Shown here piece by piece: positions 1 to 64,000 of a DNA stretch of 64,000 bases (positions within the stretch are counted from its first letter, which is position 1; each line of letters starts with the position of its first letter). The stretch is from Patescibacteria group bacterium (GTDB lineage Bacteria > Patescibacteriota > Gracilibacteria > UBA1369). The notes beneath the pieces are model-generated. The model saw only the letters and a list, made by a program, of their open reading frames with translations. It was not told the DNA's origin and did no database searches. A program made the translations under genes and the position numbers. Location: positions 1 through 64,000 of the forward strand of contig CAUJCM010000004.1 in the NCBI GenBank assembly GCA_963169655.1. Reading direction: 5' to 3'.

Positions 1-206
1 CAAGTATTAAAATAATAATTTTTAAATATTAATTACATCATTATTTAGATGACAATGTTTATAATTAAAATTTTAGAAAATATTACAAAAATTAACTATT
101 TCTCTCTTATTTGTTTATGGAAATAACTTTGCACCAATATCTTAGATGCAACCCTTTGAGAGGTTCTTAATGTTTATAAGACAATATATGTACTAATAGA
201 TTAGAA

Positions 207-965
207 CTAATTATTTTCACTTTCTAATTCAAGATATTGATGTCCTGTAATTAATCTTGGATGTGGCCAAAGTACTACACTTGCTTTTCCTTCTATTTCT
301 TGTGGAGTTAAGTATGGTGTAGCTCCTTTTTCTCCACAATTTGGACTGCCACTACTTTCTTTAAAGCACATTCTGGAATCGGAACTTCTTTTTCTATTAT
401 CCCCTAATACAAAATATTCTCCTTCTGGAACTGTAAATTGGTCTATTCCTCCTGTTGCAAAAGTATTTCCAAAGTTTTCAGCTGATAAATAATCTTCTTC
501 AAGCTTTTTACCATCTGGAAATTCTTTGTTAAAAAGATATACATAACCATCTACTAGCTTAATTGTGTCACCAGGAAGCCCAATTACTCTTTTAATAAAG
601 TATTCTTGTTGATTTTGAGGTGGTCTAAATACGATAATATCCCCCCTTTGAGGATCTCCATTATAAATTCCAGGTATATGCTGATAAATGAATTTATTAA
701 TAATAATGTAGTCACCATAACTATCTACACATTGGTCATTAATATAATTTAGAGTATTGCACATCGATATACCGTAAACTTGGAAAGGGGACATAATAAA
801 GGTTCTAATTAATGCAACAATGACTACAACTAAAATAATATTGTAGAGGATATCACTAATAACAACTATCTTTTTTTGTGTATTTGGTGTTAATTTACTG
901 TTTTGAAGTTTTTTTTCTAAAGCCAAAATTAATTTGCCTTTTGATTGATCTTTACTAGTAGCCAT
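207..965 (-). CDS. lepB: Signal peptidase I
   Basis: Membrane serine protease that removes signal peptides from exported proteins on the outer face of the membrane. The 252-residue protein has a cytosolic basic N-terminus, one membrane segment (about 38-58), the catalytic Ser at about 67 in ISMCNTL and the general-base Lys at about 125 in FIKRVIGLPGD, followed by the family box VLGDNRKRSSDSR near 190. The usual Pro of the SMxPTL box is Asn. Extra Cys residues at 69 and 79 and another pair in a loop near 201-211 are unusual for a cytosolic bacterium and could form disulfides outside the cell. The gene is transcribed toward the window start. Family assignment is certain; the consequence of the Pro-to-Asn change is unknown. 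Confidence 0.95.
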   Translation of the reverse strand: MATSKDQSKGKLILALEKKLQNSKLTPNTQKKIVVISDILYNIILVVVIVALIRTFIMSPFQVYGISMCNTLNYINDQCVDSYGDYIIINKFIYQHIPGIYNGDPQRGDIIVFRPPQNQQEYFIKRVIGLPGDTIKLVDGYVYLFNKEFPDGKKLEEDYLSAENFGNTFATGGIDQFTVPEGEYFVLGDNRKRSSDSRMCFKESSGSPNCGEKGATPYLTPQEIEGKASVVLWPHPRLITGHQYLELESENN

Positions 966-1065
966 TTTTAAAAAGTTATACTATATTAATTTAGCTTTAC
1001 TAGTTCTTAAATACAAGTGTAGAATTTGTTGAGAAATATCAAATTTATTGAACAATAAAATATAA

Positions 1066-1692
1066 ATGCCGATTAAAGAAAATAAAAATCAAAATTTTAG
1101 ACAAAATGTAAATCAATATTTATTTTCACCCCATTTGGAAGAAGATGAAAAGATTTTATATATTGCTCGTAGACATCCTTTAATGCTTGTTAAAAGTGGT
1201 TTAATTATTGTATTTTTTCATTTTTTCTTACCTATCTTTTTTTGGAATGTTTTTCCTGAAATTTGGTTTATTTTTTTAGTTTGGTTAATTTATGGCTTTA
1301 TTTCAATTAATAAATTGATTTTTAATTGGTATTTTGATGCTGTATTAGTGACTAGTATGGGGCTTGTGGATGTAAAATGGAATGGACCTTTCGATAGATC
1401 CTCTAACAGAATGGAATATACGATGATTGAAGGAACTAGTTATCAATTTAAAGGAATTTTGCAAACTTTGTTCAATTTTGGAACAATACAAGTAAACAGG
1501 TCAACAGGAGCTATTGGAATTGAACAAGAAGATGTTATTGATCCAGTAAAAGTAGAGACTATTATTTTGGATTATCAAGAAAAATATATAACTCAAAAGA
1601 ATTTTAAAGATTCGACTGCATTAAAGAATTTGCTAAGTGAAATGGTAAAAGATTATGCTTCGAAAATTGATGAAATAGAAATTAAATTTTAA
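1066..1692 (+). CDS. Bacterial PH-domain membrane protein
   Basis: Unknown function. The 208-residue protein has a soluble N-terminus, two closely spaced hydrophobic segments (about 43-62 and 65-87), then a beta-rich stretch (about 90-155) with the pattern typical of bacterial PH domains of the YdbS/bPH_2 type, including a conserved-looking turn before QVNRSTGAIG. It ends with a charged helical tail. It starts 100 bp from the divergent lepB and ends 2 bp before the next gene, so it probably leads a run of genes continuing into gatB. No Shine-Dalgarno sequence is visible before the ATG. The PH-like call rests on pattern recognition of the membrane-pair-plus-PH layout, not on a catalytic motif. 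Confidence 0.7.
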   Translation: MPIKENKNQNFRQNVNQYLFSPHLEEDEKILYIARRHPLMLVKSGLIIVFFHFFLPIFFWNVFPEIWFIFLVWLIYGFISINKLIFNWYFDAVLVTSMGLVDVKWNGPFDRSSNRMEYTMIEGTSYQFKGILQTLFNFGTIQVNRSTGAIGIEQEDVIDPVKVETIILDYQEKYITQKNFKDSTALKNLLSEMVKDYASKIDEIEIKF

Positions 1693-1694
1693 AA

Positions 1695-2102
1695 ATGATT
1701 ATAGGTTTTTCTAATATTTTGGTTTATGCATTAACAATAGTTGTTTTTGGAGTTTTTATAATTGGTCTTATTCAAAATAAAAAAAGAAAATGGAGTAATG
1801 CTGATTATAAATTTTTTGATGAAAATTATGCTAATATTTTGAAAATTGAGGATAAAAAATTACAAATTTTAGAGTTAGATAAATTATTAGATAAAATGTT
1901 GGGTAGAAGAGGATATCAAGGTTCTTTAGGTGGCAAATTAAAAAAATATGATTTTTTGTATTCTGAAATAGACCAAGTTTGGGCTGCTCATAAAATTCGT
2001 AATAATATTGCTCATCAATTAGATTATAAAGTTAATGATAAGGATTATCAGACTGCTTTAAAAGGATTTCGAAGGGCTTTTAAGGATTTAGGTTTAATGT
2101 AA
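1695..2102 (+). CDS. Membrane-anchored HEPN-like domain protein
   Basis: A 135-residue protein with one N-terminal membrane segment (about 5-26), a basic stop-transfer stretch (NKKRKW) and a helical cytosolic domain. Near residue 103 it carries RNNIAH, an Arg-x4-His motif preceded by AHKI, which is the signature of HEPN-fold domains (many are RNases or toxins, some are only structural). It lies 2 bp after the PH-domain gene and 2 bp before the CoaE-like gene, so the three are probably co-transcribed. No antitoxin-like nucleotidyltransferase partner is adjacent. Function is not assigned; the HEPN relation is inferred from the motif and the all-helical context. Confidence 0.55.
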   Translation: MIIGFSNILVYALTIVVFGVFIIGLIQNKKRKWSNADYKFFDENYANILKIEDKKLQILELDKLLDKMLGRRGYQGSLGGKLKKYDFLYSEIDQVWAAHKIRNNIAHQLDYKVNDKDYQTALKGFRRAFKDLGLM

Positions 2103-2104
2103 AT

Positions 2105-2674
2105 ATGCAAATTTTAACAATAGTAGATCGTTTTAGTATTTTGAAAAAGGACTTTTTTACTGATGAAATAAAGGAACTTTTTGAAATATTTGATTATGAA
2201 GAAGAGGGAAATTTGCTTTTACAGCCTGGTTCTGAGGGTTATAGACAATTTATTAATTATTTTGGGGATACTTTTATTGGAAAAGATGGAAGAATTAAAT
2301 TTAACTTTCTTTGGAGGTTTTTATATAAAGATTTTAGAAAATTAAGAATATTTGAGTTTTTAATGGAGCCTTTAGTGTTTAATCATTTAAAAAACTTTGA
2401 AGATGCTACTAAAAAACAAGGCATAATTTTTGTGATGCCAGGATTTGTAAATTTAAATGATTATAAAAAGCTTGATCAAATTATTTGGCTTGAAATCGAT
2501 AAAATACAAGCTAAAGGCTTTTTAGAAGAGAAGATGTTTTCTGTTGGGGTGGATAAGTTTTTAGATACAAGAAATAGATTGTATTTAAAACCTGAAATTG
2601 ATTTAATTTCTATGGATTCTATTGAAGCTTTATTGGCTTTTTTAGAGAAAAGAGTAAAATTGTCAGCAAAATAA
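2105..2674 (+). CDS. Dephospho-CoA-kinase-like protein without P-loop
   Basis: The 189-residue protein resembles the lid and core region of dephospho-CoA kinase (CoaE, last step of CoA synthesis): LLQPGSEGYRQFINYFGD, then KDGRIKFNFLW, a Phe-rich FLYKDFRKL segment and MEPLVFNHL, matching in order the family's PGSxGY...FG, DGxxxRxxL, VFxDxxxxxxL and HPLV motifs. The N-terminal Walker A loop (GxxxxGKS/T) that binds ATP is absent; the protein begins MQILTIVDRFSILKK. The His of the HPLV motif is also replaced by Glu. It is therefore probably a non-catalytic relative. It sits directly before gatB (16 bp). A truly unrelated fold is possible but the motif order argues for homology. Confidence 0.5.
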   Translation: MQILTIVDRFSILKKDFFTDEIKELFEIFDYEEEGNLLLQPGSEGYRQFINYFGDTFIGKDGRIKFNFLWRFLYKDFRKLRIFEFLMEPLVFNHLKNFEDATKKQGIIFVMPGFVNLNDYKKLDQIIWLEIDKIQAKGFLEEKMFSVGVDKFLDTRNRLYLKPEIDLISMDSIEALLAFLEKRVKLSAK

Positions 2675-2690
2675 GTAAAAATAAATTATT

Positions 2691-4127
2691 ATGGAATTAG
2701 AAGCTATTATCGGACTTGAAATTCATGCTCAGATTTCTAGTCAGACTAAAATTTTTTCATCATCTAGCGCTAGTTATTTTGGGGAAGAACCAAATATAAA
2801 TATTGATCCAATTTGTTTAGCTATGCCTGGTCAATTACCAGTCTTAAATGATCAAGCTTTGTTTAAGGGGATTAAAGCAGCGATGGCTTTAAATTGTACT
2901 ATTAATAAATATTCACATTTTGATAGAAAAAATTATTTTTATCCTGATTTACCTAAAGGATATCAGATTTCTCAATTTGAATACCCTTTAAGTGAAAAGG
3001 GATATTTGGAAATTAATGTTGATGGAAATAAAAAGAAAATAGGAATTACCAGATTACATCTTGAAGAAGATGCTGGTAAATTAACTCATTTTAATGGAGG
3101 GACCTTAATTGATTTTAACAGAGCTGGAGTAGGTCTTATGGAAATTGTTAGTGAGCCGGATATTAGATCAGCTGAGGAAGCTGTTTTATATGCTAAACAA
3201 ATTCAGCAAATTTTAAGATATTGTGATGCTAGTGATGCTGATATGGAAAAAGGAATGATGAGATTTGACGCTAGTGTGTCATTAAGGCCAATTGGTGAGG
3301 AAAAACTATACCCCAGAGCTGAAATTAAAAATTTAAATTCTTTTAGATCTTTAGAAACTGCAATTAAGTATGAAATAGATAGGCAGAAAAAATTATGGGC
3401 TGAAAATCAAGCTCCCGATAAAAATACAACTGTTGGTTATGACGACACAAAAGGTATTACATATTTTATGAGAAATAAGGAAAGTTCAGATGATTATAGA
3501 TATTTCCCAGAACCAGATTTACCTCCTATTATTTTAGACGACCAATATTTAGCTGAAATTAGAGCTAATTTGCCTGAATTACCTGAACAAAAATATCAAA
3601 GATATTTAAGTGAATTAAATTTGAGTGAAGCTGAAGCTTTATTTTTAATTGAAGATAGGGAATTGGCTAAATTTTTTGACCAAGTTGTAGAATTATCAGG
3701 AGATACTAAGAAATCAGTTAGTTTTGTATTAAGTATTATGGTTGGAATGATGAAGAAAGAAGGATTACATTTTTCTGAAATTAAATTTACTGCAGAAGAT
3801 TTAGCTAAATTAATTAAGTTAGTTAATGAAGGAGTTACTTCAATGAATATTGCTAAGGGTGAAATTTTTGAAGAGATGTTTTTAAATGGAGGTGATCCAA
3901 TGGAAATAATTGATAGAAAAGGTTTGAAGTCAATAAGTTCGGCTGATGATTTAGAGAAAATTTGTCAACAAGTGCTTGCAGAAAATGAAAAATCAGTGCA
4001 TGATTATCTTAGTGGTAAGGAAAATGCTTTTAAGGCTTTAGTTGGACAAGTGATGAAAGCTACTAAGGGGCAAGCTAATCCACAATTAGCAAATGAAATC
4101 TTACTTAAATTATTAAAACAAAAATAA
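2691..4127 (+). CDS. gatB: Asp/Glu-tRNA amidotransferase subunit B
   Basis: Transfers ammonia from GatA to misacylated Glu-tRNA(Gln) or Asp-tRNA(Asn), working with GatA and GatC in the cytosol. The 478 residues have the full family layout: IIGLEIHAQ near the N-terminus, FDRKNYFYPDLPKGYQISQ, LHLEEDAGK, FNRAGVGLMEIVSEPD, RYFPEPDLPP, and a C-terminal helical tRNA-binding tail (YqeY-like, about 330-478) ending near GQANPQLANEILL. gatA and gatC are not in the window. The next gene starts at the base after this stop codon. The presence of gatB suggests that glutaminyl- or asparaginyl-tRNA is made by the indirect route in this organism. Confidence 0.98.
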   Translation: MELEAIIGLEIHAQISSQTKIFSSSSASYFGEEPNINIDPICLAMPGQLPVLNDQALFKGIKAAMALNCTINKYSHFDRKNYFYPDLPKGYQISQFEYPLSEKGYLEINVDGNKKKIGITRLHLEEDAGKLTHFNGGTLIDFNRAGVGLMEIVSEPDIRSAEEAVLYAKQIQQILRYCDASDADMEKGMMRFDASVSLRPIGEEKLYPRAEIKNLNSFRSLETAIKYEIDRQKKLWAENQAPDKNTTVGYDDTKGITYFMRNKESSDDYRYFPEPDLPPIILDDQYLAEIRANLPELPEQKYQRYLSELNLSEAEALFLIEDRELAKFFDQVVELSGDTKKSVSFVLSIMVGMMKKEGLHFSEIKFTAEDLAKLIKLVNEGVTSMNIAKGEIFEEMFLNGGDPMEIIDRKGLKSISSADDLEKICQQVLAENEKSVHDYLSGKENAFKALVGQVMKATKGQANPQLANEILLKLLKQK

Positions 4128-4463
4128 ATGGCTTCAATAGATTTTTTATACTTTGCACTTGGGATAGGATTTATTATTTTAGTGATATTTTTTAGTGCTT
4201 TACTTTTAAATTTGACTATTACACTTCGAGATGTGAATAAAATTACTAATAATTTAAAGGAAATTTCTGATAAGTTACATGAAGCTGTTTTTGACCCATT
4301 AAAGTCTTTAGCTGAGATCACTACTAGTTTTGGTTTTATTTCAGATATTATAGAAAAAATTCGCTCTAGGTTTGATGATGTTGATGAAGAGGATGAAGAA
4401 GAAGAAATTGTTGAGAAAAAATCTAAAGGTAATTTATTTTCAGTTAAAAAGCTTAAGAAATAA
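4128..4463 (+). CDS. Small membrane protein, DUF948-like layout
   Basis: A 111-residue protein of unknown function. One N-terminal membrane segment (about 6-28) is followed by an amphipathic helical stretch (LRDVNKITNNLKEISDKL) that looks like a short coiled coil, then a second hydrophobic patch (SLAEITTSFGFISDII), an acidic run (DDVDEEDEEEEIVE) and a basic tail ending KKLKK. The order of membrane segment, coiled coil and charged tail resembles DUF948-type proteins, but I see no diagnostic motif. Its ATG directly follows the gatB stop codon, so it is translated from the same message. Confidence 0.65.
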   Translation: MASIDFLYFALGIGFIILVIFFSALLLNLTITLRDVNKITNNLKEISDKLHEAVFDPLKSLAEITTSFGFISDIIEKIRSRFDDVDEEDEEEEIVEKKSKGNLFSVKKLKK

Positions 4464-4471
4464 TAAAATTC

Positions 4472-4499
4472 TTGAAATATTTGTAAAATAAGGTATAAA
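4472..4499 (+). promoter_or_regulatory. Promoter giving a near-leaderless transcript
   Basis: TTGAAA (4472-4477), a 16-bp spacer and TATAAA (4494-4499) form a good sigma-70-type promoter. Only 8 bp separate the -10 box from the ATG at 4508, so transcription is expected to start within one or two bases of the start codon and leave no room for a ribosome binding site. Confidence 0.6.
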
Positions 4500-4507
4500 T
4501 ACACCTT

Positions 4508-4942
4508 ATGCAAAAATATCAAGATTTAGTATTACAGTTAATTTTTACAGTTGCTCTGTTGGGAGTTGTATTTTTGATGATCAATCTTCATCAAAAACCT
4601 TTACAAGCTGTGGAAGAAAAAGATTTATTTAATAATTATTCAAATTTCCAAACTATTTATCAGTTTGAACAAGAAGAGGATAAATTGAAAATGCAAATAA
4701 ATAACTTAAAAATTGACTATGCTAATTCAGTAAATAATTATTTAAAGTCAAAAGAAAAATTAGAGTCTTTAAATTTATCTACTTTAGAATATCGTGAAAA
4801 ATTAAATCAATTAGATCAAATTTATAGTTCACAATACTTTCAAAAGAAATTAGATTTAATAGATGAACAACAGAAGATTTTAAGTAATTTATTAGAATAT
4901 AAGTGTCAAAAATATTGTACTTATCAAGATTTACCGTCTTAA
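4508..4942 (+). CDS. Membrane-anchored coiled-coil protein
   Basis: A 144-residue protein of unknown function. It has one N-terminal membrane segment (about 9-26) and a long helical, heptad-like region (about 45-130, with spaced Leu and Ile) rich in Lys, Glu, Gln and Asn, ending with a short Cys pair (KCQKYC). The topology suggests a cell-surface or division-associated coiled coil, but no family is recognised. It probably has its own promoter just upstream. Its stop codon shares the TTAA tetranucleotide with the stop of the convergent glycosyltransferase gene. Confidence 0.6.
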   Translation: MQKYQDLVLQLIFTVALLGVVFLMINLHQKPLQAVEEKDLFNNYSNFQTIYQFEQEEDKLKMQINNLKIDYANSVNNYLKSKEKLESLNLSTLEYREKLNQLDQIYSSQYFQKKLDLIDEQQKILSNLLEYKCQKYCTYQDLPS

Positions 4943-5778
4943 TCTGTTGGATTTTTTATTCTGTGCTTAATTATTTTATAGGGAAATTTAACTGTGGCAT
5001 TTAAAATTCTTTTTATTCTTTTTGGTTGTTTATATAGCCTATAAAGCCATTCTAAACCTATTTTTCTGATAAATTTTGGAGCTCTTGGAATAATATTGCA
5101 GATGAAATCAAAAGTTCCTCCAATACCAATTGCTATTTGTATATTTTTAAGTTTTGATAAGTTTTTAGAAATCCAAATTTCTTGATTTGGGGCTCCAAAA
5201 CCAACTAAGAGAATTTTTGCTTTACTTTGATTTATTTTTTGGATGGTTAAAGAATCTTCGCTTGTAGTATCGTAATTTCCTGCTATTTGAATATCTGGAT
5301 ATTTTTTTTGAATTATTTTTTTAGTTAATTCTGAGATATTTGATTTTAAGCCATTTTTATTCCCTAATAAAAAGAGGGGATAATCTTTAAAATTTGGGGA
5401 TTTTAAAATTTCTTGTGTGATATCGGAACCATGTATAGGAGTAGAAAATGGAATATTTTCATCTTTTTTATGAAATATAAAAGTGAATAATGAAAAAATA
5501 CCAAAAAGGGTTAAAATTAGAGGATTTTTTAGATTCTTACTTTTAGAGAGATAGTATTTTGCCCAAATTAAGCCATTTCCATCTGGTAAATTTAAATCTG
5601 CGCTTTGTAAAATTTTTTTATATTTGAAGTTTTTTAAAGTTTTTAAAAGAATTTCAGGATTAGGTGTAGCAATAAAAAGTGTATTTTTTGATTTTAAAGT
5701 CTTTAAAATATAATTTAAAACTTCTTTTTTTGTAGTGATATTAATGGGTATATCTAGAATTTTGTATCTATCAATCAT
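4939..5778 (-). CDS. WecG/TagA/CpsF-family glycosyltransferase
   Basis: Family members add N-acetylmannosaminyl (or related) sugars to lipid-linked carriers in wall teichoic acid or exopolysaccharide synthesis at the inner face of the membrane. Of 279 residues, the N-terminal FIATPNPEILL and LNLPDGNGLIWA (the Asp is the likely catalytic base), the central LLVGFGAPNQEIW, and the C-terminal RAPKFIRKIGLEWLYRL box are all characteristic. A hydrophobic stretch near 87-105 is unusual. It overlaps the upstream methyltransferase gene by 8 bp (same strand). Together with the LCP gene at 46701-47891 it suggests a glycopolymer attached to the cell wall. The acceptor cannot be told from sequence. Confidence 0.9.
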   Translation of the reverse strand: MIDRYKILDIPINITTKKEVLNYILKTLKSKNTLFIATPNPEILLKTLKNFKYKKILQSADLNLPDGNGLIWAKYYLSKSKNLKNPLILTLFGIFSLFTFIFHKKDENIPFSTPIHGSDITQEILKSPNFKDYPLFLLGNKNGLKSNISELTKKIIQKKYPDIQIAGNYDTTSEDSLTIQKINQSKAKILLVGFGAPNQEIWISKNLSKLKNIQIAIGIGGTFDFICNIIPRAPKFIRKIGLEWLYRLYKQPKRIKRILNATVKFPYKIIKHRIKNPTD

Positions 5779-6505
5779 TTTTTTGAGCTATCACAATATA
5801 ATTATAAGATTGTGGGAAAGGGACTTTGACTCCTTTTTTTACTGAAAAATTTTCGAGTATTTTAAAGTTACTTTTTTTAATTAATGAATCTAATTCAAAT
5901 GGCATAAAGTTATGATAAAATCTCTTAGTTTTAATTAATTGATCGGCATCTTTCCAAGGAATATATAAGTCATTAAATTTATGTTTTCCAAATGAAAATA
6001 CTGATTTAAAGAAGGCATCGATATTTTCTTTGAAATATTTACTTTGCCATAAATTCCAAACAGTGATGATGATTATTCCATTTTTTTTAAGTACTCTATG
6101 CACTTCATTTAGAGCCTGTATTCTTAATTTTTTAGATGGTAAGTGATGGAATGCTGCAATACAAAAAACTATATCAAATTTATTATCTTTTTGGGGAATA
6201 TTTATTAAATCACCTTCTATAAATTCAAATTTAGGATGAATTAATTTAGCGAGTTTAATTAATTTACTACTATTATCAATTCCTAAGTACTGGAATTTAC
6301 CCTCTTGATAATGATCTTGTAAGAATTTTAAAAGCCTCCCATTTCCGCAACCTAGGTCTAATATCGATAAATTTTCTTTCAAGTAATTTTTAAAAAATTT
6401 AAATTCTTTCCATTCTACTTGTCTTGTCGTAGAAAAATCTTCTGCAATTGTTTGATATGAATCTTTTACTGAATTTAAGATTTTTTGATCTTTTGGACTT
6501 TCCAC
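5771..6505 (-). CDS. Trm9/ALKBH8-like tRNA methyltransferase
   Basis: Class I SAM-dependent methyltransferase, 244 residues. Motif I is LDLGCGNGR (about 49-57), the acidic loop GIDNS ends strand 2, and FCIAAFHHLPSKKLR is motif IV. Features beyond the fold resemble Trm9/ALKBH8, the enzymes that methylate the carboxymethyl group of cm5U34 in tRNA: an N-terminal YQTIAEDFSTTR-x2-EW, and the C-terminal IPWKDAD...RFYHNF-x2-FELDSLIKK. The gene is divergent from an Elp3 gene, whose family makes cm5U34, which supports this reading. A generic UbiE-type methyltransferase is the alternative. It overlaps the downstream glycosyltransferase gene by 8 bp. Confidence 0.75.
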   Translation of the reverse strand: MESPKDQKILNSVKDSYQTIAEDFSTTRQVEWKEFKFFKNYLKENLSILDLGCGNGRLLKFLQDHYQEGKFQYLGIDNSSKLIKLAKLIHPKFEFIEGDLINIPQKDNKFDIVFCIAAFHHLPSKKLRIQALNEVHRVLKKNGIIIITVWNLWQSKYFKENIDAFFKSVFSFGKHKFNDLYIPWKDADQLIKTKRFYHNFMPFELDSLIKKSNFKILENFSVKKGVKVPFPQSYNYIVIAQKND

Positions 6506-6579
6506 AATTTATTTGTAAATTTTTAATTTTATGTAAAAATAATATATCCTTTTATCAAATTAAATCTAGTTTAAAGAAT

Positions 6580-8214
6580 ATGCCTATTGCTACTAATATG
6601 GTAAGAAGCCCTCTTGAACATCAGAAATGGCTTAAAAATATACATAAACAATTAATCTTAAAAGCTTTTAATTCTGGAGTTTCTAATCAACAGGAATTAC
6701 AAGAAATAAAAAATGAGTTTAGTACTCGTTATAAAATTCCATCTGCTTCTAATGTTGAGTTGATAAATGTTTATAAAGAATTGGTTAGTGATGGAAAGAT
6801 GAAAGAAAATAAAGATTTTTCTAAAGTTTTACGCAAGAGATCTGTAAGATCTCTTTCTGGAATTGCGAATATTACAGTTTTAACAAAAGCATATCCTTGT
6901 CCAGGTAAATGTATTTTTTGTCCAACTGAACCAGCAATGCCTAAAAGTTATTTATCAAATGAGCCTGCAATGATGAGGGCAATTTTAAATGATTTTGATG
7001 GTTATAAACAGACTCGCAATAGACTAGAATCACTAGAAAAAACTGGACACAATACAGATAAAATTGATGTAATTGTAGCTGGTGGTACTTTTTCTTTTTA
7101 TCCAAAGCCTTATCAAACTTCTTTTACTAGATCTATTTTTAATGCTTTAAATTATCCAGCTCCTAAAGTTAGAAATCTTGCTGAAGCTCAAAAAATTAAT
7201 GAAACAGCGAAACATCGTTGTATTGGCCTTTCTTTTGAAACTCGCCCTGATCATATTACAAAAAATGAATTAAAAAGATTAAGAAAACTTGGATGCACTA
7301 AGATTGAGATTGGAGTTCAGTCTTTAAATGATAAGGTTTTAGAAATGAATAGGAGAGGACATGGAATTAAAGAAACTAAGGAAGCTATTAAGCTTATTCG
7401 CGATGCTGGATATAAAATAAATGTGCATATGATGCCGAATTTATATGGATCAAATCCTGAAATAGATTTAGCTGATATGAAAGAATTGTTTGAGAATCCA
7501 GCTTATAGACCTGATTGGATGAAAGTTTATCCTTGTATGGTTGTACCTTGGACACAGCTTGAAGGTATGTATAAAAAAGGTTTATATCAAAGTTATGATG
7601 ATCAAACTTTAATAGATTTGATGGTGGAAATGACTAAAGTTTGGCCCGAATATGTGAGGGTTACTAGAATGTACCGAGATATTCCTTCAAATACTATTAT
7701 TTCTGGAAGTAAGGTTTCAAATTTAAGGCAGGTGGTTGAAGATAAATTAAATTCTCTTGGAATTAAGTCGAGAGATATTAGATCTCGAGAAATTAAGGAT
7801 GCTAAAATTAATTTTGATGATTTAGAGCTTAGAATTAATCAATTTGAAGCAGCTGATGGCCAAGAATTTTTTATTTCTTATGATCATGTGAAAAAAGATA
7901 AATTATGTTCATTACTTCGTCTTCGTTTTCATTCTTATGCTTTAGCTGGTAAAAGGCATTTTATACCTGAACTTAATGGTGCAGCTTTAGTTCGAGAAGT
8001 ACATACTTATGGGGAACAAGTGGCAATTTCTAAAAAAGGTAAGGAAGTTTCTCAACATATTGGTCTGGGAAGGAGAATGATGAACAAAGCTGAAGAGATT
8101 TCCAAAAAAAATGGTTTTAAAAAATTGGCAGTAATTTCAGGAATTGGAGTTAGAGAATATTATAGGAAATTAGGATATAGGTTGGATGGAACTTATATGG
8201 TGAAGGATTTGTAG
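6580..8214 (+). CDS. elp3: Elp3-like tRNA uridine-34 carboxymethyl transferase
   Basis: Radical-SAM/acetyltransferase enzyme expected to use acetyl-CoA to build the cm5 group on wobble uridine. With the start at 6580 the protein has 544 residues. The open frame reaches back to 6448, but that extra part overlaps the divergent gene and reads as non-coding sequence. The Fe-S motif is C107-x3-C111-x2-C114 (YPCPGKCIFCP), more compact than the C-x9-C-x2-C of eukaryotic Elp3. The TIM-barrel motifs VAGGTFSFYP, LSFETRPD and IEIGVQS-x9-RRGH follow, and the C-terminal KAT domain includes REVHTYGE, IGLGRRMM and ISGIGVREYYRKLGY. Bacterial Elp3 acts without the other Elongator subunits. A terminator-like hairpin begins at its stop codon. 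Confidence 0.93.
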   Translation: MPIATNMVRSPLEHQKWLKNIHKQLILKAFNSGVSNQQELQEIKNEFSTRYKIPSASNVELINVYKELVSDGKMKENKDFSKVLRKRSVRSLSGIANITVLTKAYPCPGKCIFCPTEPAMPKSYLSNEPAMMRAILNDFDGYKQTRNRLESLEKTGHNTDKIDVIVAGGTFSFYPKPYQTSFTRSIFNALNYPAPKVRNLAEAQKINETAKHRCIGLSFETRPDHITKNELKRLRKLGCTKIEIGVQSLNDKVLEMNRRGHGIKETKEAIKLIRDAGYKINVHMMPNLYGSNPEIDLADMKELFENPAYRPDWMKVYPCMVVPWTQLEGMYKKGLYQSYDDQTLIDLMVEMTKVWPEYVRVTRMYRDIPSNTIISGSKVSNLRQVVEDKLNSLGIKSRDIRSREIKDAKINFDDLELRINQFEAADGQEFFISYDHVKKDKLCSLLRLRFHSYALAGKRHFIPELNGAALVREVHTYGEQVAISKKGKEVSQHIGLGRRMMNKAEEISKKNGFKKLAVISGIGVREYYRKLGYRLDGTYMVKDL

Positions 8215-8245
8215 AAGGTGGCTCTTGCCAGAACTTCTATTTTAT
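8212..8245 (+). terminator. Terminator-like hairpin after elp3
   Basis: TAGAAG (8212-8217) pairs with CTTCTA (8234-8239), and inside it TGGC pairs with GCCA around a TCTT loop, with a small internal loop between the two helices. The sequence then runs TTTTAT. The stop codon of elp3 forms part of the stem. The U-tract is short, so termination may be partial. Confidence 0.5.
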
Positions 8246-8280
8246 GTCAAAATACACTCTCACGAAATTAAATTGATTTT

Positions 8281-8724
8281 ATGGCTAGTGTTAAGAAAAC
8301 AGTAGATAAATTTGAAATATTCCAAGATTTGGTGGAAAACTTTGAACAAAATCTTTTTGTTGAAAGGGGATTGAATGTTTTGATAAAAATTGAAGGTTTG
8401 GTTAAATCAATTAAGGCTAGAGTAGGAAGAGCTTTAAATAACCAAGAGATTGATATAGTTTTAAATGCAACTTTAAGAGCTTTAAATGCAAAAGAGCCAT
8501 TAAATTTTGGGGAATATATCAAAGAAGGTAAAGATACTATAAGTTCGATGATAGATTATATTATTGATAAGATAGAAAAAGTATCTAATGAGGAAATTGG
8601 TTTAGAGGAGATGTTAGAAAAACTGAAGATAACGTTGGTTAATGTTAATTATCAAATTGTGAAGACACAAGAAATGGAAAGACCAATAGTACTAGAAGAG
8701 AGAAAGTTTGAGAAAAAGAATTAA
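8281..8724 (+). CDS. Hypothetical helical protein
   Basis: A 147-residue soluble, mostly helical protein that I do not recognise. The N-terminal half contains LIKIEGLVKSIKARVGRALNNQEIDIVLNA-like helices; the C-terminal third (about 95-147) is charged and heptad-like. There is no signal peptide, membrane segment or catalytic motif. It is followed closely by the repeat protein at 8805, and the two may form one unit. Codon use matches the neighbours. Confidence 0.6.
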   Translation: MASVKKTVDKFEIFQDLVENFEQNLFVERGLNVLIKIEGLVKSIKARVGRALNNQEIDIVLNATLRALNAKEPLNFGEYIKEGKDTISSMIDYIIDKIEKVSNEEIGLEEMLEKLKITLVNVNYQIVKTQEMERPIVLEERKFEKKN

Positions 8725-8804
8725 ATGTTAATAAGATAGGTTTATTTTTAAAATATTTAAGATTAAGGAGAATATATAGTGATGATATTTTAGGGATAGT
8801 TGGG

Positions 8805-9660
8805 GTGAATGATGAGAAGACAATGAGAGAAAGTAGTTATGTTTTATTTGAGATACCATCAATTAAGAAAGTAGTGTTAATATGTGAAGACTATGGAGAA
8901 GCAAGTTTTGTATTAGATATGGATGAAGATTATCAAAGAGGAAAAGTGGTAGAGGCAACTAAAGAAGAATTAATTCAATGTTTTAGTGCTAGATGGATTA
9001 AGTTTGAAGAAAGTAACATAGAGAGATGGTATAAAGAATTAGATAAGACACTATTTGCTGATCCTGAAAGAAAGAGGGAGAAGATAGATATTGAGAAATA
9101 TAGGAAGAATATGTTTAAGATGGATAAGGCATATTTTGAAAATGCTAAGAATATAAAAACTGATTTAGAGGAATATTCTAAAAAAGTAGGAAGTAATGAC
9201 CCAAGAGATTTAAAAATAAGTAAGAAATATTTAAATGAGAGAGCCAAGTGTAGTAATGGTGAAGAAGTTTTTTTTCTTACATTTTTAATAAGAGCTAAAA
9301 ATGTTTTTAAAAGAGAAAATAATAAAGAAAATTTTACTAATGCTGATATGTTAAAGAAGTTGTTATTAATTGCTGGATACGTAGTGGAGGAATATTCTAT
9401 GATGGATAAGTCTTATTTTGAGAATATTAAAAATGTTCAAAATGATTTAGAAGAATATGCGAAAATAGCGGGACATGATAATCCTATTAAATTATTTATT
9501 GGTTTTAATGAGGGAGTAAAGTGTAATAAAAGCGAAGTTGTTAAATTTCACACTTATTTTAAATAGAGCTGGAAGAGCATTGTTTGGTTTTAATCAAACA
9601 AAAGCTCAATCTAATTTATCTAAAATTAGAGATGAATTGTTGAAGATTGCTGGATATTAG
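8805..9660 (+). pseudogene. Repeat-containing hypothetical gene, frameshifted near 9550
   Basis: The intact frame, from a GTG at 8805, gives 253 residues to a TAG at 9564-9566. It contains two copies of a roughly 55-residue unit: MDKAYFENAKNIKTDLEEY (from about 105) and MDKSYFENIKNVQNDLEEY (from about 198). Repeat one continues as EEVFFLTFLIRAKNVF...LLLIAGY. Repeat two stops early, but the +1 frame after about 9545 reads FTLILNRAGRALFGF...LLKIAGY and ends at 9658-9660, restoring the same C-terminal half. A one-base insertion near TTAAATTTC would explain this. Function is unknown. The frame is also open upstream of the GTG to about 8724 without an ATG, so the true N-terminus is uncertain. Confidence 0.6.
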
Positions 9661-9722
9661 ATTTATTTTTCGAATTACGATGCGAGTTTTGGAGTTGAAG
9701 CTTATTAAATTTAATGAGTTTA

Positions 9723-9731
9723 TGTTATAAT
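9723..9731 (+). promoter_or_regulatory. Extended -10 promoter
   Basis: TGTTATAAT is a perfect extended -10 element 23 bp before the ATG at 9755. No good -35 is seen at 17 bp, as expected when the TG extension compensates. Confidence 0.6.
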
Positions 9732-9754
9732 ATAAAGATTTTTATTTAGTTTTA

Positions 9755-11365
9755 ATGTCTCAACTCGAAAAGTATACTCCAAATAAGTTTGACGAAGGCA
9801 AAAAAGGTCCTCATTTGGGTGAGAAACAGCGTAAGTATGTGGAAGGACAATTGTTGGATTTGAGAGTAAATTTGGCCAAAAGGCATGAAAGATTAAGAAA
9901 AAGAGAGGTTTTGAAGGCTAAAGTAGAAAGTGAGCAAATAATAGATAAATTAGATAAAGATCAACAAAAATTAGTAGAGAGAAAAACTTATTATAAAGAG
10001 ATGATTGACAGTGTTGATGAGGGACATGTTTCTGGTTTTGCTTTTGAGGAAATGTATGATTTTAATAAGAGTGAATTTTCGAAGTGGTATCAAGAATATA
10101 AAGATAGTGAAGTTAATAAAATGCCTATTGAAGCTTTTATATTGGATAAACAATATCAAGAGTTGGATATTATGAGAGAAACTTTGATGGAAACAAGGAT
10201 TGAAGGTAGTTTTTTAAAAATATATCCAAATTTAGTTGGTGATGAAAAAGGAGAGGAAAGTAATAATAAACAAAATGAGGTTATTGAATCCTCAAAATTA
10301 TTTTTTAGAAATAACTCATCTCTATTTAATAAATATTTTGAAGGTGATGAAAAGCAAAGAGAAATCTTATTAGAAAAATATAAATCGGAGGTTTTTTTTG
10401 ATGTAGATCCTCAGAGTAAAGAAATTAATGGTGTTATTGAAAAATTATTTGACGATTTACTTTTAGATTATCAAGAAATGTTAGAACAAAGAGAATCTTT
10501 AAGATTATTGAATCCTAAAATGGTTCAATTATTAACTAAAAAGAATCTAACAAGAGAGGAGTGGGAAAGAGAGTTGAGTAAAGAGGCTGAAAAACAAGCT
10601 AAAAACCTTAAGGAAGAAAGAGAAGTTAAAAAGAAAACAGAAGCTTTAAATGATATTCCTAGTCAAAATATAGATTTTAAGAAGATTTACTATGGTCAAC
10701 CTATGTCAGCTGGAGATAAAATTGGAAATAATACGCCAATTATTTTTGAAAGAGCTGGGAGAAGGGGAAGATATAAAGCAGTTTTTCCTGTGATGAGCGA
10801 TACTGGTGTATCTGAGAGCTATTTTCAAATCAGGAGAGTTAGAGAAGGAGGCCTCAGCAGGCTTGTATTTATTTTTGATGATCCTTTAATGGATAAGCCT
10901 GCAATAGTTAGTAGTGATGATGCTTTTCGTGCTCAAGTAAATGGTTTGTATTTAGAAAAAGTAATGAGTGATGCTATTAGGAGTGGCTCTGATTATTTAG
11001 GTCCTCAATTAAATGATATTATTAGGGATAAGGAAATGTTTGTGTTGGCTGAACGACTTTTATATCCTAAAAAACTAGGAGAAAAAGCTTTAACTATTCC
11101 TGAATCATTAATTTTTGAGAAGTTACTATTTGTCTTGGTGAACAGTGAAAATAATAAATCTGAAGCTACAAAATATGGAAATTTATTACCAATTAAGAAC
11201 AGATTAAGTTTGTTGAATTTTGTATTTATGCAAGATGCAAGTGCTGTCAAAATTAGGACTTATCTTGAAAATCAGAGTTTAGAATCATTAAAAAAAGTTT
11301 CTATTGAAGAGTTATTAACAGCTAATAATATTCCTGCAAATCATGGAAATTTTCAGAAAAGTTAA
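9755..11365 (+). CDS. Large hypothetical cytosolic protein with coiled coil
   Basis: A 536-residue protein that I do not recognise. Residues 20-85 and 235-295 are strongly charged, Lys/Glu-rich and coiled-coil-like. A more globular part follows (about 300-400), with strands around GQPMSAGDKIGNNTPIIFER, RYKAVFPVMSD and SRLVFIFDDPL, resembling a small beta-domain. A helical C-terminal region completes it. There is no signal peptide, membrane segment or nucleotide-binding motif. It has its own extended -10 promoter and converges on recG. The start is supported by the promoter position, not by a Shine-Dalgarno site. Confidence 0.65.
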   Translation: MSQLEKYTPNKFDEGKKGPHLGEKQRKYVEGQLLDLRVNLAKRHERLRKREVLKAKVESEQIIDKLDKDQQKLVERKTYYKEMIDSVDEGHVSGFAFEEMYDFNKSEFSKWYQEYKDSEVNKMPIEAFILDKQYQELDIMRETLMETRIEGSFLKIYPNLVGDEKGEESNNKQNEVIESSKLFFRNNSSLFNKYFEGDEKQREILLEKYKSEVFFDVDPQSKEINGVIEKLFDDLLLDYQEMLEQRESLRLLNPKMVQLLTKKNLTREEWERELSKEAEKQAKNLKEEREVKKKTEALNDIPSQNIDFKKIYYGQPMSAGDKIGNNTPIIFERAGRRGRYKAVFPVMSDTGVSESYFQIRRVREGGLSRLVFIFDDPLMDKPAIVSSDDAFRAQVNGLYLEKVMSDAIRSGSDYLGPQLNDIIRDKEMFVLAERLLYPKKLGEKALTIPESLIFEKLLFVLVNSENNKSEATKYGNLLPIKNRLSLLNFVFMQDASAVKIRTYLENQSLESLKKVSIEELLTANNIPANHGNFQKS

Positions 11366-11406
11366 ATAGAGGATTGTATTTTAATATATTTTTGATTTAT
11401 ATAGTA

Positions 11407-11432
11407 TTTTGCACAATGTATCTTGTACAAAA
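11407..11432. repeat. Inverted repeat between convergent genes
   Basis: TTTTGCACAA (11407-11416) and TTGTACAAAA (11423-11432) are complementary except at one pair, with a 6-bp loop. A second small inverted repeat (GACTTA/TAAGTC, 11451-11465) follows. Between two convergent genes they could act as a weak two-way terminator, though the U-tracts are poor. Confidence 0.35.
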
Positions 11433-11471
11433 TAAAGTAAAGGCAGATTTGACTTAAAATAAGTCTATTCT

Positions 11472-13511
11472 CTAATCTTTTAAATAAATCTTATCTAATT
11501 GATTGATTTTCTCTTTAAGCAGTGGAAAACTTTTTAGTTCAGGGTCTTGTTTAATAATTAATTCTGCAGATTGTCTTGCTTTATTTACAGTAATTGAATC
11601 ACTTAATGATGCCATTTTTAAATCGGGTATTCCAGATTGTTTGATCCCGTAAATATCTCCATGGCCTCTTAATTCCATATCAATTTCTGCTAATTTAAAT
11701 CCACTGGTATGTTTGACCAATGCGTTTAGTCTTTGCTTGGCTGTAAAAGTCTCATTTTGCATAAATAAAAAACAATATGATTGATATGTGCCTCGACCGA
11801 CACGACCTCTAAATTGATGTAATTGTGATAATCCAAATCTTTCTGCACCTTCTATAATCATTATTGTAGAATTTGGGATGTCTATTCCAACCTCAATTAC
11901 TGATGTGGATACTAATATTTGACTTTTATTGGCTTTAAATTCTGCCATAATTTGTTCTTTTTCTTTGGCTTTCATTTTGCCATGTAAAAAGTTTAATTTG
12001 TATTCTGGGAAGATATGTTCCTGTAAATATTGATATTCTGTGATAACAGATTTTAATTCTGAATTATCTGATTCATCAATTAAAGGACATATAATAAATG
12101 CTTGTCTACCTGTGTTTATTCGATCTTTGATCCATAAATATGCATCATTTCTTTTATTTTCTGGGACTATTCTGGTAATAATCGGTAATCTCCCTTTTGG
12201 CATTTCATCTATAATAGATAAATCTTGATCTCCATAAATGGTCATTGCAAGTGTTCTTGGTATTGGAGTTGCTGAAAGGCTTAATAAGTGTGGATCATTA
12301 TGTGATTTTAAAATACTTCTTTGCTCAACCCCAAAACGATGTTGTTCATCAATAATAGCTAGCCCTAAATTTTTAAATTGTACTTTTTCTTGAACTAAAG
12401 CGTGAGTGCCAATGATTAAATCGACTGTACCGTCTTCTATTCCTTGATAGATTTGTTTTTTTTCTTTTGTTTTAAGGCTGCCTGTTAAAAATTGAATATT
12501 AAATTCTTGCTGATTAAAAATTTTTTTTAGTGAGTTAAAATGTTGTTCAGCTAGAATTTCTGTTGGTGCCATTAAGGCTGTTTGATATCCATTTTTTATG
12601 GTATTAAGAATGGCGATTGCAGCTACAATTGTTTTACCAGAACCTACATCCCCTTGCAGTAATCTTGACATAGGGTGTTCTTGACTTAAATCTTTTAATA
12701 TTTCTTTTAAGGCTTGACTTTGTGCGTTTGTAAGCTCAAAAGGTAGACTTGTAATAAAACTGGATAGTTTTGGATTAGGAATAATTCTTTTACTATTTTG
12801 TTTTGCTGATTGTTGCCATTGCCATTTTCTTTGTAGTGCTTGGATTTGTAATAAAAATAATTCATCAAAGGCTAATCTATCTTTAGCTCTTTTTAAATTT
12901 TTTTCATTTGTTGGAAAATGTGTTTCAATTATTGCATCGGCATAAGGAATTAATTGATGCTGATCTATTATCTCTTGTGGTAAATATTCATTAAATAATT
13001 TTTTACTTTCTTTAAGCAATGGATATATCTTCTCTCTTAGCCATTTCGATGTTAATCCAGCTGTTTCATGATAAACTGGAACGATTCTAGCTGTGTGGAT
13101 TTGTTTTTGTTGAATTGTTTCATATTCTGGGTTGATTAAAGCCATCTTTCCTAATTCAAATTTTGCTTTGCCTGCTAAAATAATTGGCATTCCATTGTAT
13201 AATATTCTTTTTAAATATGTTTGACGAAACCAAACAATTTCAACACTTCCTGTGTCATCAGTTAATCTTGCCTTAATTAATCTTTTACCAAATTTAGTTC
13301 TAATTTCCCCTAGAGCAGATAATGTACCTTTGATAACATTTACTTGATCTGTTCTTATTTCATGAATTTTTGTAAATTCACTTTGATCATTATAAGTTCT
13401 TGGGAAATATGTAAGAAGATCTTCGACGGTATTTACCCCTAAATTAGCTAATTTTTTCAAATGAGCTTGATTGGTTGAAATTACATTTTTTAATAATGTC
13501 TTATTTTCCAT
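11472..13511 (-). CDS. recG: ATP-dependent DNA helicase RecG
   Basis: Remodels stalled replication forks and recombination intermediates. The 679-residue protein has the N-terminal wedge/OB domain (about 1-190), then the superfamily 2 helicase motifs: Walker A QGDVGSGKT, motif Ia MAPTEILAEQH, DEQH as motif II (IIDEQHRFGVEQR), motif III SATPIPRT, and the RecG-typical SVIEVGIDIPNST and QLHQFRGRVGRG of motifs V-VI, followed by the TRG region near RLNALV. Length is standard. It follows the PocR-PAS gene by 5 bp on the same strand, so both are probably co-transcribed. Confidence 0.98.
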   Translation of the reverse strand: MENKTLLKNVISTNQAHLKKLANLGVNTVEDLLTYFPRTYNDQSEFTKIHEIRTDQVNVIKGTLSALGEIRTKFGKRLIKARLTDDTGSVEIVWFRQTYLKRILYNGMPIILAGKAKFELGKMALINPEYETIQQKQIHTARIVPVYHETAGLTSKWLREKIYPLLKESKKLFNEYLPQEIIDQHQLIPYADAIIETHFPTNEKNLKRAKDRLAFDELFLLQIQALQRKWQWQQSAKQNSKRIIPNPKLSSFITSLPFELTNAQSQALKEILKDLSQEHPMSRLLQGDVGSGKTIVAAIAILNTIKNGYQTALMAPTEILAEQHFNSLKKIFNQQEFNIQFLTGSLKTKEKKQIYQGIEDGTVDLIIGTHALVQEKVQFKNLGLAIIDEQHRFGVEQRSILKSHNDPHLLSLSATPIPRTLAMTIYGDQDLSIIDEMPKGRLPIITRIVPENKRNDAYLWIKDRINTGRQAFIICPLIDESDNSELKSVITEYQYLQEHIFPEYKLNFLHGKMKAKEKEQIMAEFKANKSQILVSTSVIEVGIDIPNSTIMIIEGAERFGLSQLHQFRGRVGRGTYQSYCFLFMQNETFTAKQRLNALVKHTSGFKLAEIDMELRGHGDIYGIKQSGIPDLKMASLSDSITVNKARQSAELIIKQDPELKSFPLLKEKINQLDKIYLKD

Positions 13512-13516
13512 AAATA

Positions 13517-14416
13517 TTACAATGGTCTGTGTATACGAGCACTTAAATCACGAATGATACATTGTATAATTTTTTTATGCTCTGTTTTTTGTAGAACTAC
13601 AGCATTAATTTCTATATTTTTACCGTTTTTTAAAAGACAAAGCCAATTAAATACTTGGTCTTTTTGATCAAAAATATTTTTAAATTTGTCTAATTTTTCT
13701 GGCATTGCAACGAATTGATAAATGGAATTACCGATTAATTCTTGCACATCTTGATATTGTAGTATGTCTGCCCCACTTTGATTTATATCTACTATTTTTC
13801 CTGTGTCTAATTCAAAAAGTACGATTCCATCATTGGCATTGTTAAAAATTTTTTTATATTTTTTCTCTCTCTGACTTCCATCATTAGCTTGAGCATCTTT
13901 TTGTTTATAACTATCTAATGTGGTAATTGTATTGCTAATTATTTTAATTAAATTACCAGCTGATTCTAGTCTTTCTTTTGTAAATAATGGTAACTGTAAA
14001 TAAGCGTCCAAATATTCATTTAGTGATATTTGTAGAATATTGGCTTGTTCTTCAGCAATTTTCAAGTTAGGGTTACCAAATCTAACTAAACCTCCAATAA
14101 AATAAGCTATAATTTTCCCATTACTAATAATTGGGGCCAAAAAAGCATAAGTATCTGGATGTCTTTCAAAAATAATGATTTGGCTGTTTTGATTACATTG
14201 CTCAATTGAATCTTTGAGTATATTTGTTAATTTTGCTTCGGCTTGGGGTCTTTGATGTATAATATCCCATAATTTTGTTGCATTACTTAGTTCTGTGACG
14301 GCTTCTCCCTCTGAGTTTCTGATAGAAATAGGAATACCTAGTGCAGTTGAATAGTTATCCTGAATTTTTTGGATTGTGGATAAAGAGATGAGATGTTTAA
14401 TTTCTTTTAAGTGCAA
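13517..14416 (-). CDS. PocR-PAS sensor protein without output domain
   Basis: A 299-residue cytosolic protein. Residues 10-150 fit the PocR ligand-sensing domain: LSTIQKIQDNYSTALGIPISIRNSEGE at the start and APIISNGKIIAYFIGGLVRFG at its end. The cluster of Cys residues found in many PocR domains is reduced to one (EQCNQ). Residues about 185-295 form a PAS domain (IFNNANDGIVLFELDTGKIVDINQSG). No kinase, GGDEF, phosphatase or DNA-binding domain follows, so it must signal through a partner. It lies between tyrS (17 bp) and recG (5 bp). A link to the partner-switching genes elsewhere in the window is possible but unproved. Confidence 0.75.
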   Translation of the reverse strand: MHLKEIKHLISLSTIQKIQDNYSTALGIPISIRNSEGEAVTELSNATKLWDIIHQRPQAEAKLTNILKDSIEQCNQNSQIIIFERHPDTYAFLAPIISNGKIIAYFIGGLVRFGNPNLKIAEEQANILQISLNEYLDAYLQLPLFTKERLESAGNLIKIISNTITTLDSYKQKDAQANDGSQREKKYKKIFNNANDGIVLFELDTGKIVDINQSGADILQYQDVQELIGNSIYQFVAMPEKLDKFKNIFDQKDQVFNWLCLLKNGKNIEINAVVLQKTEHKKIIQCIIRDLSARIHRPL

Positions 14417-14433
14417 GGTATTTACTTAATTAT

Positions 14434-15627
14434 TTATGCTTTAAATTTAACAAAAATTCTTTTTCCAATTTGAATTAAATGTTCATTTTTAAAGTTGAGA
14501 CTGTAATTATAGTCTTGAATTTTGTTTTGGTCTACTTTTATTCCCCCTCCATCAATTAAACGTCTTGCTTCTGCCTTAGATTTTACAAGCTTATGTTCAG
14601 CTAACAGGTCAATTAAAGGTAATTTTGTATTTACGATCTTGATAACTGGTATATCTGTTGGTAATCCTTTTTTAGCAAAAACATTATTAAATTCTTCTTC
14701 CTGTTGGTTTGCTTCTTCTTGATTGTGATAAAAGGTTACTATTGTTTTAGCTAATTCTATTTTTAAGTGTTTAGGATTTTCCCCTTTTTGTAATCTCTGT
14801 TTTACTTTTTTTAAGTCTGCATCATCATAATCTGTACACATTTCAAAATAATCTATGATTAAACTGTCTGGGATAGACATAATTTTACCAAATTTTTCTT
14901 TTGGACTATCAAAAATTGCAATGAAGTTATTTTCACTTTTTCCCATTTTTTTGATTCCATCAGTACCTACTAAGATTTTAGTAGTCATTATTGATTGTTG
15001 TGACATTTTAGATTCCTTTTGTAGTGGTCTAGCCATTAACATATTAAACATTTGATCAGTTCCCCCTAGTTCTACATCGGCTTTAATTGCAACTGAATCA
15101 TATCCTTGAAGTAATGGATACATAAATTCATGTAAACCAATTGGCAAACTATTTTTAATTCTTTCTTGAAACATATCTCTTTCGAGCAGTTGTGCGACTG
15201 TAAAATTTGCTGCGAGTTTTATGACTTGATCAAATTTTAATTTACCTAACCAATCATTATTCCAAACAACTTTTACTTTTTTAATATCGAGAACTTTTTC
15301 GATTTGTTTTAAATAGGTTTTGGCATTTTCTTCAACTTGTTTCTTAGTTAATGGTTTTCTTGTTTCGGATTTTCCTGTTGGATCTCCTATTTGAGCTGTA
15401 AAATTACCAAAGAGTAAAATGATTTGATGTCCTGCTAATTGGAAGTCTCGGAGCTTTTTGATTAATACCATGTGTCCAAGATGTAAATTTGTGCCAGTTG
15501 GATCTATTCCAAATTTAATATTAAGTTTTTTCCCTGATAATAATTTTTTTTCTAATTCTGATTTAACAATTACCTCAGCTACATTTCTGTTTAATATTTT
15601 ATGTATTAGGTCTTTATTTACTTTCAT
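14434..15627 (-). CDS. tyrS: Tyrosyl-tRNA synthetase
   Basis: Charges tRNA(Tyr). The 397-residue class I enzyme has FGIDPTGTNLHLGHM containing the HIGH-type motif, the tyrosine-pocket region around QPLLQGYDSVAI, GGTDQMFNMLMAR, and a KMSKS-type loop reading KKMGKSENN. An S4 RNA-binding domain follows (about 335-397, with KSKAEARRLIDGGGIKVD). The layout corresponds to the TyrZ-like branch in which the S4 domain follows a short linker. It is the first gene of a minus-strand run tyrS - PocR-PAS - recG. Confidence 0.97.
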   Translation of the reverse strand: MKVNKDLIHKILNRNVAEVIVKSELEKKLLSGKKLNIKFGIDPTGTNLHLGHMVLIKKLRDFQLAGHQIILLFGNFTAQIGDPTGKSETRKPLTKKQVEENAKTYLKQIEKVLDIKKVKVVWNNDWLGKLKFDQVIKLAANFTVAQLLERDMFQERIKNSLPIGLHEFMYPLLQGYDSVAIKADVELGGTDQMFNMLMARPLQKESKMSQQSIMTTKILVGTDGIKKMGKSENNFIAIFDSPKEKFGKIMSIPDSLIIDYFEMCTDYDDADLKKVKQRLQKGENPKHLKIELAKTIVTFYHNQEEANQQEEEFNNVFAKKGLPTDIPVIKIVNTKLPLIDLLAEHKLVKSKAEARRLIDGGGIKVDQNKIQDYNYSLNFKNEHLIQIGKRIFVKFKA

Positions 15628-15631
15628 ATGA

Positions 15632-15661
15632 TTGATATGCTATTTTTGTGTACTATATATT
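15632..15661 (+). promoter_or_regulatory. Promoter for the pseudouridine synthase gene
   Basis: TTGATA (15632-15637), an 18-bp spacer and TATATT (15656-15661), 23 bp before the ATG at 15685. It lies in the divergent gap upstream of tyrS. Confidence 0.45.
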
Positions 15662-15684
15662 AAATTCTGTTTTATTAAAACTAA

Positions 15685-16638
15685 ATGTTTGGAGAAAAAA
15701 GACAATATATTGTTAAACAAAAGTTTAATGGATATCGTGTGGATTTATTTTTAGCTGAAATTGAAGAAGATTTATCACGACAATATTTCCAAAAGCTAAT
15801 TAAAGAACAGAAAGTTTTTATTGGAGGTAAATATTTAAAGCAGAGCTATAAGGTAAAAGAGGGAGAAAAATTAATAGTAGATTATCCCCTGCCAGTGAAA
15901 TTAGAATTGGAACCTGTTAATTTACCATTAGATATTATTTATGAGGATGAGTTTTTATTAGTTATCAATAAATCTGTTGGCGTTGTAGTTCATCCAGCTG
16001 AACATGGCAAATTTATGGGCCAAAGTTTAATTAATGCTGTTTTATTCCATGTTGGAGATAGACTTAAAGGTATAGGAGGGGTTTTGAGACCTGGTATTGT
16101 GCATAGACTTGATAAAGATACTTCAGGTTTAATTATTGTAGCAAAAACTGATTTGACTCATCAAAGATTAGTAGAGATGTTTAAAAAGCGAGAAGTTCAT
16201 AAGAGGTATATGGCTTTAGTTTATGGAGGTTTTGATCAAGAGGTAGGTAGAATTGAAGGAAGTATTGGTAGAGATTCAGTGCATAGGAAGAGGATGTGTA
16301 TTGATGGGATTAATGCCAAGGAAGCTATTACTGAATTTCGGGTTTTGGAGGAGTTTGTGCATAAAATAGGAAAATTTTCTTTATTGGATATTAATTTATT
16401 GACTGGACGAACTCATCAAATAAGAGTTCATTTCCAATCGATTAAACATCCTTTGGTAGGAGATCAGGTTTATGGTAGTAAAAAGATTAATGATTTTTTT
16501 ATGGATAATTTTGGATTTGATAGACAGTTTTTGCATGCTTATAAGCTTGAATTTAATCATCCAATAACAAAAAAAGAGCTAATTTTAGAAATTAAATTAG
16601 CTCCTGATTTACAAAATGTTTTAGATAAATTGTCTTAA
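15685..16638 (+). CDS. RluD-family 23S rRNA pseudouridine synthase
   Basis: Converts specific uridines in large-subunit rRNA to pseudouridine. The 317-residue protein has an N-terminal S4 domain (about 12-75), the linker ending DIIYEDEFLLVINK, and the catalytic HRLDKDTSGLIIVAK motif with its Asp near residue 145. LLTGRTHQIRVH (about 238-249) and HPLVGDQVYG follow. This is the RluA/RluC/RluD family; RluD-like is the best guess from S4 presence and length. Its TAA overlaps the rplU stop on the other strand (shared TTAA). Confidence 0.93.
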   Translation: MFGEKRQYIVKQKFNGYRVDLFLAEIEEDLSRQYFQKLIKEQKVFIGGKYLKQSYKVKEGEKLIVDYPLPVKLELEPVNLPLDIIYEDEFLLVINKSVGVVVHPAEHGKFMGQSLINAVLFHVGDRLKGIGGVLRPGIVHRLDKDTSGLIIVAKTDLTHQRLVEMFKKREVHKRYMALVYGGFDQEVGRIEGSIGRDSVHRKRMCIDGINAKEAITEFRVLEEFVHKIGKFSLLDINLLTGRTHQIRVHFQSIKHPLVGDQVYGSKKINDFFMDNFGFDRQFLHAYKLEFNHPITKKELILEIKLAPDLQNVLDKLS

Positions 16639-16943
16639 AAAGTATCTAGTTCAATTACTGAATAATTTTGTCTGTGACCTTTAGTTCTTGCATAACGAGT
16701 TTTTGGTTTAAATTTAAAAACTCTGATTTTATCTCCTTTAATATTTTCTAATACTTTAGCGGTAAATTTGTCACCAGTATAAGGTTGTCCTACTTGGCAG
16801 TTAGAACCGTCATCTTCGCACTTTAATAATACTTTATCGATTTCAATACTTTTTCCTATTTCTGTTTCAAGTAAGTCTACTATAATTTTGCTTTTTGGAG
16901 ATACTTTATATTGTTTTCCAGATATTTCTACAACTGCGAACAT
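16635..16943 (-). CDS. rplU: Ribosomal protein bL21
   Basis: Large-subunit protein bL21, 102 residues, with the N-terminal MFAVVEISGKQYKV and the C-terminal box FKPKTRYARTKGHRQNYSVI that binds 23S rRNA. The usual partner rpmA (bL27) is not next to it, although obgE, often part of the same operon, lies two genes away on the same strand. A Cys pair (CEDDGSNC) in the central loop is unusual. Confidence 0.97.
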   Translation of the reverse strand: MFAVVEISGKQYKVSPKSKIIVDLLETEIGKSIEIDKVLLKCEDDGSNCQVGQPYTGDKFTAKVLENIKGDKIRVFKFKPKTRYARTKGHRQNYSVIELDTF

Positions 16944-16987
16944 ATGTTTAATTGTTAATTGTTTTGTTATATAACGTTAGTACGGCG

Positions 16988-17016
16988 AGTTTACTTTAAG
17001 CCTTGATTTAATGCAA
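16988..17016 (-). promoter_or_regulatory. Promoter for rplU
   Basis: On the minus strand TTGCAT, a 17-bp spacer and TAAACT precede rplU by about 45 bp. The resulting short leader contains a small palindrome (GTTATATAAC) but no larger structure that I can support. Confidence 0.45.
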
Positions 17017-17019
17017 GTT

Positions 17020-17598
17020 TTAATTAAATTTATTCATTGCTTGATCAATTCCTTCTTTTAAAGCGGTTTCTATGGCTTTGATGGTTTTGTCTAAGCTTTC
17101 AGCAATTATATCTTTTTCTTTCTCAAAAAAGTCGCTTAAGACAAAAGATGCAGTATCTTGTAATTGAGAGGCTGTTAAACCTCGACTTTCAATACCCACC
17201 TTAAATCTGGGAAAATCTTTACCTATGTGGGTGACAATTGATTTGAGCCCATTATGAGTTCCCCCACTACCATTTTTTTTAATTTTTAAATGACCTATTT
17301 CTAAATCTAATTCATCATAAATTAGCCAAATATTTTGAGGTAGAATTTTATAAAATTGAGCTAGTTTTTGAACGGCTTCGCCGGAATTATTCATGAAGGT
17401 TTGAGGCTTCGCTAATATAATATTTTCTGAATATAAATTTTGATCATTTATTTCTGCAATATCAGCATTAAATTTTTTTTGATATTCAAATTGAGATTGA
17501 TATTTATATGCAAAAGCGTCGAGAAGTATGAACCCAATATTATGTCTATTGTTTTGATATTTTTGTCCTGGATTTCCAAGTCCTACTATTAAAATCAT
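17020..17598 (-). CDS. pth: Peptidyl-tRNA hydrolase
   Basis: Releases tRNA from peptidyl-tRNA that dropped off the ribosome. All family motifs are present in 192 residues: ILIVGLGNPGQKYQNNRHNIGF, with Asn and catalytic His near residues 16-20, KPQTFMNNSGEAV, and the IYDELDLEIGHLKIKKNGSGGTHNGLKS core. It starts 2 bp after the obgE stop, so the two are co-transcribed. Confidence 0.97.
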   Translation of the reverse strand: MILIVGLGNPGQKYQNNRHNIGFILLDAFAYKYQSQFEYQKKFNADIAEINDQNLYSENIILAKPQTFMNNSGEAVQKLAQFYKILPQNIWLIYDELDLEIGHLKIKKNGSGGTHNGLKSIVTHIGKDFPRFKVGIESRGLTASQLQDTASFVLSDFFEKEKDIIAESLDKTIKAIETALKEGIDQAMNKFN

Positions 17599-17600
17599 AT

Positions 17601-18944
17601 TTATTGTCTTAAACGGATTTCTTTACCTTCTACTCCACCAATTCTTAGTCGATCACCTGTTTGAGCTCCTCTTTTTCTTAAAGCATTTTTAATGCCTAAA
17701 CGATTTAGAAAATGGTACACTCTTTCTAATCCCTCTCGATGATTAAGATCTGTCATTTGTACTAATTGCTCAAAACGTTCATTGTATATATCCCAAATGA
17801 CTGTGCCTTTTCCAGTTTTTGGATTAATATTTTTTCGAACAAATCTGATGGTTACTTTTTTTCTAGCTTTGATTGGAATTAAAATATCATCTATTTCCTC
17901 TGTTTCAATATTAGGCGATTTTTTTGTTTCTTTTTGTACAATTTCAGACATTCTAAAGACTAATTGTGGAATATTTTGACCTGTTATAGCTGAAATAATG
18001 TAAATATTATCTTTTGGAATTTTAAATTTTTGCTCAAATTTTTTAATTAATTTTTTGAGATCTTTCTCATCTATTGCATCGATTTTATTTATTACTAGTA
18101 TTTGTTCTTTTTGACTTAATTTTTTATCGTATTTTTCTAGTTCTTTGTTGATTATTTGATAATCTTTTATTGGATCTGTGCTAGTTGCATCAATTAAATG
18201 TAGCAAAAATTGGTTTCTGCTGATATGTCTAAGAAATTCATGTCCAAGTCCTTTACCTTCGCTTGCACCTTCAATTAAGCCTGGTATGTCTGTGACAACG
18301 AATGAAAAATCATTGTTTTTATCAAATTGTTTCATTGATACAACACCTAGATTTGGTATGAGTGTGGTAAATGGATAGTCAGCTATTTTGGGTTTAGCAT
18401 TTGAAATTCGTGATATTAATGTAGATTTTCCTGCTGATGGAATACCAATTATCCCAATATTAGCTACCAACTGTAATTCGAGTTTTAGTTCATGTTCTTC
18501 ACCTTTTTCACCATTTTCAGCTAAAGTTGGGGCTTGATTAATTGAACTTTTAAAGTGATGATTTCCAAGTCCTCCTCTACCACCTTTTGATGCAAGTACT
18601 TGTTGATTGTGGTTTGTAAGGTCGAATAGTTTTTTTCCTGTTTTATTGTCATAAACAATTGTTCCAACGGGTACTATTAAAATTAAATCTTCTCCATCAG
18701 CTCCTTGCATTAATTTTTTCTGTCCATTACCGCCGTCTTGAGCTAAAAATTTCTTTTTTGTATGAAATTCAATTAAGGTGTTAATGTTTTCATTGGCTTG
18801 AAAGAATATATCACCACCTCTTCCTCCATCACCTCCATCGGGACCTCCTCTATCGATATATTTTTCTCGATGAAAATGACTAGCACCGTTGCCACCATTA
18901 CCGGCTTTAACTGTTATTACTGTTATGTCGCAGAATTTATTCAT
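17601..18944 (-). CDS. obgE: Obg-family GTPase
   Basis: Ribosome-associated GTPase used in 50S assembly. The 447-residue protein has the Gly-rich Obg fold (about 1-155, many GG and GNGG turns), the G domain with G1 GIPSAGKST, G3 DIPGLIEGASEGKGLG and G4 NKID (about 157-325), and an extra C-terminal domain (about 340-440) ending KRGAQTGDRLRIGGVE, the OCT extension seen in many bacteria. pth follows directly. The promoter was not identified with confidence. Confidence 0.97.
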   Translation of the reverse strand: MNKFCDITVITVKAGNGGNGASHFHREKYIDRGGPDGGDGGRGGDIFFQANENINTLIEFHTKKKFLAQDGGNGQKKLMQGADGEDLILIVPVGTIVYDNKTGKKLFDLTNHNQQVLASKGGRGGLGNHHFKSSINQAPTLAENGEKGEEHELKLELQLVANIGIIGIPSAGKSTLISRISNAKPKIADYPFTTLIPNLGVVSMKQFDKNNDFSFVVTDIPGLIEGASEGKGLGHEFLRHISRNQFLLHLIDATSTDPIKDYQIINKELEKYDKKLSQKEQILVINKIDAIDEKDLKKLIKKFEQKFKIPKDNIYIISAITGQNIPQLVFRMSEIVQKETKKSPNIETEEIDDILIPIKARKKVTIRFVRKNINPKTGKGTVIWDIYNERFEQLVQMTDLNHREGLERVYHFLNRLGIKNALRKRGAQTGDRLRIGGVEGKEIRLRQ

Positions 18945-19026
18945 TGTCTTTTTATAATTTTGTATATTTTGCTATGATTTGATGTAAAAAGCAAATTTAT
19001 TGTGTTTTATTTTTTAAGATATTAAA

Positions 19027-19055
19027 TTGACTTGTTTTTAATCTATCAATAGAAT
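19027..19055 (+). promoter_or_regulatory. Promoter for tRNA-Leu(CAA)
   Basis: TTGACT (19027-19032), a 17-bp spacer and TAGAAT (19050-19055). The -10 ends 12 bp before the mature tRNA 5' end, as expected for a tRNA promoter. Confidence 0.65.
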
Positions 19056-19067
19056 TGCTTTATTCTT

Positions 19068-19154
19068 GCGCGAGTGGCGGAACTGGCAGACGCGTGCGAC
19101 TCAAAATCGCATACTAGCAATAGTGTGAGGGTTCAAGTCCCTCCTTGCGCACCA
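19068..19154 (+). tRNA. tRNA-Leu (anticodon CAA)
   Basis: The acceptor strands GCGCGAG and CTTGCGC pair with one G-T. The anticodon loop CTCAAAA gives anticodon CAA (codon UUG). A long variable arm marks it as class II, and the T-arm carries GTTCAAGTC. CCA is encoded. An open frame running through the tRNA from 19074 is not a protein start. Confidence 0.95.
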
Positions 19155-19172
19155 TTAAATTTAATTTTATTT

Positions 19173-19766
19173 ATGCTTATTGGTATAGGTCAGGCTATTT
19201 CTAATTTAAAAGCTGGTAAAGTTGTTGTACTTCCTACTGATACAGTTTATGGGCTTGCTTGTGATTTTGAAAATGAAGAAGCTATTAAAAATATTTATGA
19301 TTTAAAAGGTAGATCTCAAAATAAACCTTTAATTATTTTGATTTCTAATTTAAAGATGCTTGAAGGTTTAATTAAAAATTTTGATCAAAAATATCAAATC
19401 TTGATTGATAAATTTTGGCCTGGAGCTTTAACTTTAATTTTTGAAAAGACAGAGTTAGTTTCCGATTTAATTAGTGCTAACTCAAATAAGATTGGGATTA
19501 GGATGCCTGCTAATAAACAAATTTTGGAAGTTATTAATAAATTTGGAAAACCTATTATTGCGACATCAGTAAATAAGTCTGGAAATGAAAGTTTAAAAAG
19601 TATTGAGCAAATAATTAATACTTTCCCAGAATTAGATATTTTAGAAAGTTTAGAAGAAATGGGTAATAAAGAATCTTCTATTATTGATTTAACTTCTAGT
19701 CCTCCACTTTTGATTCGAGAAGGCGCTATTTCAAGGCAAGAATTAAATGAAGTTTTAAATGTTTAA
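19173..19766 (+). CDS. tsaC: Sua5/YrdC/YwlC threonylcarbamoyl-AMP synthase
   Basis: Makes threonylcarbamoyl-AMP for the t6A37 modification of ANN-decoding tRNAs. The ATG at 19173 gives 197 residues; the longer open frame to 19074 is the tRNA gene read as protein. Conserved features are VVLPTDTVYGLACDF, the KGRSQNKPLI substrate-binding stretch, WPGALTLIF, IGIRMP and PIIATSVNKSG. The gene follows tRNA-Leu by 18 bp and may share its transcript. It ends next to the rmuC stop. Confidence 0.95.
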   Translation: MLIGIGQAISNLKAGKVVVLPTDTVYGLACDFENEEAIKNIYDLKGRSQNKPLIILISNLKMLEGLIKNFDQKYQILIDKFWPGALTLIFEKTELVSDLISANSNKIGIRMPANKQILEVINKFGKPIIATSVNKSGNESLKSIEQIINTFPELDILESLEEMGNKESSIIDLTSSPPLLIREGAISRQELNEVLNV

Positions 19767-20906
19767 TTAATCTTCTAAAAGCGGTTTTTCTACAAATTCT
19801 AAATCAACACCTATTTGAGATTCCCCCTCGCTAACTTTAATAATATCTTTATCGATTTTTCTGAATTCATTGGTGGAATTATTGTATGTATTTACAACAG
19901 TTCCTAATTGACTTCCCATTTTCCTGATATTTTCTTGATAGGCATTTAGGTGTTTGCCTAATTCATCTACTCTTTTTTTGACATCTTTAATAGATTTTGC
20001 CATTTTAAGAGCTTGTAAGCCTTGTAGGACAGTTTCTAAATAAGCAAAAAATGAAGTAGGAGAAACTATAATTACATGCTTTTTGAATGCATATTCAATC
20101 AGATCTGCTGTATTTATATTGGCTGTTCCTACTTCTTGGGCTAATAAATTATAATAAATGCCTTCAGCAGGAATAAACATAAAGGCAAAATCCATTGTAT
20201 TTTCTTCTGGACGAATATATTTTGAGGTTTCATCGATTCTTTTTTTGATATCGGCTTTAAATTCCTTTTCTAGTTTTTCTCTCAAGGTTTTATCTTGTTC
20301 TTGAATAAAACGATTATAGTTTTCTAGTGAAAATTTAGAATCAATTGGAACTATTTGATCATTAATAAAAATTACTGCATCTACAATTTCTCCATTTTTA
20401 AAACTGTATTGCATTTGAAATTGGGCTGGTGAAAGAACATTTCCAAGTAATGTTTCTAAAAAATATTCACCTAATATACCTCTTTGCTTTGGATTTTTTA
20501 AAATATTTTCTAGTGACTTCATTTGTTCAGCAAAACTAACTACTTTCTTATTTGTTTCTTCAATTTTAGCGAGTTTGGTGGATACTTCTTGTACTATATC
20601 AACCGATTGTTTATGTTGGCTTTGCAATGCTTTATTATTATCTTTAAAATTATCGGAAATTTTTGTATTCATTTTGTCTAATTGTTCTTGTATTTCTAAA
20701 CGACTACGATTTTGAGTGTTTTGAAGTTCTTGCCTTGTTTTATCTGATGTGTCGTGTACGTCTTTTCTTAGCTTTTCGATAACATCTAAAAATATTTTAT
20801 CTTTTGAATCATCTTCTTTTTTATTTTGTCCTTTTTTACTTTCAAATAATGTGTAAATAACTAGACCTATTAAGATAACTAATAATATTGGTGTGAGATT
20901 TTCCAT
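19767..20906 (-). CDS. rmuC: DNA recombination protein RmuC
   Basis: Family linked to suppression of DNA inversions and recombination; biochemical role still unclear. The 379-residue protein has an N-terminal membrane segment (about 5-22), a long coiled coil (about 30-135), and the conserved RmuC core: NPKQRGILGEYFLETLL, DAVIFINDQIVPIDSKFSLENY, FMFIPAEGIYYNLL and VIIVSPTSFFAYLETV. It starts 2 bp after the uvrC stop on the same strand, so the two repair-related genes form a pair. Confidence 0.95.
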   Translation of the reverse strand: MENLTPILLVILIGLVIYTLFESKKGQNKKEDDSKDKIFLDVIEKLRKDVHDTSDKTRQELQNTQNRSRLEIQEQLDKMNTKISDNFKDNNKALQSQHKQSVDIVQEVSTKLAKIEETNKKVVSFAEQMKSLENILKNPKQRGILGEYFLETLLGNVLSPAQFQMQYSFKNGEIVDAVIFINDQIVPIDSKFSLENYNRFIQEQDKTLREKLEKEFKADIKKRIDETSKYIRPEENTMDFAFMFIPAEGIYYNLLAQEVGTANINTADLIEYAFKKHVIIVSPTSFFAYLETVLQGLQALKMAKSIKDVKKRVDELGKHLNAYQENIRKMGSQLGTVVNTYNNSTNEFRKIDKDIIKVSEGESQIGVDLEFVEKPLLED

Positions 20907-20908
20907 AT

Positions 20909-23143
20909 TTAATTTTGAAAAAATGATTTAATTTTTAATGCTGTTTTTGTTCCTACTTTTTTAGCTATAATTTCAATCGGTAAGTTCTTGAGGTTTGAGA
21001 GTGAGCCAAACTCTCTTAATAGTTTGCTAGTTAATTTTTTACCAATATCCGGAATTTGTTCTAATTCTGATTGAAAATTATCTTTTTGTCTAAGTTTTCT
21101 GTTGTATTCAATGGCAAATCGATGTGCTTCATCACGAATATGTTGTATCATCAATCTTATGGGATCTTCTTTTTCTAATTGTATTGAACTTGATTTTCCA
21201 GGTAAGAAAAATTCTTCTTTCTTTTCAGCAATAGACATGATTGGAATTTCGAGATTATGATCTTTCATAGCTTTGATGGCATAAGATAATTGTCCCTTTC
21301 CTCCATCAATGATTATTAAATCTGGTGTTTGTTTAAATGAATTATCTTCAAAGTTTCTAGTTTTATCAAAAACAACAATGATATTTTTTGAATAATTTTT
21401 ATATTCATCTATGTCTATTTTTACTTTTTGGAAGCCTAAAAGTTCATATTGATGTAACTTTGTTTTTTTAATTGGTATATAAATTCTTTTAGTATTAAAT
21501 TTTTCAATAATTTTTTGAATTATAGTGTTAAAATGGTCTTCAGATAATTTAATTTCACCTAAAAAAGTTTTTAATTTATTTTCTGATATTGTCTTAAATT
21601 CAGAAATTTTTTCTTTTTTATATGAAATATTATAATTTTCTTTAGTTTTAATAATTTTATAATCTTTTAAACCTATTGTTGGTTTTAAATATTTAAGTCT
21701 TCTTAAGATTACCTCTTCCATTGACTTGAAATCGTCTGGAGATCCTACTTTTAAGTCTAAATTAATTTTGAAATGTCGATATTGATCTTTTTTAGGAAAA
21801 CCATTGATAAATACTGACATTGAGGCTACTGTATTTGTTCCTCCAATATGTGATATATCGTAACATTCCATTCTTTTAGGTATTTTAGGAAGTCCTATAA
21901 GTTGTGCTAATTTTTCTAAAGCAATTTCACGAGCACCTACACTTTCTCCTTCCCATTTGGTTTTACTTTGTTTTGCAAAACTAAAAGCATTTTCAAGTGC
22001 TAATTCTAGAATTTTATCTCTTTTACCAATTTTAGGAATAACTAGTTTTACTTTTCTAGTAGCTAATTCTCTTAACCAGTCTTCAATTATTTGATGATTA
22101 TTTATTTGGTGAGGGATTAGTATTTCTGGAGGAATATTTGTATTATCGGCATAATATTGTTGAATGAATGAGGTAAGTAAATTTTGATTATTTTTTTCTT
22201 CACTTAATTCTTCGTTTTGAGGATTTTTAACTTGAATATTTTGATGATCGATCAAGATACCGTCTTTAAATTGAAATATAGTAAAATAAGCATTTTCTCC
22301 TTGTATAAAATAATTGATCACATCTATTTGCTTTTGTTCAGGACTACTGACTAATTGCTTTTCAAAAATTCCCTCGATACTTTTAATTTTATCTCTTGTT
22401 TGAGCTGCTTTTTCAAATTTATGTTCTTTAGCAGCTTGCATCATTTCTTCTTTTAGTTCATCAATAATTTCTATGTGTTTTCCTTCTAAAAAATCAATGA
22501 TTTTCTGGATAACTTTTTGATACTCTTCTTTCGTTGTTTTACCGATACAAGGAGCAAGACATCTTTTGATATGAAAATCTAAACAAGGATATTTGATTGT
22601 AGCATTTGTGACTTTTACAATTCGTTTTTTGCTTATATCATCAGGTTTTGCTGGTCCTAAATCTTGAATATTTAAATTACAATTTCTATAGGGAAAAATT
22701 CTTCTTAAAGTGTTTAATGTTGCATATATTTTGCTAGCTGAAGTTTTAGGTCCAAAATATTTGGCCCCATCTTTTTCTACTTTTCTTACAACTAAAATCC
22801 TTGGATAATCTTCATTTGTCGTAATTTTTATATAAGCAAAATTTTTATCATCCTTCATCAAGATATTGTATTTTGGACGATGAGATTTAATTAAATTAGT
22901 TTCAAGAACTAAAGCCTCTAATTCACTTGAAGCTATTGAGTATTCGATATCAGCAATATGTTCAACCATTTTAATTGTCTTGATATCCTTATCTTGTGTG
23001 TTTTTGAAATAACTATTTACCCTTTTATATAAGTCTTTTGCTTTACCAATATAAATAATTTCTCCATCTTTGTCCTTCATTCGATAAACTCCTGGTTTAT
23101 GAGGGATATTTGTTAATATATGCTGTAAATATTGATTTTTCAT
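20909..23143 (-). CDS. uvrC: Excinuclease ABC subunit C with an inserted domain
   Basis: Makes both incisions in nucleotide excision repair with UvrA and UvrB. The order is the GIY-YIG domain (about 12-92, GVYRMKDKDGEIIYIGKA), the Cys-containing linker CLDFHIKRCLAPC, the UvrB-binding helix pair (about 205-240), the RNase-H-like domain (MECYDISHIGGTNTVAS...IDGGKGQLSYA) and a C-terminal HhH (QIPDIGKKLTSKLLREFG). The length of 744 exceeds the usual 600 or so because about 115 residues (encoded near 21330-21685) are inserted inside the RNase-H-like domain, between RRLKYLK and PDLIIIDGG. The insert ends in a pattern (KTKLHQYELLGFQKV) like the last strand of GNAT folds. Confidence 0.95.
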   Translation of the reverse strand: MKNQYLQHILTNIPHKPGVYRMKDKDGEIIYIGKAKDLYKRVNSYFKNTQDKDIKTIKMVEHIADIEYSIASSELEALVLETNLIKSHRPKYNILMKDDKNFAYIKITTNEDYPRILVVRKVEKDGAKYFGPKTSASKIYATLNTLRRIFPYRNCNLNIQDLGPAKPDDISKKRIVKVTNATIKYPCLDFHIKRCLAPCIGKTTKEEYQKVIQKIIDFLEGKHIEIIDELKEEMMQAAKEHKFEKAAQTRDKIKSIEGIFEKQLVSSPEQKQIDVINYFIQGENAYFTIFQFKDGILIDHQNIQVKNPQNEELSEEKNNQNLLTSFIQQYYADNTNIPPEILIPHQINNHQIIEDWLRELATRKVKLVIPKIGKRDKILELALENAFSFAKQSKTKWEGESVGAREIALEKLAQLIGLPKIPKRMECYDISHIGGTNTVASMSVFINGFPKKDQYRHFKINLDLKVGSPDDFKSMEEVILRRLKYLKPTIGLKDYKIIKTKENYNISYKKEKISEFKTISENKLKTFLGEIKLSEDHFNTIIQKIIEKFNTKRIYIPIKKTKLHQYELLGFQKVKIDIDEYKNYSKNIIVVFDKTRNFEDNSFKQTPDLIIIDGGKGQLSYAIKAMKDHNLEIPIMSIAEKKEEFFLPGKSSSIQLEKEDPIRLMIQHIRDEAHRFAIEYNRKLRQKDNFQSELEQIPDIGKKLTSKLLREFGSLSNLKNLPIEIIAKKVGTKTALKIKSFFQN

Positions 23144-23184
23144 CTTTTATTTTAAATCGCCATTAGTATAAGATATTAATTGTT

Positions 23185-24114
23185 ATGAATAAAATAAATA
23201 TTTCAAATTGGTCTTTGGCGAATAGAGTTCTTGCAACTTTAGCTTATTTTGACATTTTTAGAAAGCCTTTAAAAATTGAAGAATTGAGTTTTTTGATTTT
23301 AGGAAGTAAAGAATTTGCTAATGATATTTTAGTAATCATTGGAAAGTTAAAAAATAAAATTATTGAACAGGATAATTATTTTTATCTAAAAGATAGTAAA
23401 TTTGATTTGGATTTAGTGAAGAAAAACGATGATAGGTTTGAAAGTTTATTGAAAAAATCTTTAAAATATCAAAAATTATTTAGTTATTTGCCTTTTGTAG
23501 ATGGCGTAGCTATTTGTAATTATTTGCCTTTTGGAATTGTTGAAGAAAATAGTGATATTGATTTATTTATTGTGACTCAGAAAGATAGGATTATGATTGC
23601 TAGAACTTTTACTACTTTATTGTTTCACTTATTGGGGATTAGAAGACATGGGAATTTAGTTAAAGATAGATTTTGCTTGAGTTTTTATATCAATAGAGAT
23701 TTCTCTAATTTAAGTGATTTGATCCTTGAAGATGATATTTATTTTGCATATTGGATTTTAGCTTTATATCCAATATATGGTGATTTTGCTTATTGGAACT
23801 TTTTTAGAAGTGAAAATAAGACTTGGTTAAATAAATATTTTGATGGAAGAAGAGAGAAAATATATCAATATTTTGATACACAGACTATTATTAAAAAATT
23901 TTTACAATGGTTATTGGTAGGTAGATTTGGAGATTTTTTAGAAAATTATTTATTAAAAAATGCTCAAAAAAGATTTAAATTGAGAAAAGATTTAGATGTA
24001 AACTCTTCTATTATAATTAATGATAAAAGGCTCAAATACCATAATAATGATAAGAGGCTATATTTTTATCAACAATGGGAGTTGAGATTAAAGAGGTTGG
24101 GACTTTTTAATTAA
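23185..24114 (+). CDS. Nucleotidyltransferase-like protein
   Basis: A 309-residue protein of unknown function. The N-terminal region (about 12-75) looks like a winged helix. It is followed by GVAICNYLPFGIVEENSDIDLFIV (about 110-133), which fits the Pol-beta-type nucleotidyltransferase pattern (a G-x-x pattern before SDIDL, two Asp two residues apart). The C-terminal half is rich in aromatic residues. Whether a third catalytic Asp is present is unclear, so it may bind nucleotides without transferring them. It faces uvrC, and its last 27 bp overlap the end of der on the other strand. Confidence 0.6.
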   Translation: MNKINISNWSLANRVLATLAYFDIFRKPLKIEELSFLILGSKEFANDILVIIGKLKNKIIEQDNYFYLKDSKFDLDLVKKNDDRFESLLKKSLKYQKLFSYLPFVDGVAICNYLPFGIVEENSDIDLFIVTQKDRIMIARTFTTLLFHLLGIRRHGNLVKDRFCLSFYINRDFSNLSDLILEDDIYFAYWILALYPIYGDFAYWNFFRSENKTWLNKYFDGRREKIYQYFDTQTIIKKFLQWLLVGRFGDFLENYLLKNAQKRFKLRKDLDVNSSIIINDKRLKYHNNDKRLYFYQQWELRLKRLGLFN

Positions 24115-25464
24115 TTTTTTATCTAAGTTTTTATAAAAAAACCTGATTGATGTTCCAATAAAGCCAAAATTTTCTCTAAAGCTATTTTCTAAATATCTTT
24201 GGTATGAAAAGTGAACTGAATCTTTATTACTTACTAAAAATTCAAAAGTTGGAGTTGCTGAAGGAATTTGTATTAAAGTGTAAAAATGAAGTCTATTCCT
24301 ACCAGCAGATGGTGGGTGATGTTTATGTATGGTTTCTGTGAGCCAGTCACGTAAGACTTCTTGATCTAGTTCTTTATTTCTTTCATTTTTAATTTGAACT
24401 GCAGTTTCAAGAATTAATTCTAAATTTTTGTGGTTTTTTGCTGAGATATAAAGTACAGGTGCCCAAGATAAGTAATCAAATCTATGTTTTAAAATTCTAT
24501 TGATTCTAGTTCTTTCTTCTTCTTTGTTTTCCATTAAGTCATATTTATTGATCAAAATAATAAGCCCTTTATGTGCATCTAAAATATAGGAAGAAATATG
24601 TAAATCTTGTGCTCTTATGCCAACTGAATAATCTAGCATTAAGCAAACTATATCTGATCTTTCTATTGCATCAATAGTTCTGAAGCTAGAATATTTTTCA
24701 ATTCCCTTTTCTATTTTCCCTTTTCTCCTTAATCCTGCGGTGTCTATAAGAGTGAATAGCTGATTATTCTTTTCTAGCTCTATGTCAATTGCATCTCTGG
24801 TTGTTCCTGAAATGTCTGAAACTATTAATCTGTTTTCTCCTGTTAAAGCATTGATTAATGATGATTTTCCTGCATTTGGTCTTCCAATGATTGCTAATTT
24901 AATATCTTTGGTCTTTTGTTCTTCTTCTTGATTTTCTTCTTTATATCCTAAATTGATGAGGTTTTTGGATAAAATATTTTCTAATTTATCGAGATTAATA
25001 TTATGAGTTACTGAGATATCTATTGGATAGTCAAACCCTAATTGATGCCAATTTGCTAAATCATCAGCTTTTTTATTTCTATCTATTTTATTAGCTACAA
25101 GAATTATTTTTTTTGACTTTTTTCTTAAAATTTTGGCTATTTCGAAATCATCAATAGTTGGTTGAAATCTCCCATCTACCATAAATATCACTAAATCAGC
25201 TTGGTCAATTGCAATATGGGCTTGAGTTTGCATATCTGCTTCGATATTTTCTTTTTTCTCAAACTCTAAACCACCTGTGTCTACCAAAATGCTTTGTATA
25301 TTGTTAATTTGGACTTTCCGAAATACTCTGTCTCTTGTAGTACCTGAAATATCTGAGATAATTGCTACTTTTCTACCTACAATTCGATTAAAAAGACTGG
25401 ATTTACCAACATTTGGTTTTCCAATTATTGCAATAAATGGTATTTTATGTGTAGTTTTTTTCAC
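24088..25464 (-). CDS. der: Der (EngA) double-GTPase
   Basis: 50S ribosome assembly GTPase with two G domains in tandem. Domain 1 has GKPNVGKSSLFNRI and DTGGLEF (about 12-65); domain 2 has GRPNAGKSSLINAL and DTAGLRRKGK (about 190-255); NKID and NKYDL are the G4 motifs. The C-terminal KH-like domain (about 355-450) contains HHPPSAGRNRLHFYTLIQIP and NSFRENFGFIGTSIRFFYK. Length 458 is normal. Its 3' end overlaps the convergent gene by 27 bp. Confidence 0.97.
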   Translation of the reverse strand: MKKTTHKIPFIAIIGKPNVGKSSLFNRIVGRKVAIISDISGTTRDRVFRKVQINNIQSILVDTGGLEFEKKENIEADMQTQAHIAIDQADLVIFMVDGRFQPTIDDFEIAKILRKKSKKIILVANKIDRNKKADDLANWHQLGFDYPIDISVTHNINLDKLENILSKNLINLGYKEENQEEEQKTKDIKLAIIGRPNAGKSSLINALTGENRLIVSDISGTTRDAIDIELEKNNQLFTLIDTAGLRRKGKIEKGIEKYSSFRTIDAIERSDIVCLMLDYSVGIRAQDLHISSYILDAHKGLIILINKYDLMENKEEERTRINRILKHRFDYLSWAPVLYISAKNHKNLELILETAVQIKNERNKELDQEVLRDWLTETIHKHHPPSAGRNRLHFYTLIQIPSATPTFEFLVSNKDSVHFSYQRYLENSFRENFGFIGTSIRFFYKNLDKKLIKKSQPL

Positions 25465-25477
25465 TTTCTTTAGTTAT

Positions 25478-26143
25478 ATGGAATTTCAAGTTGCCAGATT
25501 ACAGGAAATTGTCAATAAAATACAATATTTTTCAAAAATGCATTTTAAGAATGCAATTGATATTAAAATTTTATTGGAAACCGAAGGTCTTGAAATTGAT
25601 GATATTAATAAATTAATTAGTGCAGGAGTTAAGAAAGTTGGATTTAGTAATTTGGAGCAGTTTGTGGAAAATGAGTATTTATTATTACCTGTTGAGAAAG
25701 TTTTTTTAGGTGAGCTTGATAATCAGAATATTAATGCTATTTTGGCTAATTTTGAAACTTTAGAATCGATTGTTGATATCGAACAGATTCAGCAAATAGG
25801 TGAGATCAATTTAAAAACAGGAAGAGTAACAAATGTTTTATTAAAGTTAAATGTTTTAAGTGAGATCAAGAAATTTGGAGTATCCCCTGCTGAAATTAAT
25901 GATTTGAGTTATCAAATTGCTGTAAGTGCTGGGGTAAGGCTTCGAGGTATTACTTCTTTTATTCCTAATTTTGGTGATAAAATGCAAAAAACTACTTTGA
26001 GAAAGATTACAACTATTTATAAAATTTTGAATCAAAGATATAAAGGTTTTGACTTTTTGTCTGTTAATTATTTGGATAATATGAGAGAATTAATTGAGGA
26101 AGGAGTTAATGAAATTAGGATTGGTATCAACTCTTTTGTATAA
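25478..26143 (+). CDS. YggS-like protein lacking the PLP lysine
   Basis: Resembles the YggS/PROSC family that buffers pyridoxal phosphate. The ATG at 25478 gives 221 residues; the longer frame upstream lies inside der. Shared features are the AGVKKVGFSNLEQF segment (family: AGxxxFGENxxQE), LKLNVLSEIKKFGVSP (family: VNxxxExxKxGxxP), VRLRGITSF and the C-terminal EEGVNEIRIGINSF (family: GxTxVRIGxxIF). The segment that normally reads VSKxxP, with the PLP Schiff-base Lys, is KILLETEGL here, so the Lys aligns with Glu34. The protein probably cannot bind PLP in the usual way. It lies just before the pilin gene. Confidence 0.65.
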   Translation: MEFQVARLQEIVNKIQYFSKMHFKNAIDIKILLETEGLEIDDINKLISAGVKKVGFSNLEQFVENEYLLLPVEKVFLGELDNQNINAILANFETLESIVDIEQIQQIGEINLKTGRVTNVLLKLNVLSEIKKFGVSPAEINDLSYQIAVSAGVRLRGITSFIPNFGDKMQKTTLRKITTIYKILNQRYKGFDFLSVNYLDNMRELIEEGVNEIRIGINSFV

Positions 26144-26157
26144 ATAAAAATAGAAAA

Positions 26158-26667
26158 ATGAAAATAAAAAATTTTTTAATTAGTTTTGTTTTAGGGATAT
26201 TTTTAGTGCAAGGATTTGGTTATTTGATTGATGGGAATTTGGTGATGGCTGTGAAAGCACAGGAGGATTCTGAAGAAGAATTTACTTACAGTGATGATCA
26301 AACTCTTTTACCTTTTGTGCATGAAGATGCAGATTGTGAACTTCAACTTCTTTTATTTGATAAGAATGAGAATGATTCTAGTGTTGATATGAATGCTGTC
26401 CTCGGTTGCGCCATTAGAACAGGTAGAATTTCACTAGATATGATTCCATATTTTTTACAATATTTTAGTAATTATTTTTTGGGTTTAGTAAGTTTAATTT
26501 CATTACTATTCACAGTTATTGGTGGTTATTTATATATTGCTAGTGGACTTTCACCAGAACAAAAAGATAAAGGGAAGTCATATATTAAAAATGCTTTAAT
26601 TGGTATGGCTATGGCTTTTTTGGCTTGGTCTATTGTTAATGTGATTATATCAGCTTTAACAGGTTAA
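26158..26667 (+). CDS. VirB2/TrbC-like pilin subunit
   Basis: A 169-residue exported protein with an N-terminal signal sequence (about 5-37, ending near VKAQ), an acidic mature region holding two Cys (CELQ, LGCA), and two C-terminal membrane segments (about 107-128 and 146-167) separated by a short basic loop (SGLSPEQKDKGKSYIKN). This double-hairpin layout is that of VirB2/TrbC-type pilins of type IV secretion systems, common in CPR genomes as single genes. The VirB4/TraD-like ATPases at 47893-50430 and 60776-63298 are plausible partners though not adjacent. Sequence identity to VirB2 is too low for certainty. Confidence 0.6.
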   Translation: MKIKNFLISFVLGIFLVQGFGYLIDGNLVMAVKAQEDSEEEFTYSDDQTLLPFVHEDADCELQLLLFDKNENDSSVDMNAVLGCAIRTGRISLDMIPYFLQYFSNYFLGLVSLISLLFTVIGGYLYIASGLSPEQKDKGKSYIKNALIGMAMAFLAWSIVNVIISALTG

Positions 26668-26669
26668 TT

Positions 26670-27875
26670 ATGATTAAAAAAAATAAAATTAATTCTGTAC
26701 TGGAAAATATTTCTCAAAAAATTGGTAAAATTAAAGATCAATCAAATACTATTAAAACCAGGAATATTTCTGAAAAAAAATTAAAAACTGAAAATAATAA
26801 ATTTATTTTAGAACTTTCCCCTTTAAATATTTTAAAAAATACTTTTGTTGTTATTGCAGCTTTTTTATTGTTATTTTTAGTTTTTAGGATCTTGGATATT
26901 TTAATTTTATTTTTCTTAGCTTTTTTTATTGCTGCTGGACTAAATCCATTAATTAATTATTTTCAAGTTAAAAAAATTCCGAGACTTGTAAGTGTACTTT
27001 TGGTTTATTTTGTTATTTTAGCTTTAATAACTGTTTTTATTTCTTTTTTACTTCCTTTAATTGCACAACAAATTTTAGGCTTGATTGGTGCTATTAATAA
27101 ATTAGTAGGTAAGCTATCTACTTCAAATGGTCTAGATTTACCTTTCGCTAAAAACTTTGAACCATATTTAGATAAGATCTACCAAGCAGTTGATATTAAA
27201 GTTATTGCTATGCAAATTCAAAATTCTTTACAATTAATTTCTTCTCAACTTTTAAATCTTGGTGGTAATATTTGGTATATTTTAATGCAATTAACGAATG
27301 GGCTATTCAACTTTATTTTGATGTTAATTTTGGTGTTTTTCATGACTTTTGAAGAAAAAGTTGTTGAAAATTTTATTATAAGTACTGCTCCAATTAGTTA
27401 TGAAAATTATTTAAAAGATAAGCTGAAATTGATACAGTTAAAGATTGGAGATTGGATTAGAGGACAGTTTTTGGTTTCTTTAATTGCAACAGTTATTTCT
27501 TTTATTGGACTTGCTATTGCTGGCGTTAATTATGCTTTACTTATTTCTGTAATAACTGGGATTTGTATGGTTATTCCTATGTTTGGACGCTTAGTTGCTG
27601 CGATTTTAATTATCCCAATTGTTTTAAGTCAATCGGTTGCTTTAACCATATTTGTTTTAATTTATTATTTTATAATTTCTAACTTAGAAAATAATATTTT
27701 AGTTCCATTGATTATGAATAAAGCGGTAGGATTAAATCCGTTAACTATAATTTTTGCTTTGCTTGTTGGGTTTCAATTATTTGGATTTATTGGACTTATT
27801 TTAGCAGTACCTGTTGCTACTATATTAGAAATCTTTTTAAAGGATTTAATTATTAAATTTAAATCTATAGATTAA
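26670..27875 (+). CDS. AI-2E family transporter (UPF0118)
   Basis: Integral membrane permease of the AI-2E/TqsA family; members export signalling molecules or exchange ions, and the substrate cannot be read from sequence. The 401-residue protein has a cytosolic N-terminus (about 1-50), then seven to eight membrane segments in the family pattern: paired helices near 55-95, a central soluble helical part (about 130-200), FNFILMLILVFFMTFEE, IRGQFLVSLIATVISFIGL and the C-terminal box NPLTIIFALLVGFQLFG-x-IGLILAVP. It follows the pilin gene by 2 bp and its stop abuts the convergent gene's stop. Confidence 0.9.
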   Translation: MIKKNKINSVLENISQKIGKIKDQSNTIKTRNISEKKLKTENNKFILELSPLNILKNTFVVIAAFLLLFLVFRILDILILFFLAFFIAAGLNPLINYFQVKKIPRLVSVLLVYFVILALITVFISFLLPLIAQQILGLIGAINKLVGKLSTSNGLDLPFAKNFEPYLDKIYQAVDIKVIAMQIQNSLQLISSQLLNLGGNIWYILMQLTNGLFNFILMLILVFFMTFEEKVVENFIISTAPISYENYLKDKLKLIQLKIGDWIRGQFLVSLIATVISFIGLAIAGVNYALLISVITGICMVIPMFGRLVAAILIIPIVLSQSVALTIFVLIYYFIISNLENNILVPLIMNKAVGLNPLTIIFALLVGFQLFGFIGLILAVPVATILEIFLKDLIIKFKSID

Positions 27876-28460
27876 TTAGTTATTTATTTCTTCAATAAAT
27901 AACAGTGTGATTATTGGAGTACAAAGTCCAATTAAAAGTCCAAGTATCATATAAATATATGTAGTGTTTAATCTTGCTTGTGTAAATAATGGTTGAATGT
28001 CTGCATTAACTAAAAAATTGGATTTTAAGTTATAAGAAAAAATTCTCTGGTTTAATTGATTTAAAAATACTTTTTCTATTTTTTGAGCATCTTCTTTTGT
28101 TAAAGTATTATAATTTACTATAATATTATTTTTTTCTTGTCTTTTTGCTTGTAATTCAATGTTGATTTTACTTTTATTTCTTATATTTTCTTGAAAAGAA
28201 AGATCTTTTATCCATCCTTGTATGCTTTCTGTCATGTGGTCGGCAGTTTGTACAGATTCATAAGGATTTTCATTGAAACTCTTATTTTTAATTGCTATTG
28301 AAAGGAAAATAGATGATTTAAATTTAGCATTATTATTTTTTTTGAATCCAAAATAAAAGCCAATACTTCCACAAATTAAAGTGGCTATAATTATTAATAT
28401 TATATTTTTTTTGAAAACATTTTGGATATTGATTAAAGGGCTTTTTGAAATTGTTGCCAT
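27876..28460 (-). CDS. Wzz-like polysaccharide co-polymerase
   Basis: A 194-residue protein with two membrane segments (about 18-36 and 167-187) enclosing an extracytoplasmic helical domain, the topology of Wzz/chain-length determinant and capsule co-polymerase proteins that set polysaccharide length. The second segment follows a proline-containing stretch (QPLFTQARLN), similar to the family's Pro-rich junction. No tyrosine kinase domain is attached. It overlaps the 3' end of the upstream GT4 gene by 28 bp, supporting a joint role in surface glycan synthesis. Confidence 0.65.
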   Translation of the reverse strand: MATISKSPLINIQNVFKKNIILIIIATLICGSIGFYFGFKKNNNAKFKSSIFLSIAIKNKSFNENPYESVQTADHMTESIQGWIKDLSFQENIRNKSKINIELQAKRQEKNNIIVNYNTLTKEDAQKIEKVFLNQLNQRIFSYNLKSNFLVNADIQPLFTQARLNTTYIYMILGLLIGLCTPIITLLFIEEINN

Positions 28461-29548
28461 TTTTGTTCTATAAAATTAATAAATTGTTGATTAAAAATAT
28501 TTACATTAAATTTTTCTGCTTGCTTTTGAATTATTTCTGTCTCAAAACTAAGAGTTAAAAATTTTTCGATAGCTTCATTTAATGATTGTATATCTTGTTT
28601 GTCAAATAATACCCCCGTTTGATTGTCTATTACTGTTTCTAAGGCTCCTCCTTGCCCATAAGCGATGACTGGTGTTCCACTAGCCATTGTTTCAATTGGA
28701 ATTATGCCAAAATCCTCTTTTTGAGGGAAAATTAAGGCTTTTGCTTCGCTATACAATAATTTCAATTGATCGTCTGGAACAAAACCGAGAAATTCGATAT
28801 TGCTATTTGCTTTTCTTTTTAATTGTTCAAATTGATTACCGGTTCCTATTATTTTAATCGGTAATTTATTTTGATTGAAAGTTTCTACAATTAGGTCAAA
28901 TTTTTTATAGGCTGTGAGGCGTCCAACAGCAAGAAAATAATCTTTTTTTTCTTTTGAATAAAAATTTTTAGTATTAATAAATGGATAAATAACTTTGCTT
29001 TCTCGTCTGTAAAATTTTTGGATTCTTTTTTGAATGTATTTGGAATTAGCTATGAAATGATCTACTCTATCGGCTGATAATCTGTCCCAAATACGTATTT
29101 TATGTATTAAAGGTTTGGCAATTAATTTCAGAATTTTAGACATTGAATACTCTTTAAAATATTGCTGATGATTTTCCCAAGCATATCTCATTGGAGAATG
29201 GCAATAACAAATATGTAAGGTATTGGGATTAAGTATTAAACCTTTTGCACATGAATGTGAGCTGGAAATAACTATATCATAATCATTTAGATCTAGATTT
29301 TCAAAAACTCTTGGCATAAAAGGGAGATAGAATTGATGATGTGTTTTAGCTAGAGGAAGGTTTTGTAGGAAGGAGGTGTGGACAATAGCCTTATCAAAAT
29401 TTTTAACTTTTTGAGGATTATATATACTTGTGTAAATTGGTGCATTTGGAAAAAGTTGATGTAGACCAAGTATAACTTTTTCGGCACCACCTTGAACTGT
29501 TAACCAATCACAGACAATTGCTATTTTTGCTTTTTTTAATGTTTTCAA
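28433..29548 (-). CDS. GT4-family glycosyltransferase
   Basis: Retaining glycosyltransferase of the GT-B fold, 371 residues. The N-terminal IAIVCDWLTVQGGAEKVI has the acceptor-side Gly-rich loop; CYCHSPMRYAWE and FIANSKYIQKRI are typical inter-strand motifs. The C-terminal half has FLAVGRLTAYKKFDL and the donor-binding E-x7-E motif in FPQKEDFGIIPIETMASGTPVIAYGQGG. It precedes the Wzz-like gene with overlap and lies 55 bp downstream of the prsW gene. Probable role: building a lipid-linked surface polysaccharide. Confidence 0.93.
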   Translation of the reverse strand: MKTLKKAKIAIVCDWLTVQGGAEKVILGLHQLFPNAPIYTSIYNPQKVKNFDKAIVHTSFLQNLPLAKTHHQFYLPFMPRVFENLDLNDYDIVISSSHSCAKGLILNPNTLHICYCHSPMRYAWENHQQYFKEYSMSKILKLIAKPLIHKIRIWDRLSADRVDHFIANSKYIQKRIQKFYRRESKVIYPFINTKNFYSKEKKDYFLAVGRLTAYKKFDLIVETFNQNKLPIKIIGTGNQFEQLKRKANSNIEFLGFVPDDQLKLLYSEAKALIFPQKEDFGIIPIETMASGTPVIAYGQGGALETVIDNQTGVLFDKQDIQSLNEAIEKFLTLSFETEIIQKQAEKFNVNIFNQQFINFIEQKWQQFQKAL

Positions 29549-29603
29549 ATTGTCATTTAAATTTTTGAACTTAGTTTAAATGACTTAAATTAAAAGTTCA
29601 AAC

Positions 29604-30677
29604 CTATTGTCGTATTTTATCTGGGAAGATTTTACTTAAAATTTGTTTATAAGGGTTATTACTTTCCATTTTATCTAATGCCTTAGCTTTAAATAACTTC
29701 ACAACTTGATTATTGGGATCGCGTTTTAAAAGTCTTTCACAGATATGCAATACATCAACATATTTACCTTGACTAAACCACATACCCATTAATTCAATTA
29801 CTACTTCTTCATCTGACTTGGCCATTGCTGTTGCTCCCCTATCATGCAAACCTTCCACTAATATTAATTTTCCTGCTCTATTTTTTAAAACTTTTCGTAG
29901 TATGCCATAACTTGCAAGAATAAATAATGCGGCGCCAATTAAAAATAAGGCATTATTAGTATATCCATTCATTTCTAGTAAGAAATCATAAGTTGCATGC
30001 AATATAATAGCGATGAACAAACCTTTTAGGATGGTAGCTTCTTGATAAGCTTGGAATTTGGAAATATTTAATAATCTCCCAAGAAATCTTGAAAAATAAA
30101 GTTTTTTTCCTTCTTTGAATGATTGCTCTACAATACTTATTGAAAATTTTCCAATTCCATAATAATAACCAAAAAACCCAGAAAAGACTAAATGACCACA
30201 TATTGTAAATATAGATCTAAACGCAAAAGCAACTATAAAAGCTTCTAGGCCTAATTGTGTTCCAATATTATAAAAATAGAAAATATTTTCTGCAAAAGCA
30301 AAACCTAGGGCTGAAATCAGACTTAGGTTAATTGAATCATTGATAGTTTGTACTAATAAATATTTAGAATCAAAATAACGAAGTAACCACTGTTTGACTA
30401 ATTCTTCACTTAATCCAACCCAACTATATAAAATAATAAATTGTAAAATTGGATTTGAAATTGCTGCATTTGCTTTTTGAATAAAATCGAAATCTGGAAA
30501 TATTGAAAAAAGGTGATGGATTATGAAAATAGGAATTACTGCAATTGAACCACTAAGAAAGATTAAAATTTGTACTCTTCTGTTCTTAGTCTTATTAAAT
30601 AAAACTGTAAGCCAAATAATGGCTGGTGTGAGAGCCAAGCCACCATACAAAAGATATAATGGTTCAAAACTTGGCAT
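29604..30677 (-). CDS. prsW: PrsW-family intramembrane metalloprotease
   Basis: A 357-residue polytopic membrane protein. The PrsW family of glutamic/metallo-type proteases is recognised by EELVK (91-95), the FAFAEN motif (E130, N131), a conserved His in CGHLVFSG (about 162) and HATYDF (about 228-233), each within or next to a membrane helix. In Bacillus PrsW cuts the membrane anti-sigma factor RsiW. The C-terminal 70 residues are soluble and helical, resembling a single TPR-like pair (SQGKYVDVLHICERLLKRDPNNQ). It is the last gene of the rsbW-STAS-prsW run, which suggests a stress-signalling role. Confidence 0.85.
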   Translation of the reverse strand: MPSFEPLYLLYGGLALTPAIIWLTVLFNKTKNRRVQILIFLSGSIAVIPIFIIHHLFSIFPDFDFIQKANAAISNPILQFIILYSWVGLSEELVKQWLLRYFDSKYLLVQTINDSINLSLISALGFAFAENIFYFYNIGTQLGLEAFIVAFAFRSIFTICGHLVFSGFFGYYYGIGKFSISIVEQSFKEGKKLYFSRFLGRLLNISKFQAYQEATILKGLFIAIILHATYDFLLEMNGYTNNALFLIGAALFILASYGILRKVLKNRAGKLILVEGLHDRGATAMAKSDEEVVIELMGMWFSQGKYVDVLHICERLLKRDPNNQVVKLFKAKALDKMESNNPYKQILSKIFPDKIRQ

Positions 30678-30686
30678 AAATATATA

Positions 30687-31058
30687 TTAAGAGGCTAATG
30701 CTAATTTTGCTTCGTCTACTGTTGAGAAAAATTCAATTAACTGTGTTAAACCGACAACTTCAAGAATATCAAATACATTAGGTTTGATTGCTGCAACTAC
30801 TAATTTACCTCCACCTTCACTTACTTTACTATACCAATCAGTTAAATAGCCAATGGCTTTACTATTCATATATTCTAGATTTTCAAAGTTTAATAAAAGG
30901 TTTAATGATTTAGGGTTTTGTTCAATTAGTTCATAAATTAATTTTGCTTTTTCATCTACATTGGTTTCATCTAGTTGACCACTAAAAGTTGCTAATTTTA
31001 CTAATTTATCTCCATTATTTAAAGCTAGATCTTCAATTGTGATATTTATGTCAGTCAT
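30687..31058 (-). CDS. STAS-domain anti-sigma-factor antagonist
   Basis: SpoIIAA/RsbV-like switch protein, 123 residues. The core reads LLLNFENLEYMNSKAIGYL, where NSKAIG corresponds to the DSSGLG box carrying the phosphorylated Ser. KLVVAAIKPNVFDILEVVGL is the conserved second half. It lies 21 bp downstream of the anti-sigma kinase gene and 9 bp before prsW. In the family, the unphosphorylated form binds and inhibits the kinase; the PP2C-type phosphatase at 34655-35812 is the likely reactivating enzyme. Confidence 0.9.
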   Translation of the reverse strand: MTDINITIEDLALNNGDKLVKLATFSGQLDETNVDEKAKLIYELIEQNPKSLNLLLNFENLEYMNSKAIGYLTDWYSKVSEGGGKLVVAAIKPNVFDILEVVGLTQLIEFFSTVDEAKLALAS

Positions 31059-31079
31059 ATTTTATAATTTATTTATATT

Positions 31080-31613
31080 TTAATTTAATATTATATGAGT
31101 TGGATTATTATTCAAATTAATATTTTTTTGGAATATTGGATCATTTAGGAATTTTTTTACTCTAACTCTAACTCCCCCATTTTCTAAGTTAGAAAATTCT
31201 AATTCATCTGTCCACTCAGCTACTATCTTTGGTAGTCCTCTTCCTCGAATTAAGCCGTTTAATAGTTTTTGATCTTTTCTTTCTTCAACTAATTTCATAA
31301 TTTCTTCGGCTTTTAACTGTTTAGGTCCTGTTCCTGAATCTTCAACTATTATTTGAATGTATTCGCTTTTTATACTTTGAAAAATAATTTTAATACTTTC
31401 TCCTTGCCTTGACCCATGTTCGATTGCATTATTACATAATTCGTCAACAATGGATTGAAACCTATAAGCCCATTGTTCACTGAAATCAGTCATATTTTTT
31501 ATTAAATTTAAAGTAAAATCCCTTATTCCAGACATAAAATATGCTTGAGTAGGCATTACAATAGTTATTTCGGTTATTTGTTCTTTATTTTTTTCTTCTG
31601 AATTGTTCTCCAT
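31080..31613 (-). CDS. RsbW/SpoIIAB-like anti-sigma kinase
   Basis: GHKL-type ATPase, 177 residues. The N-box is VDELCNNAIEHGSRQG, the G1 box is VEDSGTGP, and LIRGRGLPKIVAEWTDELEF is the G2/lid region followed by a last strand. Such proteins bind a sigma factor or another partner and phosphorylate the STAS antagonist on Ser. The N-terminal FTLNLIKNMTDF helix matches the family dimer helix. The last 20 or so residues are an Asn-rich tail. The target sigma factor is not evident; no RpoF/SigB-like gene is in the window. Confidence 0.88.
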   Translation of the reverse strand: MENNSEEKNKEQITEITIVMPTQAYFMSGIRDFTLNLIKNMTDFSEQWAYRFQSIVDELCNNAIEHGSRQGESIKIIFQSIKSEYIQIIVEDSGTGPKQLKAEEIMKLVEERKDQKLLNGLIRGRGLPKIVAEWTDELEFSNLENGGVRVRVKKFLNDPIFQKNINLNNNPTHIILN

Positions 31614-31733
31614 ATAGCTACTAAAAATATGGTTGTTTTCTAAGATTTAATCTAATTATATTAACATCTTTTTAAATTTAAGTCAAAAGTGATGATAATT
31701 AAAATAATATTTAGCTTGATTTTAAGACATAAA

Positions 31734-31739
31734 TATAAT
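31734..31739 (+). promoter_or_regulatory. -10 box of the rpsB promoter
   Basis: TATAAT at 31734-31739 would start transcription near 31746, giving a leader of about 98 nt that contains the stem-loop described at 31762-31830. The matching -35 (TTAGCT at 17 bp) is weak. Confidence 0.45.
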
Positions 31740-31761
31740 AAATTTTCATTGTTTTATTTCA

Positions 31762-31830
31762 AGTTTACTTTTGATCGAGCTATCCTCTATTAGTGTACTA
31801 ATAGTTACGTTCGAACAGAAAAAGTAAATT
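31762..31830 (+). ncRNA. Candidate structured leader of rpsB
   Basis: Three nested helices stack into one long hairpin. The outer helix pairs 31762-31772 with 31820-31830 (11 pairs, one G-U, core TTTACTTTT/AAAAGTAAA). The middle helix CGAGC (31776-31780) pairs with GTTCG (31809-31813). The apical helix CTATTAG (31787-31793) pairs with CTAATAG (31798-31804) around a TGTA loop. Internal loops are GAT/AACAGA and TATCCT/TTAC. It ends six bases before an AAGGA ribosome binding site (31836-31840). Autoregulatory leaders recognised by S2 are known in other bacteria, so S2 binding is a reasonable guess. Confidence 0.55.
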
Positions 31831-31843
31831 AACCCCAAGGATT

Positions 31844-32536
31844 ATGTCAAACACAAGCATTAAAGAGATGATGAATGCTGCTATGCATTTTGGTCATCAA
31901 ACACAAAGGTGGAATCCAAAGATGAAACCTTATTTATATGGTTCCAAAAATGGAATTCATATTTTTGATTTAGAAAAAACAGCTATTTGTCTAGATCAAG
32001 CTATGGAGTTTTTGAAACTTTCAGCAGCTCAAGGTAAGTTTATAATGTTAGCAAGTACTAAGCCACAAGCTTCCGGCTTGATTATTGATGCAGCACAAGC
32101 AACTAAAATGCCTTATGTTGTTTATAAATGGATGCCTGGATTACTAACTAATTTTTCTACAATTAAAAAGAGAGTTAAGTATTTTAATGATTTATTAGAA
32201 CAAGAGCAAAGTGGAGAATTAGAAAAATATACTAAAAAAGAGATTGCAAAGATCAAAAAAGAATTAGCAAAATTACAAGATGCTTTTGGTGGAATAAGAG
32301 AAATGGACAGATTGCCATCTGTAGTTTTTGTAGCTGATGTTGTAAGAGATCAAATTATTGTGAAAGAAGCTAATAAAATGAATATTCCTGTTGTTGCAAT
32401 TGTTGATTCAAATGCGGATCCTGATGGTGTTAATTATCCAATTCCTGCTAATGATGATGCTTTAGCTTCATTAAGCTTTGTGATAACTAAAGTTAAAGAA
32501 GCTATTTTATCTTCAAAACAAAATAATAAAAAATAG
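31844..32536 (+). CDS. rpsB: Ribosomal protein uS2
   Basis: Small-subunit protein uS2, 230 residues, with the N-terminal MNAAMHFGHQTQRWNPKMKPYLYG, IHIFDLEKT, KWMPGLLTNF and the C-terminal VVAIVDSNADPDGVNYPIPANDDA. It is one of the few genes here with a visible Shine-Dalgarno sequence (AAGGA). Normally tsf follows directly; here a 338-residue membrane protein gene lies between them. Confidence 0.98.
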   Translation: MSNTSIKEMMNAAMHFGHQTQRWNPKMKPYLYGSKNGIHIFDLEKTAICLDQAMEFLKLSAAQGKFIMLASTKPQASGLIIDAAQATKMPYVVYKWMPGLLTNFSTIKKRVKYFNDLLEQEQSGELEKYTKKEIAKIKKELAKLQDAFGGIREMDRLPSVVFVADVVRDQIIVKEANKMNIPVVAIVDSNADPDGVNYPIPANDDALASLSFVITKVKEAILSSKQNNKK

Positions 32537-32554
32537 AGCTTAACCCTTGTTAAT

Positions 32555-33571
32555 ATGCAAAATTTAAATAGTGATGGAGGCCAGAATGATAGTCAAGTTA
32601 CTGCTGATAATTCTGTTACTCAATCTCAAAGTCAAGGTTCAACAGATGGTGTTACATCTAATCAAGAATTACAGAATGATTCTGTGCAAGGTGGAGAAAT
32701 AAGCCAGAATATTGCTGGACAAGCTACTGCTCAAGTTCAAAATGTTGCTGGTCAAGCACAGGAAGTTGGACAACAAGTTGTTTCACAAGCTAAGGATATT
32801 GCTGGGCAAGCTACTACGCAAGTTCAAAACGTTGCTGGTCAAGCACAGGAAATTGGACAACAAGCTGTTTCACAAGCTAAAGATATTGCTGGACAAGCTA
32901 CTGCTCAAGTTCAAAATGTTGCTGGTCAAGTACAAGATTTAGGACAGGCTGGAATTGACAAAGTTGCTCAAACTGTAAATAGATTCACCGGACAAGTTCA
33001 AGATCCTAATCAACCTCCTGTATCAAAAGAAGAAAAGATTTATGGCGGTATGGCTTATTTGCCATTTGTTTCTATTATTTCGATTATAATGAAACCTGAT
33101 AGTGCTTTTGTGCGACTTCATTCTAAACAAGGCACTGTTTTATCTTTGTTATTTTTCTTTTCAGGAATATTAGCTGCTTTTGTAACTTTGTTTGGCTTAT
33201 TTGGTCAAATTTTAGCAGTTATTATTGGTTTTGTTCCTTTATTTTGTATGGTTGTTGGTGGTTATTCAATTTTTATGGCTCTTACAGGTTATTGGTGGAA
33301 AATACCTGTAATAAGTCAGGTTGCTGATTTGATACCAATTGAATTTTTAGCTAAAACTTCAAAAGAAAATATTACTGGTCAAGTTGGAGTTGCTAAAGAG
33401 GATTATGATGAGAGATCTGAAGCTATTAAACAGGATAATTTACAAAATCAAGCTCCACAGGCTCAGTCAGTGCCTGGTCATACTACTGAGACTCAAGAAA
33501 ATAATGTACAAAATGTGAACTCCGTTCAATCTAATAATGTACGGACACCTGATAATACTAATCAAAATTAA
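32555..33571 (+). CDS. Repeat-bearing TIC20/DUF4870-like membrane protein
   Basis: A 338-residue protein of unknown function inserted between rpsB and tsf. Residues 1-50 are polar, Gln/Ser/Asn-rich. Residues 52-145 hold 29-residue repeats (IAGQATAQVQNVAGQAQE as core) that look like an amphipathic or coiled helix. KIYGGMAYLPFVSII starts a domain with three to four membrane segments (about 166-265) in the TIC20/DUF4870 style (VRLHSKQGTVLSLLF). A Gln/Asn-rich tail ends the protein. The topology suggests both ends are cytosolic. No enzyme motif is seen. Confidence 0.7.
   Translation: MQNLNSDGGQNDSQVTADNSVTQSQSQGSTDGVTSNQELQNDSVQGGEISQNIAGQATAQVQNVAGQAQEVGQQVVSQAKDIAGQATTQVQNVAGQAQEIGQQAVSQAKDIAGQATAQVQNVAGQVQDLGQAGIDKVAQTVNRFTGQVQDPNQPPVSKEEKIYGGMAYLPFVSIISIIMKPDSAFVRLHSKQGTVLSLLFFFSGILAAFVTLFGLFGQILAVIIGFVPLFCMVVGGYSIFMALTGYWWKIPVISQVADLIPIEFLAKTSKENITGQVGVAKEDYDERSEAIKQDNLQNQAPQAQSVPGHTTETQENNVQNVNSVQSNNVRTPDNTNQN
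32708..32950 (+). repeat. Tandem 87-bp coding repeats
   Basis: Two full units (32708-32794 and 32795-32881) and a partial third (from 32882) are nearly identical at the DNA level and encode 29-residue repeats inside the membrane protein gene. High DNA identity means recent duplication or ongoing homogenisation, and makes copy number likely to vary between strains. Confidence 0.85.
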
Positions 33572-33616
33572 GGTTATTAAATTTATTTAGATTTTTATAT
33601 TGTTAATTAGAAAAAT

Positions 33617-34204
33617 ATGAATGTTTCTTTAGAAGATGTTAAAAAATTAAGGGAAGCTACTGGTGCTTCTATGATGGCTTGTAAAAAGTCGTTAGAGGAA
33701 AATAATGGAGATTATGAAAAAGCTTTTGATGCTTTAAGAATGAGAGGTGAGGCAAAAGCTGCTGAGAAATCAGATAGAACTACTGGTGAAGGAGTTGTAA
33801 TTTCTTATATTCATACTAATAAGAAAGTTGGATCATTGATTCAATTAGCGTGTGAAACTGATTTTGTTGCAAAAAATGAAAAATTTATTGAATTAGCTAC
33901 AGATTTAGCTATGCAAATAGTTGCTTCTAGTCCAGTTGCTATTAATCCTGAAGATATTGACGATGAATTTATTGTTAAAGAAAAAGAAATTTGGCGTGAA
34001 CAATTAGTTAATGAAGGAAAACCTGCAGATAAAATTGATATGATTTTGGAAAATAAAGAAAAAAAGTCTAGAGAGGAATTTTCTTTGATGAAGCAATCTT
34101 TTGTTAAGGATCCGGAGAAAACTGTTGAGGAATTAATTAAAGAAAATATTAATAAATTAGGTGAAAATATTAAAGTTATTAGATTTGTGAAATATGAAAT
34201 TTAA
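33617..34204 (+). CDS. tsf: Elongation factor Ts
   Basis: Nucleotide exchange factor for EF-Tu, 195 residues. The N-terminal UBA-like domain is VKKLREATGASMMACKKSLEENNGDYEKA, followed by KKVGSLIQLACETDFVAKNEKF and DLAMQIVASSP. At 195 residues it is the short bacterial form with one core subdomain. It ends before a clear terminator, closing the rpsB operon. Confidence 0.97.
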   Translation: MNVSLEDVKKLREATGASMMACKKSLEENNGDYEKAFDALRMRGEAKAAEKSDRTTGEGVVISYIHTNKKVGSLIQLACETDFVAKNEKFIELATDLAMQIVASSPVAINPEDIDDEFIVKEKEIWREQLVNEGKPADKIDMILENKEKKSREEFSLMKQSFVKDPEKTVEELIKENINKLGENIKVIRFVKYEI

Positions 34205-34224
34205 TTTAGGTTAAATTTATTGAT

Positions 34225-34250
34225 GACCCCGCTATGGGGTCTTTTTTTTT
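34225..34250 (+). terminator. Rho-independent terminator after tsf
   Basis: GACCCC (34225-34230), loop GCTAT, GGGGTC (34236-34241), then nine T. It is the strongest terminator in the window. Confidence 0.93.
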
Positions 34251-34277
34251 GTTTAAAAATGTGATAGAATTACAAGA

Positions 34278-34283
34278 TATAAT
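34278..34283 (+). promoter_or_regulatory. -10 box before the second STAS gene
   Basis: TATAAT 16 bp before the ATG at 34300, directly after the tsf terminator. It gives the STAS-PP2C pair its own start, with a leader of about ten bases and no Shine-Dalgarno sequence. Confidence 0.5.
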
Positions 34284-34299
34284 TTAATTAAATAAAAAT

Positions 34300-34662
34300 A
34301 TGGAAGAGGGAAATTTAGAAATTTTAGTTGATAATTCTGATTCACGATTTTTACATATTTCTTTAAAAGGAGATTTTGATTCTTATGGTATTAAAGAAAA
34401 GGGAAAGGAATTAACTACTTTGGTTGATAATTTAAAGGAAATGATTTTATTGTTAGATTTATCTGAATTAAATTTTATTAATAGCCAAGGAATTGGACAA
34501 TTACTTAAATTTAGGGAAGGTTTAAGTGAAAAAGGTCAAAAATTAATTATTGTAAATGCAAAGAAAAATGTATTAGACGTTTTAAATGCTATAGGTATTT
34601 TTGAAACGGTCACTTATTTCCAAACTCTCCCTTCATTTTTTAAAAGTTTAGATAATGCTTAG
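34300..34662 (+). CDS. STAS-domain anti-sigma-factor antagonist (second copy)
   Basis: A 120-residue SpoIIAA/RsbV-like protein with LLLDLSELNFINSQGIGQLL, where NSQGIG is the phospho-Ser box, and KLIIVNAKKNVLDVLNAIGIF. It overlaps the PP2C phosphatase gene by 8 bp, so it is the direct partner or substrate of that enzyme. It differs clearly from the copy at 30687-31058, so the two probably have distinct roles, one as switch for the kinase and the other perhaps as phosphatase input. Confidence 0.9.
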   Translation: MEEGNLEILVDNSDSRFLHISLKGDFDSYGIKEKGKELTTLVDNLKEMILLLDLSELNFINSQGIGQLLKFREGLSEKGQKLIIVNAKKNVLDVLNAIGIFETVTYFQTLPSFFKSLDNA

Positions 34663-35812
34663 TTCTCAGCTAAATAAAAAAATTTATGTTCATTTATTTC
34701 TTACAGCAGCTGCAAATTTAATTATTTTTTTGGGGTTGGCTTATATTTTTGAATTTGATAAATTTAATTGGATATTTATTGCTATTTTTGGTGCAGTTTT
34801 ATCCTTGAGTTTATTGATTGTTTATTATGTTGATTTAGTTGTTCCAATTCAAAAGGTTTTAACACAGATTAAAGCAGTTTTAACTCATCGAAAATATAAA
34901 AAGATATTTTCCAAAAGAACTGATGAAATAGGTATTTTTGCTCATTTTTTTAATGAAGTCACTGATAGTTTGGAGAGAGTTACAGATGAATTAGAAGCAA
35001 GTAGGAGAGTTTCAGGAGAATTAAAGACAGCTGGACAACTGCAAAAAGAATTGATTCCTATTTTAGCTCCTAAAATTGATGGTTTTGATATTGCAGTTAA
35101 AAATAGACAAGCTGAAGAATTAGGTGGTGATAATTTAGATTTTATTAAAGTGGGTAATTCGACTTATTTTTATGTTGGAGATGTGACAGGTCATGGTATC
35201 CCTGCTGCTATTGTGATGACAATGGTTAATACTTTGATCAATGCTTTTGCTGAAATTTATGATAGTGCTTATGATATTGTTGTAAATACTAATAGACGTT
35301 TAAAAAGTCGTATTCGGTCAACAATGTTTATGAGTATGTTGATGTTGAAATGGAATGGCTTAACAAAAAAAATGTCTTTTGTTGGTTGTGGCCATGAATA
35401 TTTGATTGTATATCGCTCTAAAACTGGTTTAGTGGAAGCTACTGTTAGTGGAGGAATCGCTTTAGGTATGGTTCCTGATAATAGTAAAATTGTAAAGGAA
35501 CAAGATATTAGTCTTTCTACTGGTGACATTATAGTTTTATATAGTGATGGTATTACTGAAGCAAGAAATATGAAGGGTGAAATGTTTGGTATTGATAGGT
35601 TAAAAGAATTGGTAGGTTTGTATGGAGGACTTGGTGATGCACAAAGTATTATTCAAAATATTGCTAAGGATTTTTCAAAATTTGTTGAGGAACATGTACA
35701 AGAAGATGATGTAACATTGATTATTGTTAAAAGGCTTGAAGATGGCGCTGAAGGTAAGGCTTCTGTTGATTTAAAACAGGAGAGATGGACTGATGAACCA
35801 GAGAAAGATTAA
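34655..35812 (+). CDS. Membrane SpoIIE/RsbU-type PP2C phosphatase
   Basis: A 385-residue Ser phosphatase. Two N-terminal membrane segments (about 10-30 and 38-60) flank a very short outside loop, followed by a HAMP-like stretch (PIQKVLTQIKAVL) and a coiled coil (about 95-130). The PP2C domain has EELGGDNLDFI, VGDVTGHGIPAAIVM, GHEYLIVYRS, LYSDGITEARN and EDDVTLIIVKR, with the metal-binding Asp residues present. It would dephosphorylate STAS proteins and so activate the switch. The lack of a large sensor domain suggests that membrane state or the HAMP-like region is the input. Confidence 0.92.
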   Translation: MLSSQLNKKIYVHLFLTAAANLIIFLGLAYIFEFDKFNWIFIAIFGAVLSLSLLIVYYVDLVVPIQKVLTQIKAVLTHRKYKKIFSKRTDEIGIFAHFFNEVTDSLERVTDELEASRRVSGELKTAGQLQKELIPILAPKIDGFDIAVKNRQAEELGGDNLDFIKVGNSTYFYVGDVTGHGIPAAIVMTMVNTLINAFAEIYDSAYDIVVNTNRRLKSRIRSTMFMSMLMLKWNGLTKKMSFVGCGHEYLIVYRSKTGLVEATVSGGIALGMVPDNSKIVKEQDISLSTGDIIVLYSDGITEARNMKGEMFGIDRLKELVGLYGGLGDAQSIIQNIAKDFSKFVEEHVQEDDVTLIIVKRLEDGAEGKASVDLKQERWTDEPEKD

Positions 35813-35862
35813 TTGATTTTTTTTTAGATTTTAGTAAGAATCAATTAACTTAAGATTTGATT

Positions 35863-36876
35863 ATGTTAGTTAATGATTTTGATTTTGATCTGCCAAAAAA
35901 ATTAATAGCAAATAAACCTGTGGATCCAAGAGATTATGCTAAGTTGCTTGTTTATAATCGAAATGATTACACTATTAAATATGATAAATTTTTTAATTTA
36001 GATAAATATTTAAGCGAGAATGATGTTTTAATTTTTAATAACTCAAAGGTTTTACCTGCAAGAATTGTTTTTCCTTTTAAAAATTCTTTTGCGGAACTAT
36101 TACTATTGGAATTTGAAAATGGGTTGTGGAAAGCTTTAGTGAAGCCAGGAAAGAAATTTAAAATTGGAGAAATTATAGAATGTTATGATATTAAATTTAT
36201 TGTTAAGGGTATCATACAAAATGGAATAAGATTATTAGACACTCAAGCTAATTACCAAGATGTTTTAAATTTAATGTTAAAAAATGGAGAGATGCCTATT
36301 CCTCCTTATATTTCTGGTAAAGATTTTATTAATGAAGATTATAATACAGTATATGCAAAGTATTTAGGTAGTGTTGCAGCTCCAACAGCTGGTTTGCATT
36401 TTACTAATTCTTTAATTAATAAATTACAATCTAAAGGGATATGTATAGAATTTGTAACTTTACATGTTGGACTTGGTACATTTTTGCCAATTAAAACTGA
36501 AGATACTAAATTTCATATAATGCATAGTGAAAATTATTTTATCGACTATTTTACGGCAGACAGACTAAATAAATATAAAAAATCAGGCAAAAATTTAATT
36601 TCTGTTGGGACAACTAGCGCGAGAGTGTTAGAAGATAATTTTGCAAAATTTGGAAAATTTCAAGAAGGTAATTTTAGTACAAATATTTTTATTGAACCTG
36701 GTTATCAATGGAAAGCCGTAAATTCTTTGATTACAAATTTTCACCTTCCAAAAAGTACTCTTTTAATGCTTGTCGCATCATTAATTGGAAAAGATAATTT
36801 ATTAAAAGTATATAAAAATGCTATTAAAAATGAGTTAAGATTTTTTTCTTTTGGAGATGGTATGCTAATTTTGTAA
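35863..36876 (+). CDS. queA: tRNA preQ1(34) S-adenosylmethionine ribosyltransferase-isomerase
   Basis: Transfers the ribosyl part of SAM to preQ1 in tRNA anticodons to make epoxyqueuosine. The ATG at 35863 is preferred over a TTG at 35857, giving 337 residues. Typical features are DFDFDLPKKLIANKP, VLIFNNSKVLPARI, GEMPIPPYI, YAKYLGSVAAPTAGLHFT, LHVGLGTFLPIKTED and SLITNFHLPKSTLLMLVA. No other queuosine gene is nearby. The 3' end overlaps the convergent fusion gene by 12 bp. Confidence 0.96.
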   Translation: MLVNDFDFDLPKKLIANKPVDPRDYAKLLVYNRNDYTIKYDKFFNLDKYLSENDVLIFNNSKVLPARIVFPFKNSFAELLLLEFENGLWKALVKPGKKFKIGEIIECYDIKFIVKGIIQNGIRLLDTQANYQDVLNLMLKNGEMPIPPYISGKDFINEDYNTVYAKYLGSVAAPTAGLHFTNSLINKLQSKGICIEFVTLHVGLGTFLPIKTEDTKFHIMHSENYFIDYFTADRLNKYKKSGKNLISVGTTSARVLEDNFAKFGKFQEGNFSTNIFIEPGYQWKAVNSLITNFHLPKSTLLMLVASLIGKDNLLKVYKNAIKNELRFFSFGDGMLIL

Positions 36877-39237
36877 CCATTTAGGAATAATTGGTGGTGT
36901 ATTAAAAGTAGAAATATTTTTGATTAATGAAATATCATCAATACTATATTTTCCATGGTACAGGTCTATTAAATTACCTCCATTATTAATAAATTGCGTG
37001 ACTTTTTTAAGCCCACTATAGTAGCAGTAGTCTTTGGTGAAGACACCTGGTTTAGATGTGTCACCTACACCTCTTTTGACTCTTAAACAAATGTCTAACG
37101 CACTTTTATCTGTTAGTTTTAATTGTTTTAATATTTCATAGAGTTCTGTAAAACTATGTTTATCAGCTAGGAAAATTGCTTTAGCAATAATACCTTTATA
37201 ATTTGCCTCATCTTTATCTTGGCTTTGTGATAGCACATTATATACCGCTAATCCTTCTTGAGTTGGTAAATAATTAGCAAACCCATAATTAAATAATTGA
37301 TATTTTTGTTTTCTACCATTTTCACTTGAAATTAAATGTGTTTCTAATTCATGAATTATTAGATCTTTAACCCTTTGTTCACTAAAAAATGAGTTTGCTT
37401 TTATTGAAATTTTTTTTGTTTTACTGACTATACATTTGGCAATCATTTTTTCTTTGATTACGATTTTCCAATTATAAATTCCATATTCATGTAAAGTTTT
37501 TTCAAATGTTTCCTTTAATTGTTCTGATGTTATTTCTTGTTGTTTTGTGGTTTTAGATTTTGTTTTTTCTATGATATTTTGATTTATATCTTCAATTTCT
37601 TCTTTAGTTGGAAAACCTAAAAATGATTTAGATAAAAATGTGAGATCACTTGATCCTCTAGCGTTAATTAAATTTAGATAATTATTTAATTCTTCAATTT
37701 TTCTTTGAAATAACATACCAAGATCACTACTATCATAACGTATTTTATGTAGATCTTTTTGCAGGTTTTCAGTTATATCATTATTAAATTGATATCTAAA
37801 TTGCGGATTATAAAAATGATTTTGATTGAATTTTTCTATTTCTTGTTTGAAATTTAATGGTCTAAAATAACTTAAAAATTTGAGCTGGCCTGCTATTTTA
37901 CAAATTTTTCTATCTGTTTCTAATGGATTATAGTTTGCAATAAATAAATTACTTTTTCCTTGAGAATTTTCAGTGAGTATATTGTTTATTGATGTATCAA
38001 TAAGAAATTGTCCACTTAGATCTTTTCTACCTAAAATTATTTGATATTTCTTTTTAATATTTTTTTCAATTTGAAAAATAGAAATAAACTTTTTGCCAGC
38101 TAATTTAAATTTTAATTGAAAATGAGTTTGAAATATATCTTTTTGTCTTTTTGATTTAATTAAACCTAATCTTTTAGCTAAATCAATACTGATATAGTTT
38201 TTTTTACGAGTAGTATTAATATATGCAATTGTTGGAAAAACCTGCTTTTGATGAAGAATATCAACTGTTTCATATAAACCAATTACTTTTTTACCTGTAA
38301 TTGATCTAACATTTTTTTCTACAGTATGACCGAATAAATCCTTGGCTAATCTTACACCCTTTGCTGTTGTAGTGACTTGAATTTCTGCTACTTTTTCTAA
38401 TCTTTTTTTTAAGGGGGCCATATTTGCTAGCTGAATACCAAGTCCTGCTCTTGCATTTATTTCTAATAATACAGGTCCCTGATGTTTATCAATAGCAATA
38501 TCAGCACCCATATATCCGAGATTTGTAGCTAGCTGTGCTTTTGTTGCAATTTGCAGTATTTCATCCCAATATGGAATTTTAATACCTTTAATTGGTCCAA
38601 AGCCTACTATCTCTTTTATTATCTGATTATGGTGAATAGCATGTGTTATTTCTCCTTTGGCCATATCAATTCCAGCGCCAACAGCTCCTTGATGTAAATT
38701 TGCTTTTCCACTAGATTCTTTTGTGGGTATTCGAAGCATTGCCATGACGGGTACTAAATTGTGAACAATGATTCTAATATCTGGAAGGCCTTTATAGGAA
38801 AATTGGCTTAAAATATCGTCACTAATAATTAATTTTTCAATTAAAACTTGATCTTTTTGTCCACTTAAAGAGTAGTTGCCATTAATAATATTATAAAAAT
38901 GCTCTATTATTTCTTCTAAACTATACTCTTGATTGTCAGTGCCAATAAAAATTTCTTTTTTTCTACCTGTTATAGGAATTATTCCTCCCCCACCAAATCC
39001 TTTATTAGGTTTAATTATAAATTCATTTGGAAGATAATTATAATTAAACTTTGTAAGTTCTTTCTGGTTTTTGATAACAGTGAGTAATTTTGGTACAGGA
39101 ATATTTCTAGCAGATAAAAAGGCTTTTGTTTTTACTTTATCATCAGCCATTTCGATGCTTTTTTTCTTATTGTATGGACCTATATATAATAGATTTCTTG
39201 CATTAATACCAAGAACTCCTTTTGAATCAAATAGCAT
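36865..39237 (-). CDS. ATP-grasp ligase / retropepsin-like / DUF1704 metallopeptidase fusion
   Basis: Three domains in 790 residues. Residues 1-285 are an alpha-L-glutamate-ligase-like (RimK-related) ATP-grasp: GINARNLLYIGPYN, the nucleotide loop KGFGGGGI (79-86), and the metal-binding LLEINARAGLGIQ (258-270). Residues 313-420 resemble the RimB-type retropepsin-like protease that accompanies such ligases (ILGRKDLSGQFLID), but the catalytic DTGA is INTT, so it is probably inactive. Residues 430-790 are DUF1704 (QEGLA/MATCAP family) with zinc motif HELETH (629-634) and QEGLA (660-664). Its start overlaps the 7TM gene stop (TAATG), so translation is coupled. The likely theme is adding and trimming amino acids on a peptide or cell-envelope substrate; the substrate is unknown. 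Confidence 0.88.
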   Translation of the reverse strand: MLFDSKGVLGINARNLLYIGPYNKKKSIEMADDKVKTKAFLSARNIPVPKLLTVIKNQKELTKFNYNYLPNEFIIKPNKGFGGGGIIPITGRKKEIFIGTDNQEYSLEEIIEHFYNIINGNYSLSGQKDQVLIEKLIISDDILSQFSYKGLPDIRIIVHNLVPVMAMLRIPTKESSGKANLHQGAVGAGIDMAKGEITHAIHHNQIIKEIVGFGPIKGIKIPYWDEILQIATKAQLATNLGYMGADIAIDKHQGPVLLEINARAGLGIQLANMAPLKKRLEKVAEIQVTTTAKGVRLAKDLFGHTVEKNVRSITGKKVIGLYETVDILHQKQVFPTIAYINTTRKKNYISIDLAKRLGLIKSKRQKDIFQTHFQLKFKLAGKKFISIFQIEKNIKKKYQIILGRKDLSGQFLIDTSINNILTENSQGKSNLFIANYNPLETDRKICKIAGQLKFLSYFRPLNFKQEIEKFNQNHFYNPQFRYQFNNDITENLQKDLHKIRYDSSDLGMLFQRKIEELNNYLNLINARGSSDLTFLSKSFLGFPTKEEIEDINQNIIEKTKSKTTKQQEITSEQLKETFEKTLHEYGIYNWKIVIKEKMIAKCIVSKTKKISIKANSFFSEQRVKDLIIHELETHLISSENGRKQKYQLFNYGFANYLPTQEGLAVYNVLSQSQDKDEANYKGIIAKAIFLADKHSFTELYEILKQLKLTDKSALDICLRVKRGVGDTSKPGVFTKDYCYYSGLKKVTQFINNGGNLIDLYHGKYSIDDISLIKNISTFNTPPIIPKWLQN

Positions 39238-40010
39238 TAATTTTGTTTAAAGATTAGTTTCCTGAATCGGATTATTTCTGTAAGGCGTAAACCTGTGTAT
39301 TTCCCAATCAAAAAAGTAATAAGAATTATTAGCAGATTTATTTCAGGAATAGTTTGTAATATATTTTTTAAAATACTAATTTCTATGAAACTTTGAGATG
39401 TGGTCCAATAATAGATTTTTCCTCCTAATAATAGAAAATTTAATGTAATAAATATAAAATATTTAATAAGTATGTTAAAATCATTTTTAATATTTTTGAA
39501 TGAAGTTTTGATATCTACAAATTTTTCATTAATTATACTAATGATAATAATACTGATAATGAAAAACGGCCCAGTATAAAGATTAAAAATATTAGTTTTA
39601 GCTAAAATAGGTAAGGTTAATATTGAAAATAAAGAAATGATTGAAATTATTAAGGAGGATTTTACTGCAAGATGAATATGTAATGATTTTATTATATATT
39701 TAGCTGTGTAAATTATTAATAGACTAATTAAAAGTAGTCCAATAGTTAGATAAAGACCCAAAATGAATGTATTTATGATTAAGATAATAGGTATGTAATG
39801 ACCGGGTATATTGACTCCTAAAATAATGTTAAAGAAAGCTAGAGTTAATCCAATAAATGGTAATATTTCTACTAAATAAATAATATCTTGAGATATTCCG
39901 ATATTTAATAAAGAGTTGATTGATAAGGATAAAATCCCCGTAAAACTAAAAATAATAAGTAAGAGTATTAAGGTGATTAAACTTGTAATTTTTAATATTT
40001 GCGCTTTCAT
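39237..40010 (-). CDS. Seven-TM protein of the glutamate-ligase neighbourhood
   Basis: A 257-residue membrane protein with about seven hydrophobic helices and a conserved-looking loop GVNIPGHYIPIIL, resembling the 7TM domain that elsewhere is fused to an inactive transglutaminase and sits next to alpha-L-glutamate-ligase-like genes. The transglutaminase part is missing. The ATG at 40010 is preferred because a TATAAT lies just upstream; the open frame extends to 40067 with residues that look non-coding. It is translationally coupled to the fusion gene, so the two almost certainly work together at the membrane. Confidence 0.72.
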   Translation of the reverse strand: MKAQILKITSLITLILLLIIFSFTGILSLSINSLLNIGISQDIIYLVEILPFIGLTLAFFNIILGVNIPGHYIPIILIINTFILGLYLTIGLLLISLLIIYTAKYIIKSLHIHLAVKSSLIISIISLFSILTLPILAKTNIFNLYTGPFFIISIIIISIINEKFVDIKTSFKNIKNDFNILIKYFIFITLNFLLLGGKIYYWTTSQSFIEISILKNILQTIPEINLLIILITFLIGKYTGLRLTEIIRFRKLIFKQN

Positions 40011-40019
40011 ATTGTTGCT

Positions 40020-40025
40020 ATTATA
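40020..40025 (-). promoter_or_regulatory. -10 box for the 7TM/fusion operon
   Basis: TATAAT on the minus strand ends 9 bp before the ATG at 40010, so the transcript would have a leader of about two or three bases. The -35 (TATATA at 17 bp) is weak. Confidence 0.45.
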
Positions 40026-40112
40026 GGTGCTTTCTTGTTTAGTATATATAAAAACTAGTGAAAACAAAACAATTAAGTGATTATTATAATTGTTTTAATT
40101 TATGTGTGATAT

Positions 40113-40141
40113 TTGAATTTTATTCTTAAAAATGCTATAAT
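40113..40141 (+). promoter_or_regulatory. Strong promoter for the surface-protein gene
   Basis: TTGAAT (40113-40118), a 17-bp spacer ending in TGC, and TATAAT (40136-40141). It is an extended -10 promoter with near-consensus spacing, suggesting high expression. Confidence 0.75.
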
Positions 40142-40168
40142 AATAGGATTTAATTAATAAACAAATAT

Positions 40169-42394
40169 ATGTTTTTGACCAAAACAGATAAAGTTATCAA
40201 GATTTCTATTATAAATTTTATGTTATTGGCTTTTTTAAGCTCAATTAACTTGGTTTACGCAAAATCTTTACCGGTTGTGTTGGGACTTGATGGTATTGCA
40301 GGGCAATCAACACAAGTTAGAATAGAAAATTTTAATTCTGATGAGATTGTTAATATTACAGTTACTAAGCCTGATAATTCTAATTTAATGTTTTCTACAA
40401 AGGCTGATAAAGCTGGTAATGCTGTTATTGAGTTGTATGATTATCATTTACAAAAAGCTGGTATTTATTATGTGTCTGCAGAATCAGTTGATAAAAAGCT
40501 AAAAACAAATAAAAATAGTTTTACGATTTTTGCTGGTGCTTTAGATGTTAATAAATCCATTTTGACAACTGAAAGGGCTGTTATCAAAGCTGATGGTATG
40601 GACCAAGCTAATGTTTCGGTAGTAGCACAAGATTATTATGGAAATTTACTAGACGGACATTCCATTAAGTTAGTTTCTACCGATAGAAACGCTGTAATTT
40701 CTCCTTCCATCATTCATACTGATAAAAAAGGTTTTGGTACTTTTAAAATATCTAATAATAAGGAAGGGATTATTACTTTAATGGCTTTAGACTTGGCAGA
40801 AAGTGAAGTTTTGAATAGTAGAATTGATTTATCTTTTGTTAATTCTAATAAATTTTTGGCTGATGCTGGAGGTGATTTTATTAAAGTTGCCTATGCGGCT
40901 GGTCCGATTGCAGGTTTTAAGATAGATAAGATACCTTCTAATATTAAAGCTAATCAAAATGTATCTTTTGATGTAGTTGCAGTTGATGCTGATGGAAGTA
41001 CTGTTCAAGATTATACTGGTACCATAAGATTTTCTGCTGAGGGTGAGAATAGTTCTGGGGTAAATTTACCCTCTAACTATAAATTTTTAGATTCAGATCT
41101 TGGTAAACACACTTTTAACTTAGGCCTTAGTTTTGTAGAAAAAGGCACATATAAGTTAGTTGTAAGTGCTGTAGATGATAAATTTAAGAAAGGAGAAGTA
41201 ACTGTCGTAGTTGGTGATGGCTCTACAAATTCATTAAATAATGGAGATTTAGGAAATAAGCCAATTATTAATTCGCCTATTGCCGGTACTTATAGTCAAT
41301 CAAAACAGACAATTTCAGGAATTGCTTCAGCTAATTCTCAAATTAAAGTGTATGATAATGGACAAGAAGTTGGTGTTGCTACTACCTCACCTGCAGGAAA
41401 ATTTACTTTAGATATTGATGATTTATCTGATGGTAATCATTCTTTATATGTTACAAGTACAGATATTATTACTTTGTCTGTGTTAGGAACTTCTGATGCT
41501 GTTGAATTTAAAATTGATACTACCGCTCCTAAAATTGATGATATTCAATTTGACCCAATGACTGGAATTAAAGCTGGCTCTCCTATAAATGTGTCTGTAT
41601 TTAGTGAAAAGAATTTAGCTCAAGCTGCTCTTATTTTTAATTATGATATTATTCCTTTAACAGCTAGTTTAAATGACCCTTCTGTTTATGTAGGTACTTT
41701 TCAGGCTCCACTTGAGAAAGGTGTTTATAAATTGAATGTTCTACTTGTAGATGAGTTACAAAACGAACAGACTTATGAAAATCAAGCCACGGTGTCTGTA
41801 ACAGGTGAAGGTGCAGCGGTAGCAAAAGGTGATAACGAGCCTAAAGTTGTTTCTCCTCAAGACAACAATAGTACTTCAACAAACAGCCAAAATAATACAA
41901 ATAAAGGGGAAGTTGTTGGTGCTCCATCGCAAGTAACTGGTTTAATTGCTTATGGATCTGATAAAAGAGTTACTTTAGTTTGGGATGCTGCAATTGATGA
42001 TAATTTAGTTAAAAATTATAAAGTTTATTTTGGAGATGATGTGAGAAATATAAATAGAGAAGTAAATACTAAGGATGCAAGTACTACTTGGTATATTCCT
42101 GAACTTGAAAATGGCAAGGAATATTTCTTTGCAGTGTCAGCTATTGATGATGAAGGAAATGAAAGTGCAGTTAGAAGTGAAATTGTGAGTGGAATCCCTT
42201 TTACTTTAGAAATTAATAATGCTCTTTCAAATCATATTCCGACCGAATCTTTAGATAACAAGGATTTACATTCTGCTGCTTATGATGGTCCTTTCCCAAG
42301 TAATTCTCCAAAAACAGGACCTGGTTTGATTTTTGTTATAGGTGGAAGTAGTTTGGCTGGTGCTTATTTAAGTAGGAAAAAGACAAAAAAGTAA
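40169..42394 (+). CDS. Secreted surface protein with Ig-like and FN3 domains
   Basis: A 741-residue exported protein. The signal peptide spans about 1-31 (ending VYA). Several beta-sandwich modules follow: an invasin/Big-1-like domain (about 125-220, with KADGMDQANVSVVAQDYYGN), a further Ig-like module (about 245-345), a Big-type module after INSPIAGTYSQSKQTISG, and one starting DTTAPKIDDIQFDP. A Ser/Asn/Thr-rich linker precedes an FN3 domain (about 590-680). The C-terminus, SPKTGPG plus a hydrophobic segment and RKKTKK, is a sorting-type signal with SPKTG instead of LPxTG. It is probably exposed on the cell surface and used for adhesion. Confidence 0.85.
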   Translation: MFLTKTDKVIKISIINFMLLAFLSSINLVYAKSLPVVLGLDGIAGQSTQVRIENFNSDEIVNITVTKPDNSNLMFSTKADKAGNAVIELYDYHLQKAGIYYVSAESVDKKLKTNKNSFTIFAGALDVNKSILTTERAVIKADGMDQANVSVVAQDYYGNLLDGHSIKLVSTDRNAVISPSIIHTDKKGFGTFKISNNKEGIITLMALDLAESEVLNSRIDLSFVNSNKFLADAGGDFIKVAYAAGPIAGFKIDKIPSNIKANQNVSFDVVAVDADGSTVQDYTGTIRFSAEGENSSGVNLPSNYKFLDSDLGKHTFNLGLSFVEKGTYKLVVSAVDDKFKKGEVTVVVGDGSTNSLNNGDLGNKPIINSPIAGTYSQSKQTISGIASANSQIKVYDNGQEVGVATTSPAGKFTLDIDDLSDGNHSLYVTSTDIITLSVLGTSDAVEFKIDTTAPKIDDIQFDPMTGIKAGSPINVSVFSEKNLAQAALIFNYDIIPLTASLNDPSVYVGTFQAPLEKGVYKLNVLLVDELQNEQTYENQATVSVTGEGAAVAKGDNEPKVVSPQDNNSTSTNSQNNTNKGEVVGAPSQVTGLIAYGSDKRVTLVWDAAIDDNLVKNYKVYFGDDVRNINREVNTKDASTTWYIPELENGKEYFFAVSAIDDEGNESAVRSEIVSGIPFTLEINNALSNHIPTESLDNKDLHSAAYDGPFPSNSPKTGPGLIFVIGGSSLAGAYLSRKKTKK

Positions 42395-42458
42395 TCTATT
42401 AATTTAGTTTTTAAAATTGTTTGTTTTAGTTTAAGATATTAAAAACTAACTTTAAGAA

Positions 42459-42722
42459 ATGTTAAGAGAAATCCTTTTAAGTTTTGGCTCATTGATATGT
42501 GATATTTTGAGTACTGCTATACTTATTCAAATTTTGCTTCTATGGATATTAGGGCCAAATAATAAAGGTAGTAATTTTTTAGAAACGATCACTTTTCCTG
42601 TGATGAATATTGCAAAAAAAATAACTCCAAAAATGGGAATGTTAGATTTTTCTCCAGTAATTGCTATGATATCATTAGAAATTATTAAATCTGTGTGGAT
42701 AATGTTAATCTCTCAAATATGA
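42459..42722 (+). CDS. YggT-family membrane protein
   Basis: An 87-residue protein with two hydrophobic segments (about 8-32 and 66-86). The middle reads FPVMNIAKKITPKMGMLDFSPVIAMISL, matching the YggT pattern of PxxxxxRxxxPxxGxxDxSPxxAxxxL. YggT proteins are linked to division-related or osmotic functions; the exact role is unknown. Its TGA overlaps the cysS ATG (ATGA), showing translational coupling and confirming that TGA is a stop codon here. Confidence 0.78.
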   Translation: MLREILLSFGSLICDILSTAILIQILLLWILGPNNKGSNFLETITFPVMNIAKKITPKMGMLDFSPVIAMISLEIIKSVWIMLISQI

Positions 42723-44128
42723 AAAAAATTATTTTTTTTAATTCACTTGGAAGAAAATTAGAGGAATTTAAGCCTTTGATTGATGGTTATGTTTCTTTAT
42801 ATTGTTGTGGCCCCACAGTTTATTCATTTGCTACTTTAGGTAATTTTAGAACTTATATTTTTGAGGATTTTTTGAGGAGGACTTTGGAATATAATAATTA
42901 TCAAGTTAATCATGTAATGAATATTACTGATGTTGGCCATTTGACAGGCGATAATTTGGGCGATGCAAATATTGGGCTAGATAAAGTTGAAGAAGCTGCA
43001 AATAAAGAGAAAAAAACTGTTTATGATTTAACTCAATTTTATATTGATTCATTTTTGAAAGACAGTAGCGCTTTGAATATTTTAAAACCAAAAGTTATTC
43101 CTAAAGCTACTGATCATATTCAGGAACAAATTAATATGATTAAGAAGCTTTTAGAGCTTGGTTATGCTTATCAAATTGAAGACGGTATTTATTTTGATAT
43201 TTCAAAATGGAAGGAATATGGAAAACTTTCTGGACAGAAGCTAAATGAAAAATTAGCAGGTGCTAGAATTGAAGTTAAAGGAGGTAAAAAGAATGCTTAT
43301 GATTTTGCGTTGTGGAAATTTAGCCCGAAAGATGTGGTTAGACAAATGGAATGGGATTCTCCTTGGGGTAAAGGTTTTCCTGGATGGCATATTGAATGTA
43401 GTGCAATGAGCATTAAATATTTAGGAGAACATTTTGATATTCACTGTGGAGGAGCTGATCATATAGCGGTTCATCATGAAAATGAAATTGCTCAAAGTGA
43501 AGCTAGTACAGGTAAAACTTTTGCTAATTATTGGATGCATGGCGAATTTATGATGGTAGATGGAAATAGAATGGGAAAATCTCAGGGTAATGCTTATTTA
43601 GTTAGTGATTTAATTGAAAAAGGCTTAAATCCTTTAGCTTTTAGGTATTTAACTATGAATACTCATTATAGGATACAGCTAAATTTTACTTGGCAAGGAG
43701 TACAAGCTGCTAATACTGCATTAAATAGGTTGTTTAATAATATTTTAGCTTTAAAAAAGATAGTAGGTGGTGTTAAAGGTGAAATTAATTTGAATTTTAA
43801 AGAGAAATTTTTAAATTCGATTAATAATGATTTAAATATGGCTGAGGCTTTGAGTGTAGTATGGGATACTTTGAAAAGTAATTTGAGTGATGAGGATAAA
43901 TTAGCAACTTTGATTGATTTTGATTTAGTCTTAGGTTTGGGACTAAAAGACTTGGAAGAAGAAGAGATTGAAATTACTCCGGAAATTGAAGAATTATTGT
44001 ATTCGCGTAAATTAGCTAGAGAGAAGAAGGATTTTAAAGAAGCTGATAATATTAGAAATCAATTAAAGTCTTTAGGTGTGAATGTGGTTGATGGACCTGA
44101 TGGGCAGAAATTAGAGAGGATTACTTAA
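42719..44128 (+). CDS. cysS: Cysteinyl-tRNA synthetase
   Basis: Charges tRNA(Cys). The start at 42719 ([13 protein letters not shown]) is preferred over an upstream ATG at 42695, giving 469 residues. The zinc/cysteine site begins [18 protein letters not shown], followed by WHIECSAMS and [20 protein letters not shown]. The KMSKS loop reads RMGKSQGN, a variant. The C-terminal helical part holds [18 protein letters not shown]-like anticodon-binding residues. The stop overlaps the convergent murC gene by 8 bp. Confidence 0.97.
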
Positions 44129-45503
44129 TTTTGATAATTTGTTGAGATAAATTAGTTATATCCCCTGCTCCAATTGATAAAATGGCTTTATAATTGGTAT
44201 AATTGTCTTTAATATATGCTAATGTTTTTTCGAAATTGTGGGTATTAATGGCTTTATTTTTACCATTTTTATTAATTTCTTTTACTAATATATCTGTATT
44301 TACTTTTTTGAGATCTTTTTGACTATCTCTGGTTTGATAAATATTGGGGATTAATACCTTATTGACTAGTTTAAAAGAATTTCCGAATTCTTTTAAAAAT
44401 AGATGTGTTCTTGAATATTGATGAGGTTGGAAAACTACTAATATATTAGCTTCCTTTCCAAAATAATCTCTTGCACCTTTTAAAGTTGCTTGTATTTCTG
44501 TTGGGGTATGACCATAATCATCGACTATGGTTGTGTTTTTAATTTTTCCAACAATTTCAAAACGTCTTGAGGCTCCTTTAAAATTTTTAATTTTTTTGAG
44601 TGAATGTTCTGGTTTTATTTTAAGCTGATTTGCTACAATAAGTGCGGCTACAGCATTGTATATATTATGTTGTCCAGGGATTTGTAATTGAATTAATATT
44701 TCTTTTTTATTTGGTAAAATAAGTTTATTTTTTCTAATTTGATAGTCGGCTTTTTTATTTTCTCCAAATTTAATAATTTTAAATTTAGGTTTGAGTGTTT
44801 TTAATAGTTTTTGAATGTTTTTATCATCAATATTAGCTACTAATAACCCATTTGATGATAATTTATTAATAAATTTTTCAAAACTCTTTAAATAATTTTT
44901 TTTATTTTTAAAGTAGTCTAAGTGTTCTGCTTCAATATTATTCAGGATGATAATTTGAGGACTATAATTTAAAAAGGCATCTTGATATTCACAAGATTCT
45001 AATACTAAATAATCACTTTTACCTTCTTTTTGATTCTGATGATTAAATTCTTTAATTAGACTGCCTACTATTACAGTGGGGTCTGATTTAGATTTGTTTA
45101 ACATTAATCCAAGTAGTGCAGTTGTAGTAGTTTTACCGTGTGTTCCACAGATTGAAATAGTTTTATAACTTTTCGTTAATTTACCTATGGCTTGAGGATA
45201 AGTTAAAATTGGAATTTTTCTTTTTATTGCTTCTTGGATTTCGATATTATCTTGGGGTATTGCTGTAGTGTGAATTACTAGATCTATTTTTGAGGTAATA
45301 TTTTTTGATGAGTGTGTTTGATGTATTTTAATGCCTTCTTGTTGTAGTAATTGTAGATTTTTACTTAAACTTTGATCAGACCCTGTAACTTTTTTACCTT
45401 GGTTATTGAGTAAACGAGCTAATGCACTTAAACCAATACCACCTATTCCAATTAAATAAATATTTTGATATTCTTGAAAGGAATTTAATTTGTTTGTTAT
45501 CAT
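44121..45503 (-). CDS. murC: UDP-N-acetylmuramate--L-alanine ligase
   Basis: First amino-acid-adding step of peptidoglycan synthesis. The 460-residue protein has the N-terminal Rossmann motif IGIGGIGLSALARLL, the ATP-binding CGTHGKTTTTALLG (about 119-132), NIEAEHLDYFKN, FKGASRRFE and DDYGHTPTEIQAT, and an FQPHQYSRTHLFL motif in the C-terminal domain. This shows that the cell makes its own peptidoglycan. Its ATG is separated by only 3 bp from the divergent FtsB-like ATG. Confidence 0.97.
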   Translation of the reverse strand: MITNKLNSFQEYQNIYLIGIGGIGLSALARLLNNQGKKVTGSDQSLSKNLQLLQQEGIKIHQTHSSKNITSKIDLVIHTTAIPQDNIEIQEAIKRKIPILTYPQAIGKLTKSYKTISICGTHGKTTTTALLGLMLNKSKSDPTVIVGSLIKEFNHQNQKEGKSDYLVLESCEYQDAFLNYSPQIIILNNIEAEHLDYFKNKKNYLKSFEKFINKLSSNGLLVANIDDKNIQKLLKTLKPKFKIIKFGENKKADYQIRKNKLILPNKKEILIQLQIPGQHNIYNAVAALIVANQLKIKPEHSLKKIKNFKGASRRFEIVGKIKNTTIVDDYGHTPTEIQATLKGARDYFGKEANILVVFQPHQYSRTHLFLKEFGNSFKLVNKVLIPNIYQTRDSQKDLKKVNTDILVKEINKNGKNKAINTHNFEKTLAYIKDNYTNYKAILSIGAGDITNLSQQIIKIK

Positions 45504-45506
45504 TGT

Positions 45507-45914
45507 ATGCTTATAAACTTCAATCCGACATCTAATGTAGCAAAATTGATTATAGTTGTGGAATTAATTTTAGTAATTTACTTGTTAAATACTTTAATTG
45601 TTTCTGTATATCGTGGTTATCAAATTGATAAAGTTATTAATTTATTTGAGACTGAGAATCGAAGAATTGAAGAAGATAACAGAAAAAAGACTGAAGATTT
45701 TGAATATTTCACTTCTCAAAATTATATTGATAAGATCGCTAAACAAAATTTGGGTTTAATTAATCCTGGTGAACAGGTTATTGTGCTTTCTTCACAAAAT
45801 TTACCAAAACCTGGCCAAATTTTATCTATTGAGGATGGTCCAGACAATGTTTTAGTTGATTTAGAAAATAAGGATAAATGGTGGTATTTTTTCTTTGACA
45901 GAACAGCAATTTAA
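45507..45914 (+). CDS. FtsB/DivIC-like septum protein
   Basis: A 135-residue single-pass membrane protein: a short cytosolic N-terminus, a membrane helix (about 14-36), a coiled coil (about 37-70, ENRRIEEDNRKKTEDFE), and the SQNYIDKIAKQNLGLINPGEQVI box that is the hallmark of FtsB/DivIC proteins, which bridge FtsQ and FtsL in the division complex. It starts 3 bp from the murC start on the other strand. The initiator tRNA gene follows by 22 bp. Confidence 0.82.
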   Translation: MLINFNPTSNVAKLIIVVELILVIYLLNTLIVSVYRGYQIDKVINLFETENRRIEEDNRKKTEDFEYFTSQNYIDKIAKQNLGLINPGEQVIVLSSQNLPKPGQILSIEDGPDNVLVDLENKDKWWYFFFDRTAI

Positions 45915-45936
45915 ATGTATTTTGCCTTTACTATTT

Positions 45937-46011
45937 AGCGGGGTAGAGCAGAGGCAGCTCGTCGGGCTCATAACCCGGAGGTCGGTGGTTCGAATCCACC
46001 CCCCGCAACCA
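45937..46011 (+). tRNA. Initiator tRNA-Met (anticodon CAT)
   Basis: The anticodon loop CTCATAA is flanked by the TCGGG/CCCGG stem with three consecutive G-C pairs, the initiator signature. Positions 1 and 72 are both A, leaving the mismatch expected of an initiator. The T-arm GGTGG-TTCGAAT-CCACC is perfect and CCA is encoded. The D-loop is two bases short, giving 75 nt. Confidence 0.9.
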
Positions 46012-46025
46012 ATATAATAAATAAT

Positions 46026-46053
46026 AACACCTTGATTGATTTAGGTGTTTTTT
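46026..46053 (+). terminator. Terminator between the two CAT tRNA genes
   Basis: AACACCT (46026-46032) pairs with AGGTGTT (46043-46049) around a 10-base loop, followed by TTTT. It ends the initiator-tRNA transcript just before the convergent tRNA gene. Confidence 0.7.
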
Positions 46054-46056
46054 AAA

Positions 46057-46133
46057 TGGTGGCTGGGGAGAGAATCGAACTCTCGACCTTGGGCTTATGA
46101 GTCCCACGCTCTAACCAACTGAGCTACCCAGCC
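46057..46133 (-). tRNA. tRNA with anticodon CAT, probably elongator Met
   Basis: On the minus strand it begins GGCTGGGTAGCTCAGTTGG and has anticodon loop CTCATAA, variable loop AGGTC, T-loop TTCGATT and an encoded CCA. The acceptor stem is fully paired, so it is not an initiator. The start and D-arm resemble elongator tRNA-Met; tRNA-Ile with lysidine-modified CAT cannot be excluded. Confidence 0.85.
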
Positions 46134-46228
46134 GTCGAATGTGAAGGTATTTTAGGAATTTTCTTTTAAAATTACAAGCTGATTGTGTTAATATTTTTGA
46201 GGTTGATTATTTTTTTAATAAAGTTTTG

Positions 46229-46708
46229 ATGTTTAAGAATTTTAAATATGTTTTAGTTTTGAAAGTTATTATTGGTATTCTTTTGCTGACTAATATACAT
46301 CCAATTTTTACTATTTTTGCAATACTTGGAGATATATTTTTAATATTAACTTTCAAAAATAGTTCTAAAAAATTAGAATTTAATAGTCTTATAAATAAAT
46401 TTTATTTGTTGAATCAGATTTCTTTTTTTATTTACCTTTTTATTTTTTCGTATGTTACTTTTCTCCCAATGAATTTAACTTTGTTTTTAATTGGAAATTT
46501 TATTTTGTTTTTTTTGGCGATTTATTTGGAAAAGGAGTTTGAATATTTTTTGAAAATTAATTTGTTTTTAATTTTTTCTGTATATTTATCAATGATTTTT
46601 TTATGTTTTGGTTTTTTGGTAGTTTTACCAATTTTAATATTTTGGTCTAGTGTATTAACTTTCTTAAACTTTTATTTTTATTTTTCTATTTTTAATAAAG
46701 CTAGATAA
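46229..46708 (+). CDS. Hypothetical polytopic membrane protein
   Basis: A 159-residue protein, almost entirely hydrophobic, with about five predicted membrane helices and short basic loops (KNSSKKLEF). I do not recognise a family. The ATG at 46229 is preferred over a TTG one codon earlier. Very high Phe, Leu and Ile content reflects both AT-rich DNA and membrane location. Its last 8 bp overlap the end of the convergent LCP gene. Confidence 0.6.
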   Translation: MFKNFKYVLVLKVIIGILLLTNIHPIFTIFAILGDIFLILTFKNSSKKLEFNSLINKFYLLNQISFFIYLFIFSYVTFLPMNLTLFLIGNFILFFLAIYLEKEFEYFLKINLFLIFSVYLSMIFLCFGFLVVLPILIFWSSVLTFLNFYFYFSIFNKAR

Positions 46709-47891
46709 TTTCTAAAATTTTGTTTTTGAAATCGATAAAATTTCCATTTTTAGGTAATAAAATGTATTGACCGGTTATACTTTTACTAGAATATAAATAA
46801 TTTTCATTGCTTAATATATTACCTGCGCTAATTGCAAAGTTTTTGTATTTTTTGTATTTATCTAACCCTTCAAACAAGTTGATATTTGTATCAATTTGAT
46901 TTGTGACTATTTGTAAAGTGGATATGTAAATATTTAAGTTGTTTATAAAATCTAATGTTTCAAATTTTTGTTTCATACCTATCATTATTTCTTGTTGTCT
47001 TTTACTTCTATCAAAATCGCTACTACTATTTCTACTTCTTGCATATTCTAGTGCTTCAATACTATTTAGTTTCTGTATACCTTTTTCAAAAGTTATTGTC
47101 TTTATGCCACCATTATTAGTTGGATAAGAAGTGTCTTTTAAGGTTTTTGAGACATTAATTTCTATTCCACCAATCAAATCTATAATCTGATAAAAAGTTG
47201 AAAAATCTATGACTGCGTATTTATTTAATTTGAGCCCAGTAATTTCTTGAATTTTGTCTTTTAATACATCAATTCCATATAACTTGTAATATTCATTAAT
47301 TTTTCTCCCTTCAACATATAAATCTCTTGGAAGACTTAAAAGAGTAATTTTTTGTCTTTCTTGGTTTACTATTACTATTTGAATACTATCAGTTAAATTT
47401 TGATTAATTCCTAAGATTAAATATAGATCAAGATTTTCACTGATTTTGTTCAATTGGTCATTTATTTTATTCTCATTTTTTATTTTACTTAATTCGGTGT
47501 TTTGGTTATTTAATTTTTGATTTAACGAATTATTATTGTCTATTAAATTTTTTCTTTCATTGTCCAAATAACTCTGATAGTTAAGAATATTTGCTTGTAA
47601 ATCTTTTTGATTTTGTATTTCTTTTTGGAAATTTAAATATAGATTTTTTATGGTTTCTGAATTTAACTGATTATCGAAATTTGTTGATTGTAGTTGAATA
47701 TTAAGTATTTCATTTTGTTCTTTTAAAGAGCCTACTTCTGAAATTAAAGTATTTATTTTTTGATTATTGGTAGATTGAATAGAATTAGAAAATTTGAGGT
47801 ACAAGGCAATAGATCCAATATTAATTAGTGTAATGACTAAAATAATATAGATATGAAGTTTTATTTTCTTTATTTGTTTTTTTATTTTCAT
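46701..47891 (-). CDS. LytR-CpsA-Psr (LCP) glycopolymer ligase
   Basis: LCP enzymes transfer lipid-linked glycopolymers to peptidoglycan at the outer face of the membrane. The 396-residue protein has a basic cytosolic tip, one membrane segment (about 13-33), a long periplasmic-type coiled coil (about 38-145), and the LCP domain: GINQNLTDSIQIV, LLSLPRDLYVE, YAVIDFSTFYQIIDLIGGIEI, and the Arg-rich ALEYARSRNSSSDFDRSKRQQEI pyrophosphate-binding box. It is separated by one base from the T4SS-like ATPase gene upstream. With the TagA-like and GT4 genes it implies wall-attached glycopolymers. Confidence 0.9.
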   Translation of the reverse strand: MKIKKQIKKIKLHIYIILVITLINIGSIALYLKFSNSIQSTNNQKINTLISEVGSLKEQNEILNIQLQSTNFDNQLNSETIKNLYLNFQKEIQNQKDLQANILNYQSYLDNERKNLIDNNNSLNQKLNNQNTELSKIKNENKINDQLNKISENLDLYLILGINQNLTDSIQIVIVNQERQKITLLSLPRDLYVEGRKINEYYKLYGIDVLKDKIQEITGLKLNKYAVIDFSTFYQIIDLIGGIEINVSKTLKDTSYPTNNGGIKTITFEKGIQKLNSIEALEYARSRNSSSDFDRSKRQQEIMIGMKQKFETLDFINNLNIYISTLQIVTNQIDTNINLFEGLDKYKKYKNFAISAGNILSNENYLYSSKSITGQYILLPKNGNFIDFKNKILEII

Positions 47892-47892
47892 T

Positions 47893-50430
47893 TTAAACGT
47901 CGATTCCTATTCTTGCCTTAATTTCTTGATCAACAAATTCTTTTTTTCTTCCGTATTTTATACGGGAATATTGTGTAACTATTTCTCCAATTTTTTTACT
48001 TGATCCTGACATATCATAAATTGTTTCAAGAGAGAAAGGTCTGGAAGTTGTATTTTTAATATTTAATTTAATATAAGCTTTGTAATTTGCTATTGAGATA
48101 ATATCTTGTTCACTTAAAATTGGAGCATATTCCTTTGCGAGGTATTCACCATCATCTGCACCAACTTTAAATGACATCATTGTACCTACGTTACCAAATA
48201 CGGCATCCCTAATAGTTGTGTCTTGTTTCTTTTCTAGTTGCTTTATATATTGATTTGCCATAATTAAAGCTAGCCTATATTTACGAGCTTCTGAAAGTAT
48301 TGATGCAAAACTGTCAGTCGCAAAATTTTGAAACTCATCTACATATAAATAGAAGTCTTTTCTTTCTGATTCATCAATATCCACACGACTCATGGCTGCC
48401 ATTTGTAAACGTGCTACTATCACGAGACCCAATAATTGTGTATTTAAATCCCCTATTTTACCTTTAGATAAATTAATTAAAAGTACCTTTTGTTCATCCA
48501 TTACTTTTCTAAAGTTGAAAGCAGATTTAGTTTGTCCAATTGTATTTCTCATAATTGAGTTTGTAATAAATGGACCAAACTTTGATGAAAAATATGGTAT
48601 CATTTCTTGTCTTTCACGATCTCCAGTATTTGCATATTCATGTTCCCAGAATGATCTTACAACTGGATTTTTGGCTTTTGACACTTTGTATTTCATAAAT
48701 TCATCATCTACGAATATTCTTGGAACATCAATTAATGTAGCTCCTTCATCTGGGTCTTCCATTAATGTCAAACAGGCATTTCTGAAGTAATGTTGTATAC
48801 GAGGTCCAAATATTTCATCACCAAATAATTTAATAAATATTTCAGTTGCTTGACTAGATGCCATATCCATCTCCTCAGGCGTATTTGCTTCTAAGATATT
48901 TAAACCCATTGGTCTTTCAGTGTCTGAAGGATTGAATATAATAGTATCTTTAGCTCTTTCTTTTGGAACGAAAGTAATTAATTCTTCAATTAAATCTCCA
49001 TGTGGGTCAATAACGCTTAATCCATCACCATTTTGAATGTCTTGTCTCGCTAAGTAACTTAGAAATACTGATTTTCCAGATCCTGACTTACCAATACAAT
49101 AATGATGTCTTGTCCTATCATTTCTTAGCATACGAATTTCCTTTTTGACCCCTCTATAGACATTATAACCAAGTAATACTCCTTCTGTTGGTAAGTCTAC
49201 TGGCGCTGGGAGTACTTTATATGGGAGCCAGTTGATAGTTGGAGCGTGGTTGTATCTGCTATGAGGTAAATGATAAATAGAAGATATTTCTTCTGGACCT
49301 AGCATATCTTGTTTTTCTCCTAGTGGGCCAATTGAACTTGTACTCCAAGCTTTTGTGTTGATTAGTCTATTTTGGTAATTAAATTCCATTATCTTATTAT
49401 TTATTATATCTAATGGAATTACTCGCCTTGCTTGAAATGTATTTGAAGATTCGTCTTTAAACATACTAAATGCTAAATTTACACTATTAGTAATTTGTTC
49501 TGCACGATACATTTGTTTAGCAGAAGCGAATACTCTAACAATAGTATGGAATAGTGGCTGTGATGCTTTTTCCCCCATTTTTTTTGATCTTTCTTCTAAT
49601 GGTTGTAACATACGAACAAAACCAGTATCTCCTGCAGGTTTATCTTTGATGATTTTGTCATAACCAAAAAATATTCCAACAATTATATTATTTAAGAATC
49701 CTAGCCCTGGGATATTGAATTTTTTAATTTCCTGTCCTTTGAATAATATGGAAGCCTTTTTTTCAATTATTCTATTATATTTAGTACTTCTTGCGGGCTG
49801 TAATATTACTTGTATTCCTGCTTGTTCATCGTCTTCTAATTTAGAGAAGATATTTGTTAAATCATTGAGAGGGTCGTTTTCAAGATTTTTATAGGTTTTA
49901 AATGGAAACCAATAATCTTTGGTCAAGTACATGAAGTACATTCTTAATTTATGGTTCGGGCTTTTAAGTGGATATTTTTCAACTGGAATAATATCTGCAC
50001 TTGAATAATATGCAGTTATTTGTTTTTCCATCAATTCTTTATATTCTTGTGGAACAACAACATAAAAATCTATTATTTTTTTATGTGCTACTATTTCTAA
50101 TGAAATAATATCGGATCTGAAGAAAAATGTTTTGATTCTATTTGATAAACTCAATTCAGAAATTTCATGTATATTCCTATAAAATTGTTCCATTATCCCA
50201 ATTTTTTCTTTGAAGTCTTTTTCTTCTTTTTTTTCATTGTCTTTTTGAGAATCTTCTCTTGGAATACGTATTTGTAAATAAGCTAGTTTTTTATTTCTCC
50301 ATAAAATATAAAAAAATCTTATATAATCTATAATGATTCTAAGTAAGAACAAACCAAATATTACCCAGATTAGTAGGTTTAAATACCCGTAATTATCTCC
50401 GCTTTGTATTTGAGTAATGGGATTTATCAT
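47893..50430 (-). CDS. T4SS-like VirB4/TraD-type ATPase (copy 1)
   Basis: An 845-residue membrane-anchored ATPase. One or two N-terminal hydrophobic segments (about 15-45) precede a poorly conserved middle and a FtsK/HerA-like motor: Walker A GKSGSGKS (near 450), DPHGDLIEE, the Walker B YVDEFQNFA (near 695), and a NLSKGKIGDLNTQLLG motif before it. This is the family of VirB4/TraD/TraG-type T4SS ATPases widespread in CPR genomes. It is paralogous to the gene at 60776-63298. No other conjugation gene is adjacent, so a role in DNA uptake, secretion or pili is open. Confidence 0.82.
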   Translation of the reverse strand: MINPITQIQSGDNYGYLNLLIWVIFGLFLLRIIIDYIRFFYILWRNKKLAYLQIRIPREDSQKDNEKKEEKDFKEKIGIMEQFYRNIHEISELSLSNRIKTFFFRSDIISLEIVAHKKIIDFYVVVPQEYKELMEKQITAYYSSADIIPVEKYPLKSPNHKLRMYFMYLTKDYWFPFKTYKNLENDPLNDLTNIFSKLEDDEQAGIQVILQPARSTKYNRIIEKKASILFKGQEIKKFNIPGLGFLNNIIVGIFFGYDKIIKDKPAGDTGFVRMLQPLEERSKKMGEKASQPLFHTIVRVFASAKQMYRAEQITNSVNLAFSMFKDESSNTFQARRVIPLDIINNKIMEFNYQNRLINTKAWSTSSIGPLGEKQDMLGPEEISSIYHLPHSRYNHAPTINWLPYKVLPAPVDLPTEGVLLGYNVYRGVKKEIRMLRNDRTRHHYCIGKSGSGKSVFLSYLARQDIQNGDGLSVIDPHGDLIEELITFVPKERAKDTIIFNPSDTERPMGLNILEANTPEEMDMASSQATEIFIKLFGDEIFGPRIQHYFRNACLTLMEDPDEGATLIDVPRIFVDDEFMKYKVSKAKNPVVRSFWEHEYANTGDRERQEMIPYFSSKFGPFITNSIMRNTIGQTKSAFNFRKVMDEQKVLLINLSKGKIGDLNTQLLGLVIVARLQMAAMSRVDIDESERKDFYLYVDEFQNFATDSFASILSEARKYRLALIMANQYIKQLEKKQDTTIRDAVFGNVGTMMSFKVGADDGEYLAKEYAPILSEQDIISIANYKAYIKLNIKNTTSRPFSLETIYDMSGSSKKIGEIVTQYSRIKYGRKKEFVDQEIKARIGIDV

Positions 50431-50450
50431 ATTTATTATTTAATCTTTTT

Positions 50451-50456
50451 ATTATA
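50451..50456 (-). promoter_or_regulatory. Extended -10 for ATPase copy 1
   Basis: On the minus strand TGATATAAT precedes the ATG at 50430 by 20 bp. The same TTATGATATAAT string occurs in the two divergent promoters near 55.2 kb. Confidence 0.5.
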
Positions 50457-50461
50457 TCATA

Positions 50462-50507
50462 AAATAAGGCTTTTTCATTGTGAAAGTCTATGAAATAAGC
50501 CTTATTT
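50462..50507 (-). terminator. Terminator hairpin after glyS
   Basis: AAATAAGGCTT (50462-50472) pairs perfectly with AAGCCTTATTT (50497-50507), continued inward by TTTCAT/ATGAAA with one bulged T and an 11-base loop. On the minus strand the stem ends in TTATTTTATG, a modest U-tract. It separates glyS from the ATPase gene. Confidence 0.65.
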
Positions 50508-50529
50508 AATTACTATTTATTGCTAAAAA

Positions 50530-51960
50530 TTATTTTTGATTTGTAATTCTTAAATTTAAGTAACTTTTTAAGTCTGAGATAGCGATTCTTTCTTGTTGCA
50601 TACTATCTCTATCTCTTACTGTAACTGATTGATCGTTATTAGTCTCATAATCATAAGTAATACAATATGGAGTACCTATTTCATCTTGTCTTCTATATCT
50701 TTTTCCAATTGATCCACTAGTATCAAAATCAACTCTAAAGTCTTTTGATAAATTTTTAGCTAATTCTTCAGCTTGATCATTAAGCTTGTTTACTAATGGC
50801 AATACTGCAACTGTCATTGGGGCGACTAATGGATGAAGATGTAAAACAATACGATCTTCTTCATTTTCCATCTTTTCTTCATGATATGCACTTAGTAATA
50901 TTGCCAAAACTAATCTTTCTAAACCATAACTTGGCTCTATTACATGTGGGATAAACTTTTTATTGGTATATGGGTCTAAATATGTGAGATCTGAATCTGA
51001 ATTATTTTGATGTTGTGATAAATCATAATCAGTTCGATAAGCTGCGGCAGCACATAATTCAGCCCAACCAAAAGGATATTCAAACTCTAAATCTGTTGTA
51101 CCTTTTGAGTAATGGGATAATTCTTCACTACTATGATCTCTAAATCTTAATTTATTTGGATTAATGCCTAATAAATTTGTAGCAAAATTATGAGTTGTTT
51201 CTTTCCAGTCTCTGAGTAGATCTTTCCAGTCATTTTCTTCTGGGTTGAAAAAGTATTCTATTTCCATTTGTTCAAATTCTCTTGTTCTATAAATAAAATT
51301 TCCCGGCGTGATTTCATTTCTAAATGCTTTTCCAATTTGAGCTATTCCGAAAGGTAATTTTTTGCGAGTTGTATTTAAAACATTTTTAAAATTGATAAAA
51401 ATGCCCTGTGCAGTTTCAGGTCTGAGATAGATATCACGAGTTTCACCTTCTACCACTCCTTGCTGTGTTTTAAACATCAAATTAAATGCCTTTGGTTCTG
51501 TCCAATCACATTTACTACAATTTGGACATTTTATTTGATTTTTATTGATAAAATCTAATAAATCTTTTGGTGGTGTTTTTTCTCCTGCCCAATTATTTGG
51601 TAATTGATCTGATTTATTTTCGTGAATCCAATTCTCAATTAATTTATCTGCTCTTTCACGAGATTTACAGTTTTTACAATCCATTAATGGATCTGAAAAA
51701 TTGCTAATATGCCCGGATACTTCCCATACTTTTGGATTAAGTAAAATCGATGAGTCTAGTCCCACAATGTCTAGTCTTTCTTCCACCATTGTTTTCCACC
51801 AAAGATCTTTAATATTTTTTTTGAGTTGTGCACCTAGAGGACCATAGTCCCAAGAGTTAGCAAGCCCTCCATAAATTTCTGAACCTGGATAGATAATTCC
51901 TCTTCTTTTACATAAGGATATTATTTTCTCCATTGTATTATTTTTTTCTATTTTACTCAT
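50530..51960 (-). CDS. glyS: Glycyl-tRNA synthetase (dimeric type)
   Basis: Class II alpha2-type GlyRS, 476 residues. Features: RRGIIYPGSEIYGGLANSWDYGPLG at the N-terminus, an inserted zinc-like segment with CxxC pairs (CKNCKSRERADK, CPNCSKCDW), motif 2 FRNEITPGNFIYRTREFEQMEIEYF, and motif 3 HVIEPSYGLERLVLAIL. The C-terminal anticodon domain contains PLVAPMTVAVLPL. This is the eukaryote/archaea/Gram-positive type, usual in CPR, not the alpha2beta2 form. Confidence 0.97.
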   Translation of the reverse strand: MSKIEKNNTMEKIISLCKRRGIIYPGSEIYGGLANSWDYGPLGAQLKKNIKDLWWKTMVEERLDIVGLDSSILLNPKVWEVSGHISNFSDPLMDCKNCKSRERADKLIENWIHENKSDQLPNNWAGEKTPPKDLLDFINKNQIKCPNCSKCDWTEPKAFNLMFKTQQGVVEGETRDIYLRPETAQGIFINFKNVLNTTRKKLPFGIAQIGKAFRNEITPGNFIYRTREFEQMEIEYFFNPEENDWKDLLRDWKETTHNFATNLLGINPNKLRFRDHSSEELSHYSKGTTDLEFEYPFGWAELCAAAAYRTDYDLSQHQNNSDSDLTYLDPYTNKKFIPHVIEPSYGLERLVLAILLSAYHEEKMENEEDRIVLHLHPLVAPMTVAVLPLVNKLNDQAEELAKNLSKDFRVDFDTSGSIGKRYRRQDEIGTPYCITYDYETNNDQSVTVRDRDSMQQERIAISDLKSYLNLRITNQK

Positions 51961-51965
51961 AATGA

Positions 51966-52229
51966 TTATTTTGATTTATTCTTATTTCTCCAGTCTAACA
52001 TTGCATTAGTTAATATACTCATTAAACTTTCAGCTGTTTGGTGACTTAAATTGATTCTATTAGTTAATTTTATTGTTAGTGGGTTTTGATTTGGAAGCAT
52101 ATAACCGAAGTCTAAAATTACTTCGTTTTGATTTACGTGAATAGATACGGCATTGGAATAACTTCCTTGCTCAATATTTTGGTCTATTTTTAAATTTATT
52201 TGTTTTGAATCTTTGTGATTATTGTCCAT
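51966..52229 (-). CDS. DUF3467 protein
   Basis: An 87-residue protein that fits DUF3467: two strands with YSNAVSIHVNQNEVILDFGY, a LPNQNPLTIKLTNRINLSHQTAESLMSIL middle and a C-terminal helix ending in Lys. Function is unknown. It starts 18 bp upstream of an 11-bp inverted repeat, in a divergent gap shared with the OmpR-like gene, and ends 5 bp before glyS, so it leads that transcript. Confidence 0.85.
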   Translation of the reverse strand: MDNNHKDSKQINLKIDQNIEQGSYSNAVSIHVNQNEVILDFGYMLPNQNPLTIKLTNRINLSHQTAESLMSILTNAMLDWRNKNKSK

Positions 52230-52247
52230 TTATTATATTTTATTTGA

Positions 52248-52271
52248 CTGTTGTCCAATTTTGGACAACAG
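52248..52271. promoter_or_regulatory. Perfect inverted repeat, candidate operator
   Basis: CTGTTGTCCAA (52248-52258) and TTGGACAACAG (52261-52271) form a perfect 11-bp inverted repeat with a 2-bp centre, 18 bp upstream of the DUF3467 start and in the gap before the divergent OmpR-like gene. A dyad this perfect with G/C content in an AT-rich gap fits the binding site of a dimeric regulator. Confidence 0.6.
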
Positions 52272-52374
52272 AATTTTATTGTAGAATTTGCTTTTTGGCT
52301 AGCTGAAAATTCTGTTATTAGTTTTTTGACTGATTAGACTTTGGGTAAGTTAAAGTTATTGTATTTGATGTTTT

Positions 52375-52380
52375 TATAAT
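52375..52380 (+). promoter_or_regulatory. -10 box for the OmpR-like gene
   Basis: TATAAT, 15 bp before the ATG at 52396, giving a leader of about eight bases. No convincing -35 at the usual distance. Confidence 0.45.
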
Positions 52381-52395
52381 TTAACTTAAATTCCG

Positions 52396-53061
52396 ATGAA
52401 ATGTTTAATTTTATCTAAAGATCAAAATAATACTTTTTTAAAAAATTTTTTAATTAAAAGTAATTTCGAAGTGGAAGAGGCTAATATGATTTTTGACTCT
52501 GAAAATATTGTAAGGGATTTATTATGTAGCTCGGATTTTCAAGTTATTATAATAGATAGACTTGGTGAAGAAATTTTAAAATTTAAATCTGATTTTTTGA
52601 CTAGTAAAGATTATTTTATGATTATTAATGATTCTTCTGACCTAGATTATTTGGTAGATTTGAATGATGAATTTACTTTTAGATTTTATTTTTGGCCTTT
52701 AAATTACAATTTAATTTTAGATGATATTAAGGCCTTATCGAGAGTAAAATCATATATGGAATTTAGAAATATTTATATTAAGGGAGTTGAATTTAATTTG
52801 AATAAAAGAGTTTTGAAAAATAAAGATAAGGAAATATTACTTAAAAATAAGGAGTTTGAATTATTATTATATTTGGTAAATAACAAAGGTAGGGTTGTAA
52901 GTAAAACTAATATTTTGGAAAATGTGTGGGATATGAATGCAAGTATTATGACTAATACAGTTGATGTTCATTTAAGTAAATTAAGGAAGATTTTTAAGGT
53001 TTATTTTGATAAAGATTCCTTAATTCAAACTATTCCTTGCGTTGGATATGTTTTAACATAG
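52396..53061 (+). CDS. Orphan OmpR-like regulator with degenerate receiver
   Basis: A 221-residue protein. The C-terminal part (about 125-221) is a clear OmpR/PhoB winged helix: LLKNKEFELLLYLVNNKGRVVSKTNILENVW, TNTVDVHLSKLRKIF and IPCVGYVL. The N-terminal part has receiver topology, with VIIIDRL giving an Asp at the phospho-acceptor position, but the acidic pair after strand 1 is missing (LILSKDQ) and the usual Lys-Pro of strand 5 is FWPLN. Phosphorylation is therefore doubtful. No histidine kinase gene is near. It may bind the dyad upstream of its own promoter. Confidence 0.8.
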   Translation: MKCLILSKDQNNTFLKNFLIKSNFEVEEANMIFDSENIVRDLLCSSDFQVIIIDRLGEEILKFKSDFLTSKDYFMIINDSSDLDYLVDLNDEFTFRFYFWPLNYNLILDDIKALSRVKSYMEFRNIYIKGVEFNLNKRVLKNKDKEILLKNKEFELLLYLVNNKGRVVSKTNILENVWDMNASIMTNTVDVHLSKLRKIFKVYFDKDSLIQTIPCVGYVLT

Positions 53062-53072
53062 TGATATATCAC
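53061..53072. repeat. 12-bp palindrome at the end of the OmpR-like gene
   Basis: GTGATATATCAC is a perfect 12-bp palindrome beginning at the last base of the stop codon. A weak TTGAT/ATCAA hairpin and a T-rich stretch follow, possibly a poor terminator. Confidence 0.35.
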
Positions 53073-53193
53073 AAATTTTTTGATCTTTTATCAAGTTTAT
53101 TTTCTTTTTTTTAGATTTTTATTAACTATACTAAAACTTGCAAGATTGTGTTTTTCAGTTTTGCTTTAAAACAAAATTTAACAAAAAATAAAT

Positions 53194-54231
53194 ATGAAGA
53201 ATGAAGTTGAAAGTTTTTCAAATAAATTATCTGAATTTTTATTACTTTTAACTCAGAAAGAACGTGTTGTTATTGAACGACGTTTTAATCTTGATGACAA
53301 GGAGAGGTCAACTTTGGAAGAAATTGGTCAAAATTTTTCAGTTACTAGAGAAAGAGTTAGACAAATTGAGAAAAATGCTTTGAGTAAATTAAGAAGAAAT
53401 TTAGAAAATAGTTCTCTATTTGATATTAGTAATTTAGCGTATAAAATTTTATTGGAAGCTGGTGGAATTATAAGGGAAAGCTTTTTAATTTCTCGTATAT
53501 TGTCAGAGTTACATACAGTAAATGCTGAATTGATACAATTAGTTTTGAGTATTGATAAACGTATGAATAGAATCCCAAATAAAGTTTCTTTTCATCCATA
53601 TATAGTATTGACTGAATTTAATCATATTCAGATGGAAGAGATTTGTAATTTAGTTGTTAAACATTTACAAAAGAGTAAAAATTGTCTTAAAATTTCGGAA
53701 TTATTTGAATTTATTGTAAAGAAGGGTGAAAAGATTAATTCAGATACTTTCACTTCCTTAGTGCAGATAGATAAGAAAATCAAATTGGTGAATAATGAGT
53801 TTATAGGTTTGTTTGCTTGGCGTGATATTAATCCTCGTACTTTAAGAGATAAGATTTATTTTGTATTACGAGAGAATAAAGAAGCAATGCACTTTGTTGA
53901 AATTTCTAATAAAATTATTGAAAATAATTTTGATAAGAAAAAGATTAATTTGCAGGCAGTTCATAATGAATTAATTCGTCATGATGATTTTGTTTTAGTA
54001 GGTAGAGGTATTTATGGATTATCAGAGTGGGGTTTTAAAAAAGGTACGGTCGCAGAGGTTATTGAATCTTTGCTTAAGAGTAATAAGTCAATGTCACAAG
54101 AAAAAATTATTGAAGAAGTATTAAAACAAAGACAAGTAAAGCCTATTACTATTCTTTTAAGTCTCAAAAATAAATCTAAATTTATTAGAATTGGAAGAAA
54201 GCAATATACTCTTGCGGGGTCTAAAGTTTAA
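53194..54231 (+). CDS. Sigma-70 region 4 / HARE-HTH fusion protein (copy 1)
   Basis: A 345-residue probable transcription factor. Residues 18-70 are a sigma-70 region 4 (TQKERVVIERRFNLDDKE...TLEEIGQNFSVTRERVRQIE), the domain that contacts the -35 box and the RNA polymerase flap. Regions 1 to 3, including the -10-melting region 2, are absent. The middle is helical. Residues 212-285 resemble the HARE-HTH winged helix of RNA polymerase delta (RTLRDKIYFVLRENKEAMHFVEIS), and 286-341 form a second winged-helix-like unit. It resembles the gene at 55832-56935 over its full length. It could act as a -35-bound activator or sigma competitor. Confidence 0.85.
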   Translation: MKNEVESFSNKLSEFLLLLTQKERVVIERRFNLDDKERSTLEEIGQNFSVTRERVRQIEKNALSKLRRNLENSSLFDISNLAYKILLEAGGIIRESFLISRILSELHTVNAELIQLVLSIDKRMNRIPNKVSFHPYIVLTEFNHIQMEEICNLVVKHLQKSKNCLKISELFEFIVKKGEKINSDTFTSLVQIDKKIKLVNNEFIGLFAWRDINPRTLRDKIYFVLRENKEAMHFVEISNKIIENNFDKKKINLQAVHNELIRHDDFVLVGRGIYGLSEWGFKKGTVAEVIESLLKSNKSMSQEKIIEEVLKQRQVKPITILLSLKNKSKFIRIGRKQYTLAGSKV

Positions 54232-55138
54232 TATAATTATTCTCTAGGTAATTATTGCTTTTTGGAAAGTTTTTGTAATAAATTGATATTTGCTGATATA
54301 TTTCTTTTTCTGACTTTCTTTTTGCCTTGATATCACATTTTTTATAAAAACTATTAGCTATATTATTTTTAGGATCAATATTCAAAATTGCTTCTGATAA
54401 TTCTAGACATTTATCATATTTTTTTGTTATATATAGTGTTTTAATTTCTTCTATTGTTTTGAAGATAAAATCTTTTTTGTTTTCTATCTTTTGAATTTGA
54501 TATTCTTTTTTGACTTTTGAAATTAATTTTTCAATTTTTTTATTTTTTTTGTCTATTTTCTGAAGTTTTAATAAAAATAATAAACTATCTTCATATTTTG
54601 TGCTGTTTAATAACCCTTTATTTATTATTATTTGATTGTTAACCCATGACTTCTTAATATTGTTTTGTAATTGGATTACTTCATTTTTTTTTATATTTAG
54701 TTTTGCTAATTGTTCTAGTTTAACTAAATTATTTTGATAATTATTTTCTATATCTGTTTTTGATATTTCCTTTTTTAAGTCTTCAAATGCTTGATTTCTT
54801 CTTTTTATGACTTGATTGTCTAATAATTTTTTGGCATTAATTATTTTTTCTCCTATTATTGGAAAATCATTGATGTAGGCCTGTAAGGGAGCTATTTCCC
54901 TTAAATATTCTTCGTAATTTTGTTCGTTTAGTAATTTATTTAATTTGTTTAACTCAGAATTAATTGCTTTTTTATTTACTTTTTGAACTTCTTTTTCAAT
55001 TTTAAACTTATATTTGATGAAAGTACTATTTTCTGGGTCTAAAGTTAGAATTTGATTAACAATTTTATATGCTTCTGCCCATTCTTGCATATTAATATGT
55101 TCTTTTACTTTATTTTCGAAATCTTTTAATGATGCCAT
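54221..55138 (-). CDS. Hypothetical helical TPR/coiled-coil protein
   Basis: A 305-residue soluble protein, almost all helical and rich in Lys, Asn and Ile. The N-terminus (HINMQEWAEAYKIVNQILTLDPENSTFIKYKF) and a second unit near 235-270 (ITKKYDKCLELSEAILNIDPKNNIANSFYKK) are TPR-like repeats; between them lies a long coiled-coil region. I do not recognise the family. It lies between the two sigma-4/HARE genes, divergent from the 163-residue gene, with mirrored promoters. Its 3' end overlaps copy 1 by 11 bp. Confidence 0.65.
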   Translation of the reverse strand: MASLKDFENKVKEHINMQEWAEAYKIVNQILTLDPENSTFIKYKFKIEKEVQKVNKKAINSELNKLNKLLNEQNYEEYLREIAPLQAYINDFPIIGEKIINAKKLLDNQVIKRRNQAFEDLKKEISKTDIENNYQNNLVKLEQLAKLNIKKNEVIQLQNNIKKSWVNNQIIINKGLLNSTKYEDSLLFLLKLQKIDKKNKKIEKLISKVKKEYQIQKIENKKDFIFKTIEEIKTLYITKKYDKCLELSEAILNIDPKNNIANSFYKKCDIKAKRKSEKEIYQQISIYYKNFPKSNNYLENNYIKL

Positions 55139-55158
55139 TTGTTTTTAAATTATTTATT

Positions 55159-55206
55159 AATTATATCATAATTCTGTTCGTTTGTTGATTGTTTTATGAT
55201 ATAATT
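55159..55206. promoter_or_regulatory. Mirrored divergent promoters
   Basis: AATTATATCATAA (55159-55171) and TTATGATATAATT (55194-55206) are a perfect 13-bp inverted repeat separated by 22 bp. Each arm holds an extended -10 element (TGATATAAT), one facing each gene: minus-strand -10 at 55160-55165, plus-strand -10 at 55200-55205. Confidence 0.65.
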
Positions 55207-55223
55207 TATTCATAAATTGAGTT

Positions 55224-55715
55224 ATGGATAAAAAAATTTTAAAAATAGATGTTTTACGTGGAAAACTTCATAATCAGAATAAATTAAATAATGATATTAA
55301 AGATTCTGACATTATTGATAAGACAAAGGTTAACGTTGATGTTAATATTGAAGGTGAATTAGGTGACTCGAATGAAACTTCAGGTTCAGATGAGAAGGCT
55401 AGAAACGGGAAAAAATTTGGTACTGGCGTTCATGTGGGTGACTACAAAACTTCAAATGGTGCAAATATTTCAGTAGGAATTACAGTCAACCAAATGGTTA
55501 AAGAAACTGAAGAAGCAATTAAAAAGGAACTGATGACGATAGAAAAAGAAATTAAACTTTATAAAGCTAATAAATCTTTTTCTGTATTTGATTTTAATAA
55601 TAAAATAAAAAGAGTAAGATTTTTGAATCAAATTTTATATAATTTGAAGCATTTAGTTAAAGTCACTGAAGATTATATTGTTAATTTATGGAAACAGTTT
55701 GTTCAGAAAAACTAA
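55224..55715 (+). CDS. Hypothetical protein with Gly-rich core and helical tail
   Basis: A 163-residue protein that I do not recognise. The N-terminal half (about 1-90) is polar and Gly/Asp/Asn-rich with alternating strands (VNVDVNIEGELG, FGTGVHVGDYKTSNGANISVGI). The C-terminal half (about 92-163) is helical, with a charged coiled-coil-like start (KETEEAIKKELMTIEKEI). There is no signal peptide or membrane segment. It shares a symmetric promoter region with the TPR-like gene and lies upstream of the second sigma-4/HARE gene, which has its own promoter. Confidence 0.6.
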   Translation: MDKKILKIDVLRGKLHNQNKLNNDIKDSDIIDKTKVNVDVNIEGELGDSNETSGSDEKARNGKKFGTGVHVGDYKTSNGANISVGITVNQMVKETEEAIKKELMTIEKEIKLYKANKSFSVFDFNNKIKRVRFLNQILYNLKHLVKVTEDYIVNLWKQFVQKN

Positions 55716-55767
55716 TGATTTCGTAATTAGTTATTAAATAAACTGTGTTATATGTCAAATTTCTTGC

Positions 55768-55796
55768 TTGACAATATTCTTTTTAAATTCTATATT
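55768..55796 (+). promoter_or_regulatory. Consensus promoter of sigma-4/HARE copy 2
   Basis: TTGACA (55768-55773), a 17-bp spacer and TATATT (55791-55796). It is the best consensus -35 in the window, 35 bp before the ATG at 55832. Confidence 0.75.
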
Positions 55797-55831
55797 CTTA
55801 ACCTGAAGCATTTCATAAGGTTTTATTGAAT

Positions 55832-56935
55832 ATGAGTCAAGATTTAACAAATTACATTGCGGATTCCACTGATAAAGCTAATAATATTAATTTGGTTGAT
55901 ATTATTGAAGATATATTTTTAGTGTTAACTCCCAAAGAGAGAGATGTTATTGTTAAGAGGTTTTGTTTAGATAATAAGCCAAAACAGACTTTAGAAAAAA
56001 TAGGGCAATCTTTTTCTGTAACACGTGAAAGAGTTAGACAAATTGAAAAAATTGCATTAGGTAAATTGAAAAGAACTGTTGATACTACAAGATTAAGTTT
56101 TATTAACCAGATGGCGAGAGATATTTTGAAAAATAATGGTGGTGTTTTACTTGAAAAAAAATTAGTAAGTGAATTGATTAATAAATTAGCTACAAAGCAA
56201 GATACTGATAGTTATATTATTAAGTTGGCACTTAATATAAACTCTGAAATCTCAAAATATGAAAAGACAAATTTATATAAACCATTTTGGAAATTAAATA
56301 GTGTTAATTTGGATGATGTTAAGGGTATTGTAACTAATGCTATAGCTTTATTAAATAAAAATAATGATGTTTTGCCTATTGAAAATTTAGCTAATGAGAT
56401 TAAGAATATTTTTATAAGTAAAGGTAAGGATTTAAACTTAGATTTTATTATTTCCGCTTTAGACCTTGATAAAAGACTAAAATTAGTTTCTGAAGGTATT
56501 GGTTTGACTTCATGGAGGCATATTAATCCAAGAAGTATTAGAGATAAGGCTTATATTGTACTTAAACGAGCTAATGAACCATTACATTTTGTTGAGATTG
56601 CGAATAGAATTGCTTCTGCTGGATTTGATAAAAAATTAGTTACTACTCAAGCTGTACATAATGAATTAATTAGATATGACCATTTTGTTTTGGTTGGTCG
56701 TGGTTTATATGCTTTGAAGGAATGGGGTTTTAAAAAAGGGACTGTAGCTGAAGTCATTGAAAATCTATTGAGAAAGAAATCTCCTTTATCTAAAAAAGAG
56801 ATTATTGCAGGTGTATTAAAGCAAAGAAAGGTTAAAAAGGGTACTATATCTTTAAATTTACAGAAAAATCCTCAGTTTGTTCGTGTAGGTAGAGCTGTTT
56901 ATGCTTTGGATGAGGCTTTAAATGGTGCCGTTTAA
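55832..56935 (+). CDS. Sigma-70 region 4 / HARE-HTH fusion protein (copy 2)
   Basis: A 367-residue paralogue of the gene at 53194-54231. The ATG at 55832 is preferred over a TTG two codons earlier. Region 4 is at about 33-83 (TPKERDVIVKRFCLDNKP...TLEKIGQSFSVTRERVRQIEK); the HARE-HTH part begins at INPRSIRDKAYIVLKRANEPLHFVEI, and a last winged unit contains TVAEVIENLLRKKSPLSKKEII. The two copies share AVHNELIR-x-D-x-FVLVGRG and EWGFKKGTVAEVIE. No sigma region 2 is present. A strong promoter suggests that it is well expressed. Confidence 0.85.
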   Translation: MSQDLTNYIADSTDKANNINLVDIIEDIFLVLTPKERDVIVKRFCLDNKPKQTLEKIGQSFSVTRERVRQIEKIALGKLKRTVDTTRLSFINQMARDILKNNGGVLLEKKLVSELINKLATKQDTDSYIIKLALNINSEISKYEKTNLYKPFWKLNSVNLDDVKGIVTNAIALLNKNNDVLPIENLANEIKNIFISKGKDLNLDFIISALDLDKRLKLVSEGIGLTSWRHINPRSIRDKAYIVLKRANEPLHFVEIANRIASAGFDKKLVTTQAVHNELIRYDHFVLVGRGLYALKEWGFKKGTVAEVIENLLRKKSPLSKKEIIAGVLKQRKVKKGTISLNLQKNPQFVRVGRAVYALDEALNGAV

Positions 56936-57116
56936 TTAGCTTATTATTTAGGTTTTATCTGTGCTTACTTTTAAGGATAAGCTTGTTGTATTTATATTTA
57001 GATAAACACATATAATAATTGTGGCTTTTAGAAAGTTTTAGCTTGAATTTTTTTTATTATTAGTTTTGTTTAATTATTATTTATTGATAATATTGTGATG
57101 ATTTAATCGAATTTTT

Positions 57117-57431
57117 ATGTCTAGTATTTTTACAAAGATTATTAATAGAGAGATTCCTGCTAATATTGAATTTGAAGATGAAAAATGTATTGTTATTCAT
57201 GACATTAACCCTAAAGCTTCTATTCATCTTTTGATAATTCCAAAGAAAGAAATTCCATCAATAATGGAATTAGAAGATGGTGATAGTGACTTGATTGGTT
57301 ATTTGTTTTTAATTGCCAGGAATATGGCGAGTAAGATGGATTTAGATGGATATAGATTAATATTTAATGTTGGGGAAAAAGGAGGTCAAGAAATTTTTCA
57401 TCTCCATCTTCATTTGCTTGGATTTAAATAG
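57117..57431 (+). CDS. HIT-family nucleotide hydrolase/transferase
   Basis: A 104-residue histidine-triad protein (HinT-like), cytosolic, likely a phosphoramidase on AMP-linked substrates. SIFTKIINREIPANIEFED and VIHDINPKASIHLLIIPKKEI match the family N-terminus, and the triad is HLHLHLLG near the end. It stops right after the triad motif, so it is a minimal version. No convincing promoter was found in the 181 bp upstream. Confidence 0.93.
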   Translation: MSSIFTKIINREIPANIEFEDEKCIVIHDINPKASIHLLIIPKKEIPSIMELEDGDSDLIGYLFLIARNMASKMDLDGYRLIFNVGEKGGQEIFHLHLHLLGFK

Positions 57432-57475
57432 ATTTGCGCTTTTTTAAATTATTGACTATATTTTTGCTGTTTTAA

Positions 57476-57560
57476 GCTGGGGTGGTGGAACTGGTAGACA
57501 CACTAGCCTTAGGAGCTAGCGCCTTAAAGCATGGAGGTTCGAGTCCTCTCCCCAGCACCA
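57476..57560 (+). tRNA. tRNA-Leu (anticodon TAG)
   Basis: The acceptor stem GCTGGGG/CCCCAGC is perfect. The anticodon stem CTAGC/GCTAG encloses the loop CTTAGGA, giving anticodon TAG. A long variable arm makes it class II. The T-loop is TTCGAGT and CCA is encoded. It is the second leucine tRNA in the window. Confidence 0.95.
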
Positions 57561-57570
57561 GTGAGCTTAG

Positions 57571-58800
57571 TTATTGTAAATAAGGTAAATTTAATTGTGT
57601 CCCTTTAATTGTATTTCTATTAAATTCATGCCCTGAAGCTATTTCTATATTTTGATAGCCATATTTTTGGTTTATATGATCTATATTTTGAAAAAGTGAT
57701 ATTTGTTTATCACTTTCAAACGGATTAGAAAAAAGTGAAGGTTGTATGAAATCTTCGTATTCTAATAATGTAGTGATGATACCAGTACTTCGGTAGGATA
57801 AATGGTCTTTATATATATTTAAAAATGCCTGTTTTAATAATTTTAAAATAGATATTTCACTGTTAATTCCTTCAGGTAATATTATTTTAGAATAATATGT
57901 ATGATAATTTTTATCCCTCAACATTAAAAAAATAAGTTTGGTTTTTAATTTTCTTTTTCTCAAATTCCAAAATGCTAAAGAAAGGTTTTGTATAATTTCT
58001 TTATACAAGAAATTTTGATCTTGAGTAGTGGTAAAAGATCTTGTTCGAGCTAATGATTTAGGTATTTGGATTTGAGTATTAACTTTACGAATATACTCTC
58101 CTCTAAGATCTGCCTGTAAGTCCCAGCCGGTCTTACCTAGCCATTTTTTGATTAAATTTGGATTACAATTAATAAAATCTAAAGTTGTATGTATATTTTT
58201 TTTGATCAATAAGGCATAAGTGTTATGACCAATCCCTTTAATATCTTTTAGAGGTATTTTTTCTAAGAAATTGATAATATCTTTTGCTGGTACAACAGTT
58301 AAAGCATCAGGTTTTTGGTAATTGCTGGCAGTTTTGGCTAGAGCTTTACTTACAGATAAGCCAATAGACACTGTAATTCCTAATTTACTTTTGATTTTAT
58401 TTTTGATATCAAGGCAAATTTCTGAGTATGATTTCCTAAAAAGTCTGCGAATACCTGTTAAATTTAAATAGGCTTCATCAATACTTGCTTCCTCTACATC
58501 TGGAGTATAGTTTTTAAGAATTTCAATAAAATTTCTATTAAATAGTAAATATCTTTGAAAATTACTTTTAACTGTTACTGCTTTTGGACAAAGTTTTTTT
58601 GCTTCCCAAATGGGCATACCAGTTTTAATATTAAATTTTCTAGCTTCATAACTAGCAGTTATTATCATATGACCTCCTAAACCTGTTACTAAAACTGGTT
58701 TCCCTTTGAGTGAAGGATCATAGGCTTGTTCTACTGAAGCGAAAAAAGCATTACAATCAATATGAGCTATGGCATTAGGAAATGAATTTTTATGAAACAT
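57571..58800 (-). CDS. dinB: Y-family translesion DNA polymerase
   Basis: Lesion-bypass polymerase of the Pol IV/UmuC superfamily, 409 residues. HIDCNAFFASVEQAYDPSLKGKPVLVTG holds the first catalytic Asp, and EEASIDEAYLNLTG the SIDE motif. GLSVSKALAKTASNYQKPDAL and KDIKGIGHNTYALLIKK (thumb HhH) follow, then the little-finger domain (about 240-345). A C-terminal tail with PSLFSNPF and ISLFQNID may contain a beta-clamp-binding motif. It lies 111 bp after the lexA-like stop codon, in the same direction, and probably shares its SOS-controlled transcript. Confidence 0.93.
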   Translation of the reverse strand: MFHKNSFPNAIAHIDCNAFFASVEQAYDPSLKGKPVLVTGLGGHMIITASYEARKFNIKTGMPIWEAKKLCPKAVTVKSNFQRYLLFNRNFIEILKNYTPDVEEASIDEAYLNLTGIRRLFRKSYSEICLDIKNKIKSKLGITVSIGLSVSKALAKTASNYQKPDALTVVPAKDIINFLEKIPLKDIKGIGHNTYALLIKKNIHTTLDFINCNPNLIKKWLGKTGWDLQADLRGEYIRKVNTQIQIPKSLARTRSFTTTQDQNFLYKEIIQNLSLAFWNLRKRKLKTKLIFLMLRDKNYHTYYSKIILPEGINSEISILKLLKQAFLNIYKDHLSYRSTGIITTLLEYEDFIQPSLFSNPFESDKQISLFQNIDHINQKYGYQNIEIASGHEFNRNTIKGTQLNLPYLQ

Positions 58801-58828
58801 AATTTTTAAATGGCCATTGAAAATAAAT

Positions 58829-59384
58829 TTAATATTTTCGTATGGAACCTATAACAACTCCCCATATTTCTGTTCCTTCTTCCAAAGCTATTTGATATTG
58901 TTTATTACTCTCAGCTTGAAGAAAGGATTTGTTTCCTTTTTTCTACTAATAGTAAATCCCCTGCTAAAATACCTGCTTTTTCCATAGAATCTCCTTTTAC
59001 AGTTAAGGCGAATGTATTGTTTGGGTTTTTTATTAAGAGTTGATCTATTGAAATCATTTCTCTACCTGCATCTTCAGCTGGAGCTTGAAAGCCTGCTGGA
59101 ATTTCTCCTGAAAAATAAGAAATAGAAATTATCTGTCGAATTGGGTTTGTTATTTTAGCTGAAGTATTTTTATTTTTAATCAATTCTATAATTTGACCTT
59201 TATTGTTTTTCTTTAAATAGCCTTTGTTTTCTAGAGCTTTGAGATGAGTAAAAATAGTATTAGAAGATTTTAAATTTAAATCCTTGCTTAAATCTCTGAT
59301 GGATGGAAAATAATTATGTATATGTTGAAAATATTCAATCTTTTGAAAGATTTCTCTTTGTTTAATGGTTAATTTTTCGTTCAT
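58829..59384 (-). pseudogene. lexA: LexA-like repressor with damaged protease domain
   Basis: The intact frame (58911-59384) gives 157 residues: a LexA-type winged helix (about 1-70, FPSIRDLSKDLNLKSSNTIFTHLKAL) and an S24 domain with cleavage site A97-G98 (IPAGFQ) and the nucleophile region VKGDSM (Ser133). The frame breaks after GDLLLVEK. The remaining S24 ending (LQAESNKQYQIAL...WGVVIGSIRKY) is found in another frame down to 58829. About 25 residues with the catalytic Lys strand are missing between the two parts. An out-of-frame deletion explains both. The product may repress without self-cleavage, or the assembly may be wrong here. Confidence 0.75.
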
Positions 59385-59390
59385 TTAAAA

Positions 59391-59396
59391 ATTATA
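59391..59396 (-). promoter_or_regulatory. -10 box of lexA
   Basis: On the minus strand TATAAT ends 6 bp before the lexA ATG, so the transcript would start at or next to the start codon. The LexA box lies about where the -35 region should be. Confidence 0.5.
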
Positions 59397-59421
59397 GGTT
59401 AACTCTTCACCTATAATGTAT

Positions 59422-59435
59422 AGAACAAATGTTCT
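59422..59435. promoter_or_regulatory. LexA (SOS) box
   Basis: AGAACAAATGTTCT, a match to the Gram-positive-type LexA operator (GAACN4GTTC), 37 bp upstream of lexA. Binding here would cover the -35 region of the lexA-dinB transcript, giving autoregulation. No second box was seen in front of uvrC or recG. Confidence 0.85.
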
Positions 59436-59446
59436 AATGTAAAGAT

Positions 59447-60652
59447 TTAATTGCTGGCTATTAAAGAATTTTTGTTTTTATTGTCAGCAATAATTTGTCT
59501 TACTTCTATGCGGTTATTGACGATATTTTTGAATTTTTCCCTGGTTAATGGCCCTAAAATTCCAGCTCCAAAATCAGATTTATTATTTAATATACCTTGA
59601 CTCTGCTGAAATTTAAATACAGCATGAGCTGTGACTTCTCCATAATAACCTGTTGGTTCAAGTCCTAATAAATTCAACTTTCTTAATTCTGTTTGTAATT
59701 CAATGACTGCTTGCCCATTATCACCTAATTTTAAATCTTGATCCAAGAAATTAAGTCCATTTCCTGCTAAAGCTACTTTGTTTTGATAAGTATTTACGCT
59801 ATTATCTGCTTTTGCAGTATTGATGATATTAAGTTTTGATGTGTTTTGTGAATTATTAAGTATGGCCTTTTCAAGAGCTACTCTGGTTTGAGGTCCAAAG
59901 TACCCTGCTCCAAAGTCTTTTTGGCTATCGATAATTTGATTATTGATTTGTAAATTAATGATGGAATAATATAAATCTAAATCAAAGTCTTGATTGATTT
60001 TACCCTTAAAATAATTTAAATCTGACATTTTTTGTTTTATAACTTGAATTTCGGCATTATTATCACCTAATCCAAAGCTTAATTTTGGTAATTGGACTGA
60101 TACTGGATTAGGATCTGGAAATGAAATAGTTGAAATGCCAGATAAATCTATATCTTCAATGATATTTGAATCCATACCATAAACTAAGACATCAACAGTT
60201 CTTCTTCCCCAGTTTAAGGCCCTATTTAATCCTTCGTCGCCTGACCCCATCCAAATATCCAATCTATCAAAGGATTGTCCTCTCTCTCCAGCTGGGACTA
60301 TTGCCCCACCTCTATCATGAACAGAAACTATACCAATGCCTGGTATATTCATTTTTGTTCCAAAAGGAATATTTTTGGGTGCAGCAATCATACCTGGAAA
60401 GACTGGTGTACCATCTGCACCATTTGTGCCATTACCATTTAATTTTTTATCAGCTTCGAGTGAACCTTTGATATATCTTTGTTGCCCCTCAATTGGAGAA
60501 TAATATGCTGTGATTGTGAAGGTGGCAGTATATGGATATATCCTTACTATATCTGTATCGTTTGATTGTTCACTTACTTGAGCATTTGCGATGGAAAGGA
60601 GAGATATAGATAGGATTAATGTAGATGAAATTACTATTAATTTTTTAAACAT
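59447..60652 (-). CDS. Secreted 3D-domain protein with peptidoglycan-binding repeats
   Basis: A 401-residue exported cell-wall protein. The signal peptide spans about 1-25. The 3D domain (about 40-160; double-psi beta-barrel as in Rpf/MltA-type enzymes) has TITAYYSPIEG, VHDRGGAI and RLDIWMGSGDEGLNRALNWG with the three conserved Asp. Two PG_binding_1-like repeats follow (about 205-270 and 305-380), each ending in DFGAG-x-(F/L)GP-x-TR. The 3D fold suggests a lytic transglycosylase or a related wall-remodelling role; the family also has non-catalytic members. It has its own extended -10 promoter. Confidence 0.88.
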   Translation of the reverse strand: MFKKLIVISSTLILSISLLSIANAQVSEQSNDTDIVRIYPYTATFTITAYYSPIEGQQRYIKGSLEADKKLNGNGTNGADGTPVFPGMIAAPKNIPFGTKMNIPGIGIVSVHDRGGAIVPAGERGQSFDRLDIWMGSGDEGLNRALNWGRRTVDVLVYGMDSNIIEDIDLSGISTISFPDPNPVSVQLPKLSFGLGDNNAEIQVIKQKMSDLNYFKGKINQDFDLDLYYSIINLQINNQIIDSQKDFGAGYFGPQTRVALEKAILNNSQNTSKLNIINTAKADNSVNTYQNKVALAGNGLNFLDQDLKLGDNGQAVIELQTELRKLNLLGLEPTGYYGEVTAHAVFKFQQSQGILNNKSDFGAGILGPLTREKFKNIVNNRIEVRQIIADNKNKNSLIASN

Positions 60653-60682
60653 AATTGACGAAATTTTTTGATAAATCTAAGT

Positions 60683-60688
60683 ATTATA
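60683..60688 (-). promoter_or_regulatory. Extended -10 for the 3D-domain gene
   Basis: On the minus strand TGCTATAAT precedes the ATG at 60652 by 30 bp. No strong -35 is seen. Confidence 0.5.
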
Positions 60689-60775
60689 GCAGAAAAAAGG
60701 CTTTTAATCCTGCATATATATAGATAAATATCAAATATATGTTTTAATTTAAGCTGAAAAATTAATTAAAAATTA

Positions 60776-63298
60776 TTAGAATTGAAATTCTGATGGTATT
60801 GGTTTTGCCGTGGATGGATTTGATACATCGTTAATAATGCCAATTCTCCTTGTAATTTCTCTATCTACAAATTCACGATCTTTACCAAATTTAAGTCTGG
60901 ATAATTGTTTAACTGCTTCACCTACTTTATCATCACCTTTTTGTAGCCAAGGAAATGGAACAGTAATAGAAAATGGAACTGAAGGCTGACCATCAATGGA
61001 AAGTTTCATTGCCCCTTTAAATTTGTCGACATTTATTAAATCCTGAGCTGAAAATACAGGAGCCATTTCCTTAGCCATATATTCAGCATCAGAAGCGCCG
61101 ATTTTATAACACATCATAGTGCCCACATTACCAAATACGGCATCTTTAACTTTAGATTTGCCATCATTTCCTTCAAGTTGTGCAATATATTGATGAGCTA
61201 TATTTAAGGATAAACGGTATTTTCTTGCTTCTGATAAAATACTTTCAATGGAATCAGTAATATAATTTTGAAATTCATCAATATACATAAAAAAATCAGA
61301 TCTATCCTCTTTGGCAAATCTTTGACGCCTTAAAGCGGCCATTTGTAATTTAGATACGATGATTAAACCGAGTAATTTAGAGTTGATATCCCCAACTTCA
61401 CCTTTTGATAAATTCATTAATAAAATCCTCTTATTCTGCATTACCTCAGTAAAATCAAATGCAGATTTAGTTTGGCCAATGATATTTCTCATCATGGAAT
61501 TAGTAATAAACTGTCCAAATTTAGCTGCAAAATAAGGTATCATTTCTTGTTTTTCTCTAGCACCAGTTTTGGCCATTTGATCTTCCCAAAAAGATTTTAC
61601 TACAGGGTTTTTTACATATTTGACTCTTTCCTTTTGAAATTCATCGTCGGTAAAAAGTCTAACTATATCAACTATTGCTCCTCCTTCTGGGTGAGCCATT
61701 AAAGTCAAGCAACCGTTTCTGAAATAGTCTTGTATTCTTGGTCCAAATACTTCTTCGTCAAAAAGTTTAATCATGATATTCATAGCATCCAAAGCTACTA
61801 ACTCTTTTTCATCTTCATTCTCAGCTTCGAGTATATTTAAGCCCATTGGTCTAGCTTGATCTGCTGGATTAAAATAAATTACATCATCTGCTCTATCGCG
61901 CGGAATAAATGGAAGTACATCATCAATAAGTGATCCATGAGGATCTACTACTGCTATTCCATCATTATTTTTTAAATCTTGCCTAATCATTATTTGAAAA
62001 ACAGAAGATTTACCAGTACCTGTTTGACCAATTACATAAAAATGTCTGAAACGATCTTCTCTTGTCATTCTAATGTCTGTAGTTACACCTCTGTAATAAT
62101 TATGTCCTAATAAAAGTCCTTCTTTGGGTATATTGCTTGGTGCTTGTGCAATTTTATAGTTTTGCCAATGTATACCAGGTGTTTTATTAAATCTGATATT
62201 TGGGAAATGGAAAATTGAGGCTAATTCATCACTAGATAATATGGTTTTATTTTTTGAGATACTTTGTTTAAAAGGCATATCAAAGTTCCTGAGTATATAA
62301 TCTTTTATGATCTTATTTTCAGAGTAACCTTTTACAGTTGTAAATTTATTTGCTGTTGGAGATGAGTATTGAGAAAAAGTACTTATGATATTTGTTAAAT
62401 TTGATTTTGCCTCACTATATTCCTCTGATGAACAAATTATTCTTATTATTGTTTGATAACCCTTGCTTGAATTTTTCTGTTCTAATTCTTTTATTTCTTC
62501 ATCTAAAATTGGGGTTGTTCTTCCATTATCTGGAGATTTATTTTCCTCTGATTTATTGTTAATTGGTATAATAAATTCTAAAATTGCTAATAATAATTTG
62601 AGCGGATTTAAAGAAAAATTAGATTTTTTTTTCTTTTGATTTAGTATATTTTTGGCTTCTTCTCTGCCTTCTTTTTGCCAGTTATCGATTGGTGTAATCA
62701 TTAATTGAATAACTGCTCCTTCCTTTGTGTTTAATTTTGATAATGCATTTGTGAGATTATTTATTGGATCGGAACTCAGTTTTTGGTAACTCTTTAGAGG
62801 ATACATATGATGCTTTTTGAGCATCAGTGCTTTTGCAGCTACTTTATAATCTGGTTGAAAAATATTATATTCATCGACTTGTTCAATGTAAGCTTCTGGG
62901 AAAAAGCCAGTTACTTGCTTTTCAATTAATGACTTTAAATAAATTGGAACTACTAGATAAAAAAAGATTTGACCATTGTCAACAACATATTCTAGAGAGA
63001 GAAAGTCTTCTCCTTGATATTTATTTTTCCAATCACCTGAATAAATTGAATATATAGAATCATATAATTGTGCCATTATACCTATTGCTTCTTTAAAGTC
63101 TTTTGCTCCACTGGATTGGTCTTGATCTTGTTCCTCTTTAGATTCCCTTTTACTCACTTGTACTTTTAAAAAAGTCATTTGATATGACCTTTTTAAATTG
63201 TAATAATTTAAAATTTTATTTTTTGCCCAAAAATAAACAAGGAATACTAGTGATATTGCTCCTACGAGTATTCCTAAGTTTATTAATATTAATTTCAT
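60776..63298 (-). CDS. T4SS-like VirB4/TraD-type ATPase (copy 2)
   Basis: An 840-residue paralogue of the gene at 47893-50430. One N-terminal membrane helix (about 3-23) is followed by a variable middle and the motor domain: Walker A GQTGTGKSS (near 425), DPHGSLIDDVLPFIPRDRAD, NLSKGEVGDINSKLLG, Walker B YIDEFQNYI (near 671) and an arginine-rich end (RLKFGKDREFVDREITRRIG) shared with copy 1. The shared C-terminus and matched length suggest gene duplication. It is 3 bp from aspS on the same strand. Confidence 0.82.
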   Translation of the reverse strand: MKLILINLGILVGAISLVFLVYFWAKNKILNYYNLKRSYQMTFLKVQVSKRESKEEQDQDQSSGAKDFKEAIGIMAQLYDSIYSIYSGDWKNKYQGEDFLSLEYVVDNGQIFFYLVVPIYLKSLIEKQVTGFFPEAYIEQVDEYNIFQPDYKVAAKALMLKKHHMYPLKSYQKLSSDPINNLTNALSKLNTKEGAVIQLMITPIDNWQKEGREEAKNILNQKKKKSNFSLNPLKLLLAILEFIIPINNKSEENKSPDNGRTTPILDEEIKELEQKNSSKGYQTIIRIICSSEEYSEAKSNLTNIISTFSQYSSPTANKFTTVKGYSENKIIKDYILRNFDMPFKQSISKNKTILSSDELASIFHFPNIRFNKTPGIHWQNYKIAQAPSNIPKEGLLLGHNYYRGVTTDIRMTREDRFRHFYVIGQTGTGKSSVFQIMIRQDLKNNDGIAVVDPHGSLIDDVLPFIPRDRADDVIYFNPADQARPMGLNILEAENEDEKELVALDAMNIMIKLFDEEVFGPRIQDYFRNGCLTLMAHPEGGAIVDIVRLFTDDEFQKERVKYVKNPVVKSFWEDQMAKTGAREKQEMIPYFAAKFGQFITNSMMRNIIGQTKSAFDFTEVMQNKRILLMNLSKGEVGDINSKLLGLIIVSKLQMAALRRQRFAKEDRSDFFMYIDEFQNYITDSIESILSEARKYRLSLNIAHQYIAQLEGNDGKSKVKDAVFGNVGTMMCYKIGASDAEYMAKEMAPVFSAQDLINVDKFKGAMKLSIDGQPSVPFSITVPFPWLQKGDDKVGEAVKQLSRLKFGKDREFVDREITRRIGIINDVSNPSTAKPIPSEFQF

Positions 63299-63300
63299 TT

Positions 63301-64000
63301 TTATTTATTTTTGATCTCGATGCTTAATTCGTCTGTGGTTTCTTTTGGTATTTGTGTTGGTGATCCGAGCATCAAATCTTTTCCTTTTGAATCTTTCGGA
63401 AAAGCTATAACTTCCCTGATATTAGGTTCATCTAGTAAAAGCATTATTAATCTGTCTATGCCGAGTGCTATTCCGCCATGTGGTGGTGCACCGTATTCAA
63501 AAGCTTCTAACATATGTCCAAACCTTTCTTCTGCTTTATCTGGTGTTATTTGTAATAATTCAAATATCTTTTTTTGTAATTTTTGATCATGGATACGGAT
63601 ACTTCCTCCACCAATTTCAATACCATTTAATACTATATCATAAGCTATTGATTTTGTCATCTCAGGTTTGTCTGAATTTAGAATGTCCATTTGATCTTCT
63701 CTTGGTGCTGTAAATGGATGATGAGCAGCGGATAATTCACCACTTACTAAATCTTTTTCAAATAGTGGAAAGTCTGTAACCCATAAATATGCTAATTTGT
63801 TTTTATCTCTTAAATTCATTTTATCTGCACAAGCAAGACGAACTTGCCCAAGTGAATTACATGCTATTTCAAAATGATCTGCTCCAAAAAATAAAATATC
63901 ACCTGTTTTGGCATTGGTCTTTTCGATAAAGTTTTGGATTTCACTTTCTGTAAAAAATTTCACTAGAGTTGATTTGGGACCTTCTTCTGCTAGTTGTATA
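63301..64000 (-). CDS. aspS: Aspartyl-tRNA synthetase, C-terminal part
   Basis: Partial gene: the frame stays open to the window edge, so the 5' part lies beyond 64000. The visible 230 or so residues include the GAD-type insertion of bacterial AspRS ([27 protein letters not shown]), [43 protein letters not shown], and class II motif 3 [23 protein letters not shown]. The insert marks it as the bacterial form. Discriminating or non-discriminating charging cannot be told, though gatB is present. Confidence 0.95.

Follow-up and report, generated by a model that had tools for sequence, protein, structure and literature searches.

The window analysed here, a stretch of 64,000 nt from a Patescibacteria group bacterium (Gracilibacteria; contig CAUJCM010000004.1), contains a gene whose product joins an ATP-grasp ligase, a retropepsin-like domain and a DUF1704 metallopeptidase, raising the question of why one polypeptide would both add and remove residues and which residue it would handle. 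On balance, our analysis leans towards a Patescibacterial system of the rlo/rim kind that was rebuilt as a membrane-coupled polyglutamate writer-eraser in one polypeptide, with a MATCAP-type carboxypeptidase in place of the aspartic protease, the remnant of which would act as an activator or guide.

Several characterised systems bear on this question. The rlo operon of Pseudomonas aeruginosa, described in 2025, encodes the polyglutamate retropepsin RloA, the 7TM/inactive transglutaminase protein RloB and the ATP-grasp protein RloC; RloA is active, secreted and periplasmic, and it cuts polyglutamate (PMC12239564). Pseudomonas lacking the RloA proteases is rescued by deletion of rloB or rloC, a result that would be expected if a writer is balanced by an eraser. 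The operon affects osmotic tolerance, biofilm and drug sensitivity, and rlo mutants show phenotypes in cell shape and with cell-wall drugs. RimK makes poly-alpha-glutamate, which RimB cleaves; RimB also stimulates polyglutamate synthesis by RimK, and RimBK hybrids are known (PMC11957791). The MATCAP family members TMCP1/2 (KIAA0895L and KIAA0895), which are tubulin carboxypeptidases, shorten glutamate chains (PMC10499314).

An earlier note on this DNA had described a 790-residue ORF with the domain order ATP-grasp, RimB-type retropepsin-like and DUF1704, the start of which overlaps the stop of a 7TM gene. Both the ORF and the overlap are present in the sequence (Table 1), and the junction between the 7TM stop and the fusion ATG reads AAATTAATGCTA, i.e. 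TAATG, making translational coupling of the two genes likely. The domain make-up was confirmed by Pfam, NCBIfam and Foldseek: Pfam ATPgrasp_ST (PF14397) covered residues 14-284 (E 1.8e-69) and MATCAP (PF08014, formerly DUF1704) covered residues 470-776 (E 7.5e-46; 157 bits versus a cut-off of 27), while the middle region had no Pfam match and was assigned the RloA fold by Foldseek. The best PDB matches of the full-length AlphaFold model were MATCAP (7z5g, E 1e-11) and the RimK poly-alpha-L-glutamate synthetase (5zct, E 2.5e-9); since the mutual placement of the three domains cannot be read from its pTM of 0.50, domain contacts were left out of all claims. Hydropathy analysis revealed no hydrophobic transmembrane or signal segment in the fusion protein, which must therefore act inside the cell, unlike RloA. 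At its 3' end the fusion gene shares 12 bases with the convergent queA (queA stop at 36876).

Table 1. Features of the locus, in positions of the window.
Feature	Position	Strand	Basis
Fusion gene: ATP-grasp, degenerate retropepsin and DUF1704/MATCAP	36865..39237	-	ORF, 790 aa; Pfam/NCBIfam; AlphaFold
RimK/RloC-type ATP-grasp ligase domain, residues 5-305	38323..39225	-	PF14397, TIGR02291
Degenerate RimB/RloA-type retropepsin domain, residues 313-418	37984..38301	-	Foldseek; alignment with intact DTGA homologues
N341-T-T replacing catalytic D-T-G	38209..38217	-	Alignment with intact homologues
DUF1704/MATCAP metallopeptidase domain, residues 450-790	36868..37890	-	PF08014; phmmer
HELETH (HExxxH) zinc/catalytic motif, residues 629-634	37336..37353	-	H629, E630, H634 invariant in 43 fusions
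QEGLA with third zinc ligand E661, residues 660-664	37246..37260	-	E661, G662, A664 invariant in 43 fusions
TAATG stop/start overlap, 7TM gene into fusion gene	39235..39239	-	Sequence
7TM gene, limited to the RloB-like membrane part (ectodomain absent)	39237..40067	-	PF14402 weak; hydropathy; position
Divergent Ig/fn3 surface protein, sortase-like C-terminus	40169..42394	+	Big_1, Big_13, fn3

The N-terminal domain aligned with TIGR02291 over its full length (E 2e-88), at 296 bits, below the curated cut-off of 314. Residues K38, K76, E134, D153, R155, R169, D246, E259, N261 and R263 were invariant among 43 fusion sequences. The fusion thus carries an RloC-type (TIGR02291-like) ATP-grasp with the fold and intact catalytic residues of a RimK-type poly-glutamate ligase, and by analogy with these relatives it probably adds glutamate chains.

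The AlphaFold model of the middle domain (pLDDT 86, pTM 0.78) had P. fluorescens RloA as its best PDB match by Foldseek (9g58, E 1.7e-5), followed by DDI1 retroviral-protease domains, RloA2 and Legionella 2pma. The domain therefore has the RimB/RloA retropepsin fold but INTT instead of DTGA, and alignment with intact DTGA homologues showed that the catalytic motif and the flap are both lost, in agreement with the previous designation of the protease as dead. G403 is invariant and D406/L407 are near-invariant in the 43 sequences, and the domain is retained in nearly all fusions; no second PF05618 protease was found elsewhere in the same genome. The binder role proposed for the dead protease is plausible, and the stimulation of RimK by RimB suggests a more specific role, in ligase activation.

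The C-terminal domain combines HExxxH, a distal Glu ligand and domain-wide similarity to DUF1704/MATCAP. TIGR02421 (QEGLA) matched it with an E of 2e-47, under its curated cut-off, and phmmer found human MATCAP (E 5.5e-14), with QEGLA aligned to the EEG of MATCAP. The HELETH and QEGLA motifs are intact, as originally claimed, and conserved across the 43 fusions, so that the domain looks like a working metallopeptidase; from its homologues, carboxypeptidase activity on glutamate chains would be expected. Human MATCAP1 also removes tyrosine, and glutamate specificity is therefore not assured. Elsewhere, DUF1704 occurs in Aminobacter in the gene order N-formylglutamate amidohydrolase, QEGLA, glutathione-synthetase-like gene, and it is also solitary in other gene contexts.

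The 7TM gene likely starts at the ATG at 40010. Its product scored 19.9 bits against Pfam 7TM_transglut (PF14402; cut-off 25, E 5.5e-4), compared with 90-98 bits for the upstream genes at the corresponding position in relatives; it aligns with the full PKD+7TM proteins of relatives and occupies the same position as these. The inactive transglutaminase ectodomain is absent from it, and the relatives carry PKD there. The coupling to a 7TM gene proved general, since such a gene lies directly upstream of the ATP-grasp gene in 143 of the 151 loci with enough flank.

A survey of CPR genomes, as suggested in the earlier note, recovered the fusion repeatedly and with the 7TM gene almost always immediately upstream. 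The fusion occurs in 77 non-redundant loci in Peregrini-, Peri-, Gracili- and Magasanikbacteria; it recurs with 35-57% identity across most of the order and further afield, which excludes chance or mis-assembly. D[TS]GA was present in none of these 77 loci, and the catalytic Asp was gone in 41 of them. The motif was intact in all 55 related Patescibacteria ATP-grasp-retropepsin loci for which the fetched stretch contained no DUF1704, a class that excludes two further rows with contig-truncated loci. Where DUF1704 is an adjacent gene, the motif was lost in 5 of 12 loci and intact in 7. These classes derive from a broad DUF1704 profile; a narrow profile missed the divergent DUF1704 domains of L086, L088 and L092, and the resulting changes in class assignment brought out a counterexample, L088, a fused locus outside the set of 77 that keeps DTGA and has a divergent MATCAP domain.

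Loss of DTGA thus goes together with DUF1704 and is confined to loci that carry it. A single origin of the loss was rejected (AU test, p-AU 0.001); the loss arose at least twice, and in every case DUF1704 was part of the locus. A pairwise phylogenetic sign test had too few independent pairs to prove correlation. The tree places L156/L157 apart from the main clade, as if the fusion had arisen twice, but the AU test did not require this (p 0.22). These patterns raise the possibility, which we advance tentatively, that a MATCAP-type metallocarboxypeptidase replaced the aspartic protease as the polyglutamate eraser more than once in one membrane-coupled Patescibacteria system, the fused form combining a writer, a dead reader/activator and an eraser. 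Because of L088 and the seven intact adjacent loci, such a swap of erasers is not strict.

The locus shares with rlo a RimB/RloA-fold retropepsin, an RloB-type 7TM protein and a cytoplasmic TIGR02291-type ATP-grasp, a gene trio that also lies side by side in Legionella. The locus departs from rlo in its retropepsin, which is fused, cytoplasmic and dead, in its additional DUF1704 metallopeptidase, and in a 7TM protein that has no transglutaminase-like ectodomain. An ATP-grasp glutamate ligase with a retropepsin, sometimes fused, also characterises RimK-RimB; in RimBK hybrids, however, RimB is active and N-terminal to RimK, and neither DUF1704 nor a 7TM protein is present. The HExxxH and EEG/QEG motifs and a KRG...DTS.PG region are shared with MATCAP, which is eukaryotic, acts on tubulin tails and has no fused ligase. 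Proteobacterial TIGR02421 QEGLA proteins belong to the same peptidase family and adjoin an ATP-grasp gene in Aminobacter, but they are encoded separately, with N-formylglutamate amidohydrolase and no 7TM or retropepsin gene. The statement that no described system has this exact make-up held in the literature searched, a scope without the 2009 amidoligase survey of Iyer et al. Since the rlo trio and RimB-RimK hybrids were already described, what is new is that DUF1704 is part of the fusion and that loss of the active site of the retropepsin is linked to it.

In the mechanism that we propose, the ATP-grasp domain would consume ATP in ligating L-glutamate to an acceptor or into a free chain, probably in the form of poly-alpha-glutamate, and the DUF1704 zinc carboxypeptidase would trim such chains from their C-terminal end. 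The middle domain would descend from a RimB/RloA aspartic protease that lost its catalysis and flap once DUF1704 had joined the locus; as a retained non-catalytic module it would most likely activate or guide the ligase, as RimB does RimK. The co-translated RloB-like 7TM protein would tether the cytoplasmic fusion to the membrane and pass a product or signal across it. The idea that one polypeptide adds and removes residues is supported, with both activities, like the activator and membrane roles, predicted from homologues. Glutamate is most likely the residue handled: poly-alpha-glutamate is the product of RimK and is cut by both RimB and RloA, and chains of glutamate are what the DUF1704 relatives in humans shorten. 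S6, the target of RimK, is not favoured as an acceptor, since its last residue in this genome is Lys. A genome-encoded polyglutamate substrate was rejected, as the genome contains no run of eight Glu codons; the acceptor is thus not an obvious one.

Alternatively, the ligase and peptidase may act on another bond or amino acid, for example in peptidoglycan stems, the tails of surface peptides or small-molecule peptides, and so edit envelope peptides. The names ATPgrasp_ST and TIGR02291 do not rest on a tested substrate, ATP-grasp relatives that work with other amino acids are numerous (LysX, ArgX, Ddl and PsnB were among the PDB matches), the 7TM partner often has a PKD ectodomain, PBP1A-type genes recur beside the unfused form, and the cell-shape and cell-wall drug phenotypes of the Pseudomonas rlo mutants point the same way. 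However, polyglutamate is the substrate or product of all three characterised nearest relatives, namely RimK, RimB/RloA and TMCP/MATCAP, and we regard envelope editing as rather unlikely.

We give still less weight to the explanation that DUF1704 works on some unrelated partner, with the fusion reflecting co-regulation and the retropepsin decay reflecting drift in a dispensable domain. The occurrence of DUF1704 beside other ATP-grasp genes or alone, and of DTGA together with DUF1704 in several Patescibacteria, would fit this improbable reading; the modelled fold of the degenerate retropepsin, its conserved residues and near-universal retention, and the restriction of motif loss to loci with DUF1704 argue against drift. 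Although the parts are split or shortened in two drawn genomes (G160 and G102), an artefact of annotation or assembly that merged separate genes is extremely improbable: the stop-free open frame is found in dozens of genomes of varied origin, a recurrence that rules out mis-assembly, and the window sits in a 293-kb contig.

The fusion of DUF1704 to an ATP-grasp, together with protease decay wherever DUF1704 is fused (with one divergent exception), provides a handle on the rlo substrate and on the role of bacterial DUF1704/QEGLA proteins. If the polyglutamate writer-eraser reading is true, glutamate-chain trimming would be a bacterial activity of the family that includes the animal tubulin deglutamylases. 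The fusion also offers a prokaryotic setting in which to examine the ancestry of the tubulin deglutamylases. A gene related to the neighbouring Ig/fn3 surface protein recurs in eight fused loci, and this protein is a possible client of the fusion system.

The window genome (1.02 Mb) encodes a three-domain fusion protein directly downstream of a 7TM gene. Pfam placed ATPgrasp_ST at residues 14-284 (E 1.8e-69) and MATCAP (formerly DUF1704) at residues 470-776 (E 7.5e-46) of the fusion; TIGR02291 and TIGR02421 of NCBIfam also matched, both under the curated cut-offs, and human MATCAP provided the only PDB chains that matched by sequence. Sequence searches gave no family match for the middle domain; its predicted structure (pLDDT 86) best matched Pseudomonas RloA, followed by DDI1, RloA2, and Legionella 2pma, and that of the whole fusion matched MATCAP and RimK, a poly-alpha-L-glutamate synthetase. 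The earlier note had described a 7TM gene coupled to a fusion of ATP-grasp, retropepsin-like (DTGA replaced by INTT), and DUF1704 domains; this description proved correct throughout, because the open reading frame, family, and predicted-structure matches agree with each part.

Coordinates of the fusion, its neighbors in the window, and genes at compared loci (L-numbers)
Feature	Position	Strand	Description
Fusion gene	36865-39237	-	ORF, 790 residues
7TM gene (RloB-like)	39237-40067	-	ORF; its TAA shares one base with the fusion ATG
STAS and SpoIIE-phosphatase genes	34300-35812
queA	35857-36876		converges on the fusion, overlapping its 3' end by 12 bases
Ig/fn3 surface protein	40169-42394		divergent; sortase-like C-terminus; related gene beside the fusion in 8 loci
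Apparent two-eraser protein	L088:4980-7823		948 aa; ATP-grasp, intact DTGA retropepsin, divergent MATCAP (HEVIH)
Double ATP-grasp protein	L198:1411-4176		922 aa; ATP-grasp, intact retropepsin, second ATP-grasp domain (PF02655)
Moranbacteria clusters	L104:6361-9395, L082:6415-9489		led by a 7TM/ATP-grasp-retropepsin pair
S6 of the window genome	L207:1483-1854		ends ...EEKEAEKAEK

The window's best relatives in named collections were Candidatus Peregrinibacteria and Peribacteria (Patescibacteria). Within the order, most relatives had the complete three-domain protein (35-57% identity), but it was missing from 9 of the 13 members of the window's family; more distant examples occurred in Gracilibacteria and Magasanikbacteria. 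A 7TM_transglut gene lay directly upstream in 143 of the 151 loci with enough flank. In most fused relatives its product is approximately 500 aa, with a PKD ectodomain preceding the 7TM part; in the window and the two genomes closest to it, only the 7TM part is retained. Comparison of L002, L003, and L004 showed this loss as RloB-like open frames of 250-285 aa, versus approximately 490 aa both in L004 and in the majority of fused relatives. Four fused loci with sufficiently long flanks (L055, L056, L058, and L076) had no recognizable 7TM gene nearby.

Other Patescibacteria, among them Moranbacteria and Kerfeldbacteria, have the same 7TM gene ahead of an ATP-grasp-retropepsin fusion of approximately 430-510 aa that lacks DUF1704. 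The retropepsin domain of these proteins is intact, carrying DTGA (or DSGA) as well as an SSHGxSxRP-type flap segment, and weakly matches PF05618, the family to which RimB-like proteases are assigned. Among the 154 loci left after removal of near-copies, D[TS]GA was found in 55/55 loci having no DUF1704 gene within the fetched stretch (two more loci, of the fused type and ending at a contig edge, lie outside the 55) and in 0/77 fused loci, 41 of which have lost the catalytic Asp. Of the 12 loci with an adjacent DUF1704 gene, 7 retained it and five had NTG or NTS instead; where DUF1704 lay farther away, 5 of 8 loci retained it. Across the 43 aligned fusions, the ATP-grasp catalytic residues were invariant, as were HExxxH, the distal Glu, and the KRG motif in DUF1704. 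The exception to motif loss in fused proteins, L088, was thinned from the 154 loci as a near-copy and apparently carries two intact erasers in one chain.

In the ATP-grasp-domain tree, motif loss fell in several places; a single origin of this loss was rejected (p-AU 0.001), and two origins of the fusion itself were not required (p-AU 0.22). An order in which DUF1704 first arrives as a neighbor and the retropepsin then decays, with or without gene fusion, fits these data; the correlation between DUF1704 and motif loss is not provable by independent pairs because these are too few.

Every part of the fusion has a characterized relative that handles polyglutamate. RimK synthesizes poly-alpha-L-glutamate, RimB removes it and stimulates RimK, and a RimB-RimK hybrid is already known (PMC11957791). 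RloA cuts Glu runs of eight or more, and loss of the RloA proteases is rescued by losing RloB or RloC (PMC12239564), the pattern predicted if RloA has to clear a product of RloB and RloC. TMCP1 and TMCP2, of the human MATCAP family, shorten tubulin glutamate chains (PMC10499314). The simplest reading of the fusion is a writer-eraser, with its activities, its substrate, and what the middle domain and 7TM protein do all inferred: the ATP-grasp domain would add glutamate, DUF1704 would trim it, the dead retropepsin may stay as an activator or chain guide, and the 7TM partner would couple the fusion to the membrane. No hydrophobic signal or TM segment was found in the fusion, so trimming would be cytoplasmic, unlike that by RloA. 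As for acceptors, S6 of the window genome has Lys as its last residue and no C-terminal Glu, and the genome encodes no stretch of eight Glu. The divergent Ig-like surface protein, a recurrent neighbor, is a possible client.

The window system shares parts and a similar working with the rlo and rim systems; however, it lacks both the active secreted retropepsin and the transglutaminase ectodomain, and was not classed as an rlo operon because these two features define rlo. DUF1704 also lies beside an ATP-grasp gene in another setting (N-formylglutamate amidohydrolase-QEGLA-glutathione-synthetase-like). Our literature search, which did not extend to one older survey, found no paper on the fusion or on the replacement of the aspartic protease by DUF1704. 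With the fusion, two protein families of unknown role are linked and both become testable.

The STAS, SpoIIE-phosphatase, and queA genes recur near the fusion in approximately 6-10 loci. L199 encodes an 856-aa relative of the L198 protein whose C-terminal part has no recognized family. The Moranbacteria clusters, located downstream of ruvC and yebC, contain further RimK/YheCD-like ATP-grasp genes, a PBP1A-type gene, and sometimes a separate DUF1704 gene.
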